A stretch of DNA of 59,528 nt from a virus: positions 1 to 59,528 of the IMG/VR virus record IMGVR_UViG_3300022822_000020, one strand, 5' to 3'. The notes under the pieces were generated by a model that worked only from the letters and a program-made list of their open reading frames with translations, had not been told where the DNA came from and did not search any database. Shown here piece by piece: positions 1 through 59,528 of the stretch. The translations under genes were made by a program, and so were the position numbers. Every line of letters starts with the position of its first letter. Position 1 is the stretch's first letter.

Positions 1-1
1 T

Positions 2-130
2 CTCGACCGCAAGATTGGCTCAACTATGTTTCAACTAGATCAATTGCGAGTAGGTAGGGATGCTTTTATGCAGCTTCTAAAGCAGGAGTTGGAAACACCT
101 ACAGCAAATATAGTTGAAAATGAACAGTGA
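2..130 (+). CDS. C-terminal fragment of a gene truncated by the left edge
   Basis: An open frame of 42 codons enters from the left edge and ends at TGA 128-130; no start lies in the window. The visible part is hydrophilic and ends in an acidic tail. It precedes two tiny ORFs and a strong terminator, so it looks like the last sizeable gene of the late (tail fibre or lysis) operon. No family is recognised. Joining it directly to the open fibre ORF at the right edge would need a frame change, so the two are probably not contiguous. Confidence 0.55.
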   Translation, partial: LDRKIGSTMFQLDQLRVGRDAFMQLLKQELETPTANIVENEQ

Positions 131-194
131 AGAACATGTAAACAATCAAATTCAAAAGCAAATTGATGAAAAAATTAACTCAATTACTGAATAA
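120..194 (+). CDS. possible 24-aa peptide overlapping the upstream gene
   Basis: ATG at 120 lies inside the end of the preceding frame and opens a 24-codon ORF rich in Gln, Asn, Glu and Lys. There is no clear Shine-Dalgarno site. The overlap style matches the tight packing of the genome, but nothing else separates it from chance. Confidence 0.25.
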   Translation: MNSEEHVNNQIQKQIDEKINSITE

Positions 195-248
195 CAAATG
201 CCTTGGGCAACAGTAGTTGAAACACTAGTTGAATAAAAGGAATATATA

Positions 249-398
249 ATGAAACAAGTAACACTAAGCACAGAACTCGTAAACGCAATGATGCAATATT
301 TAGCGGCAAAGCCGTATCAAGAAGTTTACCAATTGATTGATAGTATTCAAAAAGAAGCAGCTAAAAGCGCTGAACAAGAAGCTAAATTACCAGAGTAA
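249..398 (+). CDS. small hypothetical protein (49 aa)
   Basis: ATG 249 is preceded by AAAAGGAA at a suitable distance. The 49-aa product is predicted mostly helical, with a KPYQEVYQLIDSIQKEA segment and an acidic, Ala-rich C-terminus. It is the last gene before the terminator at 405-434, so it is probably co-transcribed with the late operon. No enzymatic motif is visible. Confidence 0.7.
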   Translation: MKQVTLSTELVNAMMQYLAAKPYQEVYQLIDSIQKEAAKSAEQEAKLPE

Positions 399-404
399 AA
401 CTTC

Positions 405-434
405 AAGGGTTATCCGAAAGGGTAGCCCTTTTTT
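405..434 (+). terminator. intrinsic terminator closing the late operon
   Basis: An 11-bp stem (405-415 with 420-430, two G-U wobbles) closes a GAAA tetraloop (416-419) and is followed by six T and then ATCAAA. It separates the gene ending at 398 from the early region. Confidence 0.85.
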
Positions 435-448
435 ATCAAAAATGTATC

Positions 449-479
449 AAAAAAGTGAGAAAAATGACGTATCTATAAT
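449..479 (+). promoter_or_regulatory. possible host sigma70-type early promoter
   Basis: A perfect -10 hexamer TATAAT lies at 474-479, just after the terminator and before the first early gene. No convincing -35 hexamer is seen 16-18 bp upstream (the stretch is A-rich), so this may be a weak or activator-dependent promoter. It is a candidate for the first transcript by host RNA polymerase. Confidence 0.4.
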
Positions 480-527
480 GAAGAATATATAAGGGTTAAA
501 ACCTAAGTATAAACTTCAAAACAACTT

Positions 528-549
528 AATCAACCAAAAGGATTTGATT
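528..549 (+). promoter_or_regulatory. SD-in-loop hairpin upstream of the gene at 554
   Basis: AATCAA (528-533) pairs with TTGATT (544-549), leaving loop CCAAAAGGAT, which carries the ribosome binding site. Related hairpins with different stems precede the genes at 945, 1241 and 1641. Confidence 0.45.
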
Positions 550-553
550 TACT

Positions 554-733
554 ATGAAACAAAAGAAACAAAGCTCTTTTATCATAGCGGTCTTGCTAGA
601 GTATGCCTTATATACTATGTGCTTTCTTTTATTAGAAGGTTCAAGTATAGAAAATGCTCTAAAAGCTGCTGCGGTACTTGTTGGTTTTACTCGTGTATTT
701 CTTCCCATAATCAGACTAGAGGCTAAAAAATGA
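554..733 (+). CDS. early small membrane protein (59 aa)
   Basis: This is the first gene after the terminator. Translation from ATG 554 gives a basic N-terminus (MKQKKQ), then a hydrophobic stretch (about residues 9-27) and a second one (about 37-55) around a short polar turn, which suggests two transmembrane helices in the inner membrane. The start is supported by the AAGGA in the hairpin loop at 534-543. The stop overlaps the next start (ATGA-type), so the two are translationally coupled. Function unknown; early position suggests host takeover. Confidence 0.7.
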   Translation: MKQKKQSSFIIAVLLEYALYTMCFLLLEGSSIENALKAAAVLVGFTRVFLPIIRLEAKK

Positions 734-936
734 TGTATTCAAAATTGATTGCAGATGAAGAGGGTGTAACTTGGTCTATAGAGCAATGGCTAGTAGACTT
801 AGTAAAGCTTACAAGGAATCCTGTAACAGAGCTTCAATTGTTTAATATTCTAGGTAACGATCTAGACTTATACAAAGAATTCTGTATGGGTGACGAGGGG
901 CCTTTCCACCAAGTTGGTTTTGTTAACGCACGATAG
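730..936 (+). CDS. early hypothetical protein (68 aa)
   Basis: The start overlaps the previous stop, and two consecutive ATG codons (730 and 733) are possible. The product is small and acidic, with a Trp-containing N-terminal helix (WSIEQWLVDLVKL) and a Gly/Asp-rich C-terminus. It has no signal peptide or membrane segment and no recognised family. It sits in the early cluster next to the gene at 945. Confidence 0.65.
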   Translation: MMYSKLIADEEGVTWSIEQWLVDLVKLTRNPVTELQLFNILGNDLDLYKEFCMGDEGPFHQVGFVNAR

Positions 937-944
937 GATTTATC
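932..944 (+). promoter_or_regulatory. minimal SD-loop hairpin before the gene at 945
   Basis: GATA (932-935) pairs with TATC (941-944) directly before ATG 945, exposing GGATT in a 5-nt loop. It is the shortest of the four early SD-loop hairpins. Confidence 0.35.
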
Positions 945-1205
945 ATGAAAGAAAAAATAATTGAAATATGTAATCATATGCAAGATACTATTGTTGGTCT
1001 TCGAAAAGCGGTTCTTGAATCTAGTGCTACGGATGGTCCCAAGGCAGCAGAGTTTATTGAATTAGTTTTAAGAGATTCTTCATGGGACTTGTTTGCTGTG
1101 ATGTCTCATCAGAAAGGGCTATGCTCTGAGTTAACCTTAGACCTTGTGTCTACTTACTTAGAAATAGTTGATTATCGTGCTTCATTAAAGCTTTTGACAG
1201 TTTAA
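945..1205 (+). CDS. early hypothetical protein (86 aa)
   Basis: ATG 945 lies immediately after a 4-bp hairpin whose loop holds the AGGA-like SD. The 86-aa product is predicted all-helical, with a histidine near the start (EICNHMQDTI) and no membrane segment. No catalytic motif is visible. It belongs to the early block of small genes before the RNA polymerase. Confidence 0.7.
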   Translation: MKEKIIEICNHMQDTIVGLRKAVLESSATDGPKAAEFIELVLRDSSWDLFAVMSHQKGLCSELTLDLVSTYLEIVDYRASLKLLTV

Positions 1206-1220
1206 TTTTTTGTATTTGTA

Positions 1221-1238
1221 TCAACCAAGAGGATTTGA
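1221..1238 (+). promoter_or_regulatory. SD-loop hairpin before the gene at 1241
   Basis: TCAA (1221-1224) pairs with TTGA (1235-1238) around loop CCAAGAGGAT, the same 10-nt loop length as at 534-543. The SD AGAGGA lies in the loop. Confidence 0.4.
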
Positions 1239-1240
1239 AA

Positions 1241-1609
1241 ATGACTTTAGTAACTGCTTTCTCCGTAAACGACATTGTATTCATTCGTGATGATTTTAAA
1301 ACAACTCCCGCAGATGCTATGGGTTTCCGCGTTATCTGTAATACACCTGATCACTCAGGTACGATTCCTGTTCAACGATTAGATGATGATGAGTATGCAT
1401 GTTTGCCTGTAGAGGCATTAGAGACACGAGATCGCAAGATCAAAGGTCGATTCTGGAAACGGGTTGATGGTGCAACATTCTTTGCAGTTGAAGACCCTAT
1501 TAAAGCTGCTAACTATGGTTTCATAGGTCAAGGTCAAAGTACTAGTCCAAGAGCAATTCGTGGGTTTGACTACTTTATAACCGATACCGTTGAGATTAAC
1601 ATCCAGTAA
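1241..1609 (+). CDS. early hypothetical protein, possible small beta domain (122 aa)
   Basis: ATG 1241 is chosen over the in-frame TTG at 1235 because AAGAGGA (1228-1234) is correctly spaced from it. The sequence alternates hydrophobic and polar residues, with NDIVFIRDDF and a GTIPVQRLDDDEYACLP segment that could form a small beta barrel. The C-terminal half contains aromatic strands. No family was recognised. The position suggests an early host-interaction role. Confidence 0.7.
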   Translation: MTLVTAFSVNDIVFIRDDFKTTPADAMGFRVICNTPDHSGTIPVQRLDDDEYACLPVEALETRDRKIKGRFWKRVDGATFFAVEDPIKAANYGFIGQGQSTSPRAIRGFDYFITDTVEINIQ

Positions 1610-1620
1610 TTTATTTGTTC

Positions 1621-1640
1621 GATAACCAAGAGGATCTATC
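1621..1640 (+). promoter_or_regulatory. SD-loop hairpin before the gene at 1641
   Basis: GATA (1621-1624) pairs with TATC (1637-1640), with ACCAAGAGGATC in the loop; the ATG follows immediately. Stem bases differ from the 528 and 1221 copies while the loop core is kept. Confidence 0.4.
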
Positions 1641-1805
1641 ATGAAAAAAGTGTTAGTTGTATTTGCTTTGTTTTTTGTTTTTAATGTGTATGCTTGCTCT
1701 GATGACGAATCAGAATTAAGCTATCAACTAAAAGAAAAAGTCATTACTCTTTATAGGCATTTGATTGTTGTTCAAGCTTCTTGGGCTTTATTTGCTAAAC
1801 AATAA
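1641..1805 (+). CDS. early small secreted protein or lipoprotein (54 aa)
   Basis: The N-terminus is a typical signal peptide: MKK, then a strongly hydrophobic run of V, F and L to about residue 16, then VYAC at 16-19, which fits a weak lipobox. The mature part is short and acidic, then amphipathic. It is predicted in the periplasm or membrane-anchored. It precedes the tandem RNA elements at 1815-1908. Early membrane-directed peptides often act in superinfection exclusion, but nothing here proves that. Confidence 0.6.
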   Translation: MKKVLVVFALFFVFNVYACSDDESELSYQLKEKVITLYRHLIVVQASWALFAKQ

Positions 1806-1814
1806 ACACTTGAG

Positions 1815-1862
1815 AACCCTCCCGGCCACGGGGAGGTTAATATCAGTGGCATTTTTTATCAA
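1815..1862 (+). promoter_or_regulatory. RNA element copy 1: predicted H-type pseudoknot with U-tract
   Basis: Stem 1 pairs CCTCCC (1818-1823) with GGGAGG (1831-1836). The loop bases GCCAC (1825-1829) can pair with GTGGC (1846-1850) downstream, giving stem 2 of an H-type pseudoknot with short L1 and a 9-nt L3. It ends in ATTTTTTATCAA. The same bases could form alternative terminator and anti-terminator hairpins. Confidence 0.6.
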
Positions 1863-1908
1863 ACTCCCTGCTACGGGGAGTATAATCTTCGTAGCATTTT
1901 TTATCAAA
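1863..1908 (+). promoter_or_regulatory. RNA element copy 2: predicted H-type pseudoknot with U-tract
   Basis: The fold of copy 1 is repeated with compensatory changes. Stem 1 is ACTCCC (1863-1868) with GGGAGT (1876-1881). Stem 2 is GCTACG (1870-1875) with CGTAGC (1890-1895). The tail ATTTTTTATCAAA is identical. It ends 15 nt before the start of the next gene. Confidence 0.6.
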
Positions 1909-1923
1909 TTTTATAGGAGAGCT

Positions 1924-2028
1924 ATGCCATTTTCAAAGTTACTATTGTTACTAGCAGGTTTATTATTAAGTCGTAAACTTGTTTTAAAGATTGAAGACTA
2001 TTTAGATTCCGAAAAGAAGTTAGGTTAA
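1924..2028 (+). CDS. early 34-aa membrane peptide
   Basis: ATG 1924 follows TAGGAGAG at ideal spacing. Residues 4-16 are almost all Leu, Ala and Gly, forming one short transmembrane segment, followed by a charged tail (KIEDYLDSEKK). It sits between the tandem pseudoknot elements and the RNA polymerase gene, ending 2 nt before the polymerase start, so it may serve partly as a translational lead-in. Function unknown. Confidence 0.6.
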   Translation: MPFSKLLLLLAGLLLSRKLVLKIEDYLDSEKKLG

Positions 2029-2030
2029 AA

Positions 2031-4199
2031 ATGATTGTTATAGAAAAGCTGAAAGCTGACTTACTAAAAAGACAGCAGCTTTTAAGGGTAGATCGACATA
2101 TCCATACTGCCTTTTTAAAAGAAATAGATGCTGATGACTTGATTAGTATAGCGTATCCTTACATACTAAGAGGTCTTGAGAGAAAAGCAGCTATGGTAGA
2201 AATCATAGTACCTATTGGTAACGCTATACGGTTAAGGCAAAGTCTTAAAACAGATACGGTATCTGATGCTCAGGTAGGCTGGTTCATTGCTGTTTCTTTT
2301 ATTGAATGTAAGATTCTAGGTTACAGGCTAAAGCACTTGTATCGTAATGGTAAAAAGAATAAACACCAATCTTACTTTTTTACATTAAAAGACTGGAAAG
2401 CAATCAAAGAGCTATGGAATCAGATCTCTATTGAAAAGACTAACCTGTTTCCTACGAGAACAGTCCCTAGTGATTGGGAAGATCCTATCCATAAGACAGG
2501 TATACCTATAATTAAAAAGGGTCACCCGCAAGCACTTGCTAAGCTACAGAAGCACACTAACCCAATAAATTACGATGTCTTAAATAAACTTCAAAAAATT
2601 GGTTGGAAAATTAATACTGAAGTGTTTAGTGTTTATCAACAGTGTATGCGTATTGAAGAAGGTGAGAGTCCCTTTAAGTTCTCAAAAGAGATTGATGAGC
2701 AAAAGAAAAAATCATTATTAATTGAGGTTGATGCAATTGAACAGATAGCATTGTCTAACATTGGTTCTACCTTTTATCATATGTATAACTATGACTTTCG
2801 TGGTCGTATTTATACTAATACTGCGTTCTTGCATGAACAAAGTAGTGACAACGCAAAAGGCTTACTACTATTCAGTAGAGGCTACCCTCTGCTAGAGAAG
2901 GGTTATTACTGGTTAGCAGTGCATACTAGTAACTGTTATGGTAATGATAAGGTTAGCTTAGACGATAGGTATTTCTTTGTATGCGAGAACATGGGTTTAT
3001 TCCTATCGTATGCAACAGCCCCTATGCGTAATACAGATTGGATGAAGGCAGACAAACCATTTTCATTCTTAGCTTGCTGTTTTGAGTTACAGCATATCTT
3101 AGAGTTTGAAAGGGAGGGTAATAACATTGAGGATTACGTTTGTAGATTACCTATATACATTGATGGCTCTAATAATGGCGTACAACATCTTGTTGCAATG
3201 TCAAAGGACGAGACTATTGCCCACCTAGTTAATCTAGTCCCTTCTGAGCTACCCGGCGATGTCTACATGTATATCGCTAAATATGTTTGGGAAAAGCTAG
3301 CGGATAAGGCAAGTAAGCTTACACATCAAGAGAGAAATTCTTTTGAAGAAATTTATAACACAGCTATACAACTTCAAAAGGCTTACCAAGAATCTCCTGA
3401 AAAAAGCGAAGCTAAGGCATCTGCATACATGGCTGCTCAAGAATGGCGCAACAAAAATAGAGCTATCCGAGAAAAGCTTTACCCTGTATACTGGTTAAAT
3501 ATCGATAAAGCAAAAGATCAACGTAAAGTTGTTAAACGCAATGTTATGACGCTTGGTTACGGTGGCACAGCTTACGGTATGGGTCAACAAATCATTGAAG
3601 ACACCCGTGATATGTCAGAGTATCTACGTGATAAAGAACATCTCTGGGGTGCTTTACTCGGTAACCTAGTGTTTGAAACTTGTTACGAGAAGCTCGAAGG
3701 ACCTGCTAAGTTATTACGCCTGTTTCAAGATGTTGCTGCTAGAGCTAACGAAAGAAATGAATTTCTTGCATGGAAGTCTCCTGTAACTAACTTTCCAGTA
3801 ATACAAGGCTATAGGAAGCCAGTAGATAAAAGAACTAAATTAAGATACGGTAACGAGGAATTAAAAATTATTGTACAGGCTTGGGAAGAATCTACTATTG
3901 ATAAAGATTCTCAGAAGACAGGCGCAGCACCAAACATTGTGCATAGTCTTGACGCTGTACATCTTGCAATGGTGGTTAACGCTACACCCTATCCTGTTAC
4001 TGTTGTACACGATTCTTTTGGTTGTCACCCAACTAATATGGATCATTTGTTTAAGCTAGTAAGACAAGAGTTTGTTAATTTGTATGCACAATACCCGCTA
4101 CAAAACATACTCACTCAACTCGACTGCCTAGACTTACTACCCGAGCTAGGTAACTTAGATACAAGCTTGATACTTGAATCTGATTACGCATTTTGCTAA
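2031..4199 (+). CDS. T7-like single-subunit DNA-dependent RNA polymerase (722 aa)
   Basis: The enzyme transcribes phage middle and late genes from phage-specific promoters. The full single-subunit polymerase signature is visible: DFRGR (D255-R259), motif A DGSNNGVQH with catalytic D378, motif B VKRNVMTLGYG with K502 and Y510, HSLDAVHL, motif C VHDSFG with H660-D661, and a C-terminus ESDYAFC like the ESDFAFA of T7 RNAP. Only 254 residues precede DxxGR against about 420 in T7 RNAP, so much of the N-terminal promoter-binding and hybrid-separation domain is missing or replaced. The likely cognate promoters are the five 19-mers beginning at 4223. The SD is weak (TTAGG). Confidence 0.97.
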   Translation: MIVIEKLKADLLKRQQLLRVDRHIHTAFLKEIDADDLISIAYPYILRGLERKAAMVEIIVPIGNAIRLRQSLKTDTVSDAQVGWFIAVSFIECKILGYRLKHLYRNGKKNKHQSYFFTLKDWKAIKELWNQISIEKTNLFPTRTVPSDWEDPIHKTGIPIIKKGHPQALAKLQKHTNPINYDVLNKLQKIGWKINTEVFSVYQQCMRIEEGESPFKFSKEIDEQKKKSLLIEVDAIEQIALSNIGSTFYHMYNYDFRGRIYTNTAFLHEQSSDNAKGLLLFSRGYPLLEKGYYWLAVHTSNCYGNDKVSLDDRYFFVCENMGLFLSYATAPMRNTDWMKADKPFSFLACCFELQHILEFEREGNNIEDYVCRLPIYIDGSNNGVQHLVAMSKDETIAHLVNLVPSELPGDVYMYIAKYVWEKLADKASKLTHQERNSFEEIYNTAIQLQKAYQESPEKSEAKASAYMAAQEWRNKNRAIREKLYPVYWLNIDKAKDQRKVVKRNVMTLGYGGTAYGMGQQIIEDTRDMSEYLRDKEHLWGALLGNLVFETCYEKLEGPAKLLRLFQDVAARANERNEFLAWKSPVTNFPVIQGYRKPVDKRTKLRYGNEELKIIVQAWEESTIDKDSQKTGAAPNIVHSLDAVHLAMVVNATPYPVTVVHDSFGCHPTNMDHLFKLVRQEFVNLYAQYPLQNILTQLDCLDLLPELGNLDTSLILESDYAFC

Positions 4200-4222
4200 T
4201 TTAATTGAAATCAACGAACTGT

Positions 4223-4241
4223 ACCAGGGGACGCTAAAGAA
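4223..4241 (+). promoter_or_regulatory. phage RNAP promoter candidate 1 of 5
   Basis: ACCAGGGGACGCTAAAGAA lies 24 bp after the RNAP stop and 62 bp before the SSB start. It differs at one base from the copies at 26658, 26879 and 42104. All five copies are intergenic and point the same way, as expected for promoters of the phage polymerase. Confidence 0.8.
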
Positions 4242-4302
4242 CTACTGGTATAGATTCACCACAAGTACGTTTACTACAAACAACATCTAAAAGGAAAACA
4301 TC

Positions 4303-4863
4303 ATGGCTATTTTAAAGAACGTTGAACTACATTTTGCTAAATTAAATCCAAAGCGCCCTAACGCTACATTTAATACTGAAAACCCTTCATGGGAAGTTCA
4401 GATTCGCACAACTGATAAAAAAGTTGTTAAAGAGTGGAAAGCATTAAATATTAACGTTAATCCTGTTCGTGAAGACAAGGAAGACGAAGACTCAAAGATT
4501 ATCTACTACAAAGCGAGTCTAAAGAAAAGGTCAAAGAAATGGGAAGCTAACGCAGAAGGTAAAAAGGTTCTTGTTCCATCCGCACCTGTAAAAGTTGTTA
4601 GCGGTACACTAGAAGATATTAACCCTGATTCAATCGGAAACGGTTCTCTCGCTAATATTCGCTTATTTCAATACGAACAAACTATTGGAGAAGGTGCTGC
4701 TGAAAAACAAATTATTGTTTCGATGCTAATGGCTGTACAAGTTACAAAGCTAAATGAGTACATCCCCAAAGCACGAGAAGATGAATTTACCATGGAAGAA
4801 TTCTCAGTTAATAGTGTAGCAGAAGCTAATAAAGATGATTTAAATGATGACATTGAGTTTTAA
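4303..4863 (+). CDS. T7 gp2.5-like single-stranded DNA-binding protein (186 aa)
   Basis: The protein should coat ssDNA during replication and recruit the polymerase and helicase. Its size (T7 gp2.5 is 232 aa) and its N-terminus, with basic and aromatic residues (LHFAKLNPKRPNATFN, WEVQIRT), fit the gp2.5-type OB fold. The C-terminal tail DDLNDDIEF is acidic and ends in Phe, the hallmark of SSB tails that contact partner proteins. A good SD (AAAAGGAAAA) precedes ATG 4303. It is the first gene after the promoter at 4223. Confidence 0.85.
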   Translation: MAILKNVELHFAKLNPKRPNATFNTENPSWEVQIRTTDKKVVKEWKALNINVNPVREDKEDEDSKIIYYKASLKKRSKKWEANAEGKKVLVPSAPVKVVSGTLEDINPDSIGNGSLANIRLFQYEQTIGEGAAEKQIIVSMLMAVQVTKLNEYIPKAREDEFTMEEFSVNSVAEANKDDLNDDIEF

Positions 4864-4882
4864 TAAGTATAAGTAACTAAAA

Positions 4883-4910
4883 GGGAAATACTACGGTGTT
4901 TCCCTATTTT
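4883..4910 (+). terminator. hairpin with T-tract after the SSB gene
   Basis: GGGAAA (4883-4888) pairs with TTTCCC (4899-4904) over a 10-nt loop, followed by TATTTT and ATCAAA. It lies only about 20 nt before the next start, so it probably attenuates rather than ends transcription. Confidence 0.7.
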
Positions 4911-4931
4911 ATCAAATTGATGAGGTTTTAA

Positions 4932-5108
4932 ATGAAAAAAGTTATTAGTGTGCTAGCAATACTCTCCGTTTTTGGTCTAGCTCTCTTTGGCTGGATTAAC
5001 AACATTGTGCTATTGTTTAATATGGATGGCCCTGTGGTAGGTGAGACCATTCTTCGTGTTGTAGGTATCATTATAGCACCTATCGGTATTGCTTTAGGTT
5101 ATGTATAA
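4932..5108 (+). CDS. small inner-membrane protein (58 aa)
   Basis: ATG 4932 follows TGAGG. Two hydrophobic segments (about residues 4-28 and 40-57) are joined by a loop containing NMDGPVVGE, predicting a two-TM hairpin. The stop overlaps the next ATG (TAATG at 5106-5110). Similar two-TM peptides occur at 11493 and 25316. No function is evident; a holin-like role is possible but the early position argues against it. Confidence 0.65.
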   Translation: MKKVISVLAILSVFGLALFGWINNIVLLFNMDGPVVGETILRVVGIIIAPIGIALGYV

Positions 5109-5374
5109 TGGTTGACTTACAGTATAAAATTATTTTAAGAGAACCAGCTAACGCTCGATTTATTGAACAGATGGAAAATAAAGTTATTCTATCAGAAGCA
5201 GGTATTGAGTATCTTCATATTGTAGAAAACGATATGTTATTAATTATTGGAACAGATGAGTTAGGTATTACAGAACTTTGTTCATTTCTCGCTCAATATT
5301 TAGAGCCTATAACAAATATAGGTCTTGTAACACAAATAACCACATGGGAACCAGAATGGCATACAATACAATAG
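5108..5374 (+). CDS. hypothetical protein (88 aa)
   Basis: The start overlaps the preceding stop. The product has an alternating beta/alpha pattern (QYKIILREPANARFIEQME, then a hydrophobic strand VENDMLLIIGTD), suggesting a small alpha/beta fold. It has no membrane segment or known motif. It overlaps the following gene by about 19 nt, as part of the replication operon. Confidence 0.7.
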   Translation: MVDLQYKIILREPANARFIEQMENKVILSEAGIEYLHIVENDMLLIIGTDELGITELCSFLAQYLEPITNIGLVTQITTWEPEWHTIQ

Positions 5375-5616
5375 TAGATCGTATTGCTGGGCTCAAGCCC
5401 TTACGTACTAATGCTGTTTATCAAGAAGCTTTCGAAGATGCTAAATATTCGGTATTAGGTCTAATTAAAAACTTTGGAATTAGCTCAGAAAAACAAGATT
5501 ACCTGTTACTTTGTGCACTAGCTGATCTTCAAGGTTCCGCTATGCCAAATAATCATAATTGGACATCACATAGTCAAACAATTAACGAGATCAAAGAATA
5601 TTTCAATGAAAAATAG
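5356..5616 (+). CDS. hypothetical helical protein (86 aa)
   Basis: ATG 5356 is preferred over ATG 5344 and an upstream TTG because GGGAACC lies about 8 nt ahead of it. The protein is helical, with LKNFGISSEKQDYLLLCALADL-type amphipathic character (quoted in part), and a C-terminus that overlaps the next gene by 11 nt. No domain is recognised. Confidence 0.65.
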   Translation: MAYNTIVDRIAGLKPLRTNAVYQEAFEDAKYSVLGLIKNFGISSEKQDYLLLCALADLQGSAMPNNHNWTSHSQTINEIKEYFNEK

Positions 5617-6016
5617 AACAATATACCTTGCAGGTCCGATGGAACACGTATCTGTAGAAGAAGCTGTTGGCTGGCGAGTTACAGCTAAGTTTAAATTAGA
5701 AATGTCAGGTTGTAATGTACTTGATCCAACAAGGCGTATTCACAATTTTCAACAACGTTATATGAAACGCATCTTTGAATTAGATATGCGTGATATTCAG
5801 GAGTCGGATATTGTACTTGTTAATCTGGATAACCCTAGCTTACCTAAGCATGGAACAGCTATGGAGGTATTCTATGCTTCGTACGTTTTACGTAAACCTG
5901 TGGTAGCCTTTAAAGCGGACCCTACTGCTATTCATCCTTTCTTTGAATCCCTCGTAACCGAATGGCGTTCTACAGCTGATAAAGCCGTTGACACCTTAAT
6001 TGCTGAGTACTTATAA
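5606..6016 (+). CDS. nucleoside 2-deoxyribosyltransferase-like protein (136 aa)
   Basis: The N-terminus YLAGPM (residues 7-12) and the later segment DIQESDIVLVNLDNP followed by HGTAMEVFYA (E87 as candidate nucleophile) are characteristic of the NDT family (Rossmann-like). The family exchanges or hydrolyses N-glycosidic bonds of deoxynucleosides or deoxynucleotides. It probably helps salvage or modify the nucleotide pool, next to other nucleotide enzymes. Length is close to family norms (about 140-160 aa). Substrate cannot be read from sequence. Confidence 0.8.
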   Translation: MKNRTIYLAGPMEHVSVEEAVGWRVTAKFKLEMSGCNVLDPTRRIHNFQQRYMKRIFELDMRDIQESDIVLVNLDNPSLPKHGTAMEVFYASYVLRKPVVAFKADPTAIHPFFESLVTEWRSTADKAVDTLIAEYL

Positions 6017-6279
6017 TGCCTTATATTGCAGATCGTTTTAAATCATTTCTTGACACTAAGGCAGTAATGGAGGTCGGTGACCTTTGTACTACTCCCGGAG
6101 AACTTAATTATGTACTTACTACAATCGTAAAAGAATACTTTGCTCGTACCGATAAGTGCAACTATCAAGCTATTAATGATATTCTTGGAGCATTAGAGGG
6201 CGCCAAGTTAGAGTTCTATCGCCGAGTAGTTGCTGATTACGAGAACATTAAGATTAAAGAAAATGGAGATGTATACTAA
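6016..6279 (+). CDS. hypothetical protein (87 aa)
   Basis: TAATG overlap links it to the deoxyribosyltransferase-like gene and its last base overlaps the next start. The protein is helical, with a LNYVLTTIVKEYFART segment. Phages often carry short helical proteins of this type next to deoxyribosyltransferases, but no known domain is assigned here. Confidence 0.7.
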   Translation: MPYIADRFKSFLDTKAVMEVGDLCTTPGELNYVLTTIVKEYFARTDKCNYQAINDILGALEGAKLEFYRRVVADYENIKIKENGDVY

Positions 6280-6968
6280 TGGAAAATATGTACGAAATAT
6301 TTGATGTTCAAGGTAAACTAAGAGATACTAGCGTTCGTTTACAAAGCGCATATAAGGCGTCTCTGGATATACCCTTTTCGGTTGTCCATGCTAGCTCTAC
6401 TAAAAGTGGTAAAAAATGGTTGTTTAGCGAAGAAGATTTTATGACATATGCGGATACAGATTTAGATGATTGGGAACGTATACAATTTAAAAAGTACATA
6501 GCTGAGCTAGATAAGGCTAATTCAAAAGAATTAGATTTACCAAAAGAAGAACTTACATCTAGCAAGGAATTCAGTAACTATACGGTGAAACTAAAACCAA
6601 AAACAACAGTAGATAATAACCCAAAGACTCAAGTAGCCTTAAGTAAGCCACGACTCAGTGATGTGCCTCCTGTTTCTTTGTTTGCATTAGGTGCTGCAAT
6701 GAGTGATGGTGCTGCTAAGTATGGTCGGTTTAATTGGCGCGATACTAGCGTAACAGCCTCTGTGTTTTATGATGCAATGATGCGACATTTAACTGATTGG
6801 TATAATGGTGAAGAACATGCCCATGACAGTAAAGTAAGTCACCTTGGTCATATTATGGCTAGCTGCGCTATCTTACTTGATAGTAAAGCAGAAGGCGTAT
6901 TTATTGATGATCGCAAACCAAGTGAACAGTTAAACGTTTCTCGTTCATCACATCTTTGGATAGATTAG
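6279..6968 (+). CDS. DUF5664-type putative dATP/dGTP diphosphohydrolase (229 aa)
   Basis: Residues from about 118 on match the DUF5664 pattern: KPRLSDVPPVSLFALGAAM, DGAAKYGRFNWR, then MRHLTDWYNGEEHAHDSK and SHLGHIMASCAILLD, with His and Asp/Glu residues that can bind metal as in all-alpha NTP pyrophosphatases. The first ~115 residues are extra and unrecognised, with acidic stretches. The likely role is trimming the dNTP pool. It sits among nucleotide-metabolism genes. Confidence 0.75.
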   Translation: MENMYEIFDVQGKLRDTSVRLQSAYKASLDIPFSVVHASSTKSGKKWLFSEEDFMTYADTDLDDWERIQFKKYIAELDKANSKELDLPKEELTSSKEFSNYTVKLKPKTTVDNNPKTQVALSKPRLSDVPPVSLFALGAAMSDGAAKYGRFNWRDTSVTASVFYDAMMRHLTDWYNGEEHAHDSKVSHLGHIMASCAILLDSKAEGVFIDDRKPSEQLNVSRSSHLWID

Positions 6969-7005
6969 ATTAATACACACATAGTAACACAATATAGGGT
7001 TTTAA

Positions 7006-7317
7006 ATGATGCAGTACGCAAATCACTCAGGCTACTCAGACGTAACTCCATTTGAAGTTATCCAAGTAGTTTCCGATAAAACTATTGAGATACGCGAAAT
7101 GAAGACAGAACGTGACAAAAGTGTTGAACTTAATTTCCATGTAGGTGGCTTTAGCGCACATTGCTCAAATCAACGTGAACAAAAATGGTTTATTGAGGGA
7201 GATGAAACTGCACCAGTGTTTCGTATTCGCCTTGGTAAAAAGGGCTGGAAAGATGCTCACGGTCGTTACTTTAGTCTTAGTGAAAAACCCATTAAGTTTT
7301 ATGACTATAACTTTTAG
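7006..7317 (+). CDS. conserved-looking phage protein (103 aa)
   Basis: Two adjacent ATG codons (7006, 7009) are possible. The sequence begins with HSGYSDVTPFEVIQVVSDKTIEIR and continues through beta-rich segments ending FYDYNF. It looks like a compact beta domain often seen in phage replication operons, but no named family can be given. It lies just before the DNA polymerase gene. Confidence 0.7.
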   Translation: MMQYANHSGYSDVTPFEVIQVVSDKTIEIREMKTERDKSVELNFHVGGFSAHCSNQREQKWFIEGDETAPVFRIRLGKKGWKDAHGRYFSLSEKPIKFYDYNF

Positions 7318-7331
7318 GTAAAAAGTGCTTA

Positions 7332-9176
7332 ATGAAATTAATATTTGACATTGAAACAAATGGATTACTCCCTGAGCTAGATACAGTATGGATGATTTGT
7401 ACCTATGACATTGAAACAAAAGAAAGTAAAAGCTTTTGTGATCATGCTGTAGAATCAGGCTCTATCAAAGAGGGTTTGGCATATCTTGAAAAAGCAGAAA
7501 TGTTATCAGGTCACTTTATACTTGGCTTCGACCTGTTTGCTCTTAAAAAAGTCTATGGTTGGTTTCCTCGTAAAGAAGTTGTTCTTGTAGATACCCTGCT
7601 GTTAAGCCAAGTCTTAAATTACAAAAGGTTTTCTAATGGTAAGCATAACTTAGATACATGGGGTAAATTCTTTGGTCAAGAAAAACCACCACATGAAGAT
7701 TGGTTGAATTACTCTCCTGAGATGCTTCATCGATGTAAGGAAGACGTAGGGATTAACACTAAGGTTTATCAACATTTAATGTATGAGTTAAAGAGTGCAC
7801 ACGTTGATAAACTACCCCTTATTAAACTTTCTCTACGTAACGAGCATGATACGCTGTTATTTTGCTCTATGGCAAAAGAAACAGGTTGGCGGTTTGACGT
7901 AGTAAGTGGGAATGGTCTTCTAGTTGATATGGAAGCTAGAATGAAGATAGTAGAAGATATTGTAAATCCCCTACTTGATCTTCGAGTGAAAAAGCTAGAC
8001 ACTGAGCCTAAGAAGGTTAAGTTTTTAAAGAGTGGATTATATCCTGCACATATTGCTAAATATTTTAGCGTTACACAGGAAAGTGCTTTAGAAGATCGGC
8101 CTATTATGGGTGATCACTCTCGTATTGAGTTTATTAAACCAGATATCGGTAACATTGATTCCGTTAAAGAACATCTGTATACTATCGGATGGGTGCCGGA
8201 TGATTGGAACTGGAAAAAAGAAGGTCGAGAATTCATTAAGGTTTCTGCAAAGTTAACAAGTAGTTCTCTTGAGCCTCTTGGTGAATTCGGTAAACACATA
8301 GACGACTACTACACTATTCGTTCACGACACAGTATTCTAAAAGGCTGGCTTGAACTTGTAGACAAAGACGGATTTCTACACGGTGATTGTTTTACTATCG
8401 GTACACCTACTTCTAGAGCTAGACACTCAATAATAGCTAACGTTCCCTCTGGAGGTTCAATGTATGGTAATGAGATACGTAAACTGTTTATTGCCAGAGA
8501 AGGTCATTCTATCATTGGTGCGGACTCCTCTGGTAACCAATTTAGGGCGTTGTGTCATTACTTAAAGAATGACGACTATACAAACGAAGTCCTTAATGGA
8601 GATGTTCACCAAAAGAACGCAGATGTACTTAGTAGTATTCTTGAAGAAGAAGTAGCTAGGCGTATAGCAAAGCCATTCATTTACGCTTACTTATTCGGCG
8701 GAGGCGGTGAGAAGCTATCCTTAATCCTAAAAGGTAAGCGAGATAAAAAGCTAGGTAACAAAGTAAAGTTAGAGTTTGCTAAACGTATTCCCGGATTACA
8801 CGAGTTAATTACTAAGATTGGTATCATATACCGTAGTACAGAACAACAAGGTCATCCTTGGATACCCGGTTTAGATGGCACAAAAGTTTATTGTGAGTCG
8901 CCACATAAGGCGTTAAATTACTTACTACAAAAGTTTGAAGCTGTAACGTGTAAAGCGGCTACTGCTCAAATTAAAAATAAATTAGAAGAAGAAAATATAC
9001 CGTATTTCCCTCTTATCTTCTATCATGACGAAGTTGAGTTTGAAGTACCTAATGAGTATGCTGAACGAGCCAGCGTGATTGCAAAAGAAGCTTTTAGAGA
9101 TGCCCCTAAGATGTTCAATGCGGTTATTATGGACGGCGAAGCTAAGATTGGTTTTGATTGGTATGATGTTCACTAA
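7332..9176 (+). CDS. family A DNA polymerase with 3'-5' exonuclease (614 aa)
   Basis: This is the replicative polymerase. The exonuclease domain starts at once with FDIETNG (D6, E8). The polymerase motifs are: motif A GADSSGNQFRAL (catalytic D398), motif B RRIAKPFIYAYLFGGG with the O-helix Lys and Tyr, and motif C YHDEVEFEV (H565-D566-E567). At 614 aa it is shorter than T7 gp5 (704). Motif A has Gln (Q403) where Pol A enzymes nearly always have the steric-gate Glu (IELR or LELR), which is unusual. The start at 7332 puts the exonuclease motif at the right distance. Confidence 0.95.
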   Translation: MKLIFDIETNGLLPELDTVWMICTYDIETKESKSFCDHAVESGSIKEGLAYLEKAEMLSGHFILGFDLFALKKVYGWFPRKEVVLVDTLLLSQVLNYKRFSNGKHNLDTWGKFFGQEKPPHEDWLNYSPEMLHRCKEDVGINTKVYQHLMYELKSAHVDKLPLIKLSLRNEHDTLLFCSMAKETGWRFDVVSGNGLLVDMEARMKIVEDIVNPLLDLRVKKLDTEPKKVKFLKSGLYPAHIAKYFSVTQESALEDRPIMGDHSRIEFIKPDIGNIDSVKEHLYTIGWVPDDWNWKKEGREFIKVSAKLTSSSLEPLGEFGKHIDDYYTIRSRHSILKGWLELVDKDGFLHGDCFTIGTPTSRARHSIIANVPSGGSMYGNEIRKLFIAREGHSIIGADSSGNQFRALCHYLKNDDYTNEVLNGDVHQKNADVLSSILEEEVARRIAKPFIYAYLFGGGGEKLSLILKGKRDKKLGNKVKLEFAKRIPGLHELITKIGIIYRSTEQQGHPWIPGLDGTKVYCESPHKALNYLLQKFEAVTCKAATAQIKNKLEEENIPYFPLIFYHDEVEFEVPNEYAERASVIAKEAFRDAPKMFNAVIMDGEAKIGFDWYDVH

Positions 9177-9186
9177 AGGAAATAAA

Positions 9187-9738
9187 ATGTTTGATAACCT
9201 GAATAATATTAAGCTAGAAAAAGAAATCGGTCAACTTTTCTTGGAAATACTACAGAAAGAAGATCCAAACGCAGCACTTGCGGGTGGTGCATTACGTAAT
9301 TGGGATGAGGGAAAATCTTGTAACGATTTTGATTACTTTATGAATATGCCTTCTCATATGAGTCTAGGGCAGATGCGTAAAAAGTTAGAAGTTATTTGCG
9401 GTAGGTCTGTTAGTATTCTTTCAGATGAAGCATATCTATTCTCAACTGAAGCAAAGAAAGCTATCTCTGGTGTATTTGAAGTTCAATTACTTTCTAAGAC
9501 TGTTCAGATTATTGTGTTGAATAACATGCGTGTTGGGGAGTATATTTTTAAACACTTTCCAGTTAGCAATTCACAAATTTGGAGTTACGATTGTAAAAAT
9601 TTAGGCGTAATCAAATCAGACTTGTATGATTACGGTAAGAAATATAATTGTATTTTTGTATCTAAAGATATCTCTGCAACATACTACGAGAAAATCAAGA
9701 GCTACTATCCTAACAAAACAATGTTGTTTAGCACTTGA
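9187..9738 (+). CDS. nucleotidyltransferase-fold protein (183 aa)
   Basis: ATG 9187 follows AAAGGAAATAAA; the longer frame reading back into the polymerase gene is not used. The N-terminal part AALAGGALRNWDEGKSCNDFDYF matches the GG-x(n)-DxD pattern of the polymerase-beta/CCA-adding nucleotidyltransferase fold. It may transfer a nucleotide to an RNA or protein, or act as a minimal nucleotidyltransferase; the substrate is unknown. It overlaps the dCMP deaminase gene by four bases. Confidence 0.65.
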   Translation: MFDNLNNIKLEKEIGQLFLEILQKEDPNAALAGGALRNWDEGKSCNDFDYFMNMPSHMSLGQMRKKLEVICGRSVSILSDEAYLFSTEAKKAISGVFEVQLLSKTVQIIVLNNMRVGEYIFKHFPVSNSQIWSYDCKNLGVIKSDLYDYGKKYNCIFVSKDISATYYEKIKSYYPNKTMLFST

Positions 9739-10154
9739 AACACAAGAAATATGATATCCTTTACATGGATATTGCTAAACGGATAGCGCAGATGTCTTTC
9801 GCTGTAAAGCGCAAAGTAGGTGCTATTGCAGTTAAAGACGACAATATCCTAGGTTTTGGTTTTAACGGTATGCCAGCAGGTTTTAATAACACCTGTGAGC
9901 ATACTCTTGAAGATGGTAAATTAAAAACTAACACGGAAGTACTTCATGCAGAAACAAACCTAGTAGCTAAGCTATCAAGAAGTTCCTTAAGCCTAGAGGA
10001 CGCAACAGTATATGTTACAGCAGCACCTTGTATTAAGTGTGCAGTGTTGTTGTCACAGACAAGAATCAAACAAGTGTATTTTGATGAATATTTCTCAAAT
10101 GATGAGGGTATTTATCTACTAAACAAAGTCGGAATTGGAGTAAGTAAATTATGA
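9735..10154 (+). CDS. dCMP deaminase (139 aa)
   Basis: The enzyme makes dUMP from dCMP for dTTP synthesis. The zinc and proton-shuttle motif HAE is at residues 71-73, and PCIKC (98-102) gives the two other zinc ligands. FNGMPAGFNNTCEH is the typical substrate loop. The start is taken as TTG 9735, overlapping the previous stop, because the N-terminal helix (KYDILYMDIAKRIAQMS) is needed to match the family; ATG 9765 would truncate it. Confidence 0.92.
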   Translation: MKHKKYDILYMDIAKRIAQMSFAVKRKVGAIAVKDDNILGFGFNGMPAGFNNTCEHTLEDGKLKTNTEVLHAETNLVAKLSRSSLSLEDATVYVTAAPCIKCAVLLSQTRIKQVYFDEYFSNDEGIYLLNKVGIGVSKL

Positions 10155-10396
10155 AAACAGCATTTAACACATTCGTTCACAAAACACCAGCATCAACCTT
10201 GAGCTACTGCCCAGAAGACACACATGTGTACTTGAGTTTTGTTGATCGTAACGTAACGATTAAGTACCCTTTAAATTCAGATCGCGGTGCTTATCTTTCT
10301 CGCCTTGCTCAGAAACGCGGTGTGCGAAAAGTAACAAAGATTCGCAATGAAGAATCTACTAACCCTGTTGCATTTAAGCAGCTTTCATTGTTTTAA
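10151..10396 (+). CDS. hypothetical protein (81 aa)
   Basis: This small basic protein overlaps both neighbours by one to four bases, so it is translationally coupled between the dCMP deaminase and the exonuclease. It has beta-like segments (HVYLSFVDRNVTIKYPL) and a basic middle (RLAQKRGVRKVTKIR), which suggests nucleic-acid or protein binding. No family recognised. Confidence 0.7.
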   Translation: MKTAFNTFVHKTPASTLSYCPEDTHVYLSFVDRNVTIKYPLNSDRGAYLSRLAQKRGVRKVTKIRNEESTNPVAFKQLSLF

Positions 10397-11079
10397 TGAT
10401 AGCACTTATTGATGGTGACGTTCTAATCTATCAGTCTTTATGGGGTTCAACATCTCTTAAAGACTGCATTACTAAATTAGAAGAACTAATAACTAACTGT
10501 ATAGAATCAACATTCAGTGACGATTACTTAATTGCTGTTGGAAGCCCTAAAAACTTTCGTGATATTCTTTATCCAGAATACAAACAAACAGCGGGTCGTG
10601 TAAAAGCAAGACAGAACAAGTCTGAATATTTTGATGATTTAAAAGAATACTTAATTACTAGAGAGAATACTGTACAAGCGATTGGTTTTGAAGCTGATGA
10701 CTTATTACGTATTTGGTCAGAACAAGCAAATGAACCCTTTATTGTTTGTTCAGTAGATAAAGACTTAAAATGTATCTCTGGATTACATTGGGATTTACGA
10801 AAACAAGTTGTAGATAAGGTTGACAAAGATCGTGCTAACTCTTTCTATTGGAAGCAGATATTAATGGGTGACCCTGTTGATAACATTCCGGGCATTGAAA
10901 GGGTTGGCCCTAAAACGGCTGAGAGAATCTTAGAAGGGCTAACTACAGATGAGCAACGTAAAGAAGTAGTTATTTCAAAGTACAAAGAGGTATACGGTGA
11001 ACTTTGGGAAAGTCACTTACTAATGAATGGGCGATTAATACATCTTTGGAGGTTTGAACATGACTACTTTACAATCTAA
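10396..11079 (+). CDS. FEN/T7 gp6-like 5'-3' exonuclease (227 aa)
   Basis: This should remove RNA primers and flaps at replication. The start MIALIDGDVLIYQ gives the first metal-binding DGD. FEADDLL and CSVDKDL provide the acidic cluster, and GDPVDNIPGIERVGPKTAERIL is the helix-three-turn-helix (H3TH) DNA-binding element with its own metal Asp (quoted in part). The length is within the phage FEN range, and the gene sits between polymerase and primase-helicase. Confidence 0.9.
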   Translation: MIALIDGDVLIYQSLWGSTSLKDCITKLEELITNCIESTFSDDYLIAVGSPKNFRDILYPEYKQTAGRVKARQNKSEYFDDLKEYLITRENTVQAIGFEADDLLRIWSEQANEPFIVCSVDKDLKCISGLHWDLRKQVVDKVDKDRANSFYWKQILMGDPVDNIPGIERVGPKTAERILEGLTTDEQRKEVVISKYKEVYGELWESHLLMNGRLIHLWRFEHDYFTI

Positions 11080-11506
11080 TGGTCATTGGGATTTCTCTTA
11101 CAAAATTGATATTAATAAGGTACATGGTTTTGTATACATTATCAAAAATACTGAATCTAAAATGATGTATATTGGTAAAAAGATTGTAAAAGGGGGTGGT
11201 AAGAAGAACAAAGGCGTTGAAAGCAACTGGAAATCTTACACTAGCTCAAGTAAAACAATTAATGAAGATATACAGAAAAACGGAAAAGATAACTACAATT
11301 TTTATATTTTAGACACCTATAACACAAAAGGTGGTTTATCATGGGCTGAAACATGGTCTCAATGTATAGTAGAAGTACCAAGCAACAATCTAGTTTGGTA
11401 CAATAGATTTATTGATAAAGTAAGCTGGCGATCGTCAGAGCATATCTCTAAACTCCATAAAACACGGTTAAAAAAATTAACTAAGGAATTTAATGTTGTA
11501 TATTAG
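11060..11506 (+). CDS. GIY-YIG-like endonuclease (148 aa)
   Basis: ATG 11060 is chosen because GGAGG at 11048-11052 is well spaced; an upstream TTG (11054) is less likely. The segment GFVYIIKNTESKMMYIGKK has the two strands of a GIY-YIG core (VYI...YIG), followed by a basic region and TINEDIQKNGKDNYNFYIL, typical of phage GIY-YIG proteins. It could be a free-standing homing or debranching-type nuclease. It overlaps the exonuclease gene by 20 nt. Confidence 0.6.
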   Translation: MTTLQSNGHWDFSYKIDINKVHGFVYIIKNTESKMMYIGKKIVKGGGKKNKGVESNWKSYTSSSKTINEDIQKNGKDNYNFYILDTYNTKGGLSWAETWSQCIVEVPSNNLVWYNRFIDKVSWRSSEHISKLHKTRLKKLTKEFNVVY

Positions 11507-11669
11507 TGCTTTTGTTACGGCTTCAATAGCTGTGATACTTCTTATTGCTCAAACAATTCGTATCTTGTTTGACCTAGATTTGATTATGCCTTCAGCTGAT
11601 CTTATAGTAATAACTCTTACTTCGCTCGTAGCCTCTAATATCTGTATACAAATAGCAAAGAGCAGCTAG
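11493..11669 (+). CDS. two-TM membrane protein (58 aa)
   Basis: This gene is too short to stand out. ATG 11493 follows TAAGGAAT and overlaps the end of the GIY-YIG gene. Two hydrophobic segments (about residues 3-22 and 36-52) flank LFDLDLIMPSAD, giving a helical hairpin. It ends 3 nt before the primase-helicase start. The placement of a membrane peptide in a replication operon repeats the pattern at 4932; function unknown. Confidence 0.65.
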   Translation: MLYISAFVTASIAVILLIAQTIRILFDLDLIMPSADLIVITLTSLVASNICIQIAKSS

Positions 11670-11672
11670 TAT

Positions 11673-13292
11673 ATGGGAAAGATAGTTCAGAAAGATCAAC
11701 CATGTTTATTGTGTACAAGTAGTGATGCTAGGCAAGTATATGATGATGGCGGATCTCATTGTTTTTCTTGCGGTAAACATTTTTTTGCAGATAACCAATT
11801 AACTAGCTTTGAGGAAACTACAGTGACTAACAAAAGGCTATCTCTTAGTGAGATTCAAGAGCTGAAGTCTAATACTTTTCATGATCGTAAGATTTCTAAG
11901 TTTGTAACTAACTTTTTTGAAGTTAAAGCAAGTTACGATGAAGAAGGTGAAATCGATACTCACTATTATCCCTACGGCGAATCAGAAATAACAAGCTATA
12001 AGATTAGAAAGCTACCCAAAGAGTTTTCGGCTACTGGTAAATTAGATACTCTTTTTGGTCAAAGTAAATTTAACGGCGGTAAACAGTTGATTATTACTGA
12101 GGGAGAGCTAGATGCTTTGTCTGTTGCTCAAGCTTGGTATGATAAACATAAAACAATTTATCCGGTTGTATCAATTTCAGGCGCTACTAATCTTAAGCCA
12201 TTGCTTACGTACCGAGATTGGATTCGTAATTTTGGTAAAGTAGTTATTTGGTTTGATAATGATGAAGCCGGTAAAAAAGCAGCTGAAGAAGCCGCAAAAA
12301 TTATTGGTGCTGATAAGGTTTATATAGCTAAAACTTCTGAGAAAGATGCTTCTGATACCTTAGCTAAATACGGTGATAAGGGTGTATTAAACGCAATCTA
12401 TGATGCTTCCCGCTGGAGCCCTTCCGGTCTTGTTAGCTCAGCCGACACATGGGATATTTATAAAGAAGAACAAGGTGCTGAGTATATACCTTATCCTGAA
12501 TTTGCGGGTGAGTTAAATAACAAGCTTTATGGTAGACGTTTAGGTTCTATTACAATGCTTACGTCAGGCACCGGTATGGGTAAGACTTCCTTTGTTAAAG
12601 AAGATCAATACCATTTACTTAAGACTACTGAAGACTTAATTGGTATTTGCTCACTTGAAGAATCTGTTGGTGAAGCAGTAAAAAATATCATGGCGCTGGA
12701 AGCTAATCAGCGTATTCAGTTACCTGATGTTGAGATTAGTGAAGAAGAAGAACGTAAATTATGGGAAGCTACAATGGGGACTAACCGCTTTGTATTCCTT
12801 GACCATCAAGGTAGCTTAGGTGACGAGTCCTTAATCAGTAAGATGGAGTACATGGCCCTTATGGGTTGTAAGTATATCTACCTTGATCACATTACTATCG
12901 CTGTTTCGGAATCAGAGGATGGTAAAGTTAACACAGCCATTGATAAAATGATGTCTGACTTACTTAAGCTAGCAAAGAGACACAATATATGGATTGGTGT
13001 AGTTTCGCATTTACGTAAAACAAGCACTAACCAAAAATCTTTTGAAGAAGGTGCAATACCCTCCGATGATGACCTAAAGGGTTCTGGTTCGTTAAAACAG
13101 GTACCTATGCAAATCCTTGCAATCTCAAGAAATAAAATGGAAACAGATGTGAATAAACGTAACACTTCTTACTTATGGATTCTGAAAGACCGATTCACAG
13201 GTCGCACAGGTCCAGCTGGTTCTTACCTGTTTAACGAACAGACAGGTAGGCTACAAAATAATAAGTTTGTTGAAGAAAGCTTTGACCTATGA
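11673..13292 (+). CDS. T7 gp4-like primase-helicase (539 aa)
   Basis: This single polypeptide primes and unwinds DNA. An N-terminal zinc ribbon (CLLC at the start, then HCFSC) recognises primer sites. The TOPRIM primase core follows (ITEGELDALS, then VIWFDNDEAG). The C-terminal DnaB-like helicase has Walker A SGTGMGKTS (K304) and Walker B YIYLDH. The length is close to T7 gp4A (566 aa). No strong SD precedes ATG 11673, so translation may be coupled to the upstream 58-aa ORF. Confidence 0.95.
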   Translation: MGKIVQKDQPCLLCTSSDARQVYDDGGSHCFSCGKHFFADNQLTSFEETTVTNKRLSLSEIQELKSNTFHDRKISKFVTNFFEVKASYDEEGEIDTHYYPYGESEITSYKIRKLPKEFSATGKLDTLFGQSKFNGGKQLIITEGELDALSVAQAWYDKHKTIYPVVSISGATNLKPLLTYRDWIRNFGKVVIWFDNDEAGKKAAEEAAKIIGADKVYIAKTSEKDASDTLAKYGDKGVLNAIYDASRWSPSGLVSSADTWDIYKEEQGAEYIPYPEFAGELNNKLYGRRLGSITMLTSGTGMGKTSFVKEDQYHLLKTTEDLIGICSLEESVGEAVKNIMALEANQRIQLPDVEISEEEERKLWEATMGTNRFVFLDHQGSLGDESLISKMEYMALMGCKYIYLDHITIAVSESEDGKVNTAIDKMMSDLLKLAKRHNIWIGVVSHLRKTSTNQKSFEEGAIPSDDDLKGSGSLKQVPMQILAISRNKMETDVNKRNTSYLWILKDRFTGRTGPAGSYLFNEQTGRLQNNKFVEESFDL

Positions 13293-13492
13293 TCATAACA
13301 GTTTATATAGTGAATAAAGAGTACGATCGTAATGTATACGAGTTTGACGCTGACGAAATAGAAACAGCGTTAGAGCTAGTCAAATCCTTAGAGAAAAAGA
13401 ATATTAATTGTATACTTTATCTCGCTTCAGATATAAACAAATCTGATTTGCACCCCTCATTAATGAAACTTAGAAAAGATATTAAATGTTAA
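13289..13492 (+). CDS. hypothetical protein (67 aa)
   Basis: It overlaps the helicase stop (ATGA) and the next start. The sequence is a small acidic alpha/beta protein (MIITVYIVNKEYDRNVYEF at the start, then a helix ETALELVKSLEKK and strand NCILYLASD). No family is recognised; a ferredoxin-like fold is plausible from the strand-helix-strand order. Confidence 0.7.
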   Translation: MIITVYIVNKEYDRNVYEFDADEIETALELVKSLEKKNINCILYLASDINKSDLHPSLMKLRKDIKC

Positions 13493-13725
13493 CAAAAGAA
13501 AAACTAGAAAATTACTATAATTTAATTATTAAGAATTTTGAGGATGAAGACGAGATTGTTTACTTCTTAAATAAACCAGAGTTGTTGCGTAAATTCGATG
13601 ACAAGGATCGCGAGTGGCTAGTTATGAAATGGCTACATGAGCAAGGGTGGGTAGAAGTAATTGAAGACGCTCATCAATCTCCTGAAGTCATGGAACTAGG
13701 TTGGGAGACACCAGATGCTGCATAA
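13486..13725 (+). CDS. hypothetical protein (79 aa)
   Basis: This small, very acidic helical protein overlaps the previous gene by 7 nt and nrdA by 11 nt. Trp-containing segments (DREWLVMKWLHEQGW) suggest a folded helical bundle. Function unknown; the context is dNTP synthesis. Confidence 0.7.
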   Translation: MLTKEKLENYYNLIIKNFEDEDEIVYFLNKPELLRKFDDKDREWLVMKWLHEQGWVEVIEDAHQSPEVMELGWETPDAA

Positions 13726-15721
13726 CGGTATTGAGATTGACCTAATACGAGATGATTTACTAGCAGACTACTCTAAAAGTATGGTGCTAGAGTTTTATGC
13801 TGCCAAGGGTGAGACATCTCCGCAGCAAGTATACGCAAGAGCAGCAAAGGCTTGGAGCACTTACAAAGGTGTTACTGACTTTGAAATGGCTCAACGTATT
13901 TACGAATATGTATCTAAGAAATGGTTTATGTTTGCTTCTCCGGTGTTATCTAATGCACCTAATGAAGAGGGTACTGTAAAGGGGTTACCTATCTCTTGCT
14001 TCCTAGCCTATGTACCAGACACAGTAGAAGGCTTGATTTCGCACTCAAGCGAATTACGTTGGCTGTCTGTTATGGGTGGGGGTGTAGGCGGTCACTGGGG
14101 TGACGTTCGCTCAGTATCAGAGATTGCACCCGGTCCAATTCCATTCTTGCACACAGTTGATGCTGATATGACTGCCTATCGCCAAGGTAAAACACGCAAG
14201 GGTTCCTACGCTGCATACCTTGATATTGAGCACCCTGAGATTATTGAGTTTATGAGTTTGAGAGTACCTACTGGTGATAACAATCGTAAAGCCTTTAACA
14301 TCCATAATGCAGTAAACATCTCTGATGACTTCATGCAAAAAGTTGTTAATGATCTTGAGTATGAACTCATTGATCCAAAGAAAGGGCCAACAGGAGAATT
14401 CTTAAATGCTCGTAAAACATGGCAACAGCTATTAGAGATTCGTTTCCGTACTGGTGAGCCTTACCTTAATTTTATTGATGCAGCTAACCGAGGCTTGCCT
14501 GAAGCATTAAAGTCTAAAGGTTTAAAAATTCATGGTAGTAATCTATGTAATGAGATTCACTTACCAACAAATGAAGATCGTACAGCCGTATGCTGTTTAA
14601 GCTCAGTTAACCTAGAGTACTATGAAGATTGGAAAGATACGAACATGGTCAATGACTTGATTCGTATGTTAGATAACGTACTAGAATACTTTATTGAACA
14701 CTGTCCAGAAAGTTTATTGCGAGCTAAATACTCAGCAATGATGGAGAGATCTCTGGGTTTAGGAGCAATGGGTTTTCATAGCTATTTACAGCGACATAAT
14801 CTAGCGTTTAGTAGTAATAAAGCTAATATTCATAACCAAAATATGTTTAGCGATATTAAAACTAAAGCAGTTAACGAAACCAAAAAGTTAGCTGTTGAAC
14901 GCGGTGAAGCAGGGGATTTAGTTGGTTATGGTGTTCGTAATGCTCACCTACTAGCTGTTGCACCTAATGCTTCTTCTGGTATCATTTTAAGTACATCACC
15001 TAGCACAGAGCCGCATAAAGCAAATGCCTATACCCATCGTACTAGAGCTGGTTCATTTCTGGTGAAAAACAAGTATCTAACAAGGAAGCTTCAAGAGCTA
15101 GAAAAAGATAATGAAGAGGTATGGAATAGTGTTATTACTAACGGTGGTTCTGTAGCACAGCTAGAGTTCCTTGATGACCACACTAAAGCAGTGTTTGAGA
15201 CTAGCTTTGAGATTAATCAGTCTTCAATTATTGAATTAGCGGCTACTCGTCAGAAATTTATTTGTCAAGGTCAATCTGTAAATTTATTCTTCCCTGCGGG
15301 TATAAGTCGCGGGTATGTAAATAAAGTCCATTTAGACGCTTGGAAAAAAGGCTTAAAAGGTTTGTACTACTTACGTACAGAAGCTAAACAAAGAGCAGAA
15401 AATGTTTCTCAAGGTGTTGAACGTAATGCGTTAGCAGACAACAAAGAAACTATTATTTATGGTAAAAAGAATTGTCCATTTTGTGAGTCTGCAAAGGCTT
15501 TACTAGATCGACACAGTATTGTGTATAGTTATATAGATATCCAAGAAGCAGGTAAGACTGCTGCTGAAGTAACAGGACGAGCAGATGTTCGTACAGTACC
15601 CCAGATATATCTAGAGGGTCGTTATATCGGTGGTTTTGAGCAATTACAAAAAGAACTAGCCATTAAGGTTGATAATACTACAACGGAGGAATCAGATGAG
15701 TGTTTAGCTTGTCAAGGATAA
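13715..15721 (+). CDS. nrdA: class I ribonucleotide reductase large subunit with inserted glutaredoxin domain (668 aa)
   Basis: The enzyme reduces NDPs to dNDPs. Active-site elements seen are C95 (GLPISC), N276-C278-E280 (SNLCNEI), C293 (second redox Cys) and the radical-transfer Y551-Y552 (GLYYLRT). The ATP-cone of cellular NrdA is absent. After residue ~570 comes a complete glutaredoxin domain: YGKKNCPFCESAKALL with redox C587/C590, TVPQIYLEGRYIGGFEQL. After it, the protein ends in DECLACQG (C663, C666), the C-terminal redox tail of NrdA. The reductant domain is thus placed between core and tail. nrdB follows within 2 nt. Confidence 0.95.
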   Translation: MLHNGIEIDLIRDDLLADYSKSMVLEFYAAKGETSPQQVYARAAKAWSTYKGVTDFEMAQRIYEYVSKKWFMFASPVLSNAPNEEGTVKGLPISCFLAYVPDTVEGLISHSSELRWLSVMGGGVGGHWGDVRSVSEIAPGPIPFLHTVDADMTAYRQGKTRKGSYAAYLDIEHPEIIEFMSLRVPTGDNNRKAFNIHNAVNISDDFMQKVVNDLEYELIDPKKGPTGEFLNARKTWQQLLEIRFRTGEPYLNFIDAANRGLPEALKSKGLKIHGSNLCNEIHLPTNEDRTAVCCLSSVNLEYYEDWKDTNMVNDLIRMLDNVLEYFIEHCPESLLRAKYSAMMERSLGLGAMGFHSYLQRHNLAFSSNKANIHNQNMFSDIKTKAVNETKKLAVERGEAGDLVGYGVRNAHLLAVAPNASSGIILSTSPSTEPHKANAYTHRTRAGSFLVKNKYLTRKLQELEKDNEEVWNSVITNGGSVAQLEFLDDHTKAVFETSFEINQSSIIELAATRQKFICQGQSVNLFFPAGISRGYVNKVHLDAWKKGLKGLYYLRTEAKQRAENVSQGVERNALADNKETIIYGKKNCPFCESAKALLDRHSIVYSYIDIQEAGKTAAEVTGRADVRTVPQIYLEGRYIGGFEQLQKELAIKVDNTTTEESDECLACQG

Positions 15722-15722
15722 T

Positions 15723-16670
15723 ATGTCACTACTACAATTTTCAAAAACATACAAGCCATTTTCACAAGAATGGGCTGTAGATCTAACTAAAAAGCATGAA
15801 GAAATTCACTGGGTCGAAGAAGAAGCAGATTTGTCAGAAGACGTCAATGACTGGCGTATCAAACTCACAAGTCAAGAAAAAGAGTTCATTACTCACATTC
15901 TACGGTTGTTCACTCAAGGAGACGTTCAAGTTGGCCAAAACTATTATGATTACCTTATTCCGAAGTTTAAGAATAACGAAGTCCGAGTTATGCTTGGTTC
16001 TTTCGCTGGTCGCGAAGGCACACACCAGCGAGCATATGCGCTTCTAAATGACACGCTAGGGTTACCTGATGAAGAATATCATAAGTTTCTTGAGTATAAA
16101 GAAATGTCAGATAAGATTGATTTTATGTCTGATAATGATACAACTTCACAAACAGGTATTGCTTTAGCATTAGCTAAAGGTGTATTCAATGAAGGTGTAG
16201 GCTTGTTCGCTTCATTTGTAATGCTGCTTAACTTGCAACGTTTTGGTAAAATGAAAGGCATGGGTACTATTGTTGAATGGAGTATTCGGGATGAGACTTT
16301 ACATGTAGAGGGTGGTGCAAAGCTATTTAAACAGTTTTGTGCTGAACACCCACGTATTATTAACGATGAACTTAAATCAAAGATTTATGCATTGGCAACA
16401 GTAGCAGTAGAATTAGAAGATAAGTTTATTGATCTTGCTTTTGAATCTAATACTGTTCAAGGTTTAACCTCAGAAGAAACAAAGCAGTATATCCGCTTTA
16501 TTGCAGATAGGCGCTTACTACAGCTAGGTCTAAAGACTATCTTTAAGGTTAAGGAGAATCCTCTGCCTTGGCTAAATTGGATCTTAAACGCAGTTTCTCA
16601 TGATAACTTTTTTGAGAAGCGAGTAACAGAATATTCCGTAAATGGGATGGTAGGAGACTGGGAATGGTAA
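15723..16670 (+). CDS. nrdB: ribonucleotide reductase small subunit (315 aa)
   Basis: This is the ferritin-like radical-generating subunit. Likely di-iron ligands are D67, E98 and H101 (REGTH), E157 (FNEGVGLF), E191 and H194 (RDETLH). D67-E98 (31) and E157-E191 (34) match E. coli R2 spacing, and Y105, four residues after H101, is the expected radical tyrosine (Y122). The protein is about 60 residues shorter than E. coli NrdB, mainly between ligands 3 and 4. The C-terminus GMVGDWEW is probably the peptide that docks on NrdA. Confidence 0.95.
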   Translation: MSLLQFSKTYKPFSQEWAVDLTKKHEEIHWVEEEADLSEDVNDWRIKLTSQEKEFITHILRLFTQGDVQVGQNYYDYLIPKFKNNEVRVMLGSFAGREGTHQRAYALLNDTLGLPDEEYHKFLEYKEMSDKIDFMSDNDTTSQTGIALALAKGVFNEGVGLFASFVMLLNLQRFGKMKGMGTIVEWSIRDETLHVEGGAKLFKQFCAEHPRIINDELKSKIYALATVAVELEDKFIDLAFESNTVQGLTSEETKQYIRFIADRRLLQLGLKTIFKVKENPLPWLNWILNAVSHDNFFEKRVTEYSVNGMVGDWEW

Positions 16671-16915
16671 TAGAGAATAGTGACTACGAACACTTTAAGA
16701 ATACAGTATGTGGGCAATTAGAGTCTACAGAGTTCTTCCAACTACAAACAACCGATCAGGGTAGGTACGAAGCGTATGAGGCGGTCTCAATTTCTATTCT
16801 TGATGCTGCTAAAACAGTTGATGAAGAAGCGTTCTTATACGAAAGCCTAGATACCTTACTTGATGAAAAAGCAAAACTATACGGAGTTACAAGAGAAGAT
16901 GAACAATCAATCTGA
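16664..16915 (+). CDS. hypothetical acidic protein (83 aa)
   Basis: It overlaps the nrdB end by 7 nt. The product is short, acidic and helical (AYEAVSISILDAAKTVDEEAF) with no recognised motif. Its C-terminus overlaps the start of the gene at 16899. Confidence 0.65.
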   Translation: MVIENSDYEHFKNTVCGQLESTEFFQLQTTDQGRYEAYEAVSISILDAAKTVDEEAFLYESLDTLLDEKAKLYGVTREDEQSI

Positions 16916-17066
16916 AGAAAAGCAGTTACTACACGACTTTGAAAAAGAAAATCGAAGGTATGGTGAAGAAAATCACCGTAAAAAGATGACCCCTTATAAG
17001 CGAGTACAGAACAAGCAAGATTATTCAGAATTACTCGAAGAAGAAGAATATGACAACGATCTATAA
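16899..17066 (+). CDS. highly charged small protein (55 aa)
   Basis: ATG 16899 (MNNQSEEKQLL) is preferred over an upstream TTG/ATG pair because an AGAGAAG SD-like stretch precedes it. Nearly half the residues are Lys, Arg, Glu or Asp, so it is probably a disordered or coiled peptide. It overlaps both neighbours by 17 nt. No function assigned. Confidence 0.55.
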   Translation: MNNQSEEKQLLHDFEKENRRYGEENHRKKMTPYKRVQNKQDYSELLEEEEYDNDL

Positions 17067-17481
17067 TAAGTTAATAGAGAAATATAAAGAGCTTAAGGGT
17101 TTAGTTATTTCTATTGACGAATTAACAGCAGAAAGTGAAGAACTAGCATACGAGTTATTTCTTAATGGCTCAAAGGTTATTGTACCGCATAGAAGCTCTC
17201 TTGACGCGAAAAGAACTTCTGATTCTCTTAGCACGAAAATTGCGAGACTATCTGGTTCAGCTTTACGATATCAAGTATCTAATCACGCAAGCGTGTATCA
17301 ACAAAAAGCGGACTTAATGATCTGTTTCAACAAAGGAAAATTCGATGAAAAATATAGCGGAGCAAAACAGTTCTACTACGTTGAAGACTATAATGTCACA
17401 AATGAAGAGTTCTCGGAAACCAGTCAGCAAGACGAATCGAAACCTAAGAGGGGGCGTAAGCCAGGAACTAGAACTCTTTGA
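17050..17481 (+). CDS. hypothetical protein with AT-hook-like tail (143 aa)
   Basis: The N-terminal half is alpha/beta with RSSLDAKRTSDSLSTKIARL. The C-terminus KPKRGRKPGTRTL contains an RGRKP AT-hook-like DNA-binding motif, and that part overlaps the ClpP-like gene in another frame for 137 nt. The middle segment QKADLMICFNKGKFDEKY is hydrophobic. No family recognised; DNA binding through the tail is inferred. Confidence 0.6.
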   Translation: MTTIYNKLIEKYKELKGLVISIDELTAESEELAYELFLNGSKVIVPHRSSLDAKRTSDSLSTKIARLSGSALRYQVSNHASVYQQKADLMICFNKGKFDEKYSGAKQFYYVEDYNVTNEEFSETSQQDESKPKRGRKPGTRTL

Positions 17482-18001
17482 TCAGGGTGTATTAACCCTT
17501 TGCGATGAGATTTCTTTAGAGTCAGCAATGCCTATTGCTAATGCGCTCCTTGAATATAACTTAATGGATGAGAGAGATGCACCACCGCATATTACTTTGT
17601 TCGTTAATTCTACTGGGGGTGATTTATTCGCCACATATCATCTAATTGATATGATCAAGCAATCGGACATACCAGTTCACACTTTAGGTATAGGCTGTAT
17701 TGCTTCTGGTGGTATTATGTTGTTAATGGCTGGCAAAAAGGGTCATCGTTTTGTTACTGAAAACACTTACTTAATGAGTCATCAGTATTCCACCGGTGTA
17801 TTTGGTAAAGAACACGAGCTGCGTGCTTCAGTATACGAGCTAGAGTTGCAATCTAAACGTATGGTTAATCACTATGTTAAGTGTACAAAGAAGTCTGAAG
17901 CTTATGTTCGAAAGCATTTGCTGCATCAATCAGATATTAGTATTAGTCCCCAAGATGCCGTAAAACACGGTATTGTGGATAAAATCTTAGCAGTGTATTA
18001 A
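17345..18001 (+). CDS. ClpP-like serine protease (218 aa)
   Basis: The protein has the ClpP/crotonase fold with a likely catalytic triad S121 (GCIASGG), H146 (LMSHQ) and D197 (SDISISPQDAV). The 25- and 51-residue spacings are nearly those of E. coli ClpP (25 and 49). PHITLFVNSTGGDL corresponds to the oxyanion-forming loop. AAAGGAAA before ATG 17345 supports this start despite a 137-nt overlap; ATG 17393 or 17402 would remove much of it. It lies in the DNA-metabolism operon, far from the capsid genes, so a host-directed or regulatory proteolysis role is more likely than prohead maturation. Confidence 0.88.
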   Translation: MKNIAEQNSSTTLKTIMSQMKSSRKPVSKTNRNLRGGVSQELELFDQGVLTLCDEISLESAMPIANALLEYNLMDERDAPPHITLFVNSTGGDLFATYHLIDMIKQSDIPVHTLGIGCIASGGIMLLMAGKKGHRFVTENTYLMSHQYSTGVFGKEHELRASVYELELQSKRMVNHYVKCTKKSEAYVRKHLLHQSDISISPQDAVKHGIVDKILAVY

Positions 18002-18006
18002 ATTTA

Positions 18007-18032
18007 GGGAAGCCTTCGGGTTTCCCTTTTTT
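18007..18032 (+). terminator. UUCG-loop hairpin terminator after the ClpP-like gene
   Basis: GGGAAGCC (18007-18014) pairs with GGTTTCCC (18019-18026) with a TTCG tetraloop, followed by TTTTTT and ATCAAA. It is a strong intrinsic terminator shape 17 nt before the next start. Confidence 0.85.
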
Positions 18033-18048
18033 ATCAAAAAGGTTAGTT

Positions 18049-18402
18049 ATGCGAGTATTTGTCTACTACAATCTTCACAAAGAGTGCTTTAGTATTAAAG
18101 CCCTTGAAGGTCCTAACAAAAATAAGGTAATTGGATATCGAGATGAAGTTGATTTAATTGATGTTGAATTTAAGGTAAGCCAAGCAGGAAGGGCACGTGT
18201 ACTTAGGGAGCATAAGAAGAATGTTCACGCAGGTGCTACAGGTGAGCTGATTAGACCTATTGTTTGTAGTAAAGAATTAATAGAAGTAACTTACAACCCC
18301 TACGTTAATGAAACTTTTGTTAATAGGAAAAATAAAAAGCCGGTTACAAAGGCTTTATATGCTTTACTAACAAAAAAGAAAATCTTTATACAAGTAAAAT
18401 GA
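18049..18402 (+). CDS. hypothetical basic protein (117 aa)
   Basis: This is the first gene after the terminator. The sequence is basic with beta segments (MRVFVYYNLHKECFSIKAL) and a Lys-rich end (RKNKKPVTKALYALL). A possible nucleic-acid-binding role is inferred only from charge. Its stop overlaps the next start. Confidence 0.65.
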   Translation: MRVFVYYNLHKECFSIKALEGPNKNKVIGYRDEVDLIDVEFKVSQAGRARVLREHKKNVHAGATGELIRPIVCSKELIEVTYNPYVNETFVNRKNKKPVTKALYALLTKKKIFIQVK

Positions 18403-19118
18403 AAAAACCTACTGGATACGTAATATACGAAGGGTCTTCTCTTTTAAACGGAGAGCCAATAGTTGCAATACTTACACTTAAATCAGCTAATGTAAAGACC
18501 GGTGATGTAGCGACTGTATGGTACTTACATCAAAATATTAACCCCATTGAAGCAAAACAGACTGGAGCAGACAAAGCAATTTGTGGCAGCTGTCCACATA
18601 TGAAAGGTAGCTGTTATGTTCAAGTTTATCAGGCCCCTAATAACATTTTTAAATCATACAAAAAAGGTATTTATCCAAAAGAAAAACCTGAAAATCTTGT
18701 TGGGATGTTTAGTAGTATTAGATTTGGCGGTTATGGTGATAGTGCTTCAGTACCTACCCCTGTTAACAAGTCTTTAATAACCGACAATTTAAAAACAGTC
18801 TTAGGCTATACTCATCAATGGAAAAGTAAAACCTTTGATCCAGAAAACCTTGATTTTTGTCAGGCTAGCGTAGATACTCTAAAGGATGTTGAATTATTTA
18901 AGAGAAAGTTCCCTAATAAATTCTATTTTAGGGTTACTAGAAATATTGACAAAGCTTTACCAATAAATGAAGTTGTCTGCAAAAATGTAGTAGACCCCAC
19001 TATCAAGTGTAATACTTGTGGTATATGTAATGGAAATAAGGCTAATGTTGTTGTGCCGGTTCATGGTGCAACCAGCATTATAAATGTGTTTAAGAATAAC
19101 TTTAAGGAAGATAAATGA
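18399..19118 (+). CDS. cysteine-rich protein of unknown function (239 aa)
   Basis: Two Cys clusters stand out: C62-x2-C65-x6-C72 and C204-x2-C207-x2-C210. This arrangement could hold zinc or an iron-sulfur cluster, although the CxxxCxxC of radical SAM is not present. Other segments look enzymatic: RFGGYGDSASVP, LGYTHQWKSKTF and YFRVTRNIDKALP. It is the largest protein of the accessory block. No family is assigned; a DNA or protein modification enzyme is one possibility. Confidence 0.65.
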   Translation: MKKPTGYVIYEGSSLLNGEPIVAILTLKSANVKTGDVATVWYLHQNINPIEAKQTGADKAICGSCPHMKGSCYVQVYQAPNNIFKSYKKGIYPKEKPENLVGMFSSIRFGGYGDSASVPTPVNKSLITDNLKTVLGYTHQWKSKTFDPENLDFCQASVDTLKDVELFKRKFPNKFYFRVTRNIDKALPINEVVCKNVVDPTIKCNTCGICNGNKANVVVPVHGATSIINVFKNNFKEDK

Positions 19119-19306
19119 CAGATCAAGAATACAAACAAATTGATAATTTGGCTAAGATGTTAATTAAAGCACCAACTCACAGTGATTTAAATGATGACTT
19201 TAATCAAGGGATATCTTATGCAGGTGATCAATTACGAACTTTGATTCAAGAAATGCACACCCCAAGGCAGGTTGCTTGCTTATTGAAAGGAAAAGAGAGT
19301 GTTTAA
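19115..19306 (+). CDS. hypothetical protein (63 aa)
   Basis: This short helical protein overlaps both neighbours. It contains NLAKMLIKAPTHSDLNDDF and a C-terminal RQVACLLKGKESV. No motif recognised. Confidence 0.6.
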   Translation: MTDQEYKQIDNLAKMLIKAPTHSDLNDDFNQGISYAGDQLRTLIQEMHTPRQVACLLKGKESV

Positions 19307-19661
19307 AGTAAAACGTTGTGGTGATGATACTCTCGTAGATATCTTATCTCTTTCAACTAAAGAGGATTGTCAGAAGTTAGCTGATTGTTTATTTGGCTTC
19401 CCTGTTTATGTAGAGTCACTAGTACCTACTTCTTTTCTTGACTCTTTGGAAGAACAAGAAATGGAAAGAGTTAGAGACCCTAATTGGAAAGCTATGTGGT
19501 GGCACGTTGATGATGTTCGCTGTAGTAGCTCAAACGAATTAACGGATTACGATTGTCAAAGCATATTAGACATTGCAATTTACGCGCATAACCCAGAATA
19601 TGGTTTTTCATGGGATTCATTACGCGCTGCTGAAGAAGTATACTTAAGGGATTACAAATGA
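19299..19661 (+). CDS. hypothetical protein (120 aa)
   Basis: The start is GTG 19299, supported by AAAGGAAAAGAG just upstream. The protein is acidic with several Trp residues (NWKAMWWHVDDVRC). The C-terminus SWDSLRAAEEVYLRDYK is helical. No family assigned; it is part of a chain of overlapping small genes. Confidence 0.6.
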   Translation: MFKVKRCGDDTLVDILSLSTKEDCQKLADCLFGFPVYVESLVPTSFLDSLEEQEMERVRDPNWKAMWWHVDDVRCSSSNELTDYDCQSILDIAIYAHNPEYGFSWDSLRAAEEVYLRDYK

Positions 19662-19855
19662 CTCAAAAGCTAGCTGATTATATTGCCCAGTACCTACATT
19701 ATGAAGTTGAAGAATTTGATATTGACTTAAACATGGAAGAAACAAGCTTCCTTGCTTACTTAATTCAAAATGCGATAGAGGCCTACGAGGGCGGGGCGGC
19801 TGAAGAAGAAGACGATGAGCACACTACAGCAATTAACTGCAATAATATACTCTAA
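19658..19855 (+). CDS. hypothetical acidic protein (65 aa)
   Basis: This is a very acidic helical protein (EVEEFDIDLNMEETSF, AAEEEDDEH). It overlaps the deaminase-like gene by 41 nt, unusually long for this block. No function assigned. Confidence 0.55.
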   Translation: MTQKLADYIAQYLHYEVEEFDIDLNMEETSFLAYLIQNAIEAYEGGAAEEEDDEHTTAINCNNIL

Positions 19856-20123
19856 AAAAGGCAGTATACTAGCGGTTGGGAAAAACAGTTATACAAAGAC
19901 ACACCCTTATCAAGCACATTGTGCAAGTAAAGTAGGTGAGCCAAATAAAGTGTATCTTCATGCTGAAATTGATGCAATAATTAAATGTAAAGATATCAGT
20001 AAAGCGCACAGAATATCTGTATTTAGGTTAGGTGCGAATGGTATGTATTTAAATGCTAGGCCATGCAAAATCTGTATGAGTGCAATTGAAAGCACTGGTA
20101 TTTTAATCATTGAACACACATAG
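19815..20123 (+). CDS. cytidine deaminase-superfamily protein (102 aa)
   Basis: The zinc-binding signature of nucleotide or nucleic-acid deaminases is complete: HAE (49-51) and PCKIC (83-87). It is shorter than the dCMP deaminase at 9735 and lacks its substrate loop, so it is not a duplicate of that gene. It may act on a different nucleotide or base. The 102-aa length is minimal for the fold. Confidence 0.75.
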   Translation: MSTLQQLTAIIYSKKGSILAVGKNSYTKTHPYQAHCASKVGEPNKVYLHAEIDAIIKCKDISKAHRISVFRLGANGMYLNARPCKICMSAIESTGILIIEHT

Positions 20124-20131
20124 GAAATAAA

Positions 20132-20551
20132 ATGTCAAAAGTTATAAGATTAAGTTTGCTTGAAGCGGTATCAAAAGCTAAGGCGAAGCTTGGAAGTCTA
20201 GAAGCAGCTAATGAGAAGGGTTGTGTTGAACACTCATTCGTAGCAATATGGCTTTCTTTAAAGGGAATGATTAACGATAATGGCTTTGAGTTGTCTTATG
20301 GGCTTACTAACTATGTTCGCAGAGAGCTTAATAAAGAGTTAGATCTATTAGGTTTTCCAAAAGATAGAGAAAATACTGCTAAAACTAAAAATAAGGGTAT
20401 AGTACAACAAAATGAGAGATTTCTCTGGTTATGTTTCCTAGAAGACTACTTTACTTGTAATGACGTAATTATTAGGTCTTTCTCAGAGCAATGTAATAAA
20501 CCCGTAATTACACACAAACGCAATCGACTTGCAGGAACTACTAGCATATGA
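20132..20551 (+). CDS. accessory protein related to the gene at 24234 (139 aa)
   Basis: The segment RFLWLCFLEDYF closely resembles RFIWLCFLELYY in the protein at 24234, so the two are probably paralogous in their C-terminal helical part. The N-terminal portion is helical and basic. No function known; both lie in the accessory region. Confidence 0.6.
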   Translation: MSKVIRLSLLEAVSKAKAKLGSLEAANEKGCVEHSFVAIWLSLKGMINDNGFELSYGLTNYVRRELNKELDLLGFPKDRENTAKTKNKGIVQQNERFLWLCFLEDYFTCNDVIIRSFSEQCNKPVITHKRNRLAGTTSI

Positions 20552-20703
20552 ACAGAGAAGAATTAATAATGGATAGTACTCAGTACTGCTGCTATTGTGG
20601 GTGCGAGAAGGCACGGTTCCAATGCTGTGGTGAAAACCACTTTCAGACATTTACCGAGATGCGCCCTGATGAGCAAGATGAGTTTTTGGACAACGAGGAG
20701 TAA
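20548..20703 (+). CDS. small Cys-rich zinc-ribbon-like protein (51 aa)
   Basis: ATG 20548 overlaps the previous stop. The core CCYCGCEKARFQCCGENHF contains six cysteines and a His in 19 residues, compatible with one zinc site. The C-terminal half is acidic. It is the first gene of a stretch whose codon use differs from its neighbours. Confidence 0.6.
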   Translation: MNREELIMDSTQYCCYCGCEKARFQCCGENHFQTFTEMRPDEQDEFLDNEE

Positions 20704-20705
20704 GT

Positions 20706-21149
20706 ATGATTAAAACATCAGAACTGACAGGCTCCGCCCTTGACTGGGTAGTGGCGAAGTGTGAGGGGTTTGATACTCGCAACAACATGTGTGTATGGTA
20801 CATACCCTCCGAGGCGGACAGTGATGACGTGATGCACTTTGAGTGCATGGCAGACGATAAAAACCACGCATTAGAACAGTGCCAAGGCGCTTACCCTAGC
20901 TGCGTTGTCACTAGTATCGGGCGCATTGACGACGAGTACACCCCATCAACCGATTGGGCGCAAGCTGGGCCAATCATCGAACGGGAAAAGATAGGTTTAT
21001 TTTTCGATCGTGCTTGTGGTAATCGCTGGCGGGCAAGCCATATAACTGCACACTATCAGATAGCCCAAACGCCACTCATCGCAGCCATGCGCTGTTACGC
21101 GGCAAGCAAACTCGGCGACACCGTCGAGATACCAAAGGAGTTGACATGA
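20706..21149 (+). CDS. DUF2591/NinX-like phage protein (147 aa)
   Basis: The start MIKTSELTGSALDWVVAKCEG and the later STDWAQAGPIIEREKI are the signature of the DUF2591 (NinX-like) family of lambdoid and other phages (quoted in part). The family function is unknown. The gene is clearly richer in G+C than its surroundings, suggesting recent transfer. Confidence 0.8.
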   Translation: MIKTSELTGSALDWVVAKCEGFDTRNNMCVWYIPSEADSDDVMHFECMADDKNHALEQCQGAYPSCVVTSIGRIDDEYTPSTDWAQAGPIIEREKIGLFFDRACGNRWRASHITAHYQIAQTPLIAAMRCYAASKLGDTVEIPKELT

Positions 21150-21379
21150 CACAAAAAATCAAAATTTCAACATCAAAACGGATTGCTCGATCTGTTTTGA
21201 TGTATCTCAATAGCTGTGTTGACCCGCAAGCGGTCGATATAAACGACCAAGTTGACGGATGGTTGGCTGAAATCGGGCTGGGATGGAAGCTGAAAGAAGG
21301 ATCTTATATCGACGGTATCGCGTGTCAATTCATCGGGGTGCTTACGCGTGATATTCGACGCATGGCCGTACGGAGATAA
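21146..21379 (+). CDS. hypothetical protein (77 aa)
   Basis: It overlaps the previous stop by 4 nt and shares its higher G+C. The protein is basic at both ends with a Trp/Gly-rich middle (GWLAEIGLGWKLKEG). No family recognised. Confidence 0.6.
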   Translation: MTQKIKISTSKRIARSVLMYLNSCVDPQAVDINDQVDGWLAEIGLGWKLKEGSYIDGIACQFIGVLTRDIRRMAVRR

Positions 21380-21383
21380 CACC

Positions 21384-21452
21384 ATGAACGAACGAATTAA
21401 ACAACTTGCAGCTCGTGCAGATTTACTAAAACATTTTGGAGAAGAATTATGA
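21384..21452 (+). CDS. 22-aa peptide with junction repeat
   Basis: ATG 21384 follows CGGAGATAAC. The peptide ends in GEEL, encoded by the repeat GGAGAAGAATTATGA that also provides the SD and start of the next gene. Short proteins starting like MNERIKQLA are plausible phage genes, but this one may be a remnant left at a cassette boundary. Confidence 0.4.
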   Translation: MNERIKQLAARADLLKHFGEEL

Positions 21453-21736
21453 GCGGCGGGCATTTTAATTACACACAGTATCAATTAACTCAAATTGCTG
21501 ATGACATTGAGCAACTAATTATAAATAATGATAATGAAGAGTGGAATGAGTGGGGGGATGTTACAAATCATCACTATACAGCAGAAACTATTTCGGCATT
21601 TCAAACCGCAGTCGATATGTTGAGGCAATCTTATACATATGTTAAACGGGTGGATTGGTTAGTGTCTGGGGATGATGGCGAAGAAGATTTTCATACGCGC
21701 TTACGAAAAGAATTAAGGGAGAAGAATTATGATTGA
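21449..21736 (+). CDS. conserved-looking phage protein (95 aa)
   Basis: The N-terminus MSGGHFNYTQYQLTQIADDI is typical of a small, widely seen family of phage proteins of unknown function. The C-terminus RKELREKNYD belongs to the repeated module that ends several genes here. Its ATG lies inside the repeat at 21438-21452. Confidence 0.7.
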   Translation: MSGGHFNYTQYQLTQIADDIEQLIINNDNEEWNEWGDVTNHHYTAETISAFQTAVDMLRQSYTYVKRVDWLVSGDDGEEDFHTRLRKELREKNYD

Positions 21737-22190
21737 ATATCAAGTCAAAGTTAGTAAATCTGGAACAGAGTGGTATCTTAATGGTAAAAGACATCGTGAA
21801 GATGGCCCAGCAATTGAGTGGTCAAGGGGTTGTAAGGAGTGGTGGTTGAATAACCAACTGCATCGTGAAGATGGACCAGCTGTTGAGTCGAGCAATGGTC
21901 ACAAGTCGTGGTTCTTGAAGGACCGGCTACATCGTGAAGATGGACCAGCTATTGAGTCAAGCAACGGTGACAAGTCGTGGTTCTTGAATGGAGTGGAAGT
22001 AACCGAAACGGATGTGATGACCCCTGTCAAACAACCAATCAGACATAAGCCTTGGGCTGGGTTAACTGAGGAGGAGGTGGAGCAGATTGTTGATAACAAT
22101 ACACTTTATAGAGAAGGCTACCAATTCGGGTGTAGCGGTAAGGGTGTTGCTCAGGGAGTTGAAGCTAGGTTGCGGGAGAAGAACACGTGA
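21729..22190 (+). CDS. MORN/YwqK-like tandem-repeat protein (153 aa)
   Basis: Residues 10-95 consist of tandem 23-residue repeats with the core LHREDGPAIE and W(Y/W/F)LN(G/N), like YwqK/MORN-variant repeats that form beta-hairpin strips. The C-terminal part carries KPWAGLTEEEV and VEARLREKN, shared with the following genes. Repeats fold as protein-protein surfaces; no enzyme motif is seen. Confidence 0.75.
   Translation: MIEYQVKVSKSGTEWYLNGKRHREDGPAIEWSRGCKEWWLNNQLHREDGPAVESSNGHKSWFLKDRLHREDGPAIESSNGDKSWFLNGVEVTETDVMTPVKQPIRHKPWAGLTEEEVEQIVDNNTLYREGYQFGCSGKGVAQGVEARLREKNT
21792..21996 (+). repeat. 69-bp tandem repeat, about three copies
   Basis: CATCGTGAAGATGG recurs at 21792, 21861 and 21930, an exact 69-bp spacing, encoding the 23-aa repeats of the protein at 21729. 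DNA identity is high between copies two and three, so duplication is recent. Confidence 0.8.
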
Positions 22191-22453
22191 GATGTATTGT
22201 TAAAGATTGTGAAAACCACTCTAATGAAGGTAAATTTAAGGGGGTTTTATGTTATCCATGTCATGCGTTTATTACGAACGGCGAAGGTGTTCACTCACAA
22301 GTCTATAGAAATACAAAGCGTGAATGGGTTGGGCTAACAGCAGAAGACTACGACTCAATGCGTCCCCGTGTGCCGTACACCGTCAATGATTTTGCGCTCG
22401 CAGATGTCGCAGCAATTGTTGAAGCAAAACTTAAGGGGAAGAATTATGGCTAA
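22187..22453 (+). CDS. small protein with N-terminal zinc-binding motif (88 aa)
   Basis: Start GTG 22187 lies in the variant junction repeat. The N-terminus CIVKDCENHS then LCYPCHAF gives four Cys and nearby His for zinc. The C-terminal half has REWVGLTAEDYDSM and VEAKLKGKNYG, the shared tail module. Function unknown. Confidence 0.65.
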   Translation: MRCIVKDCENHSNEGKFKGVLCYPCHAFITNGEGVHSQVYRNTKREWVGLTAEDYDSMRPRVPYTVNDFALADVAAIVEAKLKGKNYG

Positions 22454-22679
22454 TTTAGAAGTTATGAAGCCATGTCCTTTTGATGGGAACCAGCCCGAAA
22501 TGAAACATAAGGATGGTTCATGTGGATATTCCCCGGGGCAATACTACCTTTCCTGCGTCTGCGGGTGTAGTTCGCCCAAATTTGACGATGAAAAATGGAC
22601 AAAGAGGAAGGGAACTATTAGTATTTCCGACGAGGCAAAACAATCTGCGTTACTTTGGTGGAATAGGAGGAACACATGA
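22446..22679 (+). CDS. Lar-like zinc-ribbon protein (77 aa)
   Basis: ATG 22446 lies in the junction repeat GGGGAAGAATTATGG. The pattern MKPCPFDG near the N-terminus, a CVCGCSSP element and the end ALLWWNRRNT match small Lar-type (restriction alleviation) zinc proteins of phages. The second Cys of the usual CPxC is Asp here (CPFD), so zinc binding may be altered. Role in evading restriction is inferred only from the family. Confidence 0.65.
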   Translation: MANLEVMKPCPFDGNQPEMKHKDGSCGYSPGQYYLSCVCGCSSPKFDDEKWTKRKGTISISDEAKQSALLWWNRRNT

Positions 22680-22873
22680 CTGAGCGAATTGTCACGGACG
22701 CCAACGGGCACAACCACCTCACTACAGAGCCAATGCTTCACCAGCCAAAGCGTGAATGGGTTGGGCTGACGGATGAGGAAATCTGGAGTGTTTATAAGCA
22801 AGTGGACTCAATGCAATATATGGAATTTTCTCACGCCATTGAAGCCAAATTAAAGGAGAAGAATTATAGCTAA
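22676..22873 (+). CDS. hypothetical protein with REWVGLTDEE module (65 aa)
   Basis: This protein shares REWVGLTDEEI and a C-terminus IEAKLKEKNYS with its neighbours. The N-terminus has several His residues (NGHNHLTTEPMLH). It ends in the last junction repeat, where the expected downstream ATG reads ATA. Confidence 0.65.
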   Translation: MTERIVTDANGHNHLTTEPMLHQPKREWVGLTDEEIWSVYKQVDSMQYMEFSHAIEAKLKEKNYS

Positions 22874-23066
22874 AGTAACATTACTACCTAGGGATGTAGA
22901 AAAGATTAAAGAGATCATTGAACTAAACAACATTGTATCTGACATAACAGTCGAATGTGATAGCAGCTCAGGTATCGGGTCTATCATAACAATGAGTTGG
23001 GAAGAAGAACACAACGGACTAAACACCAAAATGACTATTGAACTTTCAGGCGTGGAGAATTGGTGA
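22866..23066 (+). CDS. 66-aa ORF with ATA in place of the start codon
   Basis: An open frame runs from the junction repeat to TGA 23064-23066. At the position where the other repeats have ATG it reads ATA (22866-22868). The translation (AKVTLLPRDVEKIKEII, then IIT, MSWEEEH and MTIELSG) looks like a real alpha/beta protein. It either uses a rare ATA/ATT start or is a gene that lost its start. Its stop overlaps the next ATG. Confidence 0.5.
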   Translation: MAKVTLLPRDVEKIKEIIELNNIVSDITVECDSSSGIGSIITMSWEEEHNGLNTKMTIELSGVENW

Positions 23067-23308
23067 TGGACTATGAGGAAATAGGCGCTGAGATGCGTAA
23101 TGAAAAGGATGCTTTAATACTGCAAGGTCTTGTTAAAGAGCTCTTTGATAAGTATTTAAACCGAGTGGAAGAGAGTGATAGCGGTACTGAGTTCAGCCCT
23201 ATTACACTTAGCTGTTGTAGGGTTATGATGTTAGAGCCGTTGAATGATTTATTAACAAGGATGGCAAAGCTGTCTGGTGCAAAGGCGAAGGTGACTTATG
23301 AACTTTAA
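23066..23308 (+). CDS. hypothetical protein (80 aa)
   Basis: ATG 23066 (MDYEEIGAEM) overlaps the preceding stop and follows GGAGAA. It is an all-helical acidic protein with a single Cys pair (SCCRVM). No family assigned. Confidence 0.6.
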   Translation: MDYEEIGAEMRNEKDALILQGLVKELFDKYLNRVEESDSGTEFSPITLSCCRVMMLEPLNDLLTRMAKLSGAKAKVTYEL

Positions 23309-23522
23309 AATAACAATATGTGATGGTGACGTGGATAAGATTACTGTTTCCAACTTACAGGAGACATTAAAAAACTTACAAGAGGATTTATCTCGTAGAG
23401 AACACAACAAAGGGTACGCCATCTTTGTGTTAGACAAGGAAAGAGACGTTATAGAGATTAACAAACGAATAAACGCTACTAGTATTATGATTGATTATTT
23501 TGTAGGAGCTATAGATGAATGA
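23298..23522 (+). CDS. accessory protein, split homologue of the N-half of the gene at 24876 (74 aa)
   Basis: The segments NLQETLKNLQEDL and KGYAIFVLDKE followed by INKRINATSIMIDYFVG align with the first half of the protein at 24876 (NISNTLRSMEADL, HGWIAIFDT, LRLVVDYYGG). It overlaps the next gene, which matches the second half. Function unknown. Confidence 0.65.
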   Translation: MNFKITICDGDVDKITVSNLQETLKNLQEDLSRREHNKGYAIFVLDKERDVIEINKRINATSIMIDYFVGAIDE

Positions 23523-23850
23523 TGAAGGAACGGGCAACGTGAGCCTATTACGTGAGAACGAAGATGGCAGTGCTGTCTACCAGTTTGACTTTCCACCAGA
23601 GGCACTAGCAGCCTTGACGCGGTTAGGCATACTCACTGCTATAAAGGCAGGTATTAGTGAAGCTAAGAAACTAGCACCTGATTATGAAGCTGACCTAGAG
23701 TTCACAGAGGAGATTAAAAGCTTGGCTGAAGAGGCTGGATTTTGTATGTGGCAGGATGAGAGTTACAAGCCGGAGGGTGAGGTGGTAGACTGGGCTTGTA
23801 AGTATGACAAAGAGTTAGTTAAATTTTATCATTTAGTTAGAGCAATGTAA
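23515..23850 (+). CDS. accessory protein, split homologue of the C-half of the gene at 24876 (111 aa)
   Basis: NVSLLRENEDGSA and ALTRLGILTAIKAGI are nearly identical to SVSLIRENEDGSA and ALTRLGILTALTAGV in the protein at 24876. A further ~50 acidic residues with Trp follow that the fused version lacks. The pair is either a fission of, or the parent of, that fusion. Confidence 0.65.
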   Translation: MNDEGTGNVSLLRENEDGSAVYQFDFPPEALAALTRLGILTAIKAGISEAKKLAPDYEADLEFTEEIKSLAEEAGFCMWQDESYKPEGEVVDWACKYDKELVKFYHLVRAM

Positions 23851-23854
23851 ACAT

Positions 23855-24130
23855 ATGAAAAAAGCAATAGCAACCGTGATATTGGTGTTAGCTAGCTTGT
23901 CAGCTTCGGCAGTAACTCTACCCTTAAAATGTAAGTTATATGACGATAGTGCGGAAAGACTTGCAAGGATGGAATATACTGTTATTATTCGATCACAGCT
24001 AGTTAATGTGTTTGGTATTGGTTCTACATGGCTAGTAGAATATCGTAATAAGAAAACAGGAAATGTAGCAGCTTTTGTATTAACTAAAGATAGTACTTGT
24101 TTGCTTTATGAGTATGCAACAACTCAATAA
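23855..24130 (+). CDS. secreted protein (91 aa)
   Basis: MKKAIATVILVLASLSASA is a textbook signal peptide with an ASA cleavage site. The mature part starts TLPLKCKLY and ends with a Cys (DSTCLLYEY), so one disulfide is possible. It resembles the secreted protein at 25963 in layout. A periplasmic role during infection is likely but unknown. Confidence 0.7.
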   Translation: MKKAIATVILVLASLSASAVTLPLKCKLYDDSAERLARMEYTVIIRSQLVNVFGIGSTWLVEYRNKKTGNVAAFVLTKDSTCLLYEYATTQ

Positions 24131-24233
24131 ACGGTTAATAAAGCAAAGCACTTGATTATTATGATTCTATTTTCTTAAAGAATAATACAAAAAAAAAAAT
24201 GATAGATATATTTGAGTTAACTTAGGATATCAA
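24131..24233 (+). other. 103-bp intergenic AT-rich spacer
   Basis: No ORF, promoter 19-mer or T-tract terminator is evident. It contains an imperfect TATTTTCTT/AAGAATAATA inverted repeat near 24165-24190 and an 11-12 base A run. Confidence 0.5.
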
Positions 24234-24590
24234 ATGATTTTAAAGATGAGTGACATTATTAAAGGCTCAAAGTTGCTACTATGGGATGGTACTGACCATG
24301 AGTCATATCATACAAGAAATGATAGTGAGCTAGAAGAATATAGCTGTTGCGCAGTTTATAACTCGGCGCAAAATATTACTAAGCAAAATGATGTTGATTT
24401 TCATTTAAGTGAAGATATCAAAATCATAACAGCAGAGTTAGTATTGGCTGGCTTACCAGATCCAACAAATATCTGTTTCGACTGTAATACAGAAGAAGAA
24501 ACTCAGGCAGTAAGATTTATTTGGCTCTGCTTTCTAGAGCTGTACTATAAAGAGAATGAAACAGTTATTGAGGAAAATGAAAATGCGTAA
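24234..24590 (+). CDS. accessory protein related to the gene at 20132 (118 aa)
   Basis: ATG 24234 (or 24246) follows TAGGATATC. The C-terminal RFIWLCFLELYY matches the 20132 product. The N-terminal half differs. This is part of an apparently duplicated accessory block. Confidence 0.6.
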   Translation: MILKMSDIIKGSKLLLWDGTDHESYHTRNDSELEEYSCCAVYNSAQNITKQNDVDFHLSEDIKIITAELVLAGLPDPTNICFDCNTEEETQAVRFIWLCFLELYYKENETVIEENENA

Positions 24591-24631
24591 TAGAGGAGCT
24601 TCCTATATATTTATACCTAATTGAAAAAATA

Positions 24632-24799
24632 ATGAAAGATAGAGTTATCTTTGGAGAAAATTACGACCTTGCTGGTTGGTACTTTGTTTTAGGTATAACA
24701 TTAGTCCCTGATGTCGGTACTCACAAGTGGTCATTAGGTTTTGAATTTGGTTTTTGGCATATTGTAATTGGGATTGGGGATAAAAGTGGAATTAAATGA
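24632..24799 (+). CDS. possible 55-aa aromatic-rich protein
   Basis: The ORF from ATG 24632 is rich in Trp, Phe and Gly (AGWYFVLGITLVPD, GFEFGFWHIVIGIG), which may be membrane-associated. There is no clear SD, so the start is uncertain. Its length and non-random composition favour a real gene. Confidence 0.4.
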   Translation: MKDRVIFGENYDLAGWYFVLGITLVPDVGTHKWSLGFEFGFWHIVIGIGDKSGIK

Positions 24800-24875
24800 T
24801 TTAATGCGACCCATCGAATAAATTAATTAAAAGATAATACTATGTTAAGTTACACAAATGAAAAAGGAAATAATA

Positions 24876-25313
24876 ATGCAAATTGAAGTTAATGATGAGA
24901 TGGTTGATCAGCTAGTTTTAGAAAATATCTCAAATACTTTAAGATCAATGGAAGCTGATCTTAAAAGTTACGAAGACCCTAATCATGGTTGGATAGCTAT
25001 CTTTGATACTAATGAAGAAGTCGATAAGGCCAAACTTCGTGAAATGAGAGCAGCACTACGCCTTGTAGTAGATTACTATGGTGGAAAAGACGTGGAAGCT
25101 TACGAAGATTACGAAGATTCAACTGAAGATGCTACATCAGAAAGTATTGGCTCCGTTAGCTTGATTCGTGAAAATGAAGACGGTAGTGCAGACTATTCAG
25201 TTAATCTACCATTAGAAGCGGCAGCTGCTCTTACTAGGCTTGGTATTTTAACAGCTTTGACAGCAGGTGTTGCAGATGCTAAGAGACTTAAACCTACAGA
25301 TGCCGTGGAGTAG
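24876..25313 (+). CDS. accessory fusion of two neighbouring small genes (145 aa)
   Basis: AAGGAAATAATA places the start at ATG 24876 rather than 24858. The N-half matches the protein at 23298 and the C-half (SVSLIRENEDGSA, TRLGILTAL) matches the protein at 23515, joined by an acidic linker (EAYEDYEDSTEDATSES). This points to duplication followed by fusion or fission. Function unknown. Confidence 0.7.
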   Translation: MQIEVNDEMVDQLVLENISNTLRSMEADLKSYEDPNHGWIAIFDTNEEVDKAKLREMRAALRLVVDYYGGKDVEAYEDYEDSTEDATSESIGSVSLIRENEDGSADYSVNLPLEAAAALTRLGILTALTAGVADAKRLKPTDAVE

Positions 25314-25315
25314 TA

Positions 25316-25444
25316 ATGAAATTTATAATTAGCATAATTAGCGCGTTTATCTTGTTTTTTACGGTTTCTGTAGCAGGGCTAATCGGTATTGGCTTTCTCG
25401 ATGCAATAATAAACGAACCGTGGAGGTTTGTAGGAGATGATTAA
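25316..25444 (+). CDS. single-pass membrane peptide (42 aa)
   Basis: ATG 25316 overlaps the previous stop region (TAGTAATG). Residues 3-30 are hydrophobic (FIISIISAFILFFTVSVAG), followed by a short acidic tail ending GDD. The stop overlaps the next ATG. No function assigned. Confidence 0.6.
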   Translation: MKFIISIISAFILFFTVSVAGLIGIGFLDAIINEPWRFVGDD

Positions 25445-25970
25445 TAAATGTCAATGTAGTACTTGTAGCTCCCCTACTGACTATTTAACAAGTGAGTTTA
25501 CAGTGGAATATGACGGTAAAGTGTATTCTACAAGAGATGATTTAACTCGTATTCTGTTTAATCATTGTCAAGAGGCTGGTGCTTTTAACTTATATCGAAA
25601 AAAGAAAGAGTACTGTAAAAGTTTATTAAGCTCACTACTTAATAACCCAGAGCTTGAACAACTATGGTGGGATTCAACTAATCTAGCCTTTTCAAATCAG
25701 ACACCTAATGAGGTCTTTAAAGAAGATCGGGATCGTGTTTTTAACTATTTAAACAAATTTATAGGTAACCAAATGAAACTATACGAGTTAACTAGAGGTG
25801 ACAAGTTCATTGTTCATCCCGATGTCGAAAAAGAGGCTAACGTATACACCTTTGTTAAGCTAGATGGTATGTACTCTATCTGCTTAGATAAAGAAAAAGA
25901 AGTAGTACACTGGTCAGTGTCAACCCCCGTTATACCGGTAATACACGTAGAGGATACTGTAAATGATTAA
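25437..25970 (+). CDS. hypothetical protein with antitoxin-like segment (177 aa)
   Basis: An N-terminal Cys cluster (KCQCSTCSS) may bind metal. A middle segment LEQLWWDSTNLAFSNQTP then NEVFKEDRDRVFNYL resembles the toxin-binding part of DUF2384 (MbcA/ParS/Xre) antitoxins in the spacing of W, N, TP and hydrophobics. The resemblance is by eye only. A C-terminal beta region follows. Confidence 0.5.
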   Translation: MINKCQCSTCSSPTDYLTSEFTVEYDGKVYSTRDDLTRILFNHCQEAGAFNLYRKKKEYCKSLLSSLLNNPELEQLWWDSTNLAFSNQTPNEVFKEDRDRVFNYLNKFIGNQMKLYELTRGDKFIVHPDVEKEANVYTFVKLDGMYSICLDKEKEVVHWSVSTPVIPVIHVEDTVND

Positions 25971-26265
25971 GAAAACTTCAATCTTTCTAGTTGGTTTTAT
26001 TCTATGTTTTATCTTCTTTGAAGCTAAAGCAGAACCACAAATGGCGACTGTTCCTGTACTATGTGAACCTCATGTTATTGTTGAGAAGACATTGCAAATG
26101 CAGGGATTCAAATCTTCATATGTTAACAAAGATGTAGTGCTATATCAAGGTGCGGAAGCTAACTTAATAGAGTATACTAACCCGAATACGGCTATAACAT
26201 ATGGTTTACTAAGGTTCTCAGAGATGTCTTGTTTAGTCTATAGGTATAAGGGCTTGTCATTATGA
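25963..26265 (+). CDS. secreted protein (100 aa)
   Basis: MIKKTSIFLVGFILCFIFF then EAKAEP forms a signal peptide with an AKA cleavage site. Two mature Cys (VPVLCEP, MSCLVYRY) mirror the protein at 23855, suggesting divergent paralogues. It overlaps both neighbours. Confidence 0.65.
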   Translation: MIKKTSIFLVGFILCFIFFEAKAEPQMATVPVLCEPHVIVEKTLQMQGFKSSYVNKDVVLYQGAEANLIEYTNPNTAITYGLLRFSEMSCLVYRYKGLSL

Positions 26266-26537
26266 TGATATATATACACCTATTGAGTAGTGTTGCTAAG
26301 GATTTTTTTAGAGATATTCAATACTACTTCGTAGATTCTTTTCAAACTAAAGTAAAAGGGTTAGTGCCTCTCTGGGAAGTAAATAGTAATACGATTATTG
26401 AATATAAAGGTAAGAAATACCTTTTTAAAATGTTTCATGGTTTTAAAGGCTACTGCTTAGATTGTAACAGTGAAGTTACTTACATTGACTGTAATGAAAA
26501 AGTAAAAGAAATAAAGAAGCTATCTAAACTAGATTAG
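26262..26537 (+). CDS. hypothetical protein (91 aa)
   Basis: This is the last gene of the accessory block, overlapping the previous stop. It is a basic protein with KGLVPLWEVNSNTIIEYKGK and a Cys pair (GYCLDCNSEVTYIDC) that could form a small metal site. It is followed at once by hairpins and a long T tract. Confidence 0.65.
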   Translation: MMIYIHLLSSVAKDFFRDIQYYFVDSFQTKVKGLVPLWEVNSNTIIEYKGKKYLFKMFHGFKGYCLDCNSEVTYIDCNEKVKEIKKLSKLD

Positions 26538-26557
26538 GGGTTTTCCCCTTTAAAAAC

Positions 26558-26636
26558 AACCCTCTGGGCTATCTCTTTAACTTCTTAATTGGGGTTTTAG
26601 GGGTAGTTCAGAGGGTTTTCTCTCTTTTTTTTTTTT
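26558..26636 (+). terminator. strong terminator before the virion operons
   Basis: AACCCTCTG (26558-26566) pairs perfectly with CAGAGGGTT (26609-26617), followed after TCTC-rich bases by twelve T (26625-26636). A smaller GGGG-TTTT-CCCC hairpin lies at 26537-26548. Together they should stop read-through from the accessory operon. Confidence 0.8.
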
Positions 26637-26657
26637 CGTTAAAAATCATGGACTTGC

Positions 26658-26676
26658 ACCAGGGGACGTTAAAGAA
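26658..26676 (+). promoter_or_regulatory. phage RNAP promoter candidate 2 of 5
   Basis: ACCAGGGGACGTTAAAGAA lies 22 bp after the T tract. Downstream are CTCCCTCCGCCC (26681-26692) and a stem GGGTGTA/TACACCC (26693-26699 with 26732-26738), an arrangement also seen after the promoter at 42104. Confidence 0.85.
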
Positions 26677-26878
26677 TAAGCTCCCTCCGCCCGGGTGTAA
26701 TTATTAGAGTTATAGACCTATTTTAGGAACTACACCCTAGAAATCTTTAAGATTAGAACTAGGGAAGCACTACCTAAGAAGTAACCTTAGTTACTCAAAC
26801 CATAGTTATTATTATCCTCATTATTGTAACCCTTAGTTGTTTTAATCCTTAAAATAGTAATACTAATATTAATAAACT

Positions 26879-26897
26879 ACCAGGGGACGTTAAAGAA
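26879..26897 (+). promoter_or_regulatory. phage RNAP promoter candidate 3 of 5
   Basis: This is a second identical 19-mer 221 bp downstream, 44 bp before the first virion-region gene. Tandem promoters would strengthen late transcription. The 180 bp between the two holds no ORF. Confidence 0.85.
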
Positions 26898-26940
26898 TAC
26901 GTCCTATACAAAACAAACAAATTAACCTTGGAGAACCATT

Positions 26941-27228
26941 ATGCTAGATGGAGATCACAACTCAGTATTAGCAGTAGTCGGTAGCCTTCTTGGTGGTGTT
27001 GGATTTTGGAATTATTTGAGTTCAAAGAGAAAGACAGATCATGAACAGCAGAAGGAATACCTGCAGTCTTTAATCGCTCAAGTAACCAATCTCTCTGCTA
27101 AAGTAGAAGTACTAATCAAAGATAAAGAAGAATTGTTACGAGAAATAGCTGAACTTAAGGCTGACCTAGCCTCCGCTAATTCAGAGCTAAGCTCAATGAG
27201 AATATACCTTGTCAACAGAGATAGATAG
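26941..27228 (+). CDS. membrane-anchored coiled-coil protein (95 aa)
   Basis: A short N-terminus and one hydrophobic helix (about residues 9-26, VLAVVGSLLGGVGFWNYL) are followed by a long heptad-rich coiled coil (KDKEELLREIAELKADLAS). This layout suits a holin-like or i-spanin-like protein, but could equally be a structural anchor. It is the first gene after the tandem promoters, so it is made at high level late. Confidence 0.6.
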   Translation: MLDGDHNSVLAVVGSLLGGVGFWNYLSSKRKTDHEQQKEYLQSLIAQVTNLSAKVEVLIKDKEELLREIAELKADLASANSELSSMRIYLVNRDR

Positions 27229-27237
27229 GGTTTAATT

Positions 27238-27702
27238 ATGGAACCTATCTCAGCAACTTTATTGATAGCTACAACTGCTTTTAATACCATCAAAAAGGGT
27301 ATTGAAATTGGTAGAGAAATAGAAGACATGGGAGGTCAGCTCGGAAGCTGGTTTAACGCTGTCTCTAAAATATCTACTGCAAACCAGAAGGCTCAACGTC
27401 CTTCAGTTTTTAAGAAGTTTTTATCAAGTGGTAGTGTGGAGCAGGAAGCCCTAAATGCTCTCATTGCTAAAAAAAAAGTGCAAGAGATGGAGTCAGAATT
27501 AAGAACTATCATTATTATGCGTTATGGAATACCTGAGTATAAAGAAATGATCGAGATGCGTAGAAAGATTATCCGTGATAAAGAACGATATATTGCTCAA
27601 CGTAAGAAGAAACTAAGAGATTTAGTACTCTACGCTATGATAGCAATAGCTACTAGTATGCTCACCTACATTATAGGTTTAATAGTATATTTAGCGATAT
27701 AA
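27238..27702 (+). CDS. membrane protein of unknown function (154 aa)
   Basis: It has a hydrophobic amphipathic N-terminus (ISATLLIATTAFNTIKKGI), a long charged helical middle (EMIEMRRKIIRDKERYIAQRKKKL) and a C-terminal transmembrane helix (about 132-154). N- and C-terminal membrane association with a charged helical core could suit a lysis or DNA-delivery role. It sits just upstream of terS. Confidence 0.55.
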   Translation: MEPISATLLIATTAFNTIKKGIEIGREIEDMGGQLGSWFNAVSKISTANQKAQRPSVFKKFLSSGSVEQEALNALIAKKKVQEMESELRTIIIMRYGIPEYKEMIEMRRKIIRDKERYIAQRKKKLRDLVLYAMIAIATSMLTYIIGLIVYLAI

Positions 27703-27718
27703 ATTAAAGGAAATTAAA

Positions 27719-28117
27719 ATGGCTATAGATTCAGACGAAATAGCCACTACCGATGTTAAACCAAAGAAGAAGAACTCTCATGTTGGTACTATTAAAAAAG
27801 GGCAGAAGCTCGAGGGTAGTGGAAGACCTAAGGGTTCAAAACAAATATATGGAAAAGACTCGGTAGAACGTCTTCAAGAGTTATGGTTCGACCCTATTGA
27901 GCGAATGGTGATACAATACCACAAGATTGATGATATGATCTCTGAGATGAACCTCGGTAAGCGTAGATACTCAGCGGTTGCTATGCAGGGTTTACTAAGT
28001 ACACAGGCAAGCATTATCAACAACTTGATGAAGTATGGTTACCGATCTGTACCTGAGCGTAGAGAAGTTGAAACAAGCACAGTAGAACCTTTACGGATTA
28101 TACTATCTGCTGATTAA
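27719..28117 (+). CDS. terS: terminase small subunit (132 aa)
   Basis: The protein should recognise packaging sites. It has a basic N-terminus (GSGRPKGSKQIYGKDS), then an all-helical region (MVIQYHKIDDMISEMNLG) as in TerS oligomers. Identity rests mainly on size and on lying directly before terL. SD AAAGGAAA is good. Confidence 0.75.
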   Translation: MAIDSDEIATTDVKPKKKNSHVGTIKKGQKLEGSGRPKGSKQIYGKDSVERLQELWFDPIERMVIQYHKIDDMISEMNLGKRRYSAVAMQGLLSTQASIINNLMKYGYRSVPERREVETSTVEPLRIILSAD

Positions 28118-28183
28118 CTCGATTATTGTTATATAAAGTTATTATATAGTATACAAAATAAAAATAAGGAAGTTTAATAAACT

Positions 28184-29506
28184 ATGTCCGAAGTACGACT
28201 CCACAAAGGTCAATCGCAGATCATTAAGTATTTGTTTTCAGAACCTAACACAGTTAAATACGCTACAGTGATGGCTTCACGAGGCTTTGGTAAATCATTT
28301 CTAGCAGCTACCGCAGCAGCAATCGCTGTGAACGAGCTTATACAGATGCCAGCAGATATGCCTAATAAAAATGTCTCTTTAATCTGCCCTACATATCAGC
28401 AATCTCAGGATATTTATTTCCCTATTCTTGCCTATCAATTAGGTCTTGAGAATTTTGCTGAAAAGAGTTCACTTAACGCAGGTACCTTTTGGTTCCCTAA
28501 TAACGTTAAGCTTAAGCTATGGTCTTATGAAGCATCTGAGCGTATGCGTGGAACAGGTCAATACTTTGTTGTATGTGACGAGGTTGAAGACTGGACAGGT
28601 AGGCCCGGATTAAAAGACTCTTGGGAATCTGTTATTCAACCTACTATGACCACTCGTTGGGGTGGCAACCACAAAGCACTTGTCATTGGTACTCCTAAAG
28701 GCTTTACTTATTTTTATGATATGACACAGCTTAGCGTTATTGATCCTCGATGGAAACACTTTCACTACAGCTATCGTGATTCACCTTACTTATCTGATGA
28801 AGAAATTGAACGAGTAAAGAAGACCATTGATCCTCTTAAATTCAACAGAGAGTATGAAGCTAACCCTGAAGAATCAGGTGCTAGGGTCTTCTATATGTTT
28901 GATCGTAAGGTTCACGTTACAAGTGACTTGCCAGAATTTACAAACAATAGTGATGGCAAAGAAGATGTGCATATCGCAATTGACTTCAACATCGGTATCA
29001 TGGCAGCAATTGTATTTGCTGTGAGAGCAGGACAGGTTCACATTCTTGATGATATGCAGAACGTACTCGATACAGAGTCTCTGGCTAAACGTATAAAAGA
29101 TTTGTATATTAGCAAAGGGCATAAAGTTAACGCCTATCCTGACCCCGCTGGACGTGCTCGTAAGACAAGCGCTGTTGCAGGAGCTACTGACTTTAGTATC
29201 CTTGAGAGTTACGGTATACGAACCTTTGCTAGGTCTGCTGCACCAAAGATCGTTGACTCTGTTAACGCTGTTAACCGTAAGTTCCGTAATGCTGCAGGAG
29301 ATATTGATATGTATATTCACCCAAGAGCTGCCTCGACTATTAAGAGTCTCGAGCGTACTGTATGGGTAGAGAGCAATGCTGACTCAGCAACAATTGATAA
29401 ATCAGAAGGTGTAGAACACTGGACCGACGGCTTAAGGTATGCCATTGAATACCTATTTCCTGTTAACGCACATAAGAAGTCTACTGCTTCTAGTTTTATG
29501 TTCTAA
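28184..29506 (+). CDS. terL: terminase large subunit (440 aa)
   Basis: This is the packaging ATPase-nuclease. Walker A is ASRGFGKS (K37), Walker B YFVVCDEVED, and the coupling motif follows in VIGTPKG. The RNase H-like nuclease domain starts at VHIAIDFNIGI and continues to AYPDPAGRAR and GVEHWTDGLRYA with acidic residues. The SD AAGGAAG precedes ATG 28184. The length is normal for phage TerL. Confidence 0.93.
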   Translation: MSEVRLHKGQSQIIKYLFSEPNTVKYATVMASRGFGKSFLAATAAAIAVNELIQMPADMPNKNVSLICPTYQQSQDIYFPILAYQLGLENFAEKSSLNAGTFWFPNNVKLKLWSYEASERMRGTGQYFVVCDEVEDWTGRPGLKDSWESVIQPTMTTRWGGNHKALVIGTPKGFTYFYDMTQLSVIDPRWKHFHYSYRDSPYLSDEEIERVKKTIDPLKFNREYEANPEESGARVFYMFDRKVHVTSDLPEFTNNSDGKEDVHIAIDFNIGIMAAIVFAVRAGQVHILDDMQNVLDTESLAKRIKDLYISKGHKVNAYPDPAGRARKTSAVAGATDFSILESYGIRTFARSAAPKIVDSVNAVNRKFRNAAGDIDMYIHPRAASTIKSLERTVWVESNADSATIDKSEGVEHWTDGLRYAIEYLFPVNAHKKSTASSFMF

Positions 29507-29534
29507 CTCAAATATCTTTAATCTTAGGGAAACT

Positions 29535-30071
29535 ATGGCAACAACTTTAAATAATTCTGGAATAGTATTTCCAGATAGTACGACTCAAACAACAGCCGTC
29601 CCTTCTGGGTATAGAGAAATTTATTCAGGTGTGGTAAATGCAGCGGGTTGGTATTATACTCACAATTATACTGCAAACAACTCTTCAGTAAATATATACC
29701 AATTAGGTTTTTGGTGGACCTTGAAGTATGGGTCTAACCAAACTAATAGGCAAATGTATTCTTCTGATAGCTTCTTATTTCATACCACCGTTAATGACTA
29801 TTACTATACTGCTGCCAATGGATCTGGCCTAGAGTATAATATGTATACTTCATATAAAGCAATAGCAATCGGAAGAGCTCCTAGTGAAACTAGACTTAGC
29901 TATATGATCGAAAGGAATGATTTTTACCCCTATCCTAACAACATGAATGTTAAAATATTTGCAAGTACCGCTACAGATATAACCTCCGCAACTTTTGGCG
30001 GAAATATTAATCTTGCTACTCAATTACCCGGTAGAATCGCCAATGCTAGCAAATGGGCACGACCTTATTAA
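29535..30071 (+). CDS. virion or fibre-tip-like beta protein (178 aa)
   Basis: ATG 29535 (MATTLNNSGIVFPDSTTQT) follows TAGGGAAA. The N-terminal motif with FPDSTTQ is common in phage tail-fibre and capsid-decoration proteins. The rest is beta-rich with many Tyr, Asn and Thr, like a receptor-binding or decoration head. It is odd to find it between terL and portal genes; it may be a moron-like decoration or fibre. Confidence 0.6.
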   Translation: MATTLNNSGIVFPDSTTQTTAVPSGYREIYSGVVNAAGWYYTHNYTANNSSVNIYQLGFWWTLKYGSNQTNRQMYSSDSFLFHTTVNDYYYTAANGSGLEYNMYTSYKAIAIGRAPSETRLSYMIERNDFYPYPNNMNVKIFASTATDITSATFGGNINLATQLPGRIANASKWARPY

Positions 30072-30082
30072 AGGAATAAAAT

Positions 30083-30244
30083 ATGTATAAAATTTATGTA
30101 GATGATGAATTTATAATAGAAGTTGAAACAAGAGATCAAGTAGATGTTGAGGCTGCTAAGCTAAGAGATACAGGTATTTTTGCTTTTCAAATAGTTGTAG
30201 TAATCCCAGAGTCGGAAGCCCTTGCCATTCAACAACAAGGATAA
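30083..30244 (+). CDS. hypothetical protein (53 aa)
   Basis: AAAGGAATAAA gives a good SD for ATG 30083. The product is a small acidic alpha/beta protein (MYKIYVDDEFIIEVETRD, then helix, then FQIVVVIPE). It resembles half of a small ferredoxin-like domain; unknown function. Confidence 0.55.
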   Translation: MYKIYVDDEFIIEVETRDQVDVEAAKLRDTGIFAFQIVVVIPESEALAIQQQG

Positions 30245-30397
30245 TCAACGAATTAACCTACTTTATCTTTAGAAGTAGCTCTACAATAAAGAAAAGCGGT
30301 AAGTTTAAGGACTTATCAAAATATGCTATTTACCTATACTATAGGGTGAATCCACAAAAACCATATCAGTTAACTGATTAATTTAGACACTACAAAC
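30245..30397 (+). other. 153-bp intergenic stretch with inverted repeats
   Basis: It contains CTTTAT/ATAAAG flanking a short GTAG-CT-CTAC stem and the 14-bp palindrome at 30365-30378. No ORF is seen. The opening ATTAACCTACTTTA resembles ATTAACCTACCTTA at 30798. Confidence 0.5.
30365..30378 (+). repeat. perfect 14-bp palindrome ATCAGTTAACTGAT
   Basis: A perfect inverted repeat with no spacer lies 20 bp before the start at 30398. It suits a dimeric regulator or restriction-like recognition site better than an RNA hairpin, since there is no loop. Confidence 0.5.
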
Positions 30398-30631
30398 ATG
30401 ACACAAAAATCCCCTTACGAATTACGAGCAGAGTTACTTACTCTAGCTAAATCTTTCCTTGATGCTGAATACCAGCGACAAGTAGACTTAGCAACAGTTA
30501 TGTATCAGCAAGTACTAAAGAACACCAAGGCTACCCAAGGAGACCTTGCTGAGTTCACTCCACAAATGTATAACTTTGGTGATATTGTTACAAAAGCTAA
30601 TGAGCTTTATTCATTTGTTCAGAAAAAGTAA
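30398..30631 (+). CDS. hypothetical helical protein (77 aa)
   Basis: Only a weak SD precedes ATG 30398. The product is fully helical (AELLTLAKSFLDAEYQRQVD, quoted in part) and ends SFVQKK. Small helical proteins at this place sometimes accompany packaging genes; no family assigned. Its last base overlaps the next ATG. Confidence 0.6.
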   Translation: MTQKSPYELRAELLTLAKSFLDAEYQRQVDLATVMYQQVLKNTKATQGDLAEFTPQMYNFGDIVTKANELYSFVQKK

Positions 30632-30798
30632 TGCTCAAGATACTAAAAGAATACTTAATGGTTATTGGAAATTTTCTTGCAACTGAGTCTGATGCGCAGG
30701 CTAAGCTAGAGTTATTCCTAAGAGATAAAACAATGATGTCACAACATGACTTAGATTATTGGATTAAGGTGTACAACCGTACTCACCATTATTACTAA
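30631..30798 (+). CDS. hypothetical protein (55 aa)
   Basis: ATG 30631 overlaps the previous stop. It is an amphipathic helical protein (LKILKEYLMVIGNFL, then KLELFLRDKTM) with a His/Tyr-rich end (NRTHHYY). Function unknown. Confidence 0.55.
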   Translation: MLKILKEYLMVIGNFLATESDAQAKLELFLRDKTMMSQHDLDYWIKVYNRTHHYY

Positions 30799-30800
30799 TT

Positions 30801-30894
30801 AACCTACCTTAGGTTCGTTTGCAGTACGTAAAACTGTGAATCGGGTAACACTGGATAAACGTAACCAGATTCGGGTGAGAGTCCCGTCCTTATT
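30801..30894 (+). ncRNA. structured RNA leader with four consecutive hairpins
   Basis: Four stems fit in 94 nt: AACCTA/TAGGTT with a 3-nt loop (30801-30815); GCAGT/ACTGT with a 7-nt loop ACGTAAA (30821-30837); GAATC/GATTC enclosing CTGG/CCAG (30838-30872); and CGGG/CCCG with a 7-nt loop (30873-30886). It lies between an ORF stop and the SD of the next gene. It is tRNA-like in places but has no acceptor stem. Confidence 0.5.
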
Positions 30895-30906
30895 TCGGAG
30901 ATTAAT

Positions 30907-31200
30907 ATGACAATTGAGTACCAAGGTGAAACCTTTGCAGGTTATAACAAGCCTAAACGAACAGCTAATCACCCTGAGAAGTCTCACGCTGTGTTAGCAA
31001 AAGTAGGCGAGACCATAAGACTAATTCGTTTTGGTGCTCAAGGTGTTAGCGGATCACCCCCTAAAGCTGGTGAGGGTGAATCCGATAAGTCTAGGAGAGA
31101 TGCTTTCTTTGCTAGACACAAACAAGACATTCAAAAAGGGAAACTCAGTGCTGCATATTGGGCATACTGGGTTAAATGGACTAACCGCTATAGTAATTAA
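30907..31200 (+). CDS. conserved-looking phage protein (97 aa)
   Basis: CGGAGATTA precedes ATG 30907. The sequence is basic and rich in conserved-looking glycine and lysine motifs: GYNKPKRTANHPEKSHAVL, RLIRFGAQGVSGSPP, then KSRRDAFFARHKQDIQKGK and a Trp-rich end (AAYWAYWVKWT). Proteins of this type recur next to structural or PhoH genes in many phages; the function is not known. The structured leader just upstream may control it. Confidence 0.7.
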   Translation: MTIEYQGETFAGYNKPKRTANHPEKSHAVLAKVGETIRLIRFGAQGVSGSPPKAGEGESDKSRRDAFFARHKQDIQKGKLSAAYWAYWVKWTNRYSN

Positions 31201-31222
31201 CTTAAGCTAACAAGGGGACTTA

Positions 31223-31957
31223 ATGCCAAGAACTCGAAAGATGACAAGACGTGACCGTGTGGAAGACCAGCGTATGTTGGGTGATATGGGTGTTCAAGTA
31301 GAACAAAAACCAAGAACACCAAGACAATTCCACATTGAACCTATGAACGGTAAGCAAGAGAGGCTGTTACAAGCTATTCGAAATTACCCTATTACGGTAA
31401 CTATTGGTAGTGCAGGTACAGGAAAGACATACTGTAGTACTTCCCAAATAGCTAACTTGTTCCTTTCAGGAAAATATGAAAAGATCGTATTAAGCCGTTC
31501 CAACGTAGGTACGGGCAAGAGTATTGGTGCTTTCCCCGGCACCGTACAAGATAAGATGGCACCGTGGTTGTTACCTATTACTAGTGTTCTAGAAAAGAAC
31601 TTTGGTATGGGATTCTACAAGTACTTAACATCAAAGAATGTTATTGAAGTCCAGCCCCTAGAGACTATTCGGGGACGTAGCTATGAAAACTCTCTTGTTA
31701 TTGTTGATGAATGTCAGAACTTAACATTAGAAGAATTAAAAGCTATTACAACTCGACTTGGTGAAAACTCCAAGATGGTATTGTGTGGAGACCCTGCTCA
31801 GTCAGACACCTCTAATGGCTCTGGTGTATTACGCTTGGTAGAGCTATGCCATCGCAACAACATCGATATCCCAATTATTAGATTCACATCAGACGATGTG
31901 GTTCGCTCAGACATTGTAGGGCGCTTAGTCAAGATGTTTGAAAAAGAAAACGTGTAA
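31223..31957 (+). CDS. phoH: PhoH-like P-loop ATPase (244 aa)
   Basis: An NTP-binding protein of the PhoH family: Walker A GSAGTGKT (K68), Walker B LVIVDECQN, and the conserved MVLCGDPAQSD. GSGVLRLVEL follows as in other PhoH proteins. It is cytoplasmic; its substrate (RNA or protein) is not settled. SD AAGGGGA precedes the start. It lies between terminase and portal genes. Confidence 0.92.
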   Translation: MPRTRKMTRRDRVEDQRMLGDMGVQVEQKPRTPRQFHIEPMNGKQERLLQAIRNYPITVTIGSAGTGKTYCSTSQIANLFLSGKYEKIVLSRSNVGTGKSIGAFPGTVQDKMAPWLLPITSVLEKNFGMGFYKYLTSKNVIEVQPLETIRGRSYENSLVIVDECQNLTLEELKAITTRLGENSKMVLCGDPAQSDTSNGSGVLRLVELCHRNNIDIPIIRFTSDDVVRSDIVGRLVKMFEKENV

Positions 31958-32004
31958 GGGCCTAAAGGTCTCCTTATCTATGCTTATATGAAAGAAGACA
32001 ATTA

Positions 32005-33606
32005 ATGGCGAACTTAACAACTACTACAACTAAGGCGGCAACAAAATCTGTTGGTGATCCTTCAGCCTCTTATGAGTCTCTACGCACCCTCTGGAAGCGA
32101 TCACGGGCTGTCCTAAATGGACAAGCTCAAGCAAAAGCTTACGATGACATTCTCGATGTTTACACCTACAAGAATTTGTTATTGCCTTTTAGCCCTAAGA
32201 TGACACAGGAGCAATTCAACTTCTATCGTGCAGAGGCAGAGTTACCGGGTCTAGTATCCCAATATGCTAAGGTGCTCGTGGGTGGACTATTGCGTAAACC
32301 GCCTCAACTAACACTACCTGATAGTGTACCTGAAGGTGCTGAGTCTTGGTTAAAGAATAACTTTAGTGCTGACGGTATACCTATGCTATCTTTTCTTGAT
32401 GAAGCTATCTGGGAAGAACTACAGACATCTCGTGCGTGGATTATTGTTGATCATCCTGAAGTAGATAATTACGATGAACTTTCCCCTGAACAGCGTGACA
32501 TGATTAGCCCCTATGCTATGGTTGTCAAGGCTGAAAACGTTATTAATTGGCGTAAGGGTAAGGGTCGCTTTAGTAATGCTGAGACATTAACTAGTCTGGT
32601 TATGCGGTACTATATGCCTAACTATGATAGTAATCCGTTTCATCCTGACTATGTAGACACAGTGAGCCACTACTATCTCGATGAAGAGGGTTATTTTGTT
32701 ACTGATACTTATCAGCGTAGAGATACGAATGACACTGTTGATGTGATCAACGGTAACTTAAGTCCGCAGTATATTCAGTCATTAACTACTCAAGATTGGT
32801 CCTTAATTAGTACGCAAAAACCCCTAATGCAAGGTGAAAGAATCCCATATATTCCGGCCTTCCCTTTAAACGGTCAAGTAGACCCTATTGAACCTGCCCT
32901 ACAACCCCTTGTAGACCGTGAAGTATCATTGTACAATAAGATATCCCGCCGTAACCATTTACTATATGGTGCAGCAACATACACCCCTGTTGTTATGTCT
33001 GATATGACTGATGAGCAGTTTGATGATATCGTTGGTGCAGGTCTAGGTTCGTGGATTCACCTACGCAAAGAAGACTCTATCAAGGCGCTTGAAACACCTA
33101 CTGGCTCATTATCTGATATGGAAAACGCTATATCAGCTACTGTTGAAGAAATGGCTAAGATGGGCATCCGTATGTTATCACCGGAAGGTAGTGGACAGAG
33201 CGGTGTAGCTCTCGAGATCCGTAATGCTGCACAAACAGCACAATTGGGTCTGTTAAACAACAAGATTTCTAAGACAATGCAGTCAGTTATTACTGTTATG
33301 TTAAATTGGAAATATGGCTTAGGCTTAAATGAATCGGATGTAGATTTTACTTTGAGTGCTGACTTTAATCCAACACCTATGGGTGCTGATTGGATGCGAC
33401 TAATTACAGATTGGTATCAGCAAGGTATTATCCCACGTTCTACTTTTATTGCTATTGCTAAACAGAATGATATTCTGCCAATTGACTACAATGATGACGA
33501 AGGTGTTTCTGAGATTCAAACAGACCCGCTTGTAGGTACTAATGCGTCTAACATTGATGCTAGTATTCTTGAGAACCTAAAAACAACTCTAACAAAAGGA
33601 GTCTAA
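32005..33606 (+). CDS. portal protein, DUF4055-like (533 aa)
   Basis: This should form the dodecameric portal ring at the capsid vertex. The pattern YESLRTLWKRSRAVLNG, NFYRAEAELPGLVSQYAKVLVGGLLRKPP and EELQTSRAWIIVDHPE (quoted in part) fits the DUF4055 portal-like family, with the usual ~500-aa length. A conserved-looking C-terminal helical part (AQLGLLNNKISKTMQS) follows. It lies ahead of the MuF-type gene. Confidence 0.8.
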   Translation: MANLTTTTTKAATKSVGDPSASYESLRTLWKRSRAVLNGQAQAKAYDDILDVYTYKNLLLPFSPKMTQEQFNFYRAEAELPGLVSQYAKVLVGGLLRKPPQLTLPDSVPEGAESWLKNNFSADGIPMLSFLDEAIWEELQTSRAWIIVDHPEVDNYDELSPEQRDMISPYAMVVKAENVINWRKGKGRFSNAETLTSLVMRYYMPNYDSNPFHPDYVDTVSHYYLDEEGYFVTDTYQRRDTNDTVDVINGNLSPQYIQSLTTQDWSLISTQKPLMQGERIPYIPAFPLNGQVDPIEPALQPLVDREVSLYNKISRRNHLLYGAATYTPVVMSDMTDEQFDDIVGAGLGSWIHLRKEDSIKALETPTGSLSDMENAISATVEEMAKMGIRMLSPEGSGQSGVALEIRNAAQTAQLGLLNNKISKTMQSVITVMLNWKYGLGLNESDVDFTLSADFNPTPMGADWMRLITDWYQQGIIPRSTFIAIAKQNDILPIDYNDDEGVSEIQTDPLVGTNASNIDASILENLKTTLTKGV

Positions 33607-34005
33607 ATGAAAAAAGTATTAGCTATTATATTACTCACATTATCCCTGACAGCGTGTTCTGCATTATCTGCATTTATACCGGGAATGGGTGGTGGTACTA
33701 ATGTAGCTGCTAATACTCAAATAGGTAAAGAAAATAAGCAAACAGGCGTTATCGTAGGTGAAGTTAAAGAAAACAAAGTTGAAGCAAATGACATTGGTAA
33801 ATTAAGCCAGTCAGAAAACGCTATTGAGGCTGCTCAGGTATCCATCCAAAACTTACCCCCTTGGGCTATTATTCTTATTATTCTTGGATGGATTTTGCCT
33901 TCTCCAATGGAGATATGGACAGGAACTAGGAAATCTATTTCAGAATTCTTTTCTGGAATAGGTAACGGTATTAAGTTTATTATTAGTTTATTTAAGAAAG
34001 AGTAA
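33607..34005 (+). CDS. candidate unimolecular spanin lipoprotein (132 aa)
   Basis: MKKVLAIILLTLSLTAC is a lipoprotein signal with lipobox LTAC (C17), sending the N-terminus to the outer membrane. The periplasmic linker (GGGTNVAANTQIGKENKQTG) is polar, and a C-terminal hydrophobic helix PPWAIILIILGWIL (about 84-97) enters the inner membrane, with an amphipathic tail ending FKKE. Outer-membrane lipid plus inner-membrane TM in about 130 aa is the u-spanin layout that fuses the membranes at lysis. Its place between portal and MuF genes is unusual. Confidence 0.65.
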   Translation: MKKVLAIILLTLSLTACSALSAFIPGMGGGTNVAANTQIGKENKQTGVIVGEVKENKVEANDIGKLSQSENAIEAAQVSIQNLPPWAIILIILGWILPSPMEIWTGTRKSISEFFSGIGNGIKFIISLFKKE

Positions 34006-34007
34006 CA

Positions 34008-37000
34008 ATGGCTATTAACGATGATCTCTACGATAGAATTGTACAGCATTTAGCTGATACAAGGCTATACGAGTTAGAAACACAAACTAATGTCTCTCGC
34101 GGTATTCGCAGACACCAGAAAAGGCTTAGAGATCTTCTAGTACGCAATATCCGAGCAGATATGAAGCCTGAGATTACTCGCGCAATGAAAGAAATAAACA
34201 GTATTGCAAGTAATAGCGTAAATGATTTTGCTGGTGCAGCTTCCTCTTTTCATGCTAACAACTTACAGAAATCTACAGGTAGCTTCTTTAAGGTTATAAA
34301 ACCTTCTGCTGCTGAAACAGCAATTGATATCATTGGTCCAAACATCAAAGTATCAAAAAGCTTAAAAGATCATTTTAATTCTATTGGTTCTGGTGAATTA
34401 AATAGAATTAATGGTAAAGTTAGAGATGGTTTAGCAAATAAATTATCACAAAAGCAGATCATTGAAAGTGTTATAGAGACAACCAAATTAACCGAATCAC
34501 AAGTTAAATCCCTTGTGAGAACCGCTATTACCCGTACTGAAGCTGTGGCTATCGATAAGGTGATGGAAAGAAACAAGGACATTATTTATGGATATCGTTT
34601 TACTGCTGTACTTGACGCTCGAACAAGTACTACCTGTTCCAGTCTCGATGGTCAAGTATTCCCTCTCGAGGACGTTCGATATAGACCACCTCTTCACTGG
34701 AATTGCCGATCAGCGTTGGTCCCCGTTTTAAAGACTAAAGAAGATATACTAAAGACTGACTCAGAGAGACTTAAAAAGCGTAAGCTACAAGAAGTAGCTG
34801 CTAACCAGCTTAATGGTAAGTCACCTAATGTTGAGGATTACTCTACTTGGCTATTAAGACAGACCATGGGTATTCAAACCCAACACCTTGGTTCAGAAGA
34901 AGCTGCAACGCTCTTCCAAGCAGGTACTCTTAAAGTAACAGAGTTCTTTACCGCTAAAGGCCGTGGTATTAGCATTGCTGCATTACGTCAACTAGATAAT
35001 GCTAGGACGTTAGTATTCCCTAACCGACAAGCGGCTATTAGTAAGATTGACAATGATGGTAATAAGTTACTAAGCATCAAGCGACCCTACGATCTTCTTC
35101 GGAGTACAGATTATCAGAAACAATTAAGAGCTCTCTATATTGCTGACTCTGATGATATTCGTCAAGCTATGTCCTTAACTGACTTTAGAGGTACAACTTT
35201 AGCCGGTAAACGTAGCGTCCGTATGCGAGCTAACAATGAATTTGATGAACGTAATCAGTCGTTTGATCCCTTTACAGGTGAAGTTAAGTCTACACTGCTT
35301 TATGACCCTGACCTGTCTGTCTATCAAGAACGATTGGACTTCCTTGACAACTCTAAGTTGCTAACAAAAGACCAAAAAGGATTTATTAGAGACTTTGCTG
35401 AGAGCCTTGAAGATCAGGTTAGTGTAAATAATCAATCAGTTATTGTAGAGAATCTACGTATTCTATTTGAGCGTTATGCCAAGGACAAGACACAGTGGGA
35501 TGACTTCATTAAGGTCTCAAGAGCTGAACAGCAGTTTAGTGTAGCCAACGTATCTCGCATCCTCGATAGACGGTCAAGAGAACGAGCAGAACTGTTTGCT
35601 AAATACCTTGGTGGTGAAGAGGCGAAGGTACAGATTCAAGGGCGCTACTTCTCTTTCCAAGATTTAGTTGAGAATCAACTCGGTAATCAAAGGTTTATTG
35701 ACAACTGGTCAAGAGACTTTGGTAGAGAGCTAGCACGCTCAGTCTACTACCGTGGTAGGTCGCCGTTACGTACCTACTTTTTTAAGCCTAGTAATATTGA
35801 CGTTAACGATAAAATACATAACTGGATTAAGACAAATATACCCGGTGCTAAAGCATTATATATCCGAGAGTTAGATGATATTGAGGTATTCAAGAAAATC
35901 AAACAGAAAATAAACTCTGTTAAAGATTTTTTAGATATCGATAAGCAATTAACATCAAGCAAAGAACAAATCAGAAAAATAATTGACTTTGAAATATCAG
36001 CAAGAAGCTTAAAGAATAAATACGTAAATAATTTTCTTGATGAAACTTTAAATGACAAACAAGCTATTGATCTCCTTTCAAAGATTCTAGCAGGTGTTGC
36101 AGACGGTAAGGCTACTGATTACGATTCTATCGCTATTAATATTGGTAAGACGCTAAGAGACAATTGGAAATTACCTTTCCCATCGTATAAATCTACACTC
36201 GCTGACTACCACAAAGACGGTTCTGATATCCTACAGCTTTTAAAAGAGCAAGGAAAGATCAAGATACAGCTGAGAGGTAAATCAAGACGAAGTGTTACTG
36301 ACCTCGAAACAGGTAGAGCTACAGGTGCTTGGAAAGACACAATATCAAGAGAAGTTCTCATTGTTGATAAGGATATGCTGGAGCTTCAATCGAAGAATCG
36401 ACAAATATTACTCACTCAACGATTTGGTATTACTAATAATCGTGATAAACTATTTGTTAAAGCAGGTCAAAAGACTTACTTTGATGCAAGAGGTAAAAAC
36501 ACAGGTATCAGTATTATTACAAGACGTGCCTCTGGTAACTATGATAAGGTATTAGTAGATAAAGACTTTGCTAGGATGCTAAATCACACTATGAGTGTTG
36601 AGTACGAAACTGATCTTGATTTTGCTTCGTTTATGGATGATCTTGTACGCTTTAGAGACCCACGAGGTAACTCTGCTAAGTATGATGAGATTAATGAGTT
36701 CAGAAAACTTATCATAAAACGAGGTGATCAAGGTTACGGTTTTATGCAAACTGTAAAGTACCACAATCAACGAGGTAAGCCCTTCACAGTAGTAGCCCAG
36801 ATTGATGGCAGGGGACGCGTTTACTATCAGGGATACCTTACCCCTACCGGAGGTGAAGTTGTTCGACCGTTCCTCAACTCTGCTGTCTCTCAGCCTTTTG
36901 GGTTGCAGGAGTTGAAAGAGCTAGCTGTTCAAACAGGCTCGTTGATCGGTCCGGCTACAGAAGCTCTATCTAATGCGGGTAGGTTGGCTATCTTTGAAAA

Positions 37001-38447
37001 GAATGAAGCTGATATTTTATCACTTGGTAGGTTACTGTTGTCTAAGACTCAGAGAGATCGCCGTATAAGGGAATTTCTTGAACATCCTCTTATTGTAGGA
37101 TTAGAAGCTGAAGAAGTACCTAAGATGTCAAGGTTAGCTCTTGAGTATGCACGAGTCTATGATCATGTTAACGGTAACTTTACGGATGCTAAAAAGTTAA
37201 GTACATATCGCACAAAGCTAATGATTGAGAATGACGCTTCTTCAAGCGGTGCTCAGATTATTGGTTTAAGCACACGAGATAGAAGTATTTCACTAAACTC
37301 TAACGTAGTACCTACTACACAAAAGAACAGGTTGTATGACCTTGTTGCTATGGACACCGTTGGTGATCCTGAATTTCAGATGATTGATAAGCTAGCTGAT
37401 GCTAATATTCAATGGACTGATTTACAGAAAGCAGCAAAAGCACAAAATATGGTTTCATTTTACGGTGCTGGTAAAGCCACACAAGCCGCTAACATTGAAG
37501 CTAAATTTGCGGGTATCCTTCAAAAGAAAGGTTATACCGTAATTACAAGAGAAGAATTGCGTGGTGTTAACAATCAAATTGATAAGTTAATACGTGACGC
37601 TGACCGTATTGGTGCAGATAACACTGTATATGGTCTAAAACAGTTAAAACGTGAACTGATAGATGTACTAGAAAACGAAGTCCCCGTGGGACGAGAGTTA
37701 CTTGCTGCAGCTAGGGACGTTCACCCTGATGTTGAAGCCTTCGTGGATAAACTCTCAAATACGAGAGTAGGTCTAATCGGTCCTCAAGAATTCAGACAAG
37801 TATCCGAGATTATGTCAAGGAAGCTTGCTGAAAGAGCACCCATTACTCAGAAGTTCGTTCAGTTCTGGAAAGAAGCAGCAAAGATTTATGTTGATGAAAC
37901 TCAAAAAGTAGATATACCTTGGGTTACATTCGATAAAAAAGTGCTGTACCAACGCTACCGTCCTAAGATTCAAACAAGTATTGAATTCAAAGACCCTATA
38001 ACAGGTAGAATGGTTAGGAACATTTATGAAGCAAAAGCAGAAGATGCGACATTATTAGGAAAAGCTAGTCTAAACAGAGCGGGAATCGGTATGGGTGTTA
38101 ATGGTAATCATATGAATGACGCCAGTATTGTTCGGCAATTCCATTTATGGGGTGCGAGAAGCAATACACCTACAGCTACAATTCATGACGCTTTCTTTAC
38201 AAACATCGGTAATGCTCAAAAAGCTAAAGATGCCTTAAGGGTTATTTATGCAGATTCACTTGATAGTGATACACTATTAAATACGCTTAAGCAACTACGC
38301 CGAGAAGGAATGTCAAGAAAGAGTTATGATCTGTTAGTAAAAAGAGCCATTGAAGATGGCTTACTAAACCCAGCTAATGCTTTGACTAGAGAAGAGATTT
38401 TAGCGCCGATTAGACCCGGTTATGATTTTTATGGAATCGGTCCATAA
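34008..38447 (+). CDS. MuF minor head protein fused to a diverged single-subunit RNA polymerase (1479 aa)
   Basis: Residues ~1-250 form a MuF/SPP1 gp7-type head protein: RTAITRTEA at 171, then CSSLDGQ and PPLHWNCRS (H230, C233). Residues ~900-1479 carry single-subunit RNAP motifs in order: IDGRGRVYY (D933-R937, DxxGR); motif A ENDASSSGAQ (D1076); motif B KAQNMVSFYGAG (K1144, M1148, Y1152, spacing identical to T7 K631/M635/Y639); GNHMNDAS (H1368, like T7 H784); motif C TIHDAFF (H1393-D1394); end PGYDFYGIGP, like ESDFAFA. Residues 250-900 are unassigned. It sits after the portal gene, so a virion-borne, ejected RNAP (as in N4) is inferred. All catalytic residues are present. Confidence 0.85.
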   Translation: MAINDDLYDRIVQHLADTRLYELETQTNVSRGIRRHQKRLRDLLVRNIRADMKPEITRAMKEINSIASNSVNDFAGAASSFHANNLQKSTGSFFKVIKPSAAETAIDIIGPNIKVSKSLKDHFNSIGSGELNRINGKVRDGLANKLSQKQIIESVIETTKLTESQVKSLVRTAITRTEAVAIDKVMERNKDIIYGYRFTAVLDARTSTTCSSLDGQVFPLEDVRYRPPLHWNCRSALVPVLKTKEDILKTDSERLKKRKLQEVAANQLNGKSPNVEDYSTWLLRQTMGIQTQHLGSEEAATLFQAGTLKVTEFFTAKGRGISIAALRQLDNARTLVFPNRQAAISKIDNDGNKLLSIKRPYDLLRSTDYQKQLRALYIADSDDIRQAMSLTDFRGTTLAGKRSVRMRANNEFDERNQSFDPFTGEVKSTLLYDPDLSVYQERLDFLDNSKLLTKDQKGFIRDFAESLEDQVSVNNQSVIVENLRILFERYAKDKTQWDDFIKVSRAEQQFSVANVSRILDRRSRERAELFAKYLGGEEAKVQIQGRYFSFQDLVENQLGNQRFIDNWSRDFGRELARSVYYRGRSPLRTYFFKPSNIDVNDKIHNWIKTNIPGAKALYIRELDDIEVFKKIKQKINSVKDFLDIDKQLTSSKEQIRKIIDFEISARSLKNKYVNNFLDETLNDKQAIDLLSKILAGVADGKATDYDSIAINIGKTLRDNWKLPFPSYKSTLADYHKDGSDILQLLKEQGKIKIQLRGKSRRSVTDLETGRATGAWKDTISREVLIVDKDMLELQSKNRQILLTQRFGITNNRDKLFVKAGQKTYFDARGKNTGISIITRRASGNYDKVLVDKDFARMLNHTMSVEYETDLDFASFMDDLVRFRDPRGNSAKYDEINEFRKLIIKRGDQGYGFMQTVKYHNQRGKPFTVVAQIDGRGRVYYQGYLTPTGGEVVRPFLNSAVSQPFGLQELKELAVQTGSLIGPATEALSNAGRLAIFEKNEADILSLGRLLLSKTQRDRRIREFLEHPLIVGLEAEEVPKMSRLALEYARVYDHVNGNFTDAKKLSTYRTKLMIENDASSSGAQIIGLSTRDRSISLNSNVVPTTQKNRLYDLVAMDTVGDPEFQMIDKLADANIQWTDLQKAAKAQNMVSFYGAGKATQAANIEAKFAGILQKKGYTVITREELRGVNNQIDKLIRDADRIGADNTVYGLKQLKRELIDVLENEVPVGRELLAAARDVHPDVEAFVDKLSNTRVGLIGPQEFRQVSEIMSRKLAERAPITQKFVQFWKEAAKIYVDETQKVDIPWVTFDKKVLYQRYRPKIQTSIEFKDPITGRMVRNIYEAKAEDATLLGKASLNRAGIGMGVNGNHMNDASIVRQFHLWGARSNTPTATIHDAFFTNIGNAQKAKDALRVIYADSLDSDTLLNTLKQLRREGMSRKSYDLLVKRAIEDGLLNPANALTREEILAPIRPGYDFYGIGP

Positions 38448-38455
38448 CAAAACCC

Positions 38456-38501
38456 CCTAGAATTTGTAATTCAGGAAAAAACTTAAAACACGGCTGTGCC
38501 G
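38456..38501 (+). promoter_or_regulatory. two small hairpins before the scaffold gene
   Basis: CCT-GAATT pairs with AATTC-AGG (38456-38475, one bulge, TGT loop), and CGGC-TGT-GCCG follows (38491-38501) just upstream of the SD. There is no T tract, so they may be mRNA stability or processing sites. Confidence 0.35.
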
Positions 38502-38516
38502 AAGGAAAATAAAACA

Positions 38517-39164
38517 ATGAGTGACTTAAACGATAATCTAGATCTTAACAAAAAAGATGATTCAAACCCATCAAACAAAGACACTGAAGCTTTGCTTGAA
38601 AAAATGGTTGAGGAACGTCTTTCTAAAGTTAAGGCAAGTCTAGATAAGGCATACGCAGAACGTGATGAAGCTGTGAAACTACGTGTAAACCTTGAAGAAG
38701 AAAAGAAGCAACAAAAGTTGTCTGCTATGGAAGCTGAAGGTAAACATAAAGAAGTAGCTGAGATGAAAATGGCTGAACTCAAAGAGCGTTTACGCTTAGC
38801 TGAGGAACGTAATACTTCATTATCTCGTGATGCCGCTGTTCGTGATGCTCTCACCGGATTAGACTTCAGAAATGATCGCTCACAACAAATGGCGTATCGT
38901 GATGTGGTTGATCAGTTAGTTCAAGACCCGGAATCCGGAGCTTGGATTCATAAGTCAGGTGCATCCATTAAAGAGTTTGTTAATGCGTTTTCAAAAGATG
39001 AAGACAATACCTTCTTGTTTAAAACCAAGACTAACTCAGGCACTGGCGCTGGCGGAATGTCAGGCACACCTAAGTTAGACCCCAATAAAAAGATGTCACA
39101 AATGACAACTACTGAAATGTTACAGTTGGCAGCAACTGGCAAATTAGGAAACTTTAATTTATAA
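38517..39164 (+). CDS. capsid scaffolding protein (215 aa)
   Basis: ATG 38517 follows GAAGGAAA; an upstream GTG is discounted. The N-terminus is acidic and Asn/Asp-rich. A long coiled coil follows (EALLEKMVEERLSKVKASL, ERDEAVKLRVNLEEEKKQQ), and the C-terminus is glycine-rich then helical (TTEMLQLAATGKLGNFNL), which usually contacts the capsid protein. Coiled coil, size and position before the major capsid gene are typical of scaffolds. No protease domain is visible. Confidence 0.8.
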   Translation: MSDLNDNLDLNKKDDSNPSNKDTEALLEKMVEERLSKVKASLDKAYAERDEAVKLRVNLEEEKKQQKLSAMEAEGKHKEVAEMKMAELKERLRLAEERNTSLSRDAAVRDALTGLDFRNDRSQQMAYRDVVDQLVQDPESGAWIHKSGASIKEFVNAFSKDEDNTFLFKTKTNSGTGAGGMSGTPKLDPNKKMSQMTTTEMLQLAATGKLGNFNL

Positions 39165-39188
39165 AATTAATTCTAGGAGAATTTAAAA

Positions 39189-40280
39189 ATGATCGACCAT
39201 ACTCTATTTAAGAACGTAGCACTTGCTATCAGTGCCTACTCTGACGAAGCGTACACAACCGCTAAGAAATTAAACTCTACTGGCCTAGTCGGTACTGATG
39301 CTCGCATCTCTACTACTGGCGAGAGCTTCACTGGCCAACTCCGTTGGTACAAACCTTTGGTTGCTAACATCAACGTAGCAAGCCTAACAAACGCAGCTAA
39401 CGGTACTTACACTGACGTATCTACCGAAATCGCCGACTACATCAAGTCTGTTCGTACTTTTGGTTCACAACAAGTCAACCTACAGCAAGTAATCTCACAA
39501 GAAGACGGTCTATTGAAGATTGCTCGTGACTTTGCTGAAGTACGTGGTACTGACGAATCTAACGCTGTTGTATCAATCCTTAAGGGTGTTGCTTCATACG
39601 AAGTTAGCCGTGGTGCTGGTATCGTAGGTTTTAGCACTGATGCTGATACCTCAAGTGTTGGCGCTTTCGTTGACATCAACGCTGCTAGCGTATTCGGTGA
39701 CGCCGCTTCTAACGCTGCTACTGAGCGTAAGTTATTTGATGCTACCGCTATCGGTGCTGCTCGTGGCCAACGCTTGTTCCAAGCTATCGGCATGGCTTAC
39801 AAGGACAATGAGCCTGACTTTATGTACATGGTTACTAGCCCAGAAGTGCTAGCTGAACTACGTGCTGCTAACTTAGTTGATACCACTACTGTAATGGACG
39901 GCAACTTAAGCTTCCAAACTGTATTCGGTGGAAAATTCCGTTTAGTTGTTAGCCGTGTTGACCAAGGTAACTTAGCTGCTTCTGCTAACGTGAATGCTCA
40001 GTCTGTTAAGACTACCTTCATCGTTAAGCCCGGTTCTATTGCTTTCTCCCCAATCGCTATGCCTGCCCCTGTTGAAGTTGACCGTGATGCGGCTTCTTAC
40101 ACTGGTGGTGGTTCTACCTCTATTTGGTATCGTTACGGTTTCGTAATGCATCCAATGGGTTACGACTGGGCTGGTTCTACTGCTGCTTTTGCTACCAATA
40201 GTGCCTACAGCACTGCCGGTTCATGGGCACGTAAGATGGATGCATTGAATTTAGGCATTCTCCCTATTCTACACGCTTAA
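39189..40280 (+). CDS. major capsid protein (363 aa)
   Basis: This is the shell protein, identified by position between scaffold and head-completion genes, size and a strong SD (TAGGAGAA). It has no membrane or enzymatic motifs. Alternating strand/helix segments such as SVRTFGSQQVNLQQVISQ and FLVSRVDQ-like strands fit an HK97-type fold. Its codon use is richer in C-ending codons than most neighbours, suggesting selection for high expression. Confidence 0.85.
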   Translation: MIDHTLFKNVALAISAYSDEAYTTAKKLNSTGLVGTDARISTTGESFTGQLRWYKPLVANINVASLTNAANGTYTDVSTEIADYIKSVRTFGSQQVNLQQVISQEDGLLKIARDFAEVRGTDESNAVVSILKGVASYEVSRGAGIVGFSTDADTSSVGAFVDINAASVFGDAASNAATERKLFDATAIGAARGQRLFQAIGMAYKDNEPDFMYMVTSPEVLAELRAANLVDTTTVMDGNLSFQTVFGGKFRLVVSRVDQGNLAASANVNAQSVKTTFIVKPGSIAFSPIAMPAPVEVDRDAASYTGGGSTSIWYRYGFVMHPMGYDWAGSTAAFATNSAYSTAGSWARKMDALNLGILPILHA

Positions 40281-40298
40281 TACCTTTAGGAGGAACTG

Positions 40299-40799
40299 AT
40301 GGCACTAACTCTTAATGTAAACTCATATGTAACCGTCAGTGAAGCAGAAGATTACTTTGATACCCGCATTGATGCGAGTTCATGGAACTCTGCTGATGCT
40401 GATGACAAGGAGTCGGCCTTAGTGACTGCAACTCTCATACTTGATGAAAATCAATTTATAGGGGCTGCTGTCAGTTCCACCCAAAGTCTTGCATGGCCTC
40501 GTACTAGTGCTAGCTACCTTGACACTAAGTTAGGACAGCGAGTAAATATTGGCATAGGTGAAATACCTAAAAGAATGAAATTAGCTGTTTTTGAAATGGC
40601 TAATCATTTACTTGCCAATGAAAATTTACTTGATAATACTGCACAAACATTTGAGAAAATTAAAATCGGTTCTATTGCAATCGAAGATAATAGCTCAGAC
40701 TATATGCCACCACCCTTGGTTCCGAATACCGCAAGGAAATTCTTAAAACCGTTACTTGTAGCCTCTGCTTCAGGTAATTCATGGTGGAGATCTAACTAA
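40299..40799 (+). CDS. head-completion/adaptor protein, DnaT-like annotation family (166 aa)
   Basis: NSYVTVSEAEDYFDTRIDAS then ADDKESALVTATLILDE is the signature of the phage family usually labelled DnaT-like, which structurally corresponds to head-tail adaptors. LAWPRTSA is also typical. It follows the capsid gene with SD TTTAGGAGG. It should bind below the portal. Confidence 0.8.
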   Translation: MALTLNVNSYVTVSEAEDYFDTRIDASSWNSADADDKESALVTATLILDENQFIGAAVSSTQSLAWPRTSASYLDTKLGQRVNIGIGEIPKRMKLAVFEMANHLLANENLLDNTAQTFEKIKIGSIAIEDNSSDYMPPPLVPNTARKFLKPLLVASASGNSWWRSN

Positions 40800-41143
40800 T
40801 GGTATCAAAAGCTAAACTACAACTTGCTGTAGACAAAGCTTTTAGTAAACTAGATGCTCTAGCTGTTACGGCTAAATTCACTAATAAAACAGTAACATCC
40901 TTTGATTTCACTGTAGGCGAGATTGTTGCACAATCAAACGTCTATACAACCAAGGGTTTTGTTGAAACTACTAAATCAGAAATCGGTAATACAATTTCAA
41001 CCTTTTTATCTCTTACGGTAAAGACAGGTGGCGTTAATTTTAATGCTTATACCACGGTTGAGATTGACGGTATTACCTATAACTGTTCTGTTCTATCAGG
41101 GAATGCTTACGTAACAACTTTTAAGATTGGAAGGACAACATAA
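40799..41143 (+). CDS. head-tail joining or stopper-like protein (114 aa)
   Basis: It overlaps the previous stop (TAATG). The product is beta-rich (KFTNKTVTSFDFTVGEIV, TVEIDGITYNCSVL). Its place in the neck gene order (adaptor, stopper, terminator, tail tube) suggests a stopper; sequence alone does not show it. Confidence 0.6.
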   Translation: MVSKAKLQLAVDKAFSKLDALAVTAKFTNKTVTSFDFTVGEIVAQSNVYTTKGFVETTKSEIGNTISTFLSLTVKTGGVNFNAYTTVEIDGITYNCSVLSGNAYVTTFKIGRTT

Positions 41144-41544
41144 TGTTTAATAAAATTAGACAAGATATTTATGGTGTTTTTGCAAGTAATCTTTGGGAAA
41201 ATCTAGGAATAAGAGTATTTCCTGAGAATTATCAAGGAGATATCGGTACTCAGTTACCGTATATTCGCCTTACAATAATTCCGGGTGTCGCTACTCTAAA
41301 TTCACATAATTTAGAGAAACAGCTTTCTGGCAGAATGGTTTTATCTATTTTTGTAGATAATAATGCCGGAGATAAAGACCTATACGAGTTAGCTGATATA
41401 ATCAATGATTATTTTCAGGGTAAGACTTTAACTAATGGAACGCAATTTGGACCAAGCACATTAATACCGCTTGGCATAGACAAGATTAATAGTTCAATCT
41501 ACAGAGGCGACTATTCAATCACTTTTAAGAAATACGGAGAATAA
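41143..41544 (+). CDS. tail terminator-like protein (133 aa)
   Basis: The pattern FPENYQGDIGTQLPYIRLTI and the C-terminal YRGDYSITFKKYGE resembles small phage tail terminators that cap the tail tube. The middle ELADIINDYFQGKTL is also typical. It is placed directly before the tail tube gene. Function inferred from order and pattern. Confidence 0.65.
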   Translation: MFNKIRQDIYGVFASNLWENLGIRVFPENYQGDIGTQLPYIRLTIIPGVATLNSHNLEKQLSGRMVLSIFVDNNAGDKDLYELADIINDYFQGKTLTNGTQFGPSTLIPLGIDKINSSIYRGDYSITFKKYGE

Positions 41545-41548
41545 AACA

Positions 41549-42079
41549 ATGGCTCACATTACATCCATCGGCGCAGGTATCTTTTCTGCGCTAGCAGTAA
41601 GTACTACTGCAATTACTGACCTAACAACTGTCGATACAGTTGCTGAGTTAGAAGCATTATTCGCAACTACTGGTTTCACTGAAATCAAGAACGTTCGTGA
41701 ATTCCCACAAATCGGTACACCCGCTAACATCGTTAACGTACCCGTTTACGGTCAGAAGACATCTAGCCAGATCCAAGGTCAAGCTGATGCTCCTTCATTA
41801 GAAATGACCATTAACTACATCCCTGCTGACTGGGCACCCGGTACTACACTAGGCGCTTTGGTTGGTGACGGTAACGTTTATGCGTTCCAGTTTTCATTAC
41901 TAAACGCTAAGCCTACAGCCTTAACTTCTGCTGGTCTAGCTACTGTTGCTAACTCTAACTTCTACTTTGTTGGTAAAGTTGAAGCAATCTTAGTTAGCCC
42001 ACAGCTAACAGACGCTAACCAAGCTACTTTGACTCTATCTATTTTAGGTGATTTCTTTGGTCCTACGACTCAAAGCTAA
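41549..42079 (+). CDS. major tail tube protein (176 aa)
   Basis: This gene precedes the chaperone and tape measure genes and encodes a beta-rich protein of tube size. It contains SSQIQGQADAPSLEMTINY, typical of tail tube proteins, and ends in a beta strand region (ATLTLSILGDFFGP). Codon use, like the capsid gene, is richer in C-ending codons. Confidence 0.8.
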   Translation: MAHITSIGAGIFSALAVSTTAITDLTTVDTVAELEALFATTGFTEIKNVREFPQIGTPANIVNVPVYGQKTSSQIQGQADAPSLEMTINYIPADWAPGTTLGALVGDGNVYAFQFSLLNAKPTALTSAGLATVANSNFYFVGKVEAILVSPQLTDANQATLTLSILGDFFGPTTQS

Positions 42080-42103
42080 ATCTTAATAGAATCATAGAGT
42101 TAT

Positions 42104-42122
42104 ACCAGGGGACGTTAAAGAA
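42104..42122 (+). promoter_or_regulatory. phage RNAP promoter candidate 4 of 5
   Basis: This exact copy of the 19-mer lies 25 bp after the tail tube stop and upstream of the tail chaperone, tape measure and tip genes. It is followed by CTCTTTCCGCCC (42128-42139). Confidence 0.85.
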
Positions 42123-42154
42123 GAAGACTCTTTCCGCCCTCCGGTTGCTTTTCT

Positions 42155-42208
42155 TTACACCTATAGGTTATACTTTATATATTATTATAATGATACTTAT
42201 AGGTGTAA
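42155..42208 (+). terminator. leader hairpin after promoter 4
   Basis: TTACACCTATA (42155-42165) pairs exactly with TATAGGTGTAA (42198-42208) over an AT-rich loop. It precedes the gene at 42233. It could be an attenuator or a stabilising 5' hairpin. Confidence 0.55.
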
Positions 42209-42232
42209 TTCTCTTATATATAGGACAGTATT

Positions 42233-42469
42233 ATGGACAGTAAACCACCATTTAGTAAATCATTTGTTATGAAGACTACCTTCCGACATATGAAGCGATC
42301 TATCGATATTAGTATTGGTAAATCATTTGAACGTTTAAAAGATTTTGAGAATGATAGCTCGGTAGGTAAGGAAATTATTGAAACCTTATCAGTGCTTCAT
42401 ACTCTTGGTAAAGTACTTGATGAATTTCAGGAAAATAATAAACATCTATTCATTGATAATAAACAGTAA
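42233..42469 (+). CDS. hypothetical protein (78 aa)
   Basis: This is the first gene after promoter 4. A basic, helical product (KSFVMKTTFRHMKRSIDI, then KEIIETLSVLHTLGKVL). It lies just before the tail chaperone and could be an assembly factor, but no family is recognised. Confidence 0.6.
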   Translation: MDSKPPFSKSFVMKTTFRHMKRSIDISIGKSFERLKDFENDSSVGKEIIETLSVLHTLGKVLDEFQENNKHLFIDNKQ

Positions 42470-42480
42470 GGAAAATAGTT

Positions 42481-42786
42481 ATGAAACATTTAATTGGTAA
42501 GAACATGGGAAAAGAAGTAGACTTTATGGAAGATAAGGTCACTATTAAGAAGCTAGCTGTTTCTGAGATTATGAAAATCCAAGAAGTAACAAAGAAACAA
42601 AAAGAAGGTGATGAGCTAGGCACCCTGCGAGTAATGATTCGTTTCGCTGTTGAAGGCGCTGGCGAGATGAAAGATAGTGAAATTGATTCATTCCCACTTG
42701 ATGAACTAAGTAAGCTAGGTGCTGAAATTGTTAGGTTCTCAGGTATGGGTGGTCAACCAACAGAAGTTGCCGAATCGGGAAACTAA
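42481..42786 (+). CDS. tail assembly chaperone, short form (G-like, 101 aa)
   Basis: This is the zero-frame product of a G/GT system, made between tail tube and tape measure genes. It is helical and acidic (TIKKLAVSEIMKIQEVTKK, MKDSEIDSFPLDEL). Its stop TAA at 42784-42786 follows at once on a GGGAAAC slippery heptamer (42777-42783), as in lambda G. SD AAGGAAAA precedes ATG 42481. Confidence 0.85.
   Translation: MKHLIGKNMGKEVDFMEDKVTIKKLAVSEIMKIQEVTKKQKEGDELGTLRVMIRFAVEGAGEMKDSEIDSFPLDELSKLGAEIVRFSGMGGQPTEVAESGN
42777..42783 (+). promoter_or_regulatory. -1 programmed ribosomal frameshift heptamer GGGAAAC
   Basis: Read in the zero frame as G-GGA-AAC, it fits X XXY YYZ and is followed by the stop codon. 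A possible 5-bp stem GCTAT/ATAGC lies at 42801-42824. Slippage leads into the open frame to 43100. Lambda uses GGGAAAG at the same place. Confidence 0.88.
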
Positions 42787-43100
42787 CTGAGGAAGAACAA
42801 GCTATCTATGAGTTAGCGTATAGCCTGCGTATGTCTGTATCAGACGTGCTAGCAATGCCTTACGAAGAATTCTTAGGTTGGTTCAAGTTCTTCAAGATCA
42901 GACCTGTGGGTTGGCAAGAAGATTATAGGACTTCATTACTACTTAATGCTCAAGGCGTTAAGAAAAAGGCGAGTGAAATATTCCCATCACTTAAAGCATT
43001 AGAAGGCGGTAGCAAGAGTAAAGGTATTGATCCTAATTTTATGCGTATGCTACAAGGTGCTGTTGGTGGAGATAAAAACTGGAAACCTATACTGGAGTAA
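42783..43100 (+). CDS. T-part of the G-T frameshifted tail chaperone (105 codons)
   Basis: This frame has no start of its own upstream of an internal ATG at 42831 and is open from the slippery site: LTEEEQAIYELAYSLRM then SVSDVLAMPYEEFLGW. The frameshifted product would be about 206 aa. The T domain should bind the tape measure protein while the G domain coats it. It ends 2 nt before the gene at 43103. Confidence 0.85.
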   Translation, partial: LTEEEQAIYELAYSLRMSVSDVLAMPYEEFLGWFKFFKIRPVGWQEDYRTSLLLNAQGVKKKASEIFPSLKALEGGSKSKGIDPNFMRMLQGAVGGDKNWKPILE

Positions 43101-43102
43101 CT

Positions 43103-43450
43103 ATGGCAAATTTAAGTGTGAAAGTTGACTTCAAAAAAGAACTAGAAAAATTAAAAGAAGAAGTCAAAGAAATTGCAAACGATAGCGTAATTGATCGCAC
43201 TGAATTTGCTACAGCGGCTTTAGCAAGAGTAACCCCTATTGATACGGGTTATGCTAGAAGCAGATGGGTTTATAAGTTTGAAAAAAATAGTAGTAATGGG
43301 GATGTTATCGGTATTATCGATAATGATGCTCCCTACATCGGTATTCTTAACAAAGGACATTCAAGGCAAGCGCCTTCGTTCTTTATTGAGAAAACACTAA
43401 TTGCAATAGGTGAACTCGAAGACCCTGTTGTTGATTATTTAGAAGAATAA
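43103..43450 (+). CDS. HK97 gp10-like tail or neck protein (115 aa)
   Basis: The signature TPIDTGYARSRWVYKFE and YIGILNKGHSRQAPSFFIE is that of HK97 gp10-like proteins (head-tail or tail-completion). The N-terminal coiled helix (FKKELEKLKEEVKEIAN) is usual. Its place between chaperone and tape measure, rather than in the neck cluster, is slightly unusual. Confidence 0.75.
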   Translation: MANLSVKVDFKKELEKLKEEVKEIANDSVIDRTEFATAALARVTPIDTGYARSRWVYKFEKNSSNGDVIGIIDNDAPYIGILNKGHSRQAPSFFIEKTLIAIGELEDPVVDYLEE

Positions 43451-43454
43451 TCTT

Positions 43455-43506
43455 ATGCCCTAGATGGTGATCTCTTATTAAAGGGGTTTTCATCTAGGGC
43501 ATTTTT
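43455..43506 (+). terminator. hairpin terminator before the tape measure gene
   Basis: ATGCCCTAGATG (43455-43466) pairs perfectly with CATCTAGGGCAT (43491-43502) over a 24-nt loop, followed by five T. It lies 18 bp before the tape measure start, so it may adjust chaperone versus tape measure levels. Confidence 0.85.
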
Positions 43507-43523
43507 ATTAAGGAGAAAGAAGA

Positions 43524-46500
43524 ATGGCAGTTCAAATTCAAGTCCGTTCGGATTCCTCGCAAGCACAGGTAGATTTAAAGAAACTAGAATCATCACTAAA
43601 GTCGGTACAAACCAGCGCGGAAAGTATCAACAAATCAATTAGTGGATTAGCAACTGCAACTAAAGTAGCTTTTGCCGCTTTACCTATTGCTGCTATCGGA
43701 ACCGCCGCTATCAGAACAGCAGCTAGCTTTGAGACATTAAATGCTAGACTCGTTACAGCTACAGGCAGTACAACTAGGGCAGTACAAGCCTTTAGTGCCG
43801 TACAAAAGATTGTTGCTGCTACCCCCTATAGCGTTAGGGCATTAACTGACGCATACGCAAGACTTGCTACAACAGGTAGTAGAGCCTTTGCTAGTCAAGC
43901 ACAAATTGAAAGAGGTATTCAGAATATCTCTGATGCCGTTGCCGCCGTAGGTGGTGGTGACGTAGAACTAAATAGAGTTGCTGTAGCCTTTGAAAGAATG
44001 GCTTCAGAAGGTCGTCTAACCGCTGAACGACTCAACCAAATTACTGACGCAGGTATCCCGCTAACTAAAATTGCGGATGCTATGGGTATATCAATGGGCG
44101 CATTGAGAAAAGAGAGTGAAAAAGGTAATTTGACCTTTGAAAAATTCTACAAAGCTTTTCAAAGTGTAGCGGAAGCAGCTGATGGTTTTGGTGGAGCAGC
44201 TTCAAGACAAGTTAATACGCTTAACGGCGCGTTCTCTAACTTAGGTGATGCTATTGCCATTACACAAGATAAGATGATACGTCAATCAGGGGTCTCTAAG
44301 ATTCTTGTTAAAGGTATACAGTCAATTACGCAGAGCTTCCTTAACTTCGCTGATGGTCTAGAATTCTCAGTAGCTAAGGGCTTATTTAATATTGCATTAT
44401 TTTACGATAATGCACGTTTAATACTTCTCGATATTGGTAAGCTATTTAATGAGTATGCAGGGAAGGCAATTTCTTTCCTCCCTGATATCACTATCGATAC
44501 TGACACTATTATATCTGATATACGAGGTGCTCTTTCTCGTATAGATATTAGTGGTTCAGTTAAAGCCTATGCTATGAAACTTTCTGATTTCTTACCCGGT
44601 TTAGATACAGTACTAGCACTCATTTCAAAGTTTGGTCAAGCAGTTAAAGATATATTTTATAATATTTGGGATGCTGTAGTCGGGAACTCTTACTGGCCTG
44701 ATTTAATTGAAGATATTACTATGTGGGCAGGTAAGCTCCTCGATATGGTGAAACCTCACCTTGAGAAGTTTAAGGCTTATGTATTTGACATATTTACAGG
44801 ACTACGCACTGAGTTCAATAAGCTTTTCAAAGATATTTCAATTAAAATTGGTGTATCCGCAAATACGGGTGTTCTTAAAGAAGTAAACAGCTACGTTAAA
44901 CGTATTAATGATAGCTTAGGTGAGTTAACAGAAAACGCTAAGAAAAGCGAGTTAGTTAAAAGGTTGTTTAAAGAGGTAAACAACGGTACTAGCGGATTAC
45001 TTGATATCTATAACAAACTAGCAGCTAATAATGAATTTAACGCTTTACGTATATCATTTAATGCGGTTACTGTTGCTATAGGTGAGGGCTTGATTCCTCG
45101 GTTACTAGGCTTAGTTGGAGTCATAGCTGGTTTTCTTAAACTAGACACTGCTCAGTTAAAGCTAAGTATGACTGGTTTTATTGATAAGGTAAATATCGAA
45201 GGTGTTGGTACAGAAAAACTTAAAGCAGCAAAAGCAGTAATTGAGAGTTCATTATCAAGTGTTACTGACGCTACTGACGAGTTCAATAAAAAGGCTTCTA
45301 GCGGTTTGCTTGGATTTGAGACACCGGGTAAAATACTAGACTCTATCGGTACTACTATTGGTAGGGTGATGTCTCAAGCTTTTCTTGGGGCTACAAAAGA
45401 AAATGAGCTACAGCTTGCCGATATTTTCTCTTTAGCACTTGCTTTTGCTCTCAGTAAAGGTTTCCGTAATTTAGTTATAACTGGTGCTATTATAAAACTA
45501 GTTATTGGTGATCAGGGATTAAGCGAAGCCCTGAGTAAGATTTATACTTTAATCTCAGACTTCGGTAACAAGGTACTCGCCGGTGCAGGTATCTCTGGTT
45601 GGGTTGGTGGCGATATCCCCGGATTCCTTGCTGGCCTAATATTTGGTGGATTAACCCTCGCAGTAGTAAGTGGAAAGTTAACCCCTATTCTATTAGCAAT
45701 TTCTAAAGCAATTGCGTTAAGACTATTCTTACCTAGCCTAATTAACCCTGAAACAGAAGCTAAAGAAGTAGGAAAAGCTAAAACACTTGGTCAGAAGATG
45801 GGTGGTGCTTTCCGTGGGTCATTCTCTATTGCTGGCGGTTTAGCAGGTACACTTATTGGTGGTCACCTATCAGAGGCGGCCTTAAACGCCTTTGGTGTAA
45901 AAGACCCGCTTACTCGTGCTGGTGTTGAGCTCGGTACAATTATTGGTACAGCAATGGCTTTTAGTACTATTGCCGCCTTTGCCGCTAGCAAGATTATTGC
46001 AAGTGGTGCTTGGTTATTAGCTGCTTTTTCATTACCTGTTATTAAAGCTGTTCTAACTAGATTAGCATTAAGCACCTTATTACTCGGTGCTTTATTTCCC
46101 AGTGTAAGTATTGTAACAACTGCTGTCGGTTCGTTATTAGCGACTATTGCTGCAGGTCTCTCCGCCCCTGTTATTCTTGCTGCACTAGGTATTGCTGCTG
46201 GTGGCTTCTTACTTTGGAATATTTTCTTTGGTGAAGAAGGCTCTTGGGGTTCTAAGCTCCAAACATTCTTAGCAACTGATGTTATCTCCCCAATTGTTTC
46301 TGCTTTAGATACCGCTTTTGCATTTATTGAAGCTAAGTTTAATGCTTTAAAAGCTACTGTTAAGGATTTCTTTTCATTTGGCTCTAGTCAAGGTGGTACA
46401 GGTGGTGGATTAATAATGCCAGAAGGCTATGCCACTGGCGGTAAAATCTCTGGTCCCGGTACTGGTACTTCTGACTCTATTCTTGCTCGTTTGTCTAATG

Positions 46501-48704
46501 GTGAATACGTAGTTAATGCTAAGGCAACTGCAAGTAACCGTGGACTTTTAGAACGTATTAACGGTGGTCTTCCCGCTTTTGCAGAAGGTGGTGTTGTCGG
46601 TAAACCTAAGAACCCTAATTTAACAGAAGTTTCTTTTCCTTATCTTGACCCTGACTTTACTGACAATCAATTAAATTTAATAAATTCATTGGGCGACTTT
46701 GGTTTTAAGACGAAGTTATCGTTAGCTGCTGGATTAGGTACTGCCCAAAAAGAGGCGGGTGCAGATCTAAGTCAACTTACAGAAGATACTGGTGATGGTA
46801 CTGGTTTATTTAGTAGTAAATATAGAACTTTACTTGCAAAGTATAAAGAACATGGTATTGATAAGAGTAAAGGTGTTTGGGCTGTTTCTTTCTTCAGAGA
46901 TATCGATAAAAAGTTTAAAGATAAACCTGTAACTGAAAGAGATGATTACCTTAGTAAATTACTGGTAAAAGATTTTCTAGGTTTTCAATACATGAAAGTT
47001 GGCGCTGGTAACCTAACTGCACAAGATGGTTGGGACTTCAGGGGTAGGGGCTGGTTACAATATACGGGCCGAGATGTCTACGATAATATTGGTTACTTGT
47101 CTGATCCTGGGTTACTAGGTAGTTCAATTGATGCTAACATAACTGCGTTACCTAAATATCTAAATTATAAAAAATTATCAGCTGATAAAGTAAATGCGTT
47201 AAAAACCGTTTCAGAAATATCACGCACATTAAACCGTGCAGTAAACCCGGGCAAGCCTTCGGACGCTAATAAGGTGGCTAGCTTTGCAACATCCAACCTT
47301 AAAAAGTTTGCCACAGGTGGAGCTATATCCGGTCCCGGTAATGGTACTTCAGACTCTATATTAGCCAGACTATCTAACGGTGAATATGTTGTTAATGCTA
47401 AAGCAACAGCTAATAACCGTAATCTACTCGAGCGCATTAATGCCGGTCTTCCTGCTTTTGCTCAAGGTGGTGGTGTTAACATGTCTAACCTTGCTGCTGC
47501 AACTGGTGGTGACTTGAATAGGTATGATTTCAGTAAGTTAACATCTCAAGAAGTCATAAAGCTAAATAAACAAATTACGGATTTGTTACAAGCTCAAAAG
47601 AGTGCAGATGATCAGTTACTACGCTCAGGTAAGGTTCAAGAGTACACACAAAAAGCATTAGATAACCTTAATGAGGTAACTACTAACCAACTTGTGCAGT
47701 ACATGAAACCTACACCAGAACTCCTTAAAGCAATTCGTGATGACGCTAGGTCAACTAAGTCAAAAGAAATAGGTACAAATGCAGTAGGTGGTTTAAAGTC
47801 AGACTTTAGCGCAAACTTGCTAAGTTTGATTAAAGGCGAAAGTGACTTTAGTACTTTTGGTGATTCCCTTCTAAACTCTATTACAAGTAAAATTACTGAG
47901 ACTACAGTGAGTGGATTTACTGAAGGTTTGTTTAGTGTACTTACAGCACCTTTAGAATCCTTTTTCTCAGGTAGCGCAGATAACGCGATGGGTGCGGGTA
48001 GTGGCTTTGGGGGATTAATCAGCGGAGTATTTGGTGGTGCGGCTTCCAGTAAACCAACGGGTACAGTTGATAATCCAACAGTTACGCAAGATGTTAACGA
48101 TGTCAAATCAAAACTTAGTTCAATTAAGGCAGATGATGAAAAGAGTTCTCTGGTTGCAGTAGTAACGGATAAGCTTTCTTCTGCATTTGATAGCTTAAAG
48201 AATGGCTTTAGTACCTTATTTCCTGAATTAAGCAAATCATTAAGCGGTATGTTTGATGGTTTAATGTCTATTCTTGGCGGTGGCAGCGGCGGCGGCGGCT
48301 CAGGTATACTTGGCTTAATTAGCACAGGACTGTCTATCTACTCAGGCTTCTCCGCAGGGGCAGCTACCTCCTCACTCGCTAGTACCAGCTACAGTATCGC
48401 CCCTGCTTCTACAGGCGGTATGGGCTTTAAGCTAAAAGCGTTTGCTGATGGTGGTGTGGTTCCGGGTAATTACGGTCAAGCAACTCCTGTTATCGCTCAC
48501 GCTGGAGAGGTTATTCTTAACCAAGCTCAACAGTCTCGCGTAGCTGCTGCAATGCAAGGTGGATCTTCAAATGGTCAACAACAAGTTAGTATCAATATTA
48601 CTGGTGATATTAGCCAACAAACTCGTAGGGAGATTCTAATGATGAGTCCGCAAATTGCTGATATGGTTAGAAACAACTTTATGGAAAAGAGGATATTAAC
48701 ATAA
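43524..48704 (+). CDS. tape measure protein with embedded GH19-type lysozyme (1726 aa)
   Basis: It sets tail length and is ejected during infection. The N-terminus is a tape-measure domain (QAQVDLKKLESSLKSVQTS; GRLTAERLNQITDAGIP). Several hydrophobic segments lie near 640-930. Residues ~1026-1262 form a GH19 chitinase/lysozyme-like domain, with candidate catalytic E1077 (AQKEAG) and DGWDFRGRGWLQYTGR, that would cut cell-wall glycans on entry. It is flanked by two nearly identical 56-residue repeats. A glycine-rich C-terminus follows, with another short repeat of the ADGGVVPG type. Confidence 0.9.
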   Translation: MAVQIQVRSDSSQAQVDLKKLESSLKSVQTSAESINKSISGLATATKVAFAALPIAAIGTAAIRTAASFETLNARLVTATGSTTRAVQAFSAVQKIVAATPYSVRALTDAYARLATTGSRAFASQAQIERGIQNISDAVAAVGGGDVELNRVAVAFERMASEGRLTAERLNQITDAGIPLTKIADAMGISMGALRKESEKGNLTFEKFYKAFQSVAEAADGFGGAASRQVNTLNGAFSNLGDAIAITQDKMIRQSGVSKILVKGIQSITQSFLNFADGLEFSVAKGLFNIALFYDNARLILLDIGKLFNEYAGKAISFLPDITIDTDTIISDIRGALSRIDISGSVKAYAMKLSDFLPGLDTVLALISKFGQAVKDIFYNIWDAVVGNSYWPDLIEDITMWAGKLLDMVKPHLEKFKAYVFDIFTGLRTEFNKLFKDISIKIGVSANTGVLKEVNSYVKRINDSLGELTENAKKSELVKRLFKEVNNGTSGLLDIYNKLAANNEFNALRISFNAVTVAIGEGLIPRLLGLVGVIAGFLKLDTAQLKLSMTGFIDKVNIEGVGTEKLKAAKAVIESSLSSVTDATDEFNKKASSGLLGFETPGKILDSIGTTIGRVMSQAFLGATKENELQLADIFSLALAFALSKGFRNLVITGAIIKLVIGDQGLSEALSKIYTLISDFGNKVLAGAGISGWVGGDIPGFLAGLIFGGLTLAVVSGKLTPILLAISKAIALRLFLPSLINPETEAKEVGKAKTLGQKMGGAFRGSFSIAGGLAGTLIGGHLSEAALNAFGVKDPLTRAGVELGTIIGTAMAFSTIAAFAASKIIASGAWLLAAFSLPVIKAVLTRLALSTLLLGALFPSVSIVTTAVGSLLATIAAGLSAPVILAALGIAAGGFLLWNIFFGEEGSWGSKLQTFLATDVISPIVSALDTAFAFIEAKFNALKATVKDFFSFGSSQGGTGGGLIMPEGYATGGKISGPGTGTSDSILARLSNGEYVVNAKATASNRGLLERINGGLPAFAEGGVVGKPKNPNLTEVSFPYLDPDFTDNQLNLINSLGDFGFKTKLSLAAGLGTAQKEAGADLSQLTEDTGDGTGLFSSKYRTLLAKYKEHGIDKSKGVWAVSFFRDIDKKFKDKPVTERDDYLSKLLVKDFLGFQYMKVGAGNLTAQDGWDFRGRGWLQYTGRDVYDNIGYLSDPGLLGSSIDANITALPKYLNYKKLSADKVNALKTVSEISRTLNRAVNPGKPSDANKVASFATSNLKKFATGGAISGPGNGTSDSILARLSNGEYVVNAKATANNRNLLERINAGLPAFAQGGGVNMSNLAAATGGDLNRYDFSKLTSQEVIKLNKQITDLLQAQKSADDQLLRSGKVQEYTQKALDNLNEVTTNQLVQYMKPTPELLKAIRDDARSTKSKEIGTNAVGGLKSDFSANLLSLIKGESDFSTFGDSLLNSITSKITETTVSGFTEGLFSVLTAPLESFFSGSADNAMGAGSGFGGLISGVFGGAASSKPTGTVDNPTVTQDVNDVKSKLSSIKADDEKSSLVAVVTDKLSSAFDSLKNGFSTLFPELSKSLSGMFDGLMSILGGGSGGGGSGILGLISTGLSIYSGFSAGAATSSLASTSYSIAPASTGGMGFKLKAFADGGVVPGNYGQATPVIAHAGEVILNQAQQSRVAAAMQGGSSNGQQQVSINITGDISQQTRREILMMSPQIADMVRNNFMEKRILT
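46431..46597 (+). repeat. direct repeat 1 flanking the GH19 domain
   Basis: It encodes ATGGKISGPGTGTSDSILAR and the following LSNGEYVVNAKATA through AEGGVV (residues 970-1025). The second copy is at 47310-47477. Confidence 0.85.
47310..47477 (+). repeat. direct repeat 2 flanking the GH19 domain
   Basis: It encodes ATGGAISGPGNGTSDSILAR through AQGGGV (residues 1263-1318). Protein identity to repeat 1 is very high, while third codon positions differ often, so the duplication is old. Confidence 0.85.
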
Positions 48705-49306
48705 TGAGTACATATGAATTTTTAGGGAAATACCCTTATTTAACGCCTTTATCGATTACTTCGAATGAAGCAACACTGACATTTGATTCGCTAAACTTAA
48801 GACGCAAAGTTGTTAAAAAGAATGCTCAAAGATTTGAATTTGTTATTACTGTATCAGGGGGTCAGCGAGATACACTTCATGCTGACCTCATGGCTAATTG
48901 GTTAACGTATGGAGCCTCTATACCCTTCACTATTGAAGTACCGCAGCATCTTTATACAGATAATAAAACAGAAATAGCAACAGTAATCACAAATGTTGGC
49001 CAGTATAATGCTGGATCCTCTAGTATAACTATCACTTCTAATAGTAGTTATAAAATACCAGCAGGCCGTTTTATTAGATTTTCAAACCATAACAAGATAT
49101 ACGTTACTAAAAATAGTGTAGAGGTTAACTCTGGTGTTTCGATACTAGAGATTTCACCCTCATTAACTACTTTACTAGCTAGCACTACTACAGTGCTAGC
49201 TACGGATATACTAGCTACTGTTTTAAATGAACCAGAAAACTCTGTGTTTACATATGAGAGTGGCGTTATTCAGTCGGCAACTTTAAAGTTTATTGAAAAA
49301 ATTTAA
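48704..49306 (+). CDS. distal tail-like protein (200 aa)
   Basis: It overlaps the tape measure stop by one base and begins the tail-tip cluster. It is beta-rich throughout, with SLNLRRKVVKKNAQRFEFV and SITITSNSSYKIPAGRFIR. Position matches lambda gpM-like or Dit proteins. Function inferred from order. Confidence 0.65.
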   Translation: MSTYEFLGKYPYLTPLSITSNEATLTFDSLNLRRKVVKKNAQRFEFVITVSGGQRDTLHADLMANWLTYGASIPFTIEVPQHLYTDNKTEIATVITNVGQYNAGSSSITITSNSSYKIPAGRFIRFSNHNKIYVTKNSVEVNSGVSILEISPSLTTLLASTTTVLATDILATVLNEPENSVFTYESGVIQSATLKFIEKI

Positions 49307-49310
49307 GTTA

Positions 49311-49592
49311 ATGCAAGAGTTTGTTATTAAATGGACAGGAGATAAGGATATGCCAATGTGCTATTCTTATTTCTATGTCCCTGCTACAAAATCAGTTTTA
49401 AGAAGATACAAAGATGAAATCAAGAGACTTTGCATAGAAAACAACTATCCTGTTGTTTACTGCGTAGAGCCTTTTGATGACATCGATTTAAATAAGTTTG
49501 TTACAAAGATTGGCTTTAGGAAAGTCAGAAGCTTTTGTAAAGATAAACAATTTTTTAATTTATATAGGATGGATACAAGATGCTACAAGTGA
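49311..49592 (+). CDS. tail-cluster protein of unknown function (93 aa)
   Basis: ATG 49311 (MQEFVIKWTGDKDMP) is preferred over an upstream TTG. A weak acetyltransferase-like flavour is seen (NKFVTKIGFRKVRSF), too short for a full GNAT domain. It overlaps the next gene by 13 nt. Its role in the tail tip is uncertain. Confidence 0.55.
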   Translation: MQEFVIKWTGDKDMPMCYSYFYVPATKSVLRRYKDEIKRLCIENNYPVVYCVEPFDDIDLNKFVTKIGFRKVRSFCKDKQFFNLYRMDTRCYK

Positions 49593-50134
49593 GTCAAACA
49601 CTTTTATCTGCAATAAATAACCCTACAATGATTGCCTACTTTTTAGTTAAGGTAGGTAATTCTTTTGGTGTTACAGATGCACCATATGATATTGAGTATA
49701 GTAGTTTCAGCTACTCAGCTGATGGCGGCTTAGCTTCAATCTCACCACCAAAAGCAGAATCAGAAATATCAAGGGATTTATTTGAGATACAGTTAGGTGA
49801 CGTCACAGGCATTTACCGCGAATTCTTTGATAGTCAAAGCGTAGGTATTCCAATTGAAGTTTTATGTGGATTTATCGACACTGAGCTAGGTTCGCCTATA
49901 GGGGAATACTTACCTGTTTATGTAGGTAAAGTAAGCAAAATTAGCTGGTCTACTAATGCTAATTCACCCATGGTAGTAGTACAGAGTTCAGGACCTTTAA
50001 CGAAGTTAAAGCAAGTAACTGAGAGGTCTACAAACTCTTCTAACCAACAACTTTATTACCCGGCGGATACCTCTATGGACTATGCATATAATGCTACTAA
50101 CGAAGCAACAATCAAATGGGGGGGTACTACATAA
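49580..50134 (+). CDS. tail-tip protein, DUF2163-like (184 aa)
   Basis: The product is beta-rich with GDVTGIYREFFDSQS and EYLPVYVGKVSKISW followed by VVVQSSGPLTKLK, reminiscent of small baseplate hub proteins (DUF2163 type). It lies directly before the J-like protein, as gpL-like proteins do. Identity from pattern and order. Confidence 0.6.
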   Translation: MLQVSQTLLSAINNPTMIAYFLVKVGNSFGVTDAPYDIEYSSFSYSADGGLASISPPKAESEISRDLFEIQLGDVTGIYREFFDSQSVGIPIEVLCGFIDTELGSPIGEYLPVYVGKVSKISWSTNANSPMVVVQSSGPLTKLKQVTERSTNSSNQQLYYPADTSMDYAYNATNEATIKWGGTT

Positions 50135-53100
50135 TGAGTGTAGAAACAATCATCATTCTTCAGATTTTATTTACAGCTGCCTCAATAGTATACCAACAAG
50201 AACAAGCGAAAAAGATGAGGGAAGCCGCCAAAGATAGGGCGGCGACAAGGAATGTAAGGGTATCAGGGTCAAATAACCCAATTCCAATAGTATACGGTTA
50301 TTGTCGCATCAGCAATCCAATTAATGTTTTTACAAACACAAGCAGTACATTTAAGTTACCAACCGTTTCAAATGAAACAGCACTTGGTGATTTGACAGCT
50401 TTCAATGGTGATAGGAATGAAACACTTATTACCCAGCATGTACTCAGCTCTGCTGAATTGTCTAAGGTAGTTTGGGCAGACATTGATGATGTTACATTTG
50501 ACGATACTAAGTATAAAGCTTATTATAAGAGCTATGTAAATAAGTCGGGAAATAGTACCTTGTCTTCTTCGACATTGGGTAGATTATCGACCGCTACCTT
50601 TAATAATCTAGCTTATTCTACCGAATTCTTTAAGATGAATAGGGACGAACCGCAGTACCAAGGTAAGCCTAACGTTGCATACTATGTACAAGGTAAGAAG
50701 ATCAGAACTATAACAAATGGTGTACTGTCTACTTCAAGAGTATTCAGCAATAACACTGTATTGGTTTTATTAGACTATCTATTAGATGCCGAGTTTGGGC
50801 CGGGTATGTCCCTTAGCGACATAGACTTGAATAGCTTTGAAACAGCAATTTTAGTTGCAAATCAAGTGGTTAGAGCTAATGCAGAAGTTGGTGGTAAAAT
50901 TTACGAAAAACAGGAGATTACAACTCGTAATATTCTACGTCATGAATTTAACGGTACGATTTACCCAGACAAGGATCATGCAGCTAACATTGCAGAAATA
51001 TTAAATCCTGTTGTAGGTTGTATACTATTTCGGTCTTCTACTGGTAAATTAAAGTTAAGTGTACCAAACCCTGAAGTCTCTACTATTTCTCAAGTAGTAG
51101 GTACTATCAATGATACATATCTTATTGATGATATTAACTATAGTCAGTCTGACACAAACGCAAGAGCTAACCAAGTTAAAGTAGCTTACGCAAACAGTAA
51201 GAAAGATTTCGCCGCAGATTCCTACGAAGAAACAAATACAGTATACAAATCTCAGGATAACAATGTCCCACTAATTGCAGACATCAATTACAACGGTGTT
51301 ACAAATGTATATCAAGCAGAAGGTATTGCTAAAGTAACTATGAATGAATCACGAGTTTCGACTTATTCATTTAAAACTTCTCATGAGTGTTTAATATACG
51401 AACCCGGAGATATCGTTCTGTTAAGTAGTGACTTTAACGACTTATCACGCTATATCCGGATTACTAACATCAAGATGAATAGGGATTTTACGTTAGATTT
51501 TGAAGGATTAGATTACGATAGCTCAATCTACAGTTATACTTCTTCTGCTGTTGAATTACCTTACTATAAGAGTGATTTTAATTTTCAATTAGATCCGCCA
51601 AAGAATATTACTGTAACACCTAATGAAACAGGAAACAGTGCTTTTGGTATTGCTCGGCTAGATTGGGAACCCCCTGAGTCTGGGTTTCCATCAAGATATA
51701 TTATAGAATATACCACCGCTTTAAATCCAACTAAGTATGTTGTATTTGGAGAATCACTTGATACTAGCTTTAATATTAACGGCCTTAGATCTGGGAGTTA
51801 TATATTTCATGTAAGATCGAGGAGTTTAATAGGAAAAGTCTCAGCGAGGTCATCTACTCCACTTTTAAACTTTTCACCAAAGCCTCCTTTAAACTTAACC
51901 TTTACTCCAAACTTTGAGGGAGTATACGAGAAAGGTTCTGGTGTACTTTCTTGGATTACCTCTACTGATACTTTCTTTAGGAGATTTTTAGTAGAGTACT
52001 CAGACGGTACAACTGCTAGAAAACGGCTGGGCTATACCACTGATACTGAATTTGTTATTGACCTTGGAGTAGGTACATACAATTTTTATGTTAGCTCTGA
52101 AAGTTTTTCAGGAGAAATATCAGAAAGTTCAAACCTAGAAAGTAAGGTTATTTTAATCGGTGCCCCTAGAAACTTAACTTTTGAATTAAATAATTTTGTT
52201 AATCAAACACAAAGTATGATTGTTGGAACATTACAGTGGGAATCACCTACTAGCTATATTCCTAATCGTTATATTATCGAATACAGATTGCCATCTTCTA
52301 ATGAATATAAACGGCTAGGTAATGCAACAGGTTTGACATTTGAAGTTTCGGGTCTAACTGTAGGTACCTATGTCTTTTCAGTAAGATCAGAGTCAGTAAG
52401 GGGCTTGTTATCTGAAAGAATAGAGAATATCGCTACTGACTTATCTGTTCCAAATGTAGATAATTTAAGTTATGTAAGAAATACAACTAATAGCTCTGCA
52501 AAAGGGCTTGGTGTATTATCGTGGGATCCCCCTGCCAATTATAGGGCAAAGCAGTATCTAGTTGAGTATACTGATTCTGATAATAATACACTTGAATATG
52601 CAATAACTAAATCCAATTCTGTTATTCTTAAAGGTATAGATAAAGGCACTTATAATTTTATAGTTAAAACAGAGTCTTTTACAGGAGATTTCTCTCTTGA
52701 TAATAACTCGTTAAATATTATCTTTTCAACACCTATAGTAACAGATTTAGCTTTCTTATACGATTTAAACGATACTGATTTAACTTCAGTAGGTACCCTT
52801 CGTTGGTTTGCACCAAAAGATACGGGTATTGATAGATATCTAATTAGTGATCGTTTATCAAATTCAGAAAATGAATTTATTATTCTAGGGGAATCTAAAG
52901 TTACATTCTTTAAGCTTGGAACATTAAAATCAAGCCTTTATGATTTTTCAGTTATTGCAGTAGATGTAAACGGTTTAGAGTCTAGTCCTGTATTGGTTAC
53001 AAATATTAATCTTTTTGTACCGAGTCCTACAAATATATTCGTTGTAGAAAATACTTCTAGAAGAACAGATCTTGGTTCAGGGACACTTAGCTGGTCTGTA

Positions 53101-55524
53101 CCTAATGAATTTAATTTTAAAGAATTTATTGTAGAATACAAAGCAGAAAGTGATACTAAGTATAACTTTATAGGTAAAACAAACAACTCTTTTATGGTTA
53201 TACCCCAGTTAGAAGGTGGTAACTACACATTTTATGTAACTACGGTTTCTCAAGGAAATGAACTTTCTGAAAAACTTGAATCATTACCATTTGAACTTGT
53301 TGTTGATTCTCCAACAGGTATTTCTTTTTTACCAAATCAAAACACGGAAAATAGCATTAGTCTTGGCACTTTGACTTGGGCTGTTCCTGTTAATGCAAAA
53401 CCAAAATTTTATACAATTGAGTATAAAACTGCAGTTGAAGAGCTGTTAGACCAACCGGGTGATGAAAGCTTTTTCAAACCCTTAGGCGTTACCACTAATA
53501 ATCAGGTTGATGTTACCAATCTAAAGCAAGGGAATTACGTATTCTCAATTATTTCAGAAAGCAAATTAGGTATTAAGTCTGACAGAATAATTTCTGGAGT
53601 AATTTCTATTGTACAACAACCTCCTACAGGAGTAACTTTTACATCAAATAATACCCTTTTGAAAAGCGGAGGTAATGGTGCCCTCTCTTGGACACCTGGC
53701 CTTGGCTTAGTAGCAAAAGAATATTTAATTGAGTATCGTATTGAAAGTGCAGAAGAATACGAGATATTAGGTACTACTTCTAGTAATACTTTTGTTATAA
53801 ATAATATTGATTCTGATATTGAATATGAATTTTCGGTAACAGCAGTAGGTTACAATGAAGAAAAATCAATTCGTAGTTTATCAGAGATTTACAATTTTAG
53901 AGTTCCAACGGTAATTGATGTATTGTTTACAGAGAATATAACATATTCCACTTTAGGGTTAGGTGTGCTGTCTTGGAAACCTCCACAAGATTATCAGCCA
54001 TTGCAATATATTATTGATTACAGCATCAATGGAGCAAATCAATGGCAGAGATTGGGTGTTACTGTTTCAACTTCTTTTATTGTTAAAGATCTCTCAATTG
54101 GTTCTTACGATTTTGCAGTATCTGTGCGATCAATTAGCCTAGACGTATCTTTACCAAACTTAGAAGAAAATATCTTTTTAGATGATGGTTCACGGTATGC
54201 ACCCGGTATTAGCTTATCTGAAACATTAACTGAATCGCAAGATAATATTACAACTAATTTATTAGTAAGTTTAACAACTATACCTAGCATTTTAGCGAAT
54301 TCTTACGAAGTACAATATCAAAGAAACGGAGAAATTTCTTGGACAGGACTGGGCCGTTTAAACAAAACACAGGATGAGGAAAAAATTTTAGTTAACATTT
54401 TAAATGTTACTGATTTAACTTTATACTATGTAAGAGCAAGAACCATTAGTGTAAATGAAAATACGAGTAGTTGGAATACGGTATCAAAAAATGTAGTGGG
54501 TAAAACAGCACCACCTTTAGCACCAACGGTGTTGAATTCTGATATCATAGGTAGTAGTCTAATGTTAAGTTGGGAACCCTCAACAGACGTAGATCTTTCA
54601 CATTATATTATTACATACGATGAGAATATTCCCGGTGGAAGTTATGCGACTTCTATAACACTTATTGATAAGATTGCAAGACCAGCTACAAGCTGCTTTG
54701 TTCCCGCTAAATCAGGTAAATATTTTATTAAATCAATAGATAAGTCTGGGCATATAAGCCTAGAGGCTACTGAAACAGTAGTTACTACTAATTTAAATTA
54801 TATTGAAAATCTTAATGTTATTTCACAAATAGATGAAGACCCTAGCTTTTCAGGCACAAGAGACGCAACTGTATTAAAAGATATTGACAATTATTTATAT
54901 TTAGATGCAACTAATTCTTATACTGAGGGTTATTACTACTTTAGTAATACAGTAGACTTAGGTGCAATATATACTTCAAAAGTATCTTCTATACTGCAAT
55001 TTTTAAGATTAGATTCTTCTGGGGCTTTTGATTCTTTTAGTGGCTTTTTTGATTTAAGAACAGGAAACTTTGATGGACCTGATTACCCTGATGATATTGA
55101 TGTCTCCTTTGAAATTAGATATCGTAATATAAACACAGAAGCTTGGTCTAATTGGAAAAGAATTACAACAACAAGTGTAACTACTAGGTATATGGAATTC
55201 AGAATTAAATTAATAAGCGAAAATAACAGCGTATCACCTCAAATCAGAAAGCTAGGCGTTGCAATAGATATGCCTGATCGGGTTGTTAGCGGCTCTAATA
55301 TAACTTCTGGAACAAACCTTTATTCAGTAATTTATTCAGGTGGTGCTTTTAAAGAACCCCCTTCAATTGGTATTGCTACTCAGAATATGGTTTCTGGCGA
55401 TTATTACACAATAACTTTAAATACAACATCTGGTTTTAGTATAGTTTTTAAAAATTCTGCTAACACTATAATTAATAGAACTTTTGACTATGTAGCAAAA
55501 GGATATGGAAAGGTCGAACAATGA
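50134..55524 (+). CDS. J-like tail-tip/host-specificity protein with about eleven Fn3 domains (1796 aa)
   Basis: ATG 50134 follows GGGGGG-rich bases; an upstream TTG is not used. The N-terminus is a hydrophobic helix (ETIIILQILFTAASIVY) and the first ~480 residues contain RVSGSNNPIPIVYGY and later tail-tip segments as in J-family proteins. Then about eleven ~100-residue fibronectin-type III repeats follow, each with an L-x-W-x-P strand and a YxFxVxSES-like strand. The C-terminal ~250 residues are beta-rich. It should form the tip that docks on the receptor. Confidence 0.85.
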   Translation: MSVETIIILQILFTAASIVYQQEQAKKMREAAKDRAATRNVRVSGSNNPIPIVYGYCRISNPINVFTNTSSTFKLPTVSNETALGDLTAFNGDRNETLITQHVLSSAELSKVVWADIDDVTFDDTKYKAYYKSYVNKSGNSTLSSSTLGRLSTATFNNLAYSTEFFKMNRDEPQYQGKPNVAYYVQGKKIRTITNGVLSTSRVFSNNTVLVLLDYLLDAEFGPGMSLSDIDLNSFETAILVANQVVRANAEVGGKIYEKQEITTRNILRHEFNGTIYPDKDHAANIAEILNPVVGCILFRSSTGKLKLSVPNPEVSTISQVVGTINDTYLIDDINYSQSDTNARANQVKVAYANSKKDFAADSYEETNTVYKSQDNNVPLIADINYNGVTNVYQAEGIAKVTMNESRVSTYSFKTSHECLIYEPGDIVLLSSDFNDLSRYIRITNIKMNRDFTLDFEGLDYDSSIYSYTSSAVELPYYKSDFNFQLDPPKNITVTPNETGNSAFGIARLDWEPPESGFPSRYIIEYTTALNPTKYVVFGESLDTSFNINGLRSGSYIFHVRSRSLIGKVSARSSTPLLNFSPKPPLNLTFTPNFEGVYEKGSGVLSWITSTDTFFRRFLVEYSDGTTARKRLGYTTDTEFVIDLGVGTYNFYVSSESFSGEISESSNLESKVILIGAPRNLTFELNNFVNQTQSMIVGTLQWESPTSYIPNRYIIEYRLPSSNEYKRLGNATGLTFEVSGLTVGTYVFSVRSESVRGLLSERIENIATDLSVPNVDNLSYVRNTTNSSAKGLGVLSWDPPANYRAKQYLVEYTDSDNNTLEYAITKSNSVILKGIDKGTYNFIVKTESFTGDFSLDNNSLNIIFSTPIVTDLAFLYDLNDTDLTSVGTLRWFAPKDTGIDRYLISDRLSNSENEFIILGESKVTFFKLGTLKSSLYDFSVIAVDVNGLESSPVLVTNINLFVPSPTNIFVVENTSRRTDLGSGTLSWSVPNEFNFKEFIVEYKAESDTKYNFIGKTNNSFMVIPQLEGGNYTFYVTTVSQGNELSEKLESLPFELVVDSPTGISFLPNQNTENSISLGTLTWAVPVNAKPKFYTIEYKTAVEELLDQPGDESFFKPLGVTTNNQVDVTNLKQGNYVFSIISESKLGIKSDRIISGVISIVQQPPTGVTFTSNNTLLKSGGNGALSWTPGLGLVAKEYLIEYRIESAEEYEILGTTSSNTFVINNIDSDIEYEFSVTAVGYNEEKSIRSLSEIYNFRVPTVIDVLFTENITYSTLGLGVLSWKPPQDYQPLQYIIDYSINGANQWQRLGVTVSTSFIVKDLSIGSYDFAVSVRSISLDVSLPNLEENIFLDDGSRYAPGISLSETLTESQDNITTNLLVSLTTIPSILANSYEVQYQRNGEISWTGLGRLNKTQDEEKILVNILNVTDLTLYYVRARTISVNENTSSWNTVSKNVVGKTAPPLAPTVLNSDIIGSSLMLSWEPSTDVDLSHYIITYDENIPGGSYATSITLIDKIARPATSCFVPAKSGKYFIKSIDKSGHISLEATETVVTTNLNYIENLNVISQIDEDPSFSGTRDATVLKDIDNYLYLDATNSYTEGYYYFSNTVDLGAIYTSKVSSILQFLRLDSSGAFDSFSGFFDLRTGNFDGPDYPDDIDVSFEIRYRNINTEAWSNWKRITTTSVTTRYMEFRIKLISENNSVSPQIRKLGVAIDMPDRVVSGSNITSGTNLYSVIYSGGAFKEPPSIGIATQNMVSGDYYTITLNTTSGFSIVFKNSANTIINRTFDYVAKGYGKVEQ

Positions 55525-57218
55525 GTATTCATGACATGAACATTGCTAACCAAACGTTCCCGGCATTTAGGGCAGACCTAAATAATGCTCTGGGAGCGCT
55601 TGTTAGTACTTCTTCAAATCTTACTGCTCCTACCACTACGTATGCTCATCAATTTTGGGCAAATACAAGTGCTACGAGTACTGTTTTAAAAATAAGAAAT
55701 AAGGCAAATAATCAGTGGATTAATATTGGTGATATTAATGAAGCAACTAATATTTTTATTAGTGGTTCTGCAAGTAGCTCTAGCTCTGCAGGTTATGCTT
55801 CTACAGTTACGGTTGCAGCAAGAAACACTACAAATGCAGATCATTTTGTAATGTTTGCAACAGCACAAACAGGTAATTTACCTACCTATACGGATAGTGG
55901 ATTAAAGTATAACCCATCTACAAATACATTAACTGCAAATTTAGTAGGTTTAGCCTCTAGCGCTACTACAGCTGCTGCTTGTACGGGCAATTCCTTAACA
56001 GCAACATCTGCTACTTCAGCTACAAAATTAAGTACAAACAGAACTAATTGGGTTACTGATAATAAGGTAAACGTAGTTGGTCAACTGGGTTGGTGGGCTA
56101 ACGGGAATAATTCAACAATTTTTGATGTTTCTAATGGAACTGCCCCTAGCGGAACTTCAACAATTTTAAACAAAACAAAGGCTGATGTTGCATGGGTGGA
56201 AGGTTCACCTACCCTAGTTGGTTGGAATGGTACTTCTACACATGGTGTCAGGGTTGACTCTGCCCGAGTTGCAGATAGTTCAGCAGCCTCTACTACTTCT
56301 ACAACAGCTACTACTTCTAATAATGTTAAAGTTGCAAAAGATCTTACAAATAATTTGCCTACTTCTGCTACAAGGCATTTAACCTTTGTTGGTACAGAAG
56401 CAGCTACCCAAACAAGTGTTTTAACTAATGCAGATTTAACTTATAACCCTTCTACTAAAACACTAACAGTTGCTAATTTAGCTGGTAACGCCTTAACTGC
56501 TACCTCTGCGACTTCTGCAACAACAGCTGGTTTTGCGACTTCTGCAGCTTCTGCAACAAATTCAACGAATTCAACGAAAGTGCTAGTTGCTTTAGATACC
56601 GACAGTAGTAGTTCTACTGTAAGATATATTAGTTTTGTTGGTGGTACTTCTGGTAATCAGGGTGTTTATGCTGATAGCGGTTTAACTTATAATGCACAAA
56701 GTGACAAGCTAACCGCATCAACATTCAAGGGTAGCTTAGAAGGTAACGCCTTAACTGCTACCTCTGCGACTTCTGCAACTTCTGCGACAACAGCTACAAA
56801 TGCAACTAATGCTTCTAAATTAAGTATCACTGCGGATAATACAGGAACAACCAGCAAACCTCTCCTATTTGCAGGGGCTACAACAGGTAATCAACTTGTT
56901 TATTCAGATACAGGATTAGCATATAAACCAGATACGAATACACTTTCTTGTGCTGTATTTGCAGGCAATTTAACAGGGAACTTGATCGCGGCAACACCAA
57001 CAGCATCAACAGCTGCTGCGAATACAAACACTACACAAATAGCAACTACTGCTTTTGTTGCTAATGCTGTTTCTAAAATTAATACTTTATCTTCCTTTAC
57101 CATAGAAGAAAGTGGAGGTAACTTATTAATTAAGCATAATAATACTACAGTGGCGAAGATTACATCTTCCGGTCAATTTATTACTGCTAGCACTATAACT
57201 GCGAACGGTACTCCTTAG
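55521..57218 (+). CDS. tail fibre protein with ATSATS repeats (565 aa)
   Basis: It overlaps the J-like stop. The body has repeated units with the core DSGLTYNPSTKTLT and low-complexity ATSATSATT stretches, typical of fibre shafts made of triple-stranded beta repeats. The C-terminal part (TAFVANAVSKI, then VAKITSSGQFITA) may be a trimerisation or head module. It should be attached to the tail tip. Confidence 0.85.
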   Translation: MSIHDMNIANQTFPAFRADLNNALGALVSTSSNLTAPTTTYAHQFWANTSATSTVLKIRNKANNQWINIGDINEATNIFISGSASSSSSAGYASTVTVAARNTTNADHFVMFATAQTGNLPTYTDSGLKYNPSTNTLTANLVGLASSATTAAACTGNSLTATSATSATKLSTNRTNWVTDNKVNVVGQLGWWANGNNSTIFDVSNGTAPSGTSTILNKTKADVAWVEGSPTLVGWNGTSTHGVRVDSARVADSSAASTTSTTATTSNNVKVAKDLTNNLPTSATRHLTFVGTEAATQTSVLTNADLTYNPSTKTLTVANLAGNALTATSATSATTAGFATSAASATNSTNSTKVLVALDTDSSSSTVRYISFVGGTSGNQGVYADSGLTYNAQSDKLTASTFKGSLEGNALTATSATSATSATTATNATNASKLSITADNTGTTSKPLLFAGATTGNQLVYSDTGLAYKPDTNTLSCAVFAGNLTGNLIAATPTASTAAANTNTTQIATTAFVANAVSKINTLSSFTIEESGGNLLIKHNNTTVAKITSSGQFITASTITANGTP

Positions 57219-57237
57219 TAATTAAAGTAAGAGCTTG

Positions 57238-57276
57238 ATAGGGTATTAAAGACTTTAAAGTTTTTGCCCTATATTT
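57238..57276 (+). terminator. hairpin terminator after the fibre gene
   Basis: ATAGGG (57238-57243) pairs with CCCTAT (57267-57272), followed by ATTTTA. The internal loop has further AAAGACTTT pairing. It is weaker than the terminators at 405 and 18007. Confidence 0.6.
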
Positions 57277-57337
57277 TACTATTAATAGTAATGTTTTTCA
57301 CTACCTAGAGTAGTTTTAATTTAACGTAACTAAACAA

Positions 57338-57451
57338 ATGATAGACGTACCTGTACTCAAGCTCTACTCTGCAATTAATGAAGATCTGCGTAAAGATACT
57401 TACGAAATTTTAAAGGCAGTTAGTTTTGACGTAACTGTTGAAAACATTTAA
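57338..57451 (+). CDS. possible 37-aa peptide
   Basis: ATG 57338 opens a 37-codon frame (MIDVPVLKLYSAINEDLRK, then TYEILKAV) between the terminator and promoter 5. There is no good SD. Helical composition makes it plausible, but chance is not excluded. Confidence 0.3.
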   Translation: MIDVPVLKLYSAINEDLRKDTYEILKAVSFDVTVENI

Positions 57452-57457
57452 CTTTTT

Positions 57458-57476
57458 ACCAGGGGACTTTAAAGAA
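57458..57476 (+). promoter_or_regulatory. phage RNAP promoter candidate 5 of 5
   Basis: ACCAGGGGACTTTAAAGAA differs from the late copies at one base (T for G in the middle). It lies 98 bp before the fibre genes at 57574. Confidence 0.8.
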
Positions 57477-57573
57477 GAGAGTACCCCTCCTAAGTATTTA
57501 TATTAGTATAACCAACCACCCTTTAGGGTATCTCTATAACCTATCTCCATCTGAGGATCGAGGAAAGGAAAAT

Positions 57574-58014
57574 ATGTCAAGATCAAAAATAACATCTTCA
57601 TCTAAGGATTTAGTAACAGACGATGGCTCTGTTTTATTTTCTGTAGTTCAAGGTGAACAACTACACTTTAGTTTTACGCTAGGGTGGTTAACTAATATCA
57701 GTGATTACACAATAGTTGCTAAGGTAATTGAAGGCAACAATATTGGTGATGGTGCTAAACCATTAACCGTATCTGATAATCCTGCAATTATAACTTTACC
57801 CATTCTAGAAAAAGATGACACAGATAATCAATTTAAATTAGTTATCCCTTCCTCTTTAACTAACGAATGGGCCACTCAACCAACACCCGATAAACCTGTA
57901 TATGGCTTTATGGATGTTGAGGTACAAGATACCGGATTAGGGAATCTACAACAAATATGGAAACCTATTCGCGGCTTAATCGAAATTCGTTTCTCTCCAA
58001 CTGAACAGGTGTAA
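57574..58014 (+). CDS. fibre-associated protein (146 aa)
   Basis: This is the first gene after promoter 5, with SD GAGGAAAGGAAA. A beta-rich protein (VQGEQLHFSFTLGWLTNIS, IWKPIRGLIEIRFSP), resembling the N-terminal immunoglobulin-like accessory proteins found with fibres (BppU-like in layout). It precedes the large fibre gene by 2 nt. Confidence 0.65.
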   Translation: MSRSKITSSSKDLVTDDGSVLFSVVQGEQLHFSFTLGWLTNISDYTIVAKVIEGNNIGDGAKPLTVSDNPAIITLPILEKDDTDNQFKLVIPSSLTNEWATQPTPDKPVYGFMDVEVQDTGLGNLQQIWKPIRGLIEIRFSPTEQV

Positions 58015-58016
58015 GT

Positions 58017-59528
58017 ATGACTAACTATAATATTACTGTAGGTCCTAATGAGATAACAGCAAACTTAGAAACAATACAATATCAAGTATCTTTATCCCGT
58101 ACTGGTGGTCAAGGTACTCAAGGTATTCAAGGTATTCAAGGCTATAGTGCGTATGAATTAGCCGTACAAGCTGGTTTTGTAGGTACTGAACAAGAATGGT
58201 TAGATGCTTTAGCATTAACAGCCGAATCAATGGCAGCTAGTGCCTCTGCTGCTCTACTGAGCGAAACTAACGCTGTTATTTCAGAAACAAACGCATCCAC
58301 ATCTGCAAGCAGTGCGTCTAGCTCTGCATCTACTGCCACAATTAAAGCTTCTGAAGCAAGTGTTTCAGCTACTAATGCCGCTAATTCAGAATCTGTATCC
58401 ATTACAAAAGCTTCAGAAGCAAGTGTCTCTGCTGCTAATGCCTTAATTTCAAAGAATAGTGCTGCTAGTAGCGAAACAAATGCTGCTACATCTGCAAGTA
58501 ATGCTGCTACATCAGCTTCTGCTGCTTCTGTCAGTGAAATTAATGCTGCTGCTTCTGAAACAGCCGCTACCTTGTCTGAGGATAATGCTGCTGCATCTGA
58601 GTTAGCTTCTGCAACCTCTGCTACTAACTCTGCTACTTCCGCAAGTAATTCTTTAGCTTCTGCTAATAATGCTTCTAGTAGTGCTATTGCCTCTGCTGAT
58701 TCCGAAACAGCTGCTGCTTTGAGTGCAACAAGCGCGTCTTATAGTGAATCTGCTGCAAGTATATCTGAAGTTAATGCTTCTAATTCAGAGTCTAACGCTG
58801 CTATAAGCGAAACTAATGCTTCTGATAGTGAAGACAATGCAGCTACTTCTGCCGCTGAAGCTTCTACAAGCGCATCTAATGCGATTGTTAGCCAATCAGC
58901 TTCAGCTACTTCTGCTACAAACGCATTTAACAGTGCAACTGCTTCAGAGACTTCTGCTTCTAACGCTTCTGTTTCTGCTAATGCCGCACTAGCTAGCCAG
59001 CAAAATGCTGCGGGTAATGAAGTAAATGCTCAGACATACGCTCAAAGTGCCTTAGCTTCTCTAGCTGCTGTTAACCTAGTATTTGATAACTTTGATGACC
59101 GATACCTCGGTTCAAAAGGATCAGATCCAACCTCAGATAATGACGGTGACCTTTTAATTGCAGGCACAGTATACTGGAATACAACGGCAGGTGAAGTACG
59201 TTTCTATAACGGTTCTGTATGGGAAGCACCCTCTACAAGCGCAACTAATTCAGCCACTTCAGCTTTAGCAAGTAAGAACGCTGCGGCTACGTCTGCAAGT
59301 AATGCTGCTACTAGTGCAACAGACTCTGCTTCTTCCGCCTCTACTTCTGCTTCTAACGCTTCTGGTGCATCTACTTCAGCAACCAATGCTGGAACAAGTG
59401 AGACCAATGCTGCTACCAGCGCTTCTGCATCTGCTAATAGTGCTTCTAACGCTGCATCTAGCGCTGCATCTGCTGCCAGCGCCTTAGATTCTTTTGATGA
59501 TCGTTACTTAGGTGCTAAGTCTTCTGCA
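58017..59528 (+). CDS. large tail fibre, N-terminal part, truncated by the right edge (504+ aa)
   Basis: The frame is open to the last base. It starts with a beta strand region, then collagen-like GQGTQGIQGIQG and the motif YSAYELAVQAGFVGTEQEW that precedes many phage fibres. The remainder is a long Ala/Ser/Thr/Asn repeat (ASNAATSASAASVSE type) forming a helical or coiled shaft, interrupted by FDDRYLGSKGSDPTSDNDG modules. The product would be anchored on the tail tip and carry a receptor-binding end outside the window. Confidence 0.85.
   Translation, partial: MTNYNITVGPNEITANLETIQYQVSLSRTGGQGTQGIQGIQGYSAYELAVQAGFVGTEQEWLDALALTAESMAASASAALLSETNAVISETNASTSASSASSSASTATIKASEASVSATNAANSESVSITKASEASVSAANALISKNSAASSETNAATSASNAATSASAASVSEINAAASETAATLSEDNAAASELASATSATNSATSASNSLASANNASSSAIASADSETAAALSATSASYSESAASISEVNASNSESNAAISETNASDSEDNAATSAAEASTSASNAIVSQSASATSATNAFNSATASETSASNASVSANAALASQQNAAGNEVNAQTYAQSALASLAAVNLVFDNFDDRYLGSKGSDPTSDNDGDLLIAGTVYWNTTAGEVRFYNGSVWEAPSTSATNSATSALASKNAAATSASNAATSATDSASSASTSASNASGASTSATNAGTSETNAATSASASANSASNAASSAASAASALDSFDDRYLGAKSSA
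58230..59060 (+). repeat. low-complexity Ala/Ser shaft repeats
   Basis: Many short units of gct-tct-gct, aat-gct-gct and agt/tct codons recur for over 800 bp, giving ASNA/SETNA repeats. They also open long antisense ORFs that are not genes. Confidence 0.75.

Follow-up and report, generated by a model that had tools for sequence, protein, structure and literature searches.

The active site of class I ribonucleotide reductases (RNRs) is re-reduced through a C-terminal cysteine pair, which is itself reduced by thioredoxin, glutaredoxin (Grx) or NrdH (PMC6187632). The main text of that study (Rozman Grinberg 2018) lists Grx fusions on NrdA, NrdB, NrdD and NrdJ and reports, among viruses, grx::nrdA in two and Grx on NrdB in 24. 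It also describes the Grx::ATP-cone::NrdB protein of Facklamia ignava, whose fused Grx efficiently reduces the RNR to which it is joined, acting mainly by a dithiol and more slowly by a monothiol route. Grx::NrdB fusions, proven biochemically, and the two viral grx::nrdA cases are thus already known. Class I C-termini have been described as disordered with a double-cysteine motif (PMC9669993), glutaredoxin is unmentioned in two family-wide RNR analyses (PMC9531940, PMC9669993), and a 2013 survey of phage RNRs brings it up solely because it gives rise to false NrdH hits. The shuttling of the NrdA tail between the active site and an external redoxin has been poorly seen structurally because the redoxin complex is transient and the tail disordered. 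Where reductant and tail are covalently joined, this step becomes directly testable.

Here we describe such an arrangement in an IMG/VR virus record of 59,528 bases, referred to as the window. Its source is a marine-type phage, with the following backbone genes:

2031-4199: N4-like RNA polymerase
9735-10154: dCMP deaminase
11673-13292: primase/helicase
17345-18001: Clp-like protease
31223-31957: PhoH

Like the Facklamia protein as presented in the 2018 main text, the window RNR carries a dithiol Grx on a class I subunit. In Facklamia, however, the Grx is N-terminal on the small subunit together with an ATP-cone, whereas in the window it lies inside the tail of the large subunit, in which Pfam matched no ATP-cone. 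The N-terminal placement of the described NrdB fusions is therefore not that of the window Grx, which occupies residues 577-652 of 668. The two grx::nrdA viruses share with the window a Grx on a viral class I catalytic subunit, and their layout may coincide with it; the main text of that paper gives neither virus names nor domain position. Within the open-licence papers covered, there appears to be no description of the position inside the tail, of how often it recurs, or of the rule that either subunit may carry the Grx.

Anatomy of the NrdA-Grx protein

The nrd genes and the residues discussed below are listed here, all on the plus strand. The E. coli names C225, C439 and C462 follow the correspondence established for the family.

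13715-15721, +: nrdA with in-tail glutaredoxin, 668 aa; single ORF with Pfam and PHROG NrdA matches
13715-15382, +: residues 1-556, catalytic core of the class I NrdA; Pfam and structure match
13997-13999, +: C95, equivalent to C225 of the E. coli active-site disulfide; unchanged across 57/57 aligned relatives
14546-14548, +: C278 of NLCNE, equivalent to the thiyl-radical cysteine C439 of E. coli; invariant, 57/57
14591-14593, +: C293, equivalent to C462 of the E. coli active-site disulfide; invariant, 57/57, the adjoining C294 not
15365-15370, +: Y551-Y552, radical-transfer tyrosine pair; invariant, 57/57
15383-15442, +: linker 557-576 (RAENVS..VER.AL conserved), from the alignment with Melnitz NrdA; pLDDT <50 at 557-575
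15443-15670, +: glutaredoxin domain, residues 577-652 (PF00462)
15473-15484, +: Grx active site C587-P-F-C590; both Cys invariant in 50/50 fused sequences
15593-15601, +: T627-V628-P629, the cis-Pro loop at the glutathione site of the Grx; T/S-V/L-P in 50/50 fused sequences
15629-15634, +: G639-G640, Grx glutathione site; invariant in 50/50 fused sequences
15671-15718, +: flexible tail 653-668 with redox pair C663-x-x-C666 (ECLACQG); pLDDT <50; both Cys present in all 50 aligned fused sequences and in all 75 distinct tails
15723-16670, +: nrdB, encoding the 315-aa radical-generating subunit, which lacks a Grx domain (PF00268, E=2.8e-70)

The preliminary description had given the order as NrdA core, Grx (C587/C590) and tail cysteines (C663, C666), and its coordinates, frame and residue numbers proved exact. 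The open reading frame contains no internal stops, and the fusion reads as one polypeptide. Pfam matches the barrel (Ribonuc_red_lgC, E=3.6e-103) and all-alpha (Ribonuc_red_lgN, E=2.6e-11) domains of NrdA, and the best PDB fold match of the core is the class Id alpha subunit of F. johnsoniae (6dqw_A), with a TM-score of 0.94 on the target. In addition to the residues listed, N276 and E280 of the NxCxE radical loop are invariant in 57/57 aligned relatives. By its cysteine set, tyrosine pair, tail pair and barrel fold the protein is thus recognizable as a class I RNR catalytic subunit. Its partner NrdB, encoded by the adjacent gene, matches PDB chain 9dws_A with 490 bits, far above every other structure, so a solved structure exists for a close relative; our literature search found no publication describing 9dws.

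Structure prediction had been proposed as a check in the preliminary description. AlphaFold2, run on a 57-row alignment, gives a model of the window NrdA with a mean pLDDT of 85.5, in which a confident core and a confident Grx domain are joined by linkers predicted to be disordered (557-575 and 653-668, pLDDT <50). The chain thus runs from the core through ~20 flexible residues to Grx 577-652 and from there through ~11 flexible residues to C663xxC666. The Grx part of the model has strands and helices in the order expected of a thioredoxin-like fold, and Pfam matches PF00462 at residues 580-638 (E=1.3e-14). The insert scores 65 bits with the NCBIfam model GRX_bact (cut-off 90) and 30 bits with the NrdH model TIGR02194 (cut-off 85.75), and an NrdH identity was rejected. 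From its CPxC, TVP and GG motifs and its predicted fold, the insert is identified as a dithiol glutaredoxin, and its glutathione site is largely conserved. The nearest solved structures to the window Grx are those of E. coli Grx3 (1fov) and Grx1 (1ego, 1qfn), the latter known to reduce NrdA. The C-terminal pair of E. coli NrdA is likewise reduced by Grx, but there Grx1 is separate and diffusible.

The unfused NrdA of Melnitz phage ends in RTETSQRAENVSQKVARDALKD...EECVACQG, and its window counterpart reads RTEAKQRAENVSQGVERNALAD, followed by the Grx and then by ...DECLACQG. Because the unfused protein matches on both flanks of the insert, the Grx interrupts the redox tail itself. All 61 distinct tails of the window type have a spacing of 37 from LYY to the first Grx cysteine. 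The case for a rigid dock that this constant length might make is weakened by the Melnitz alignment, in which linker 557-576 is common to fused and unfused relatives, and by the predicted disorder of the linker.

Recurrence and origin of the in-tail insertion

A tblastn search with the junction found the layout in phages C48C1, PhiW-14, nACB2, SH-Ab 15599, S-TIM5/54/61/66 and S-CBWM1. In an IMG/VR scan all of the best 80 loci (80/80) carry a Grx CPxC followed by a terminal CxxC, so that the number of fused loci in IMG/VR is at least 80; a PhiW-14-type query against viral contigs added almost no new loci. Both cysteine pairs are kept in all 75 distinct fused tails examined, and every one of these has a dithiol CPxC Grx site, none a monothiol site. 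The median pN/pS is ~0.09 for Grx plus tail and 0.10 for the core (25 close pairs, not all independent), and by this measure Grx and tail are under purifying selection. The in-tail layout is recurrent and widespread in phages and not a one-off. The placement, called unusual in the preliminary description, does stand out beside cellular NrdA and beside published fusions with an N-terminal Grx; among phages it does not.

Bacterial and archaeal genome contigs yielded, among the best 80 matches listed, a single match across the whole junction (L159). This is a 142 kb contig in a Sphingobacteriales MAG that carries the same NrdA-Grx, and it looks like a phage contig because its neighbour genes match phage families. 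We therefore rejected a bacterial origin of the fusion.

The proteins of Delftia phage PhiW-14, phage C48C1 and Acinetobacter phages nACB2 and SH-Ab 15599 have the same order as the window protein, with core, linker, a Grx bearing the TAAEVTG motif and a CxxC tail, although the PhiW-14 and Acinetobacter phage NrdA are just 42-44% identical to it. Those of nACB2 and SH-Ab 15599 are much longer than the window NrdA, and nACB2 has an intein-like insert at the active-site loop. Intein-like inserts occur in the phage NrdA of loci L003, L005 and L010; the first two are split at the NLC active-site motif, and the third is annotated as a hedgehog/hint domain protein. Cyanophages S-TIM5 and S-CBWM1 likewise have a Grx between the core and the terminal CxxC, but their NrdA belong to a distant clade and their Grx lack TAAEVTG and group apart; this tail Grx is possibly a separate insertion.

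In the core tree, tail Grx occur in three places, the window/C48C1, PhiW-14/Acinetobacter and S-TIM5/S-CBWM1 clades; the tree requires three changes, of which its starred branches force at least two. The Grx tree places the S-TIM5 type in its own supported clade (99/99) and joins the PhiW-14 type to the window type (76/90, not starred), and it does not reject a single clade of all tail Grx (AU p=0.25). One origin for all tail insertions is thus disfavoured by the core tree but not by the Grx tree, and from the two trees we consider two independent origins of the in-tail placement likely. The Grx on the NrdB of Melnitz-type phages forms a separate clade in the Grx tree, and therefore a simple hop of one Grx copy between subunits does not look right.

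Grx fused to one subunit or the other

The closest unfused NrdA clade is that of Methylophilales phage Melnitz with its sister loci. As in the window, there is one Grx in the nrd operon; unlike in the window, it is joined N-terminally to NrdB and falls in a different Grx clade. This sister group, with a Grx-free NrdA, comprises loci L006 and L239-L318. The Melnitz-1 record annotates the Grx-NrdB as 'hypothetical protein' and calls its class I NrdA a 'vitamin B12-dependent' RNR.

After duplicate removal, a complete nrdB was present at 82 distinct NrdA-Grx loci, and at none of these does NrdB bear a Grx (0/82). The 72 loci with a Grx-free NrdA and a complete nrdB comprise 68 of the Melnitz type with NrdB-Grx, two with a separate nearby Grx and two with no Grx. 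These loci were gathered with both fused and unfused queries, so that their frequencies mean little, and few clades underlie the either-subunit rule, the counts being non-independent events. In the loci sampled, the fused Grx sits on NrdA or on NrdB and never on both, a simple pattern in which either subunit may bear the one fused copy. At two loci with NrdA-Grx (L031, L072) there is in addition a separate Grx-like ORF of 82-88 aa, and the 59,528 bases of the window encode no second Grx and no thioredoxin. In the cultured phages HTVC019P, AD45, CRP-143 and T5S1, which are unfused, the flanks read contain no Grx; since several unfused relatives thus show none nearby, this enzyme family does not strictly require a Grx encoded by the phage. 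A third arrangement occurs in Pseudoalteromonas phage J2-1 (L007:2995-5514), where an NrdA of 839 aa begins with the Grx.

A proposed tethered reductant and its alternatives

The window NrdA-Grx is a real and functional-looking protein. We consider it quite probable that its in-tail Grx is a tethered, GSH-fed, dedicated reductant by which the tail dithiol is recharged inside the holoenzyme. Turnover would oxidise the active-site pair C95/C293, which the terminal C663/C666 dithiol would reduce, becoming a disulfide in the process. The Grx, ~11 residues upstream, would then reduce the C663-C666 disulfide through C587, with C590 resolving, and would be reloaded by host glutathione, glutathione reductase and NADPH. 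The ~20-residue linker before the Grx and the ~11-residue tail after it may provide the slack for visits to the active site and then to the Grx. The gain would be a very high local concentration of reductant, and free host redoxins would not be competed for during phage DNA synthesis. The architecture, the constancy of both cysteine pairs, the purifying selection and the restriction of the Grx to one subunit are observed; we infer the route of the electrons, the supply by glutathione and a transfer inside one alpha2 holoenzyme.

The preliminary description had placed the reductant on the same chain as the tail, and this is backed by the invariance of both cysteine pairs and by the sister group with its Grx on NrdB; on these grounds an on-chain reductant appears the most economical reading. 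To call the enzyme independent of the host would be too strong, because the Grx requires host glutathione, glutathione reductase and NADPH; the claim that lends itself to testing is independence from free host redoxins. More tentatively, and with slightly less than even confidence, we propose that phage RNRs have repeatedly placed a dithiol Grx at one point of the holoenzyme, at least twice independently in the same NrdA tail slot, giving a one-chain relay of three dithiols (Grx, tail, active site) in which re-reduction would be intramolecular and would not depend on free host thioredoxin.

A variant of the tethered reductant would have the Grx act in trans, reducing the tail of the partner alpha subunit, or the tail serve the partner active site. 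Class I NrdA is dimeric, the yeast Rnr1 tail can work on an adjacent chain, and the NrdB-borne Grx of the sister group necessarily acts between subunits; yet the cysteine pair of the same chain is only ~11 residues from the Grx, so that contact in cis looks easy, and we regard action in trans as possible but rather doubtful. It is very unlikely that C587/C590 reduces the active site directly and that C663/C666 is vestigial. Here the spacing is suggestive, as C587 lies 37 residues past LYY and the tail cysteines of unfused proteins of the Grx::NrdB group lie at 34-42, and profiles align the Grx CxxC onto the tail CxxC. The equal spacing, however, is accounted for by the conserved linker shared with unfused relatives, none of the 75 distinct tails or the 50 aligned sequences has lost the terminal CxxC, and a folded 75-residue domain is unlikely inside the active-site cleft.

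The Grx might instead serve mainly in deglutathionylation, protection or cofactor supply, with a host thioredoxin or Grx attending to the tail. Grx proteins have several roles, and foreign RNRs often cross-react with host thioredoxins, as the main text of the 2018 study notes (PMC6187632); but the location of this Grx in the reductant tail, seen in several clades, and the dithiol CPxC of all 75 tails make such a job unlikely. That nrdA and an adjacent grx were joined by chance read-through or in assembly is a negligible prospect: the two genes commonly adjoin in phages (L008, L009, L358), but the tail cysteine pair lies 3' of the Grx and the layout is found in more than 80 contigs and several cultured genomes, a recurrence across separate contigs that refutes a chance or assembly fusion.

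The tethered reductant, if it works as proposed, suggests that many marine phages link dNTP supply to host glutathione and not to free thioredoxin. Annotation can conceal the arrangement: the 604-position NCBIfam NrdA model NF006577 ends on the Grx CPFC, which it aligns with the tail CxxC, and thereby hides the true tail pair. Position 643, the equivalent by alignment of E. coli Grx1 D74, is acidic in most relatives and Q in the window, and the glutathione affinity of the window Grx may therefore differ.
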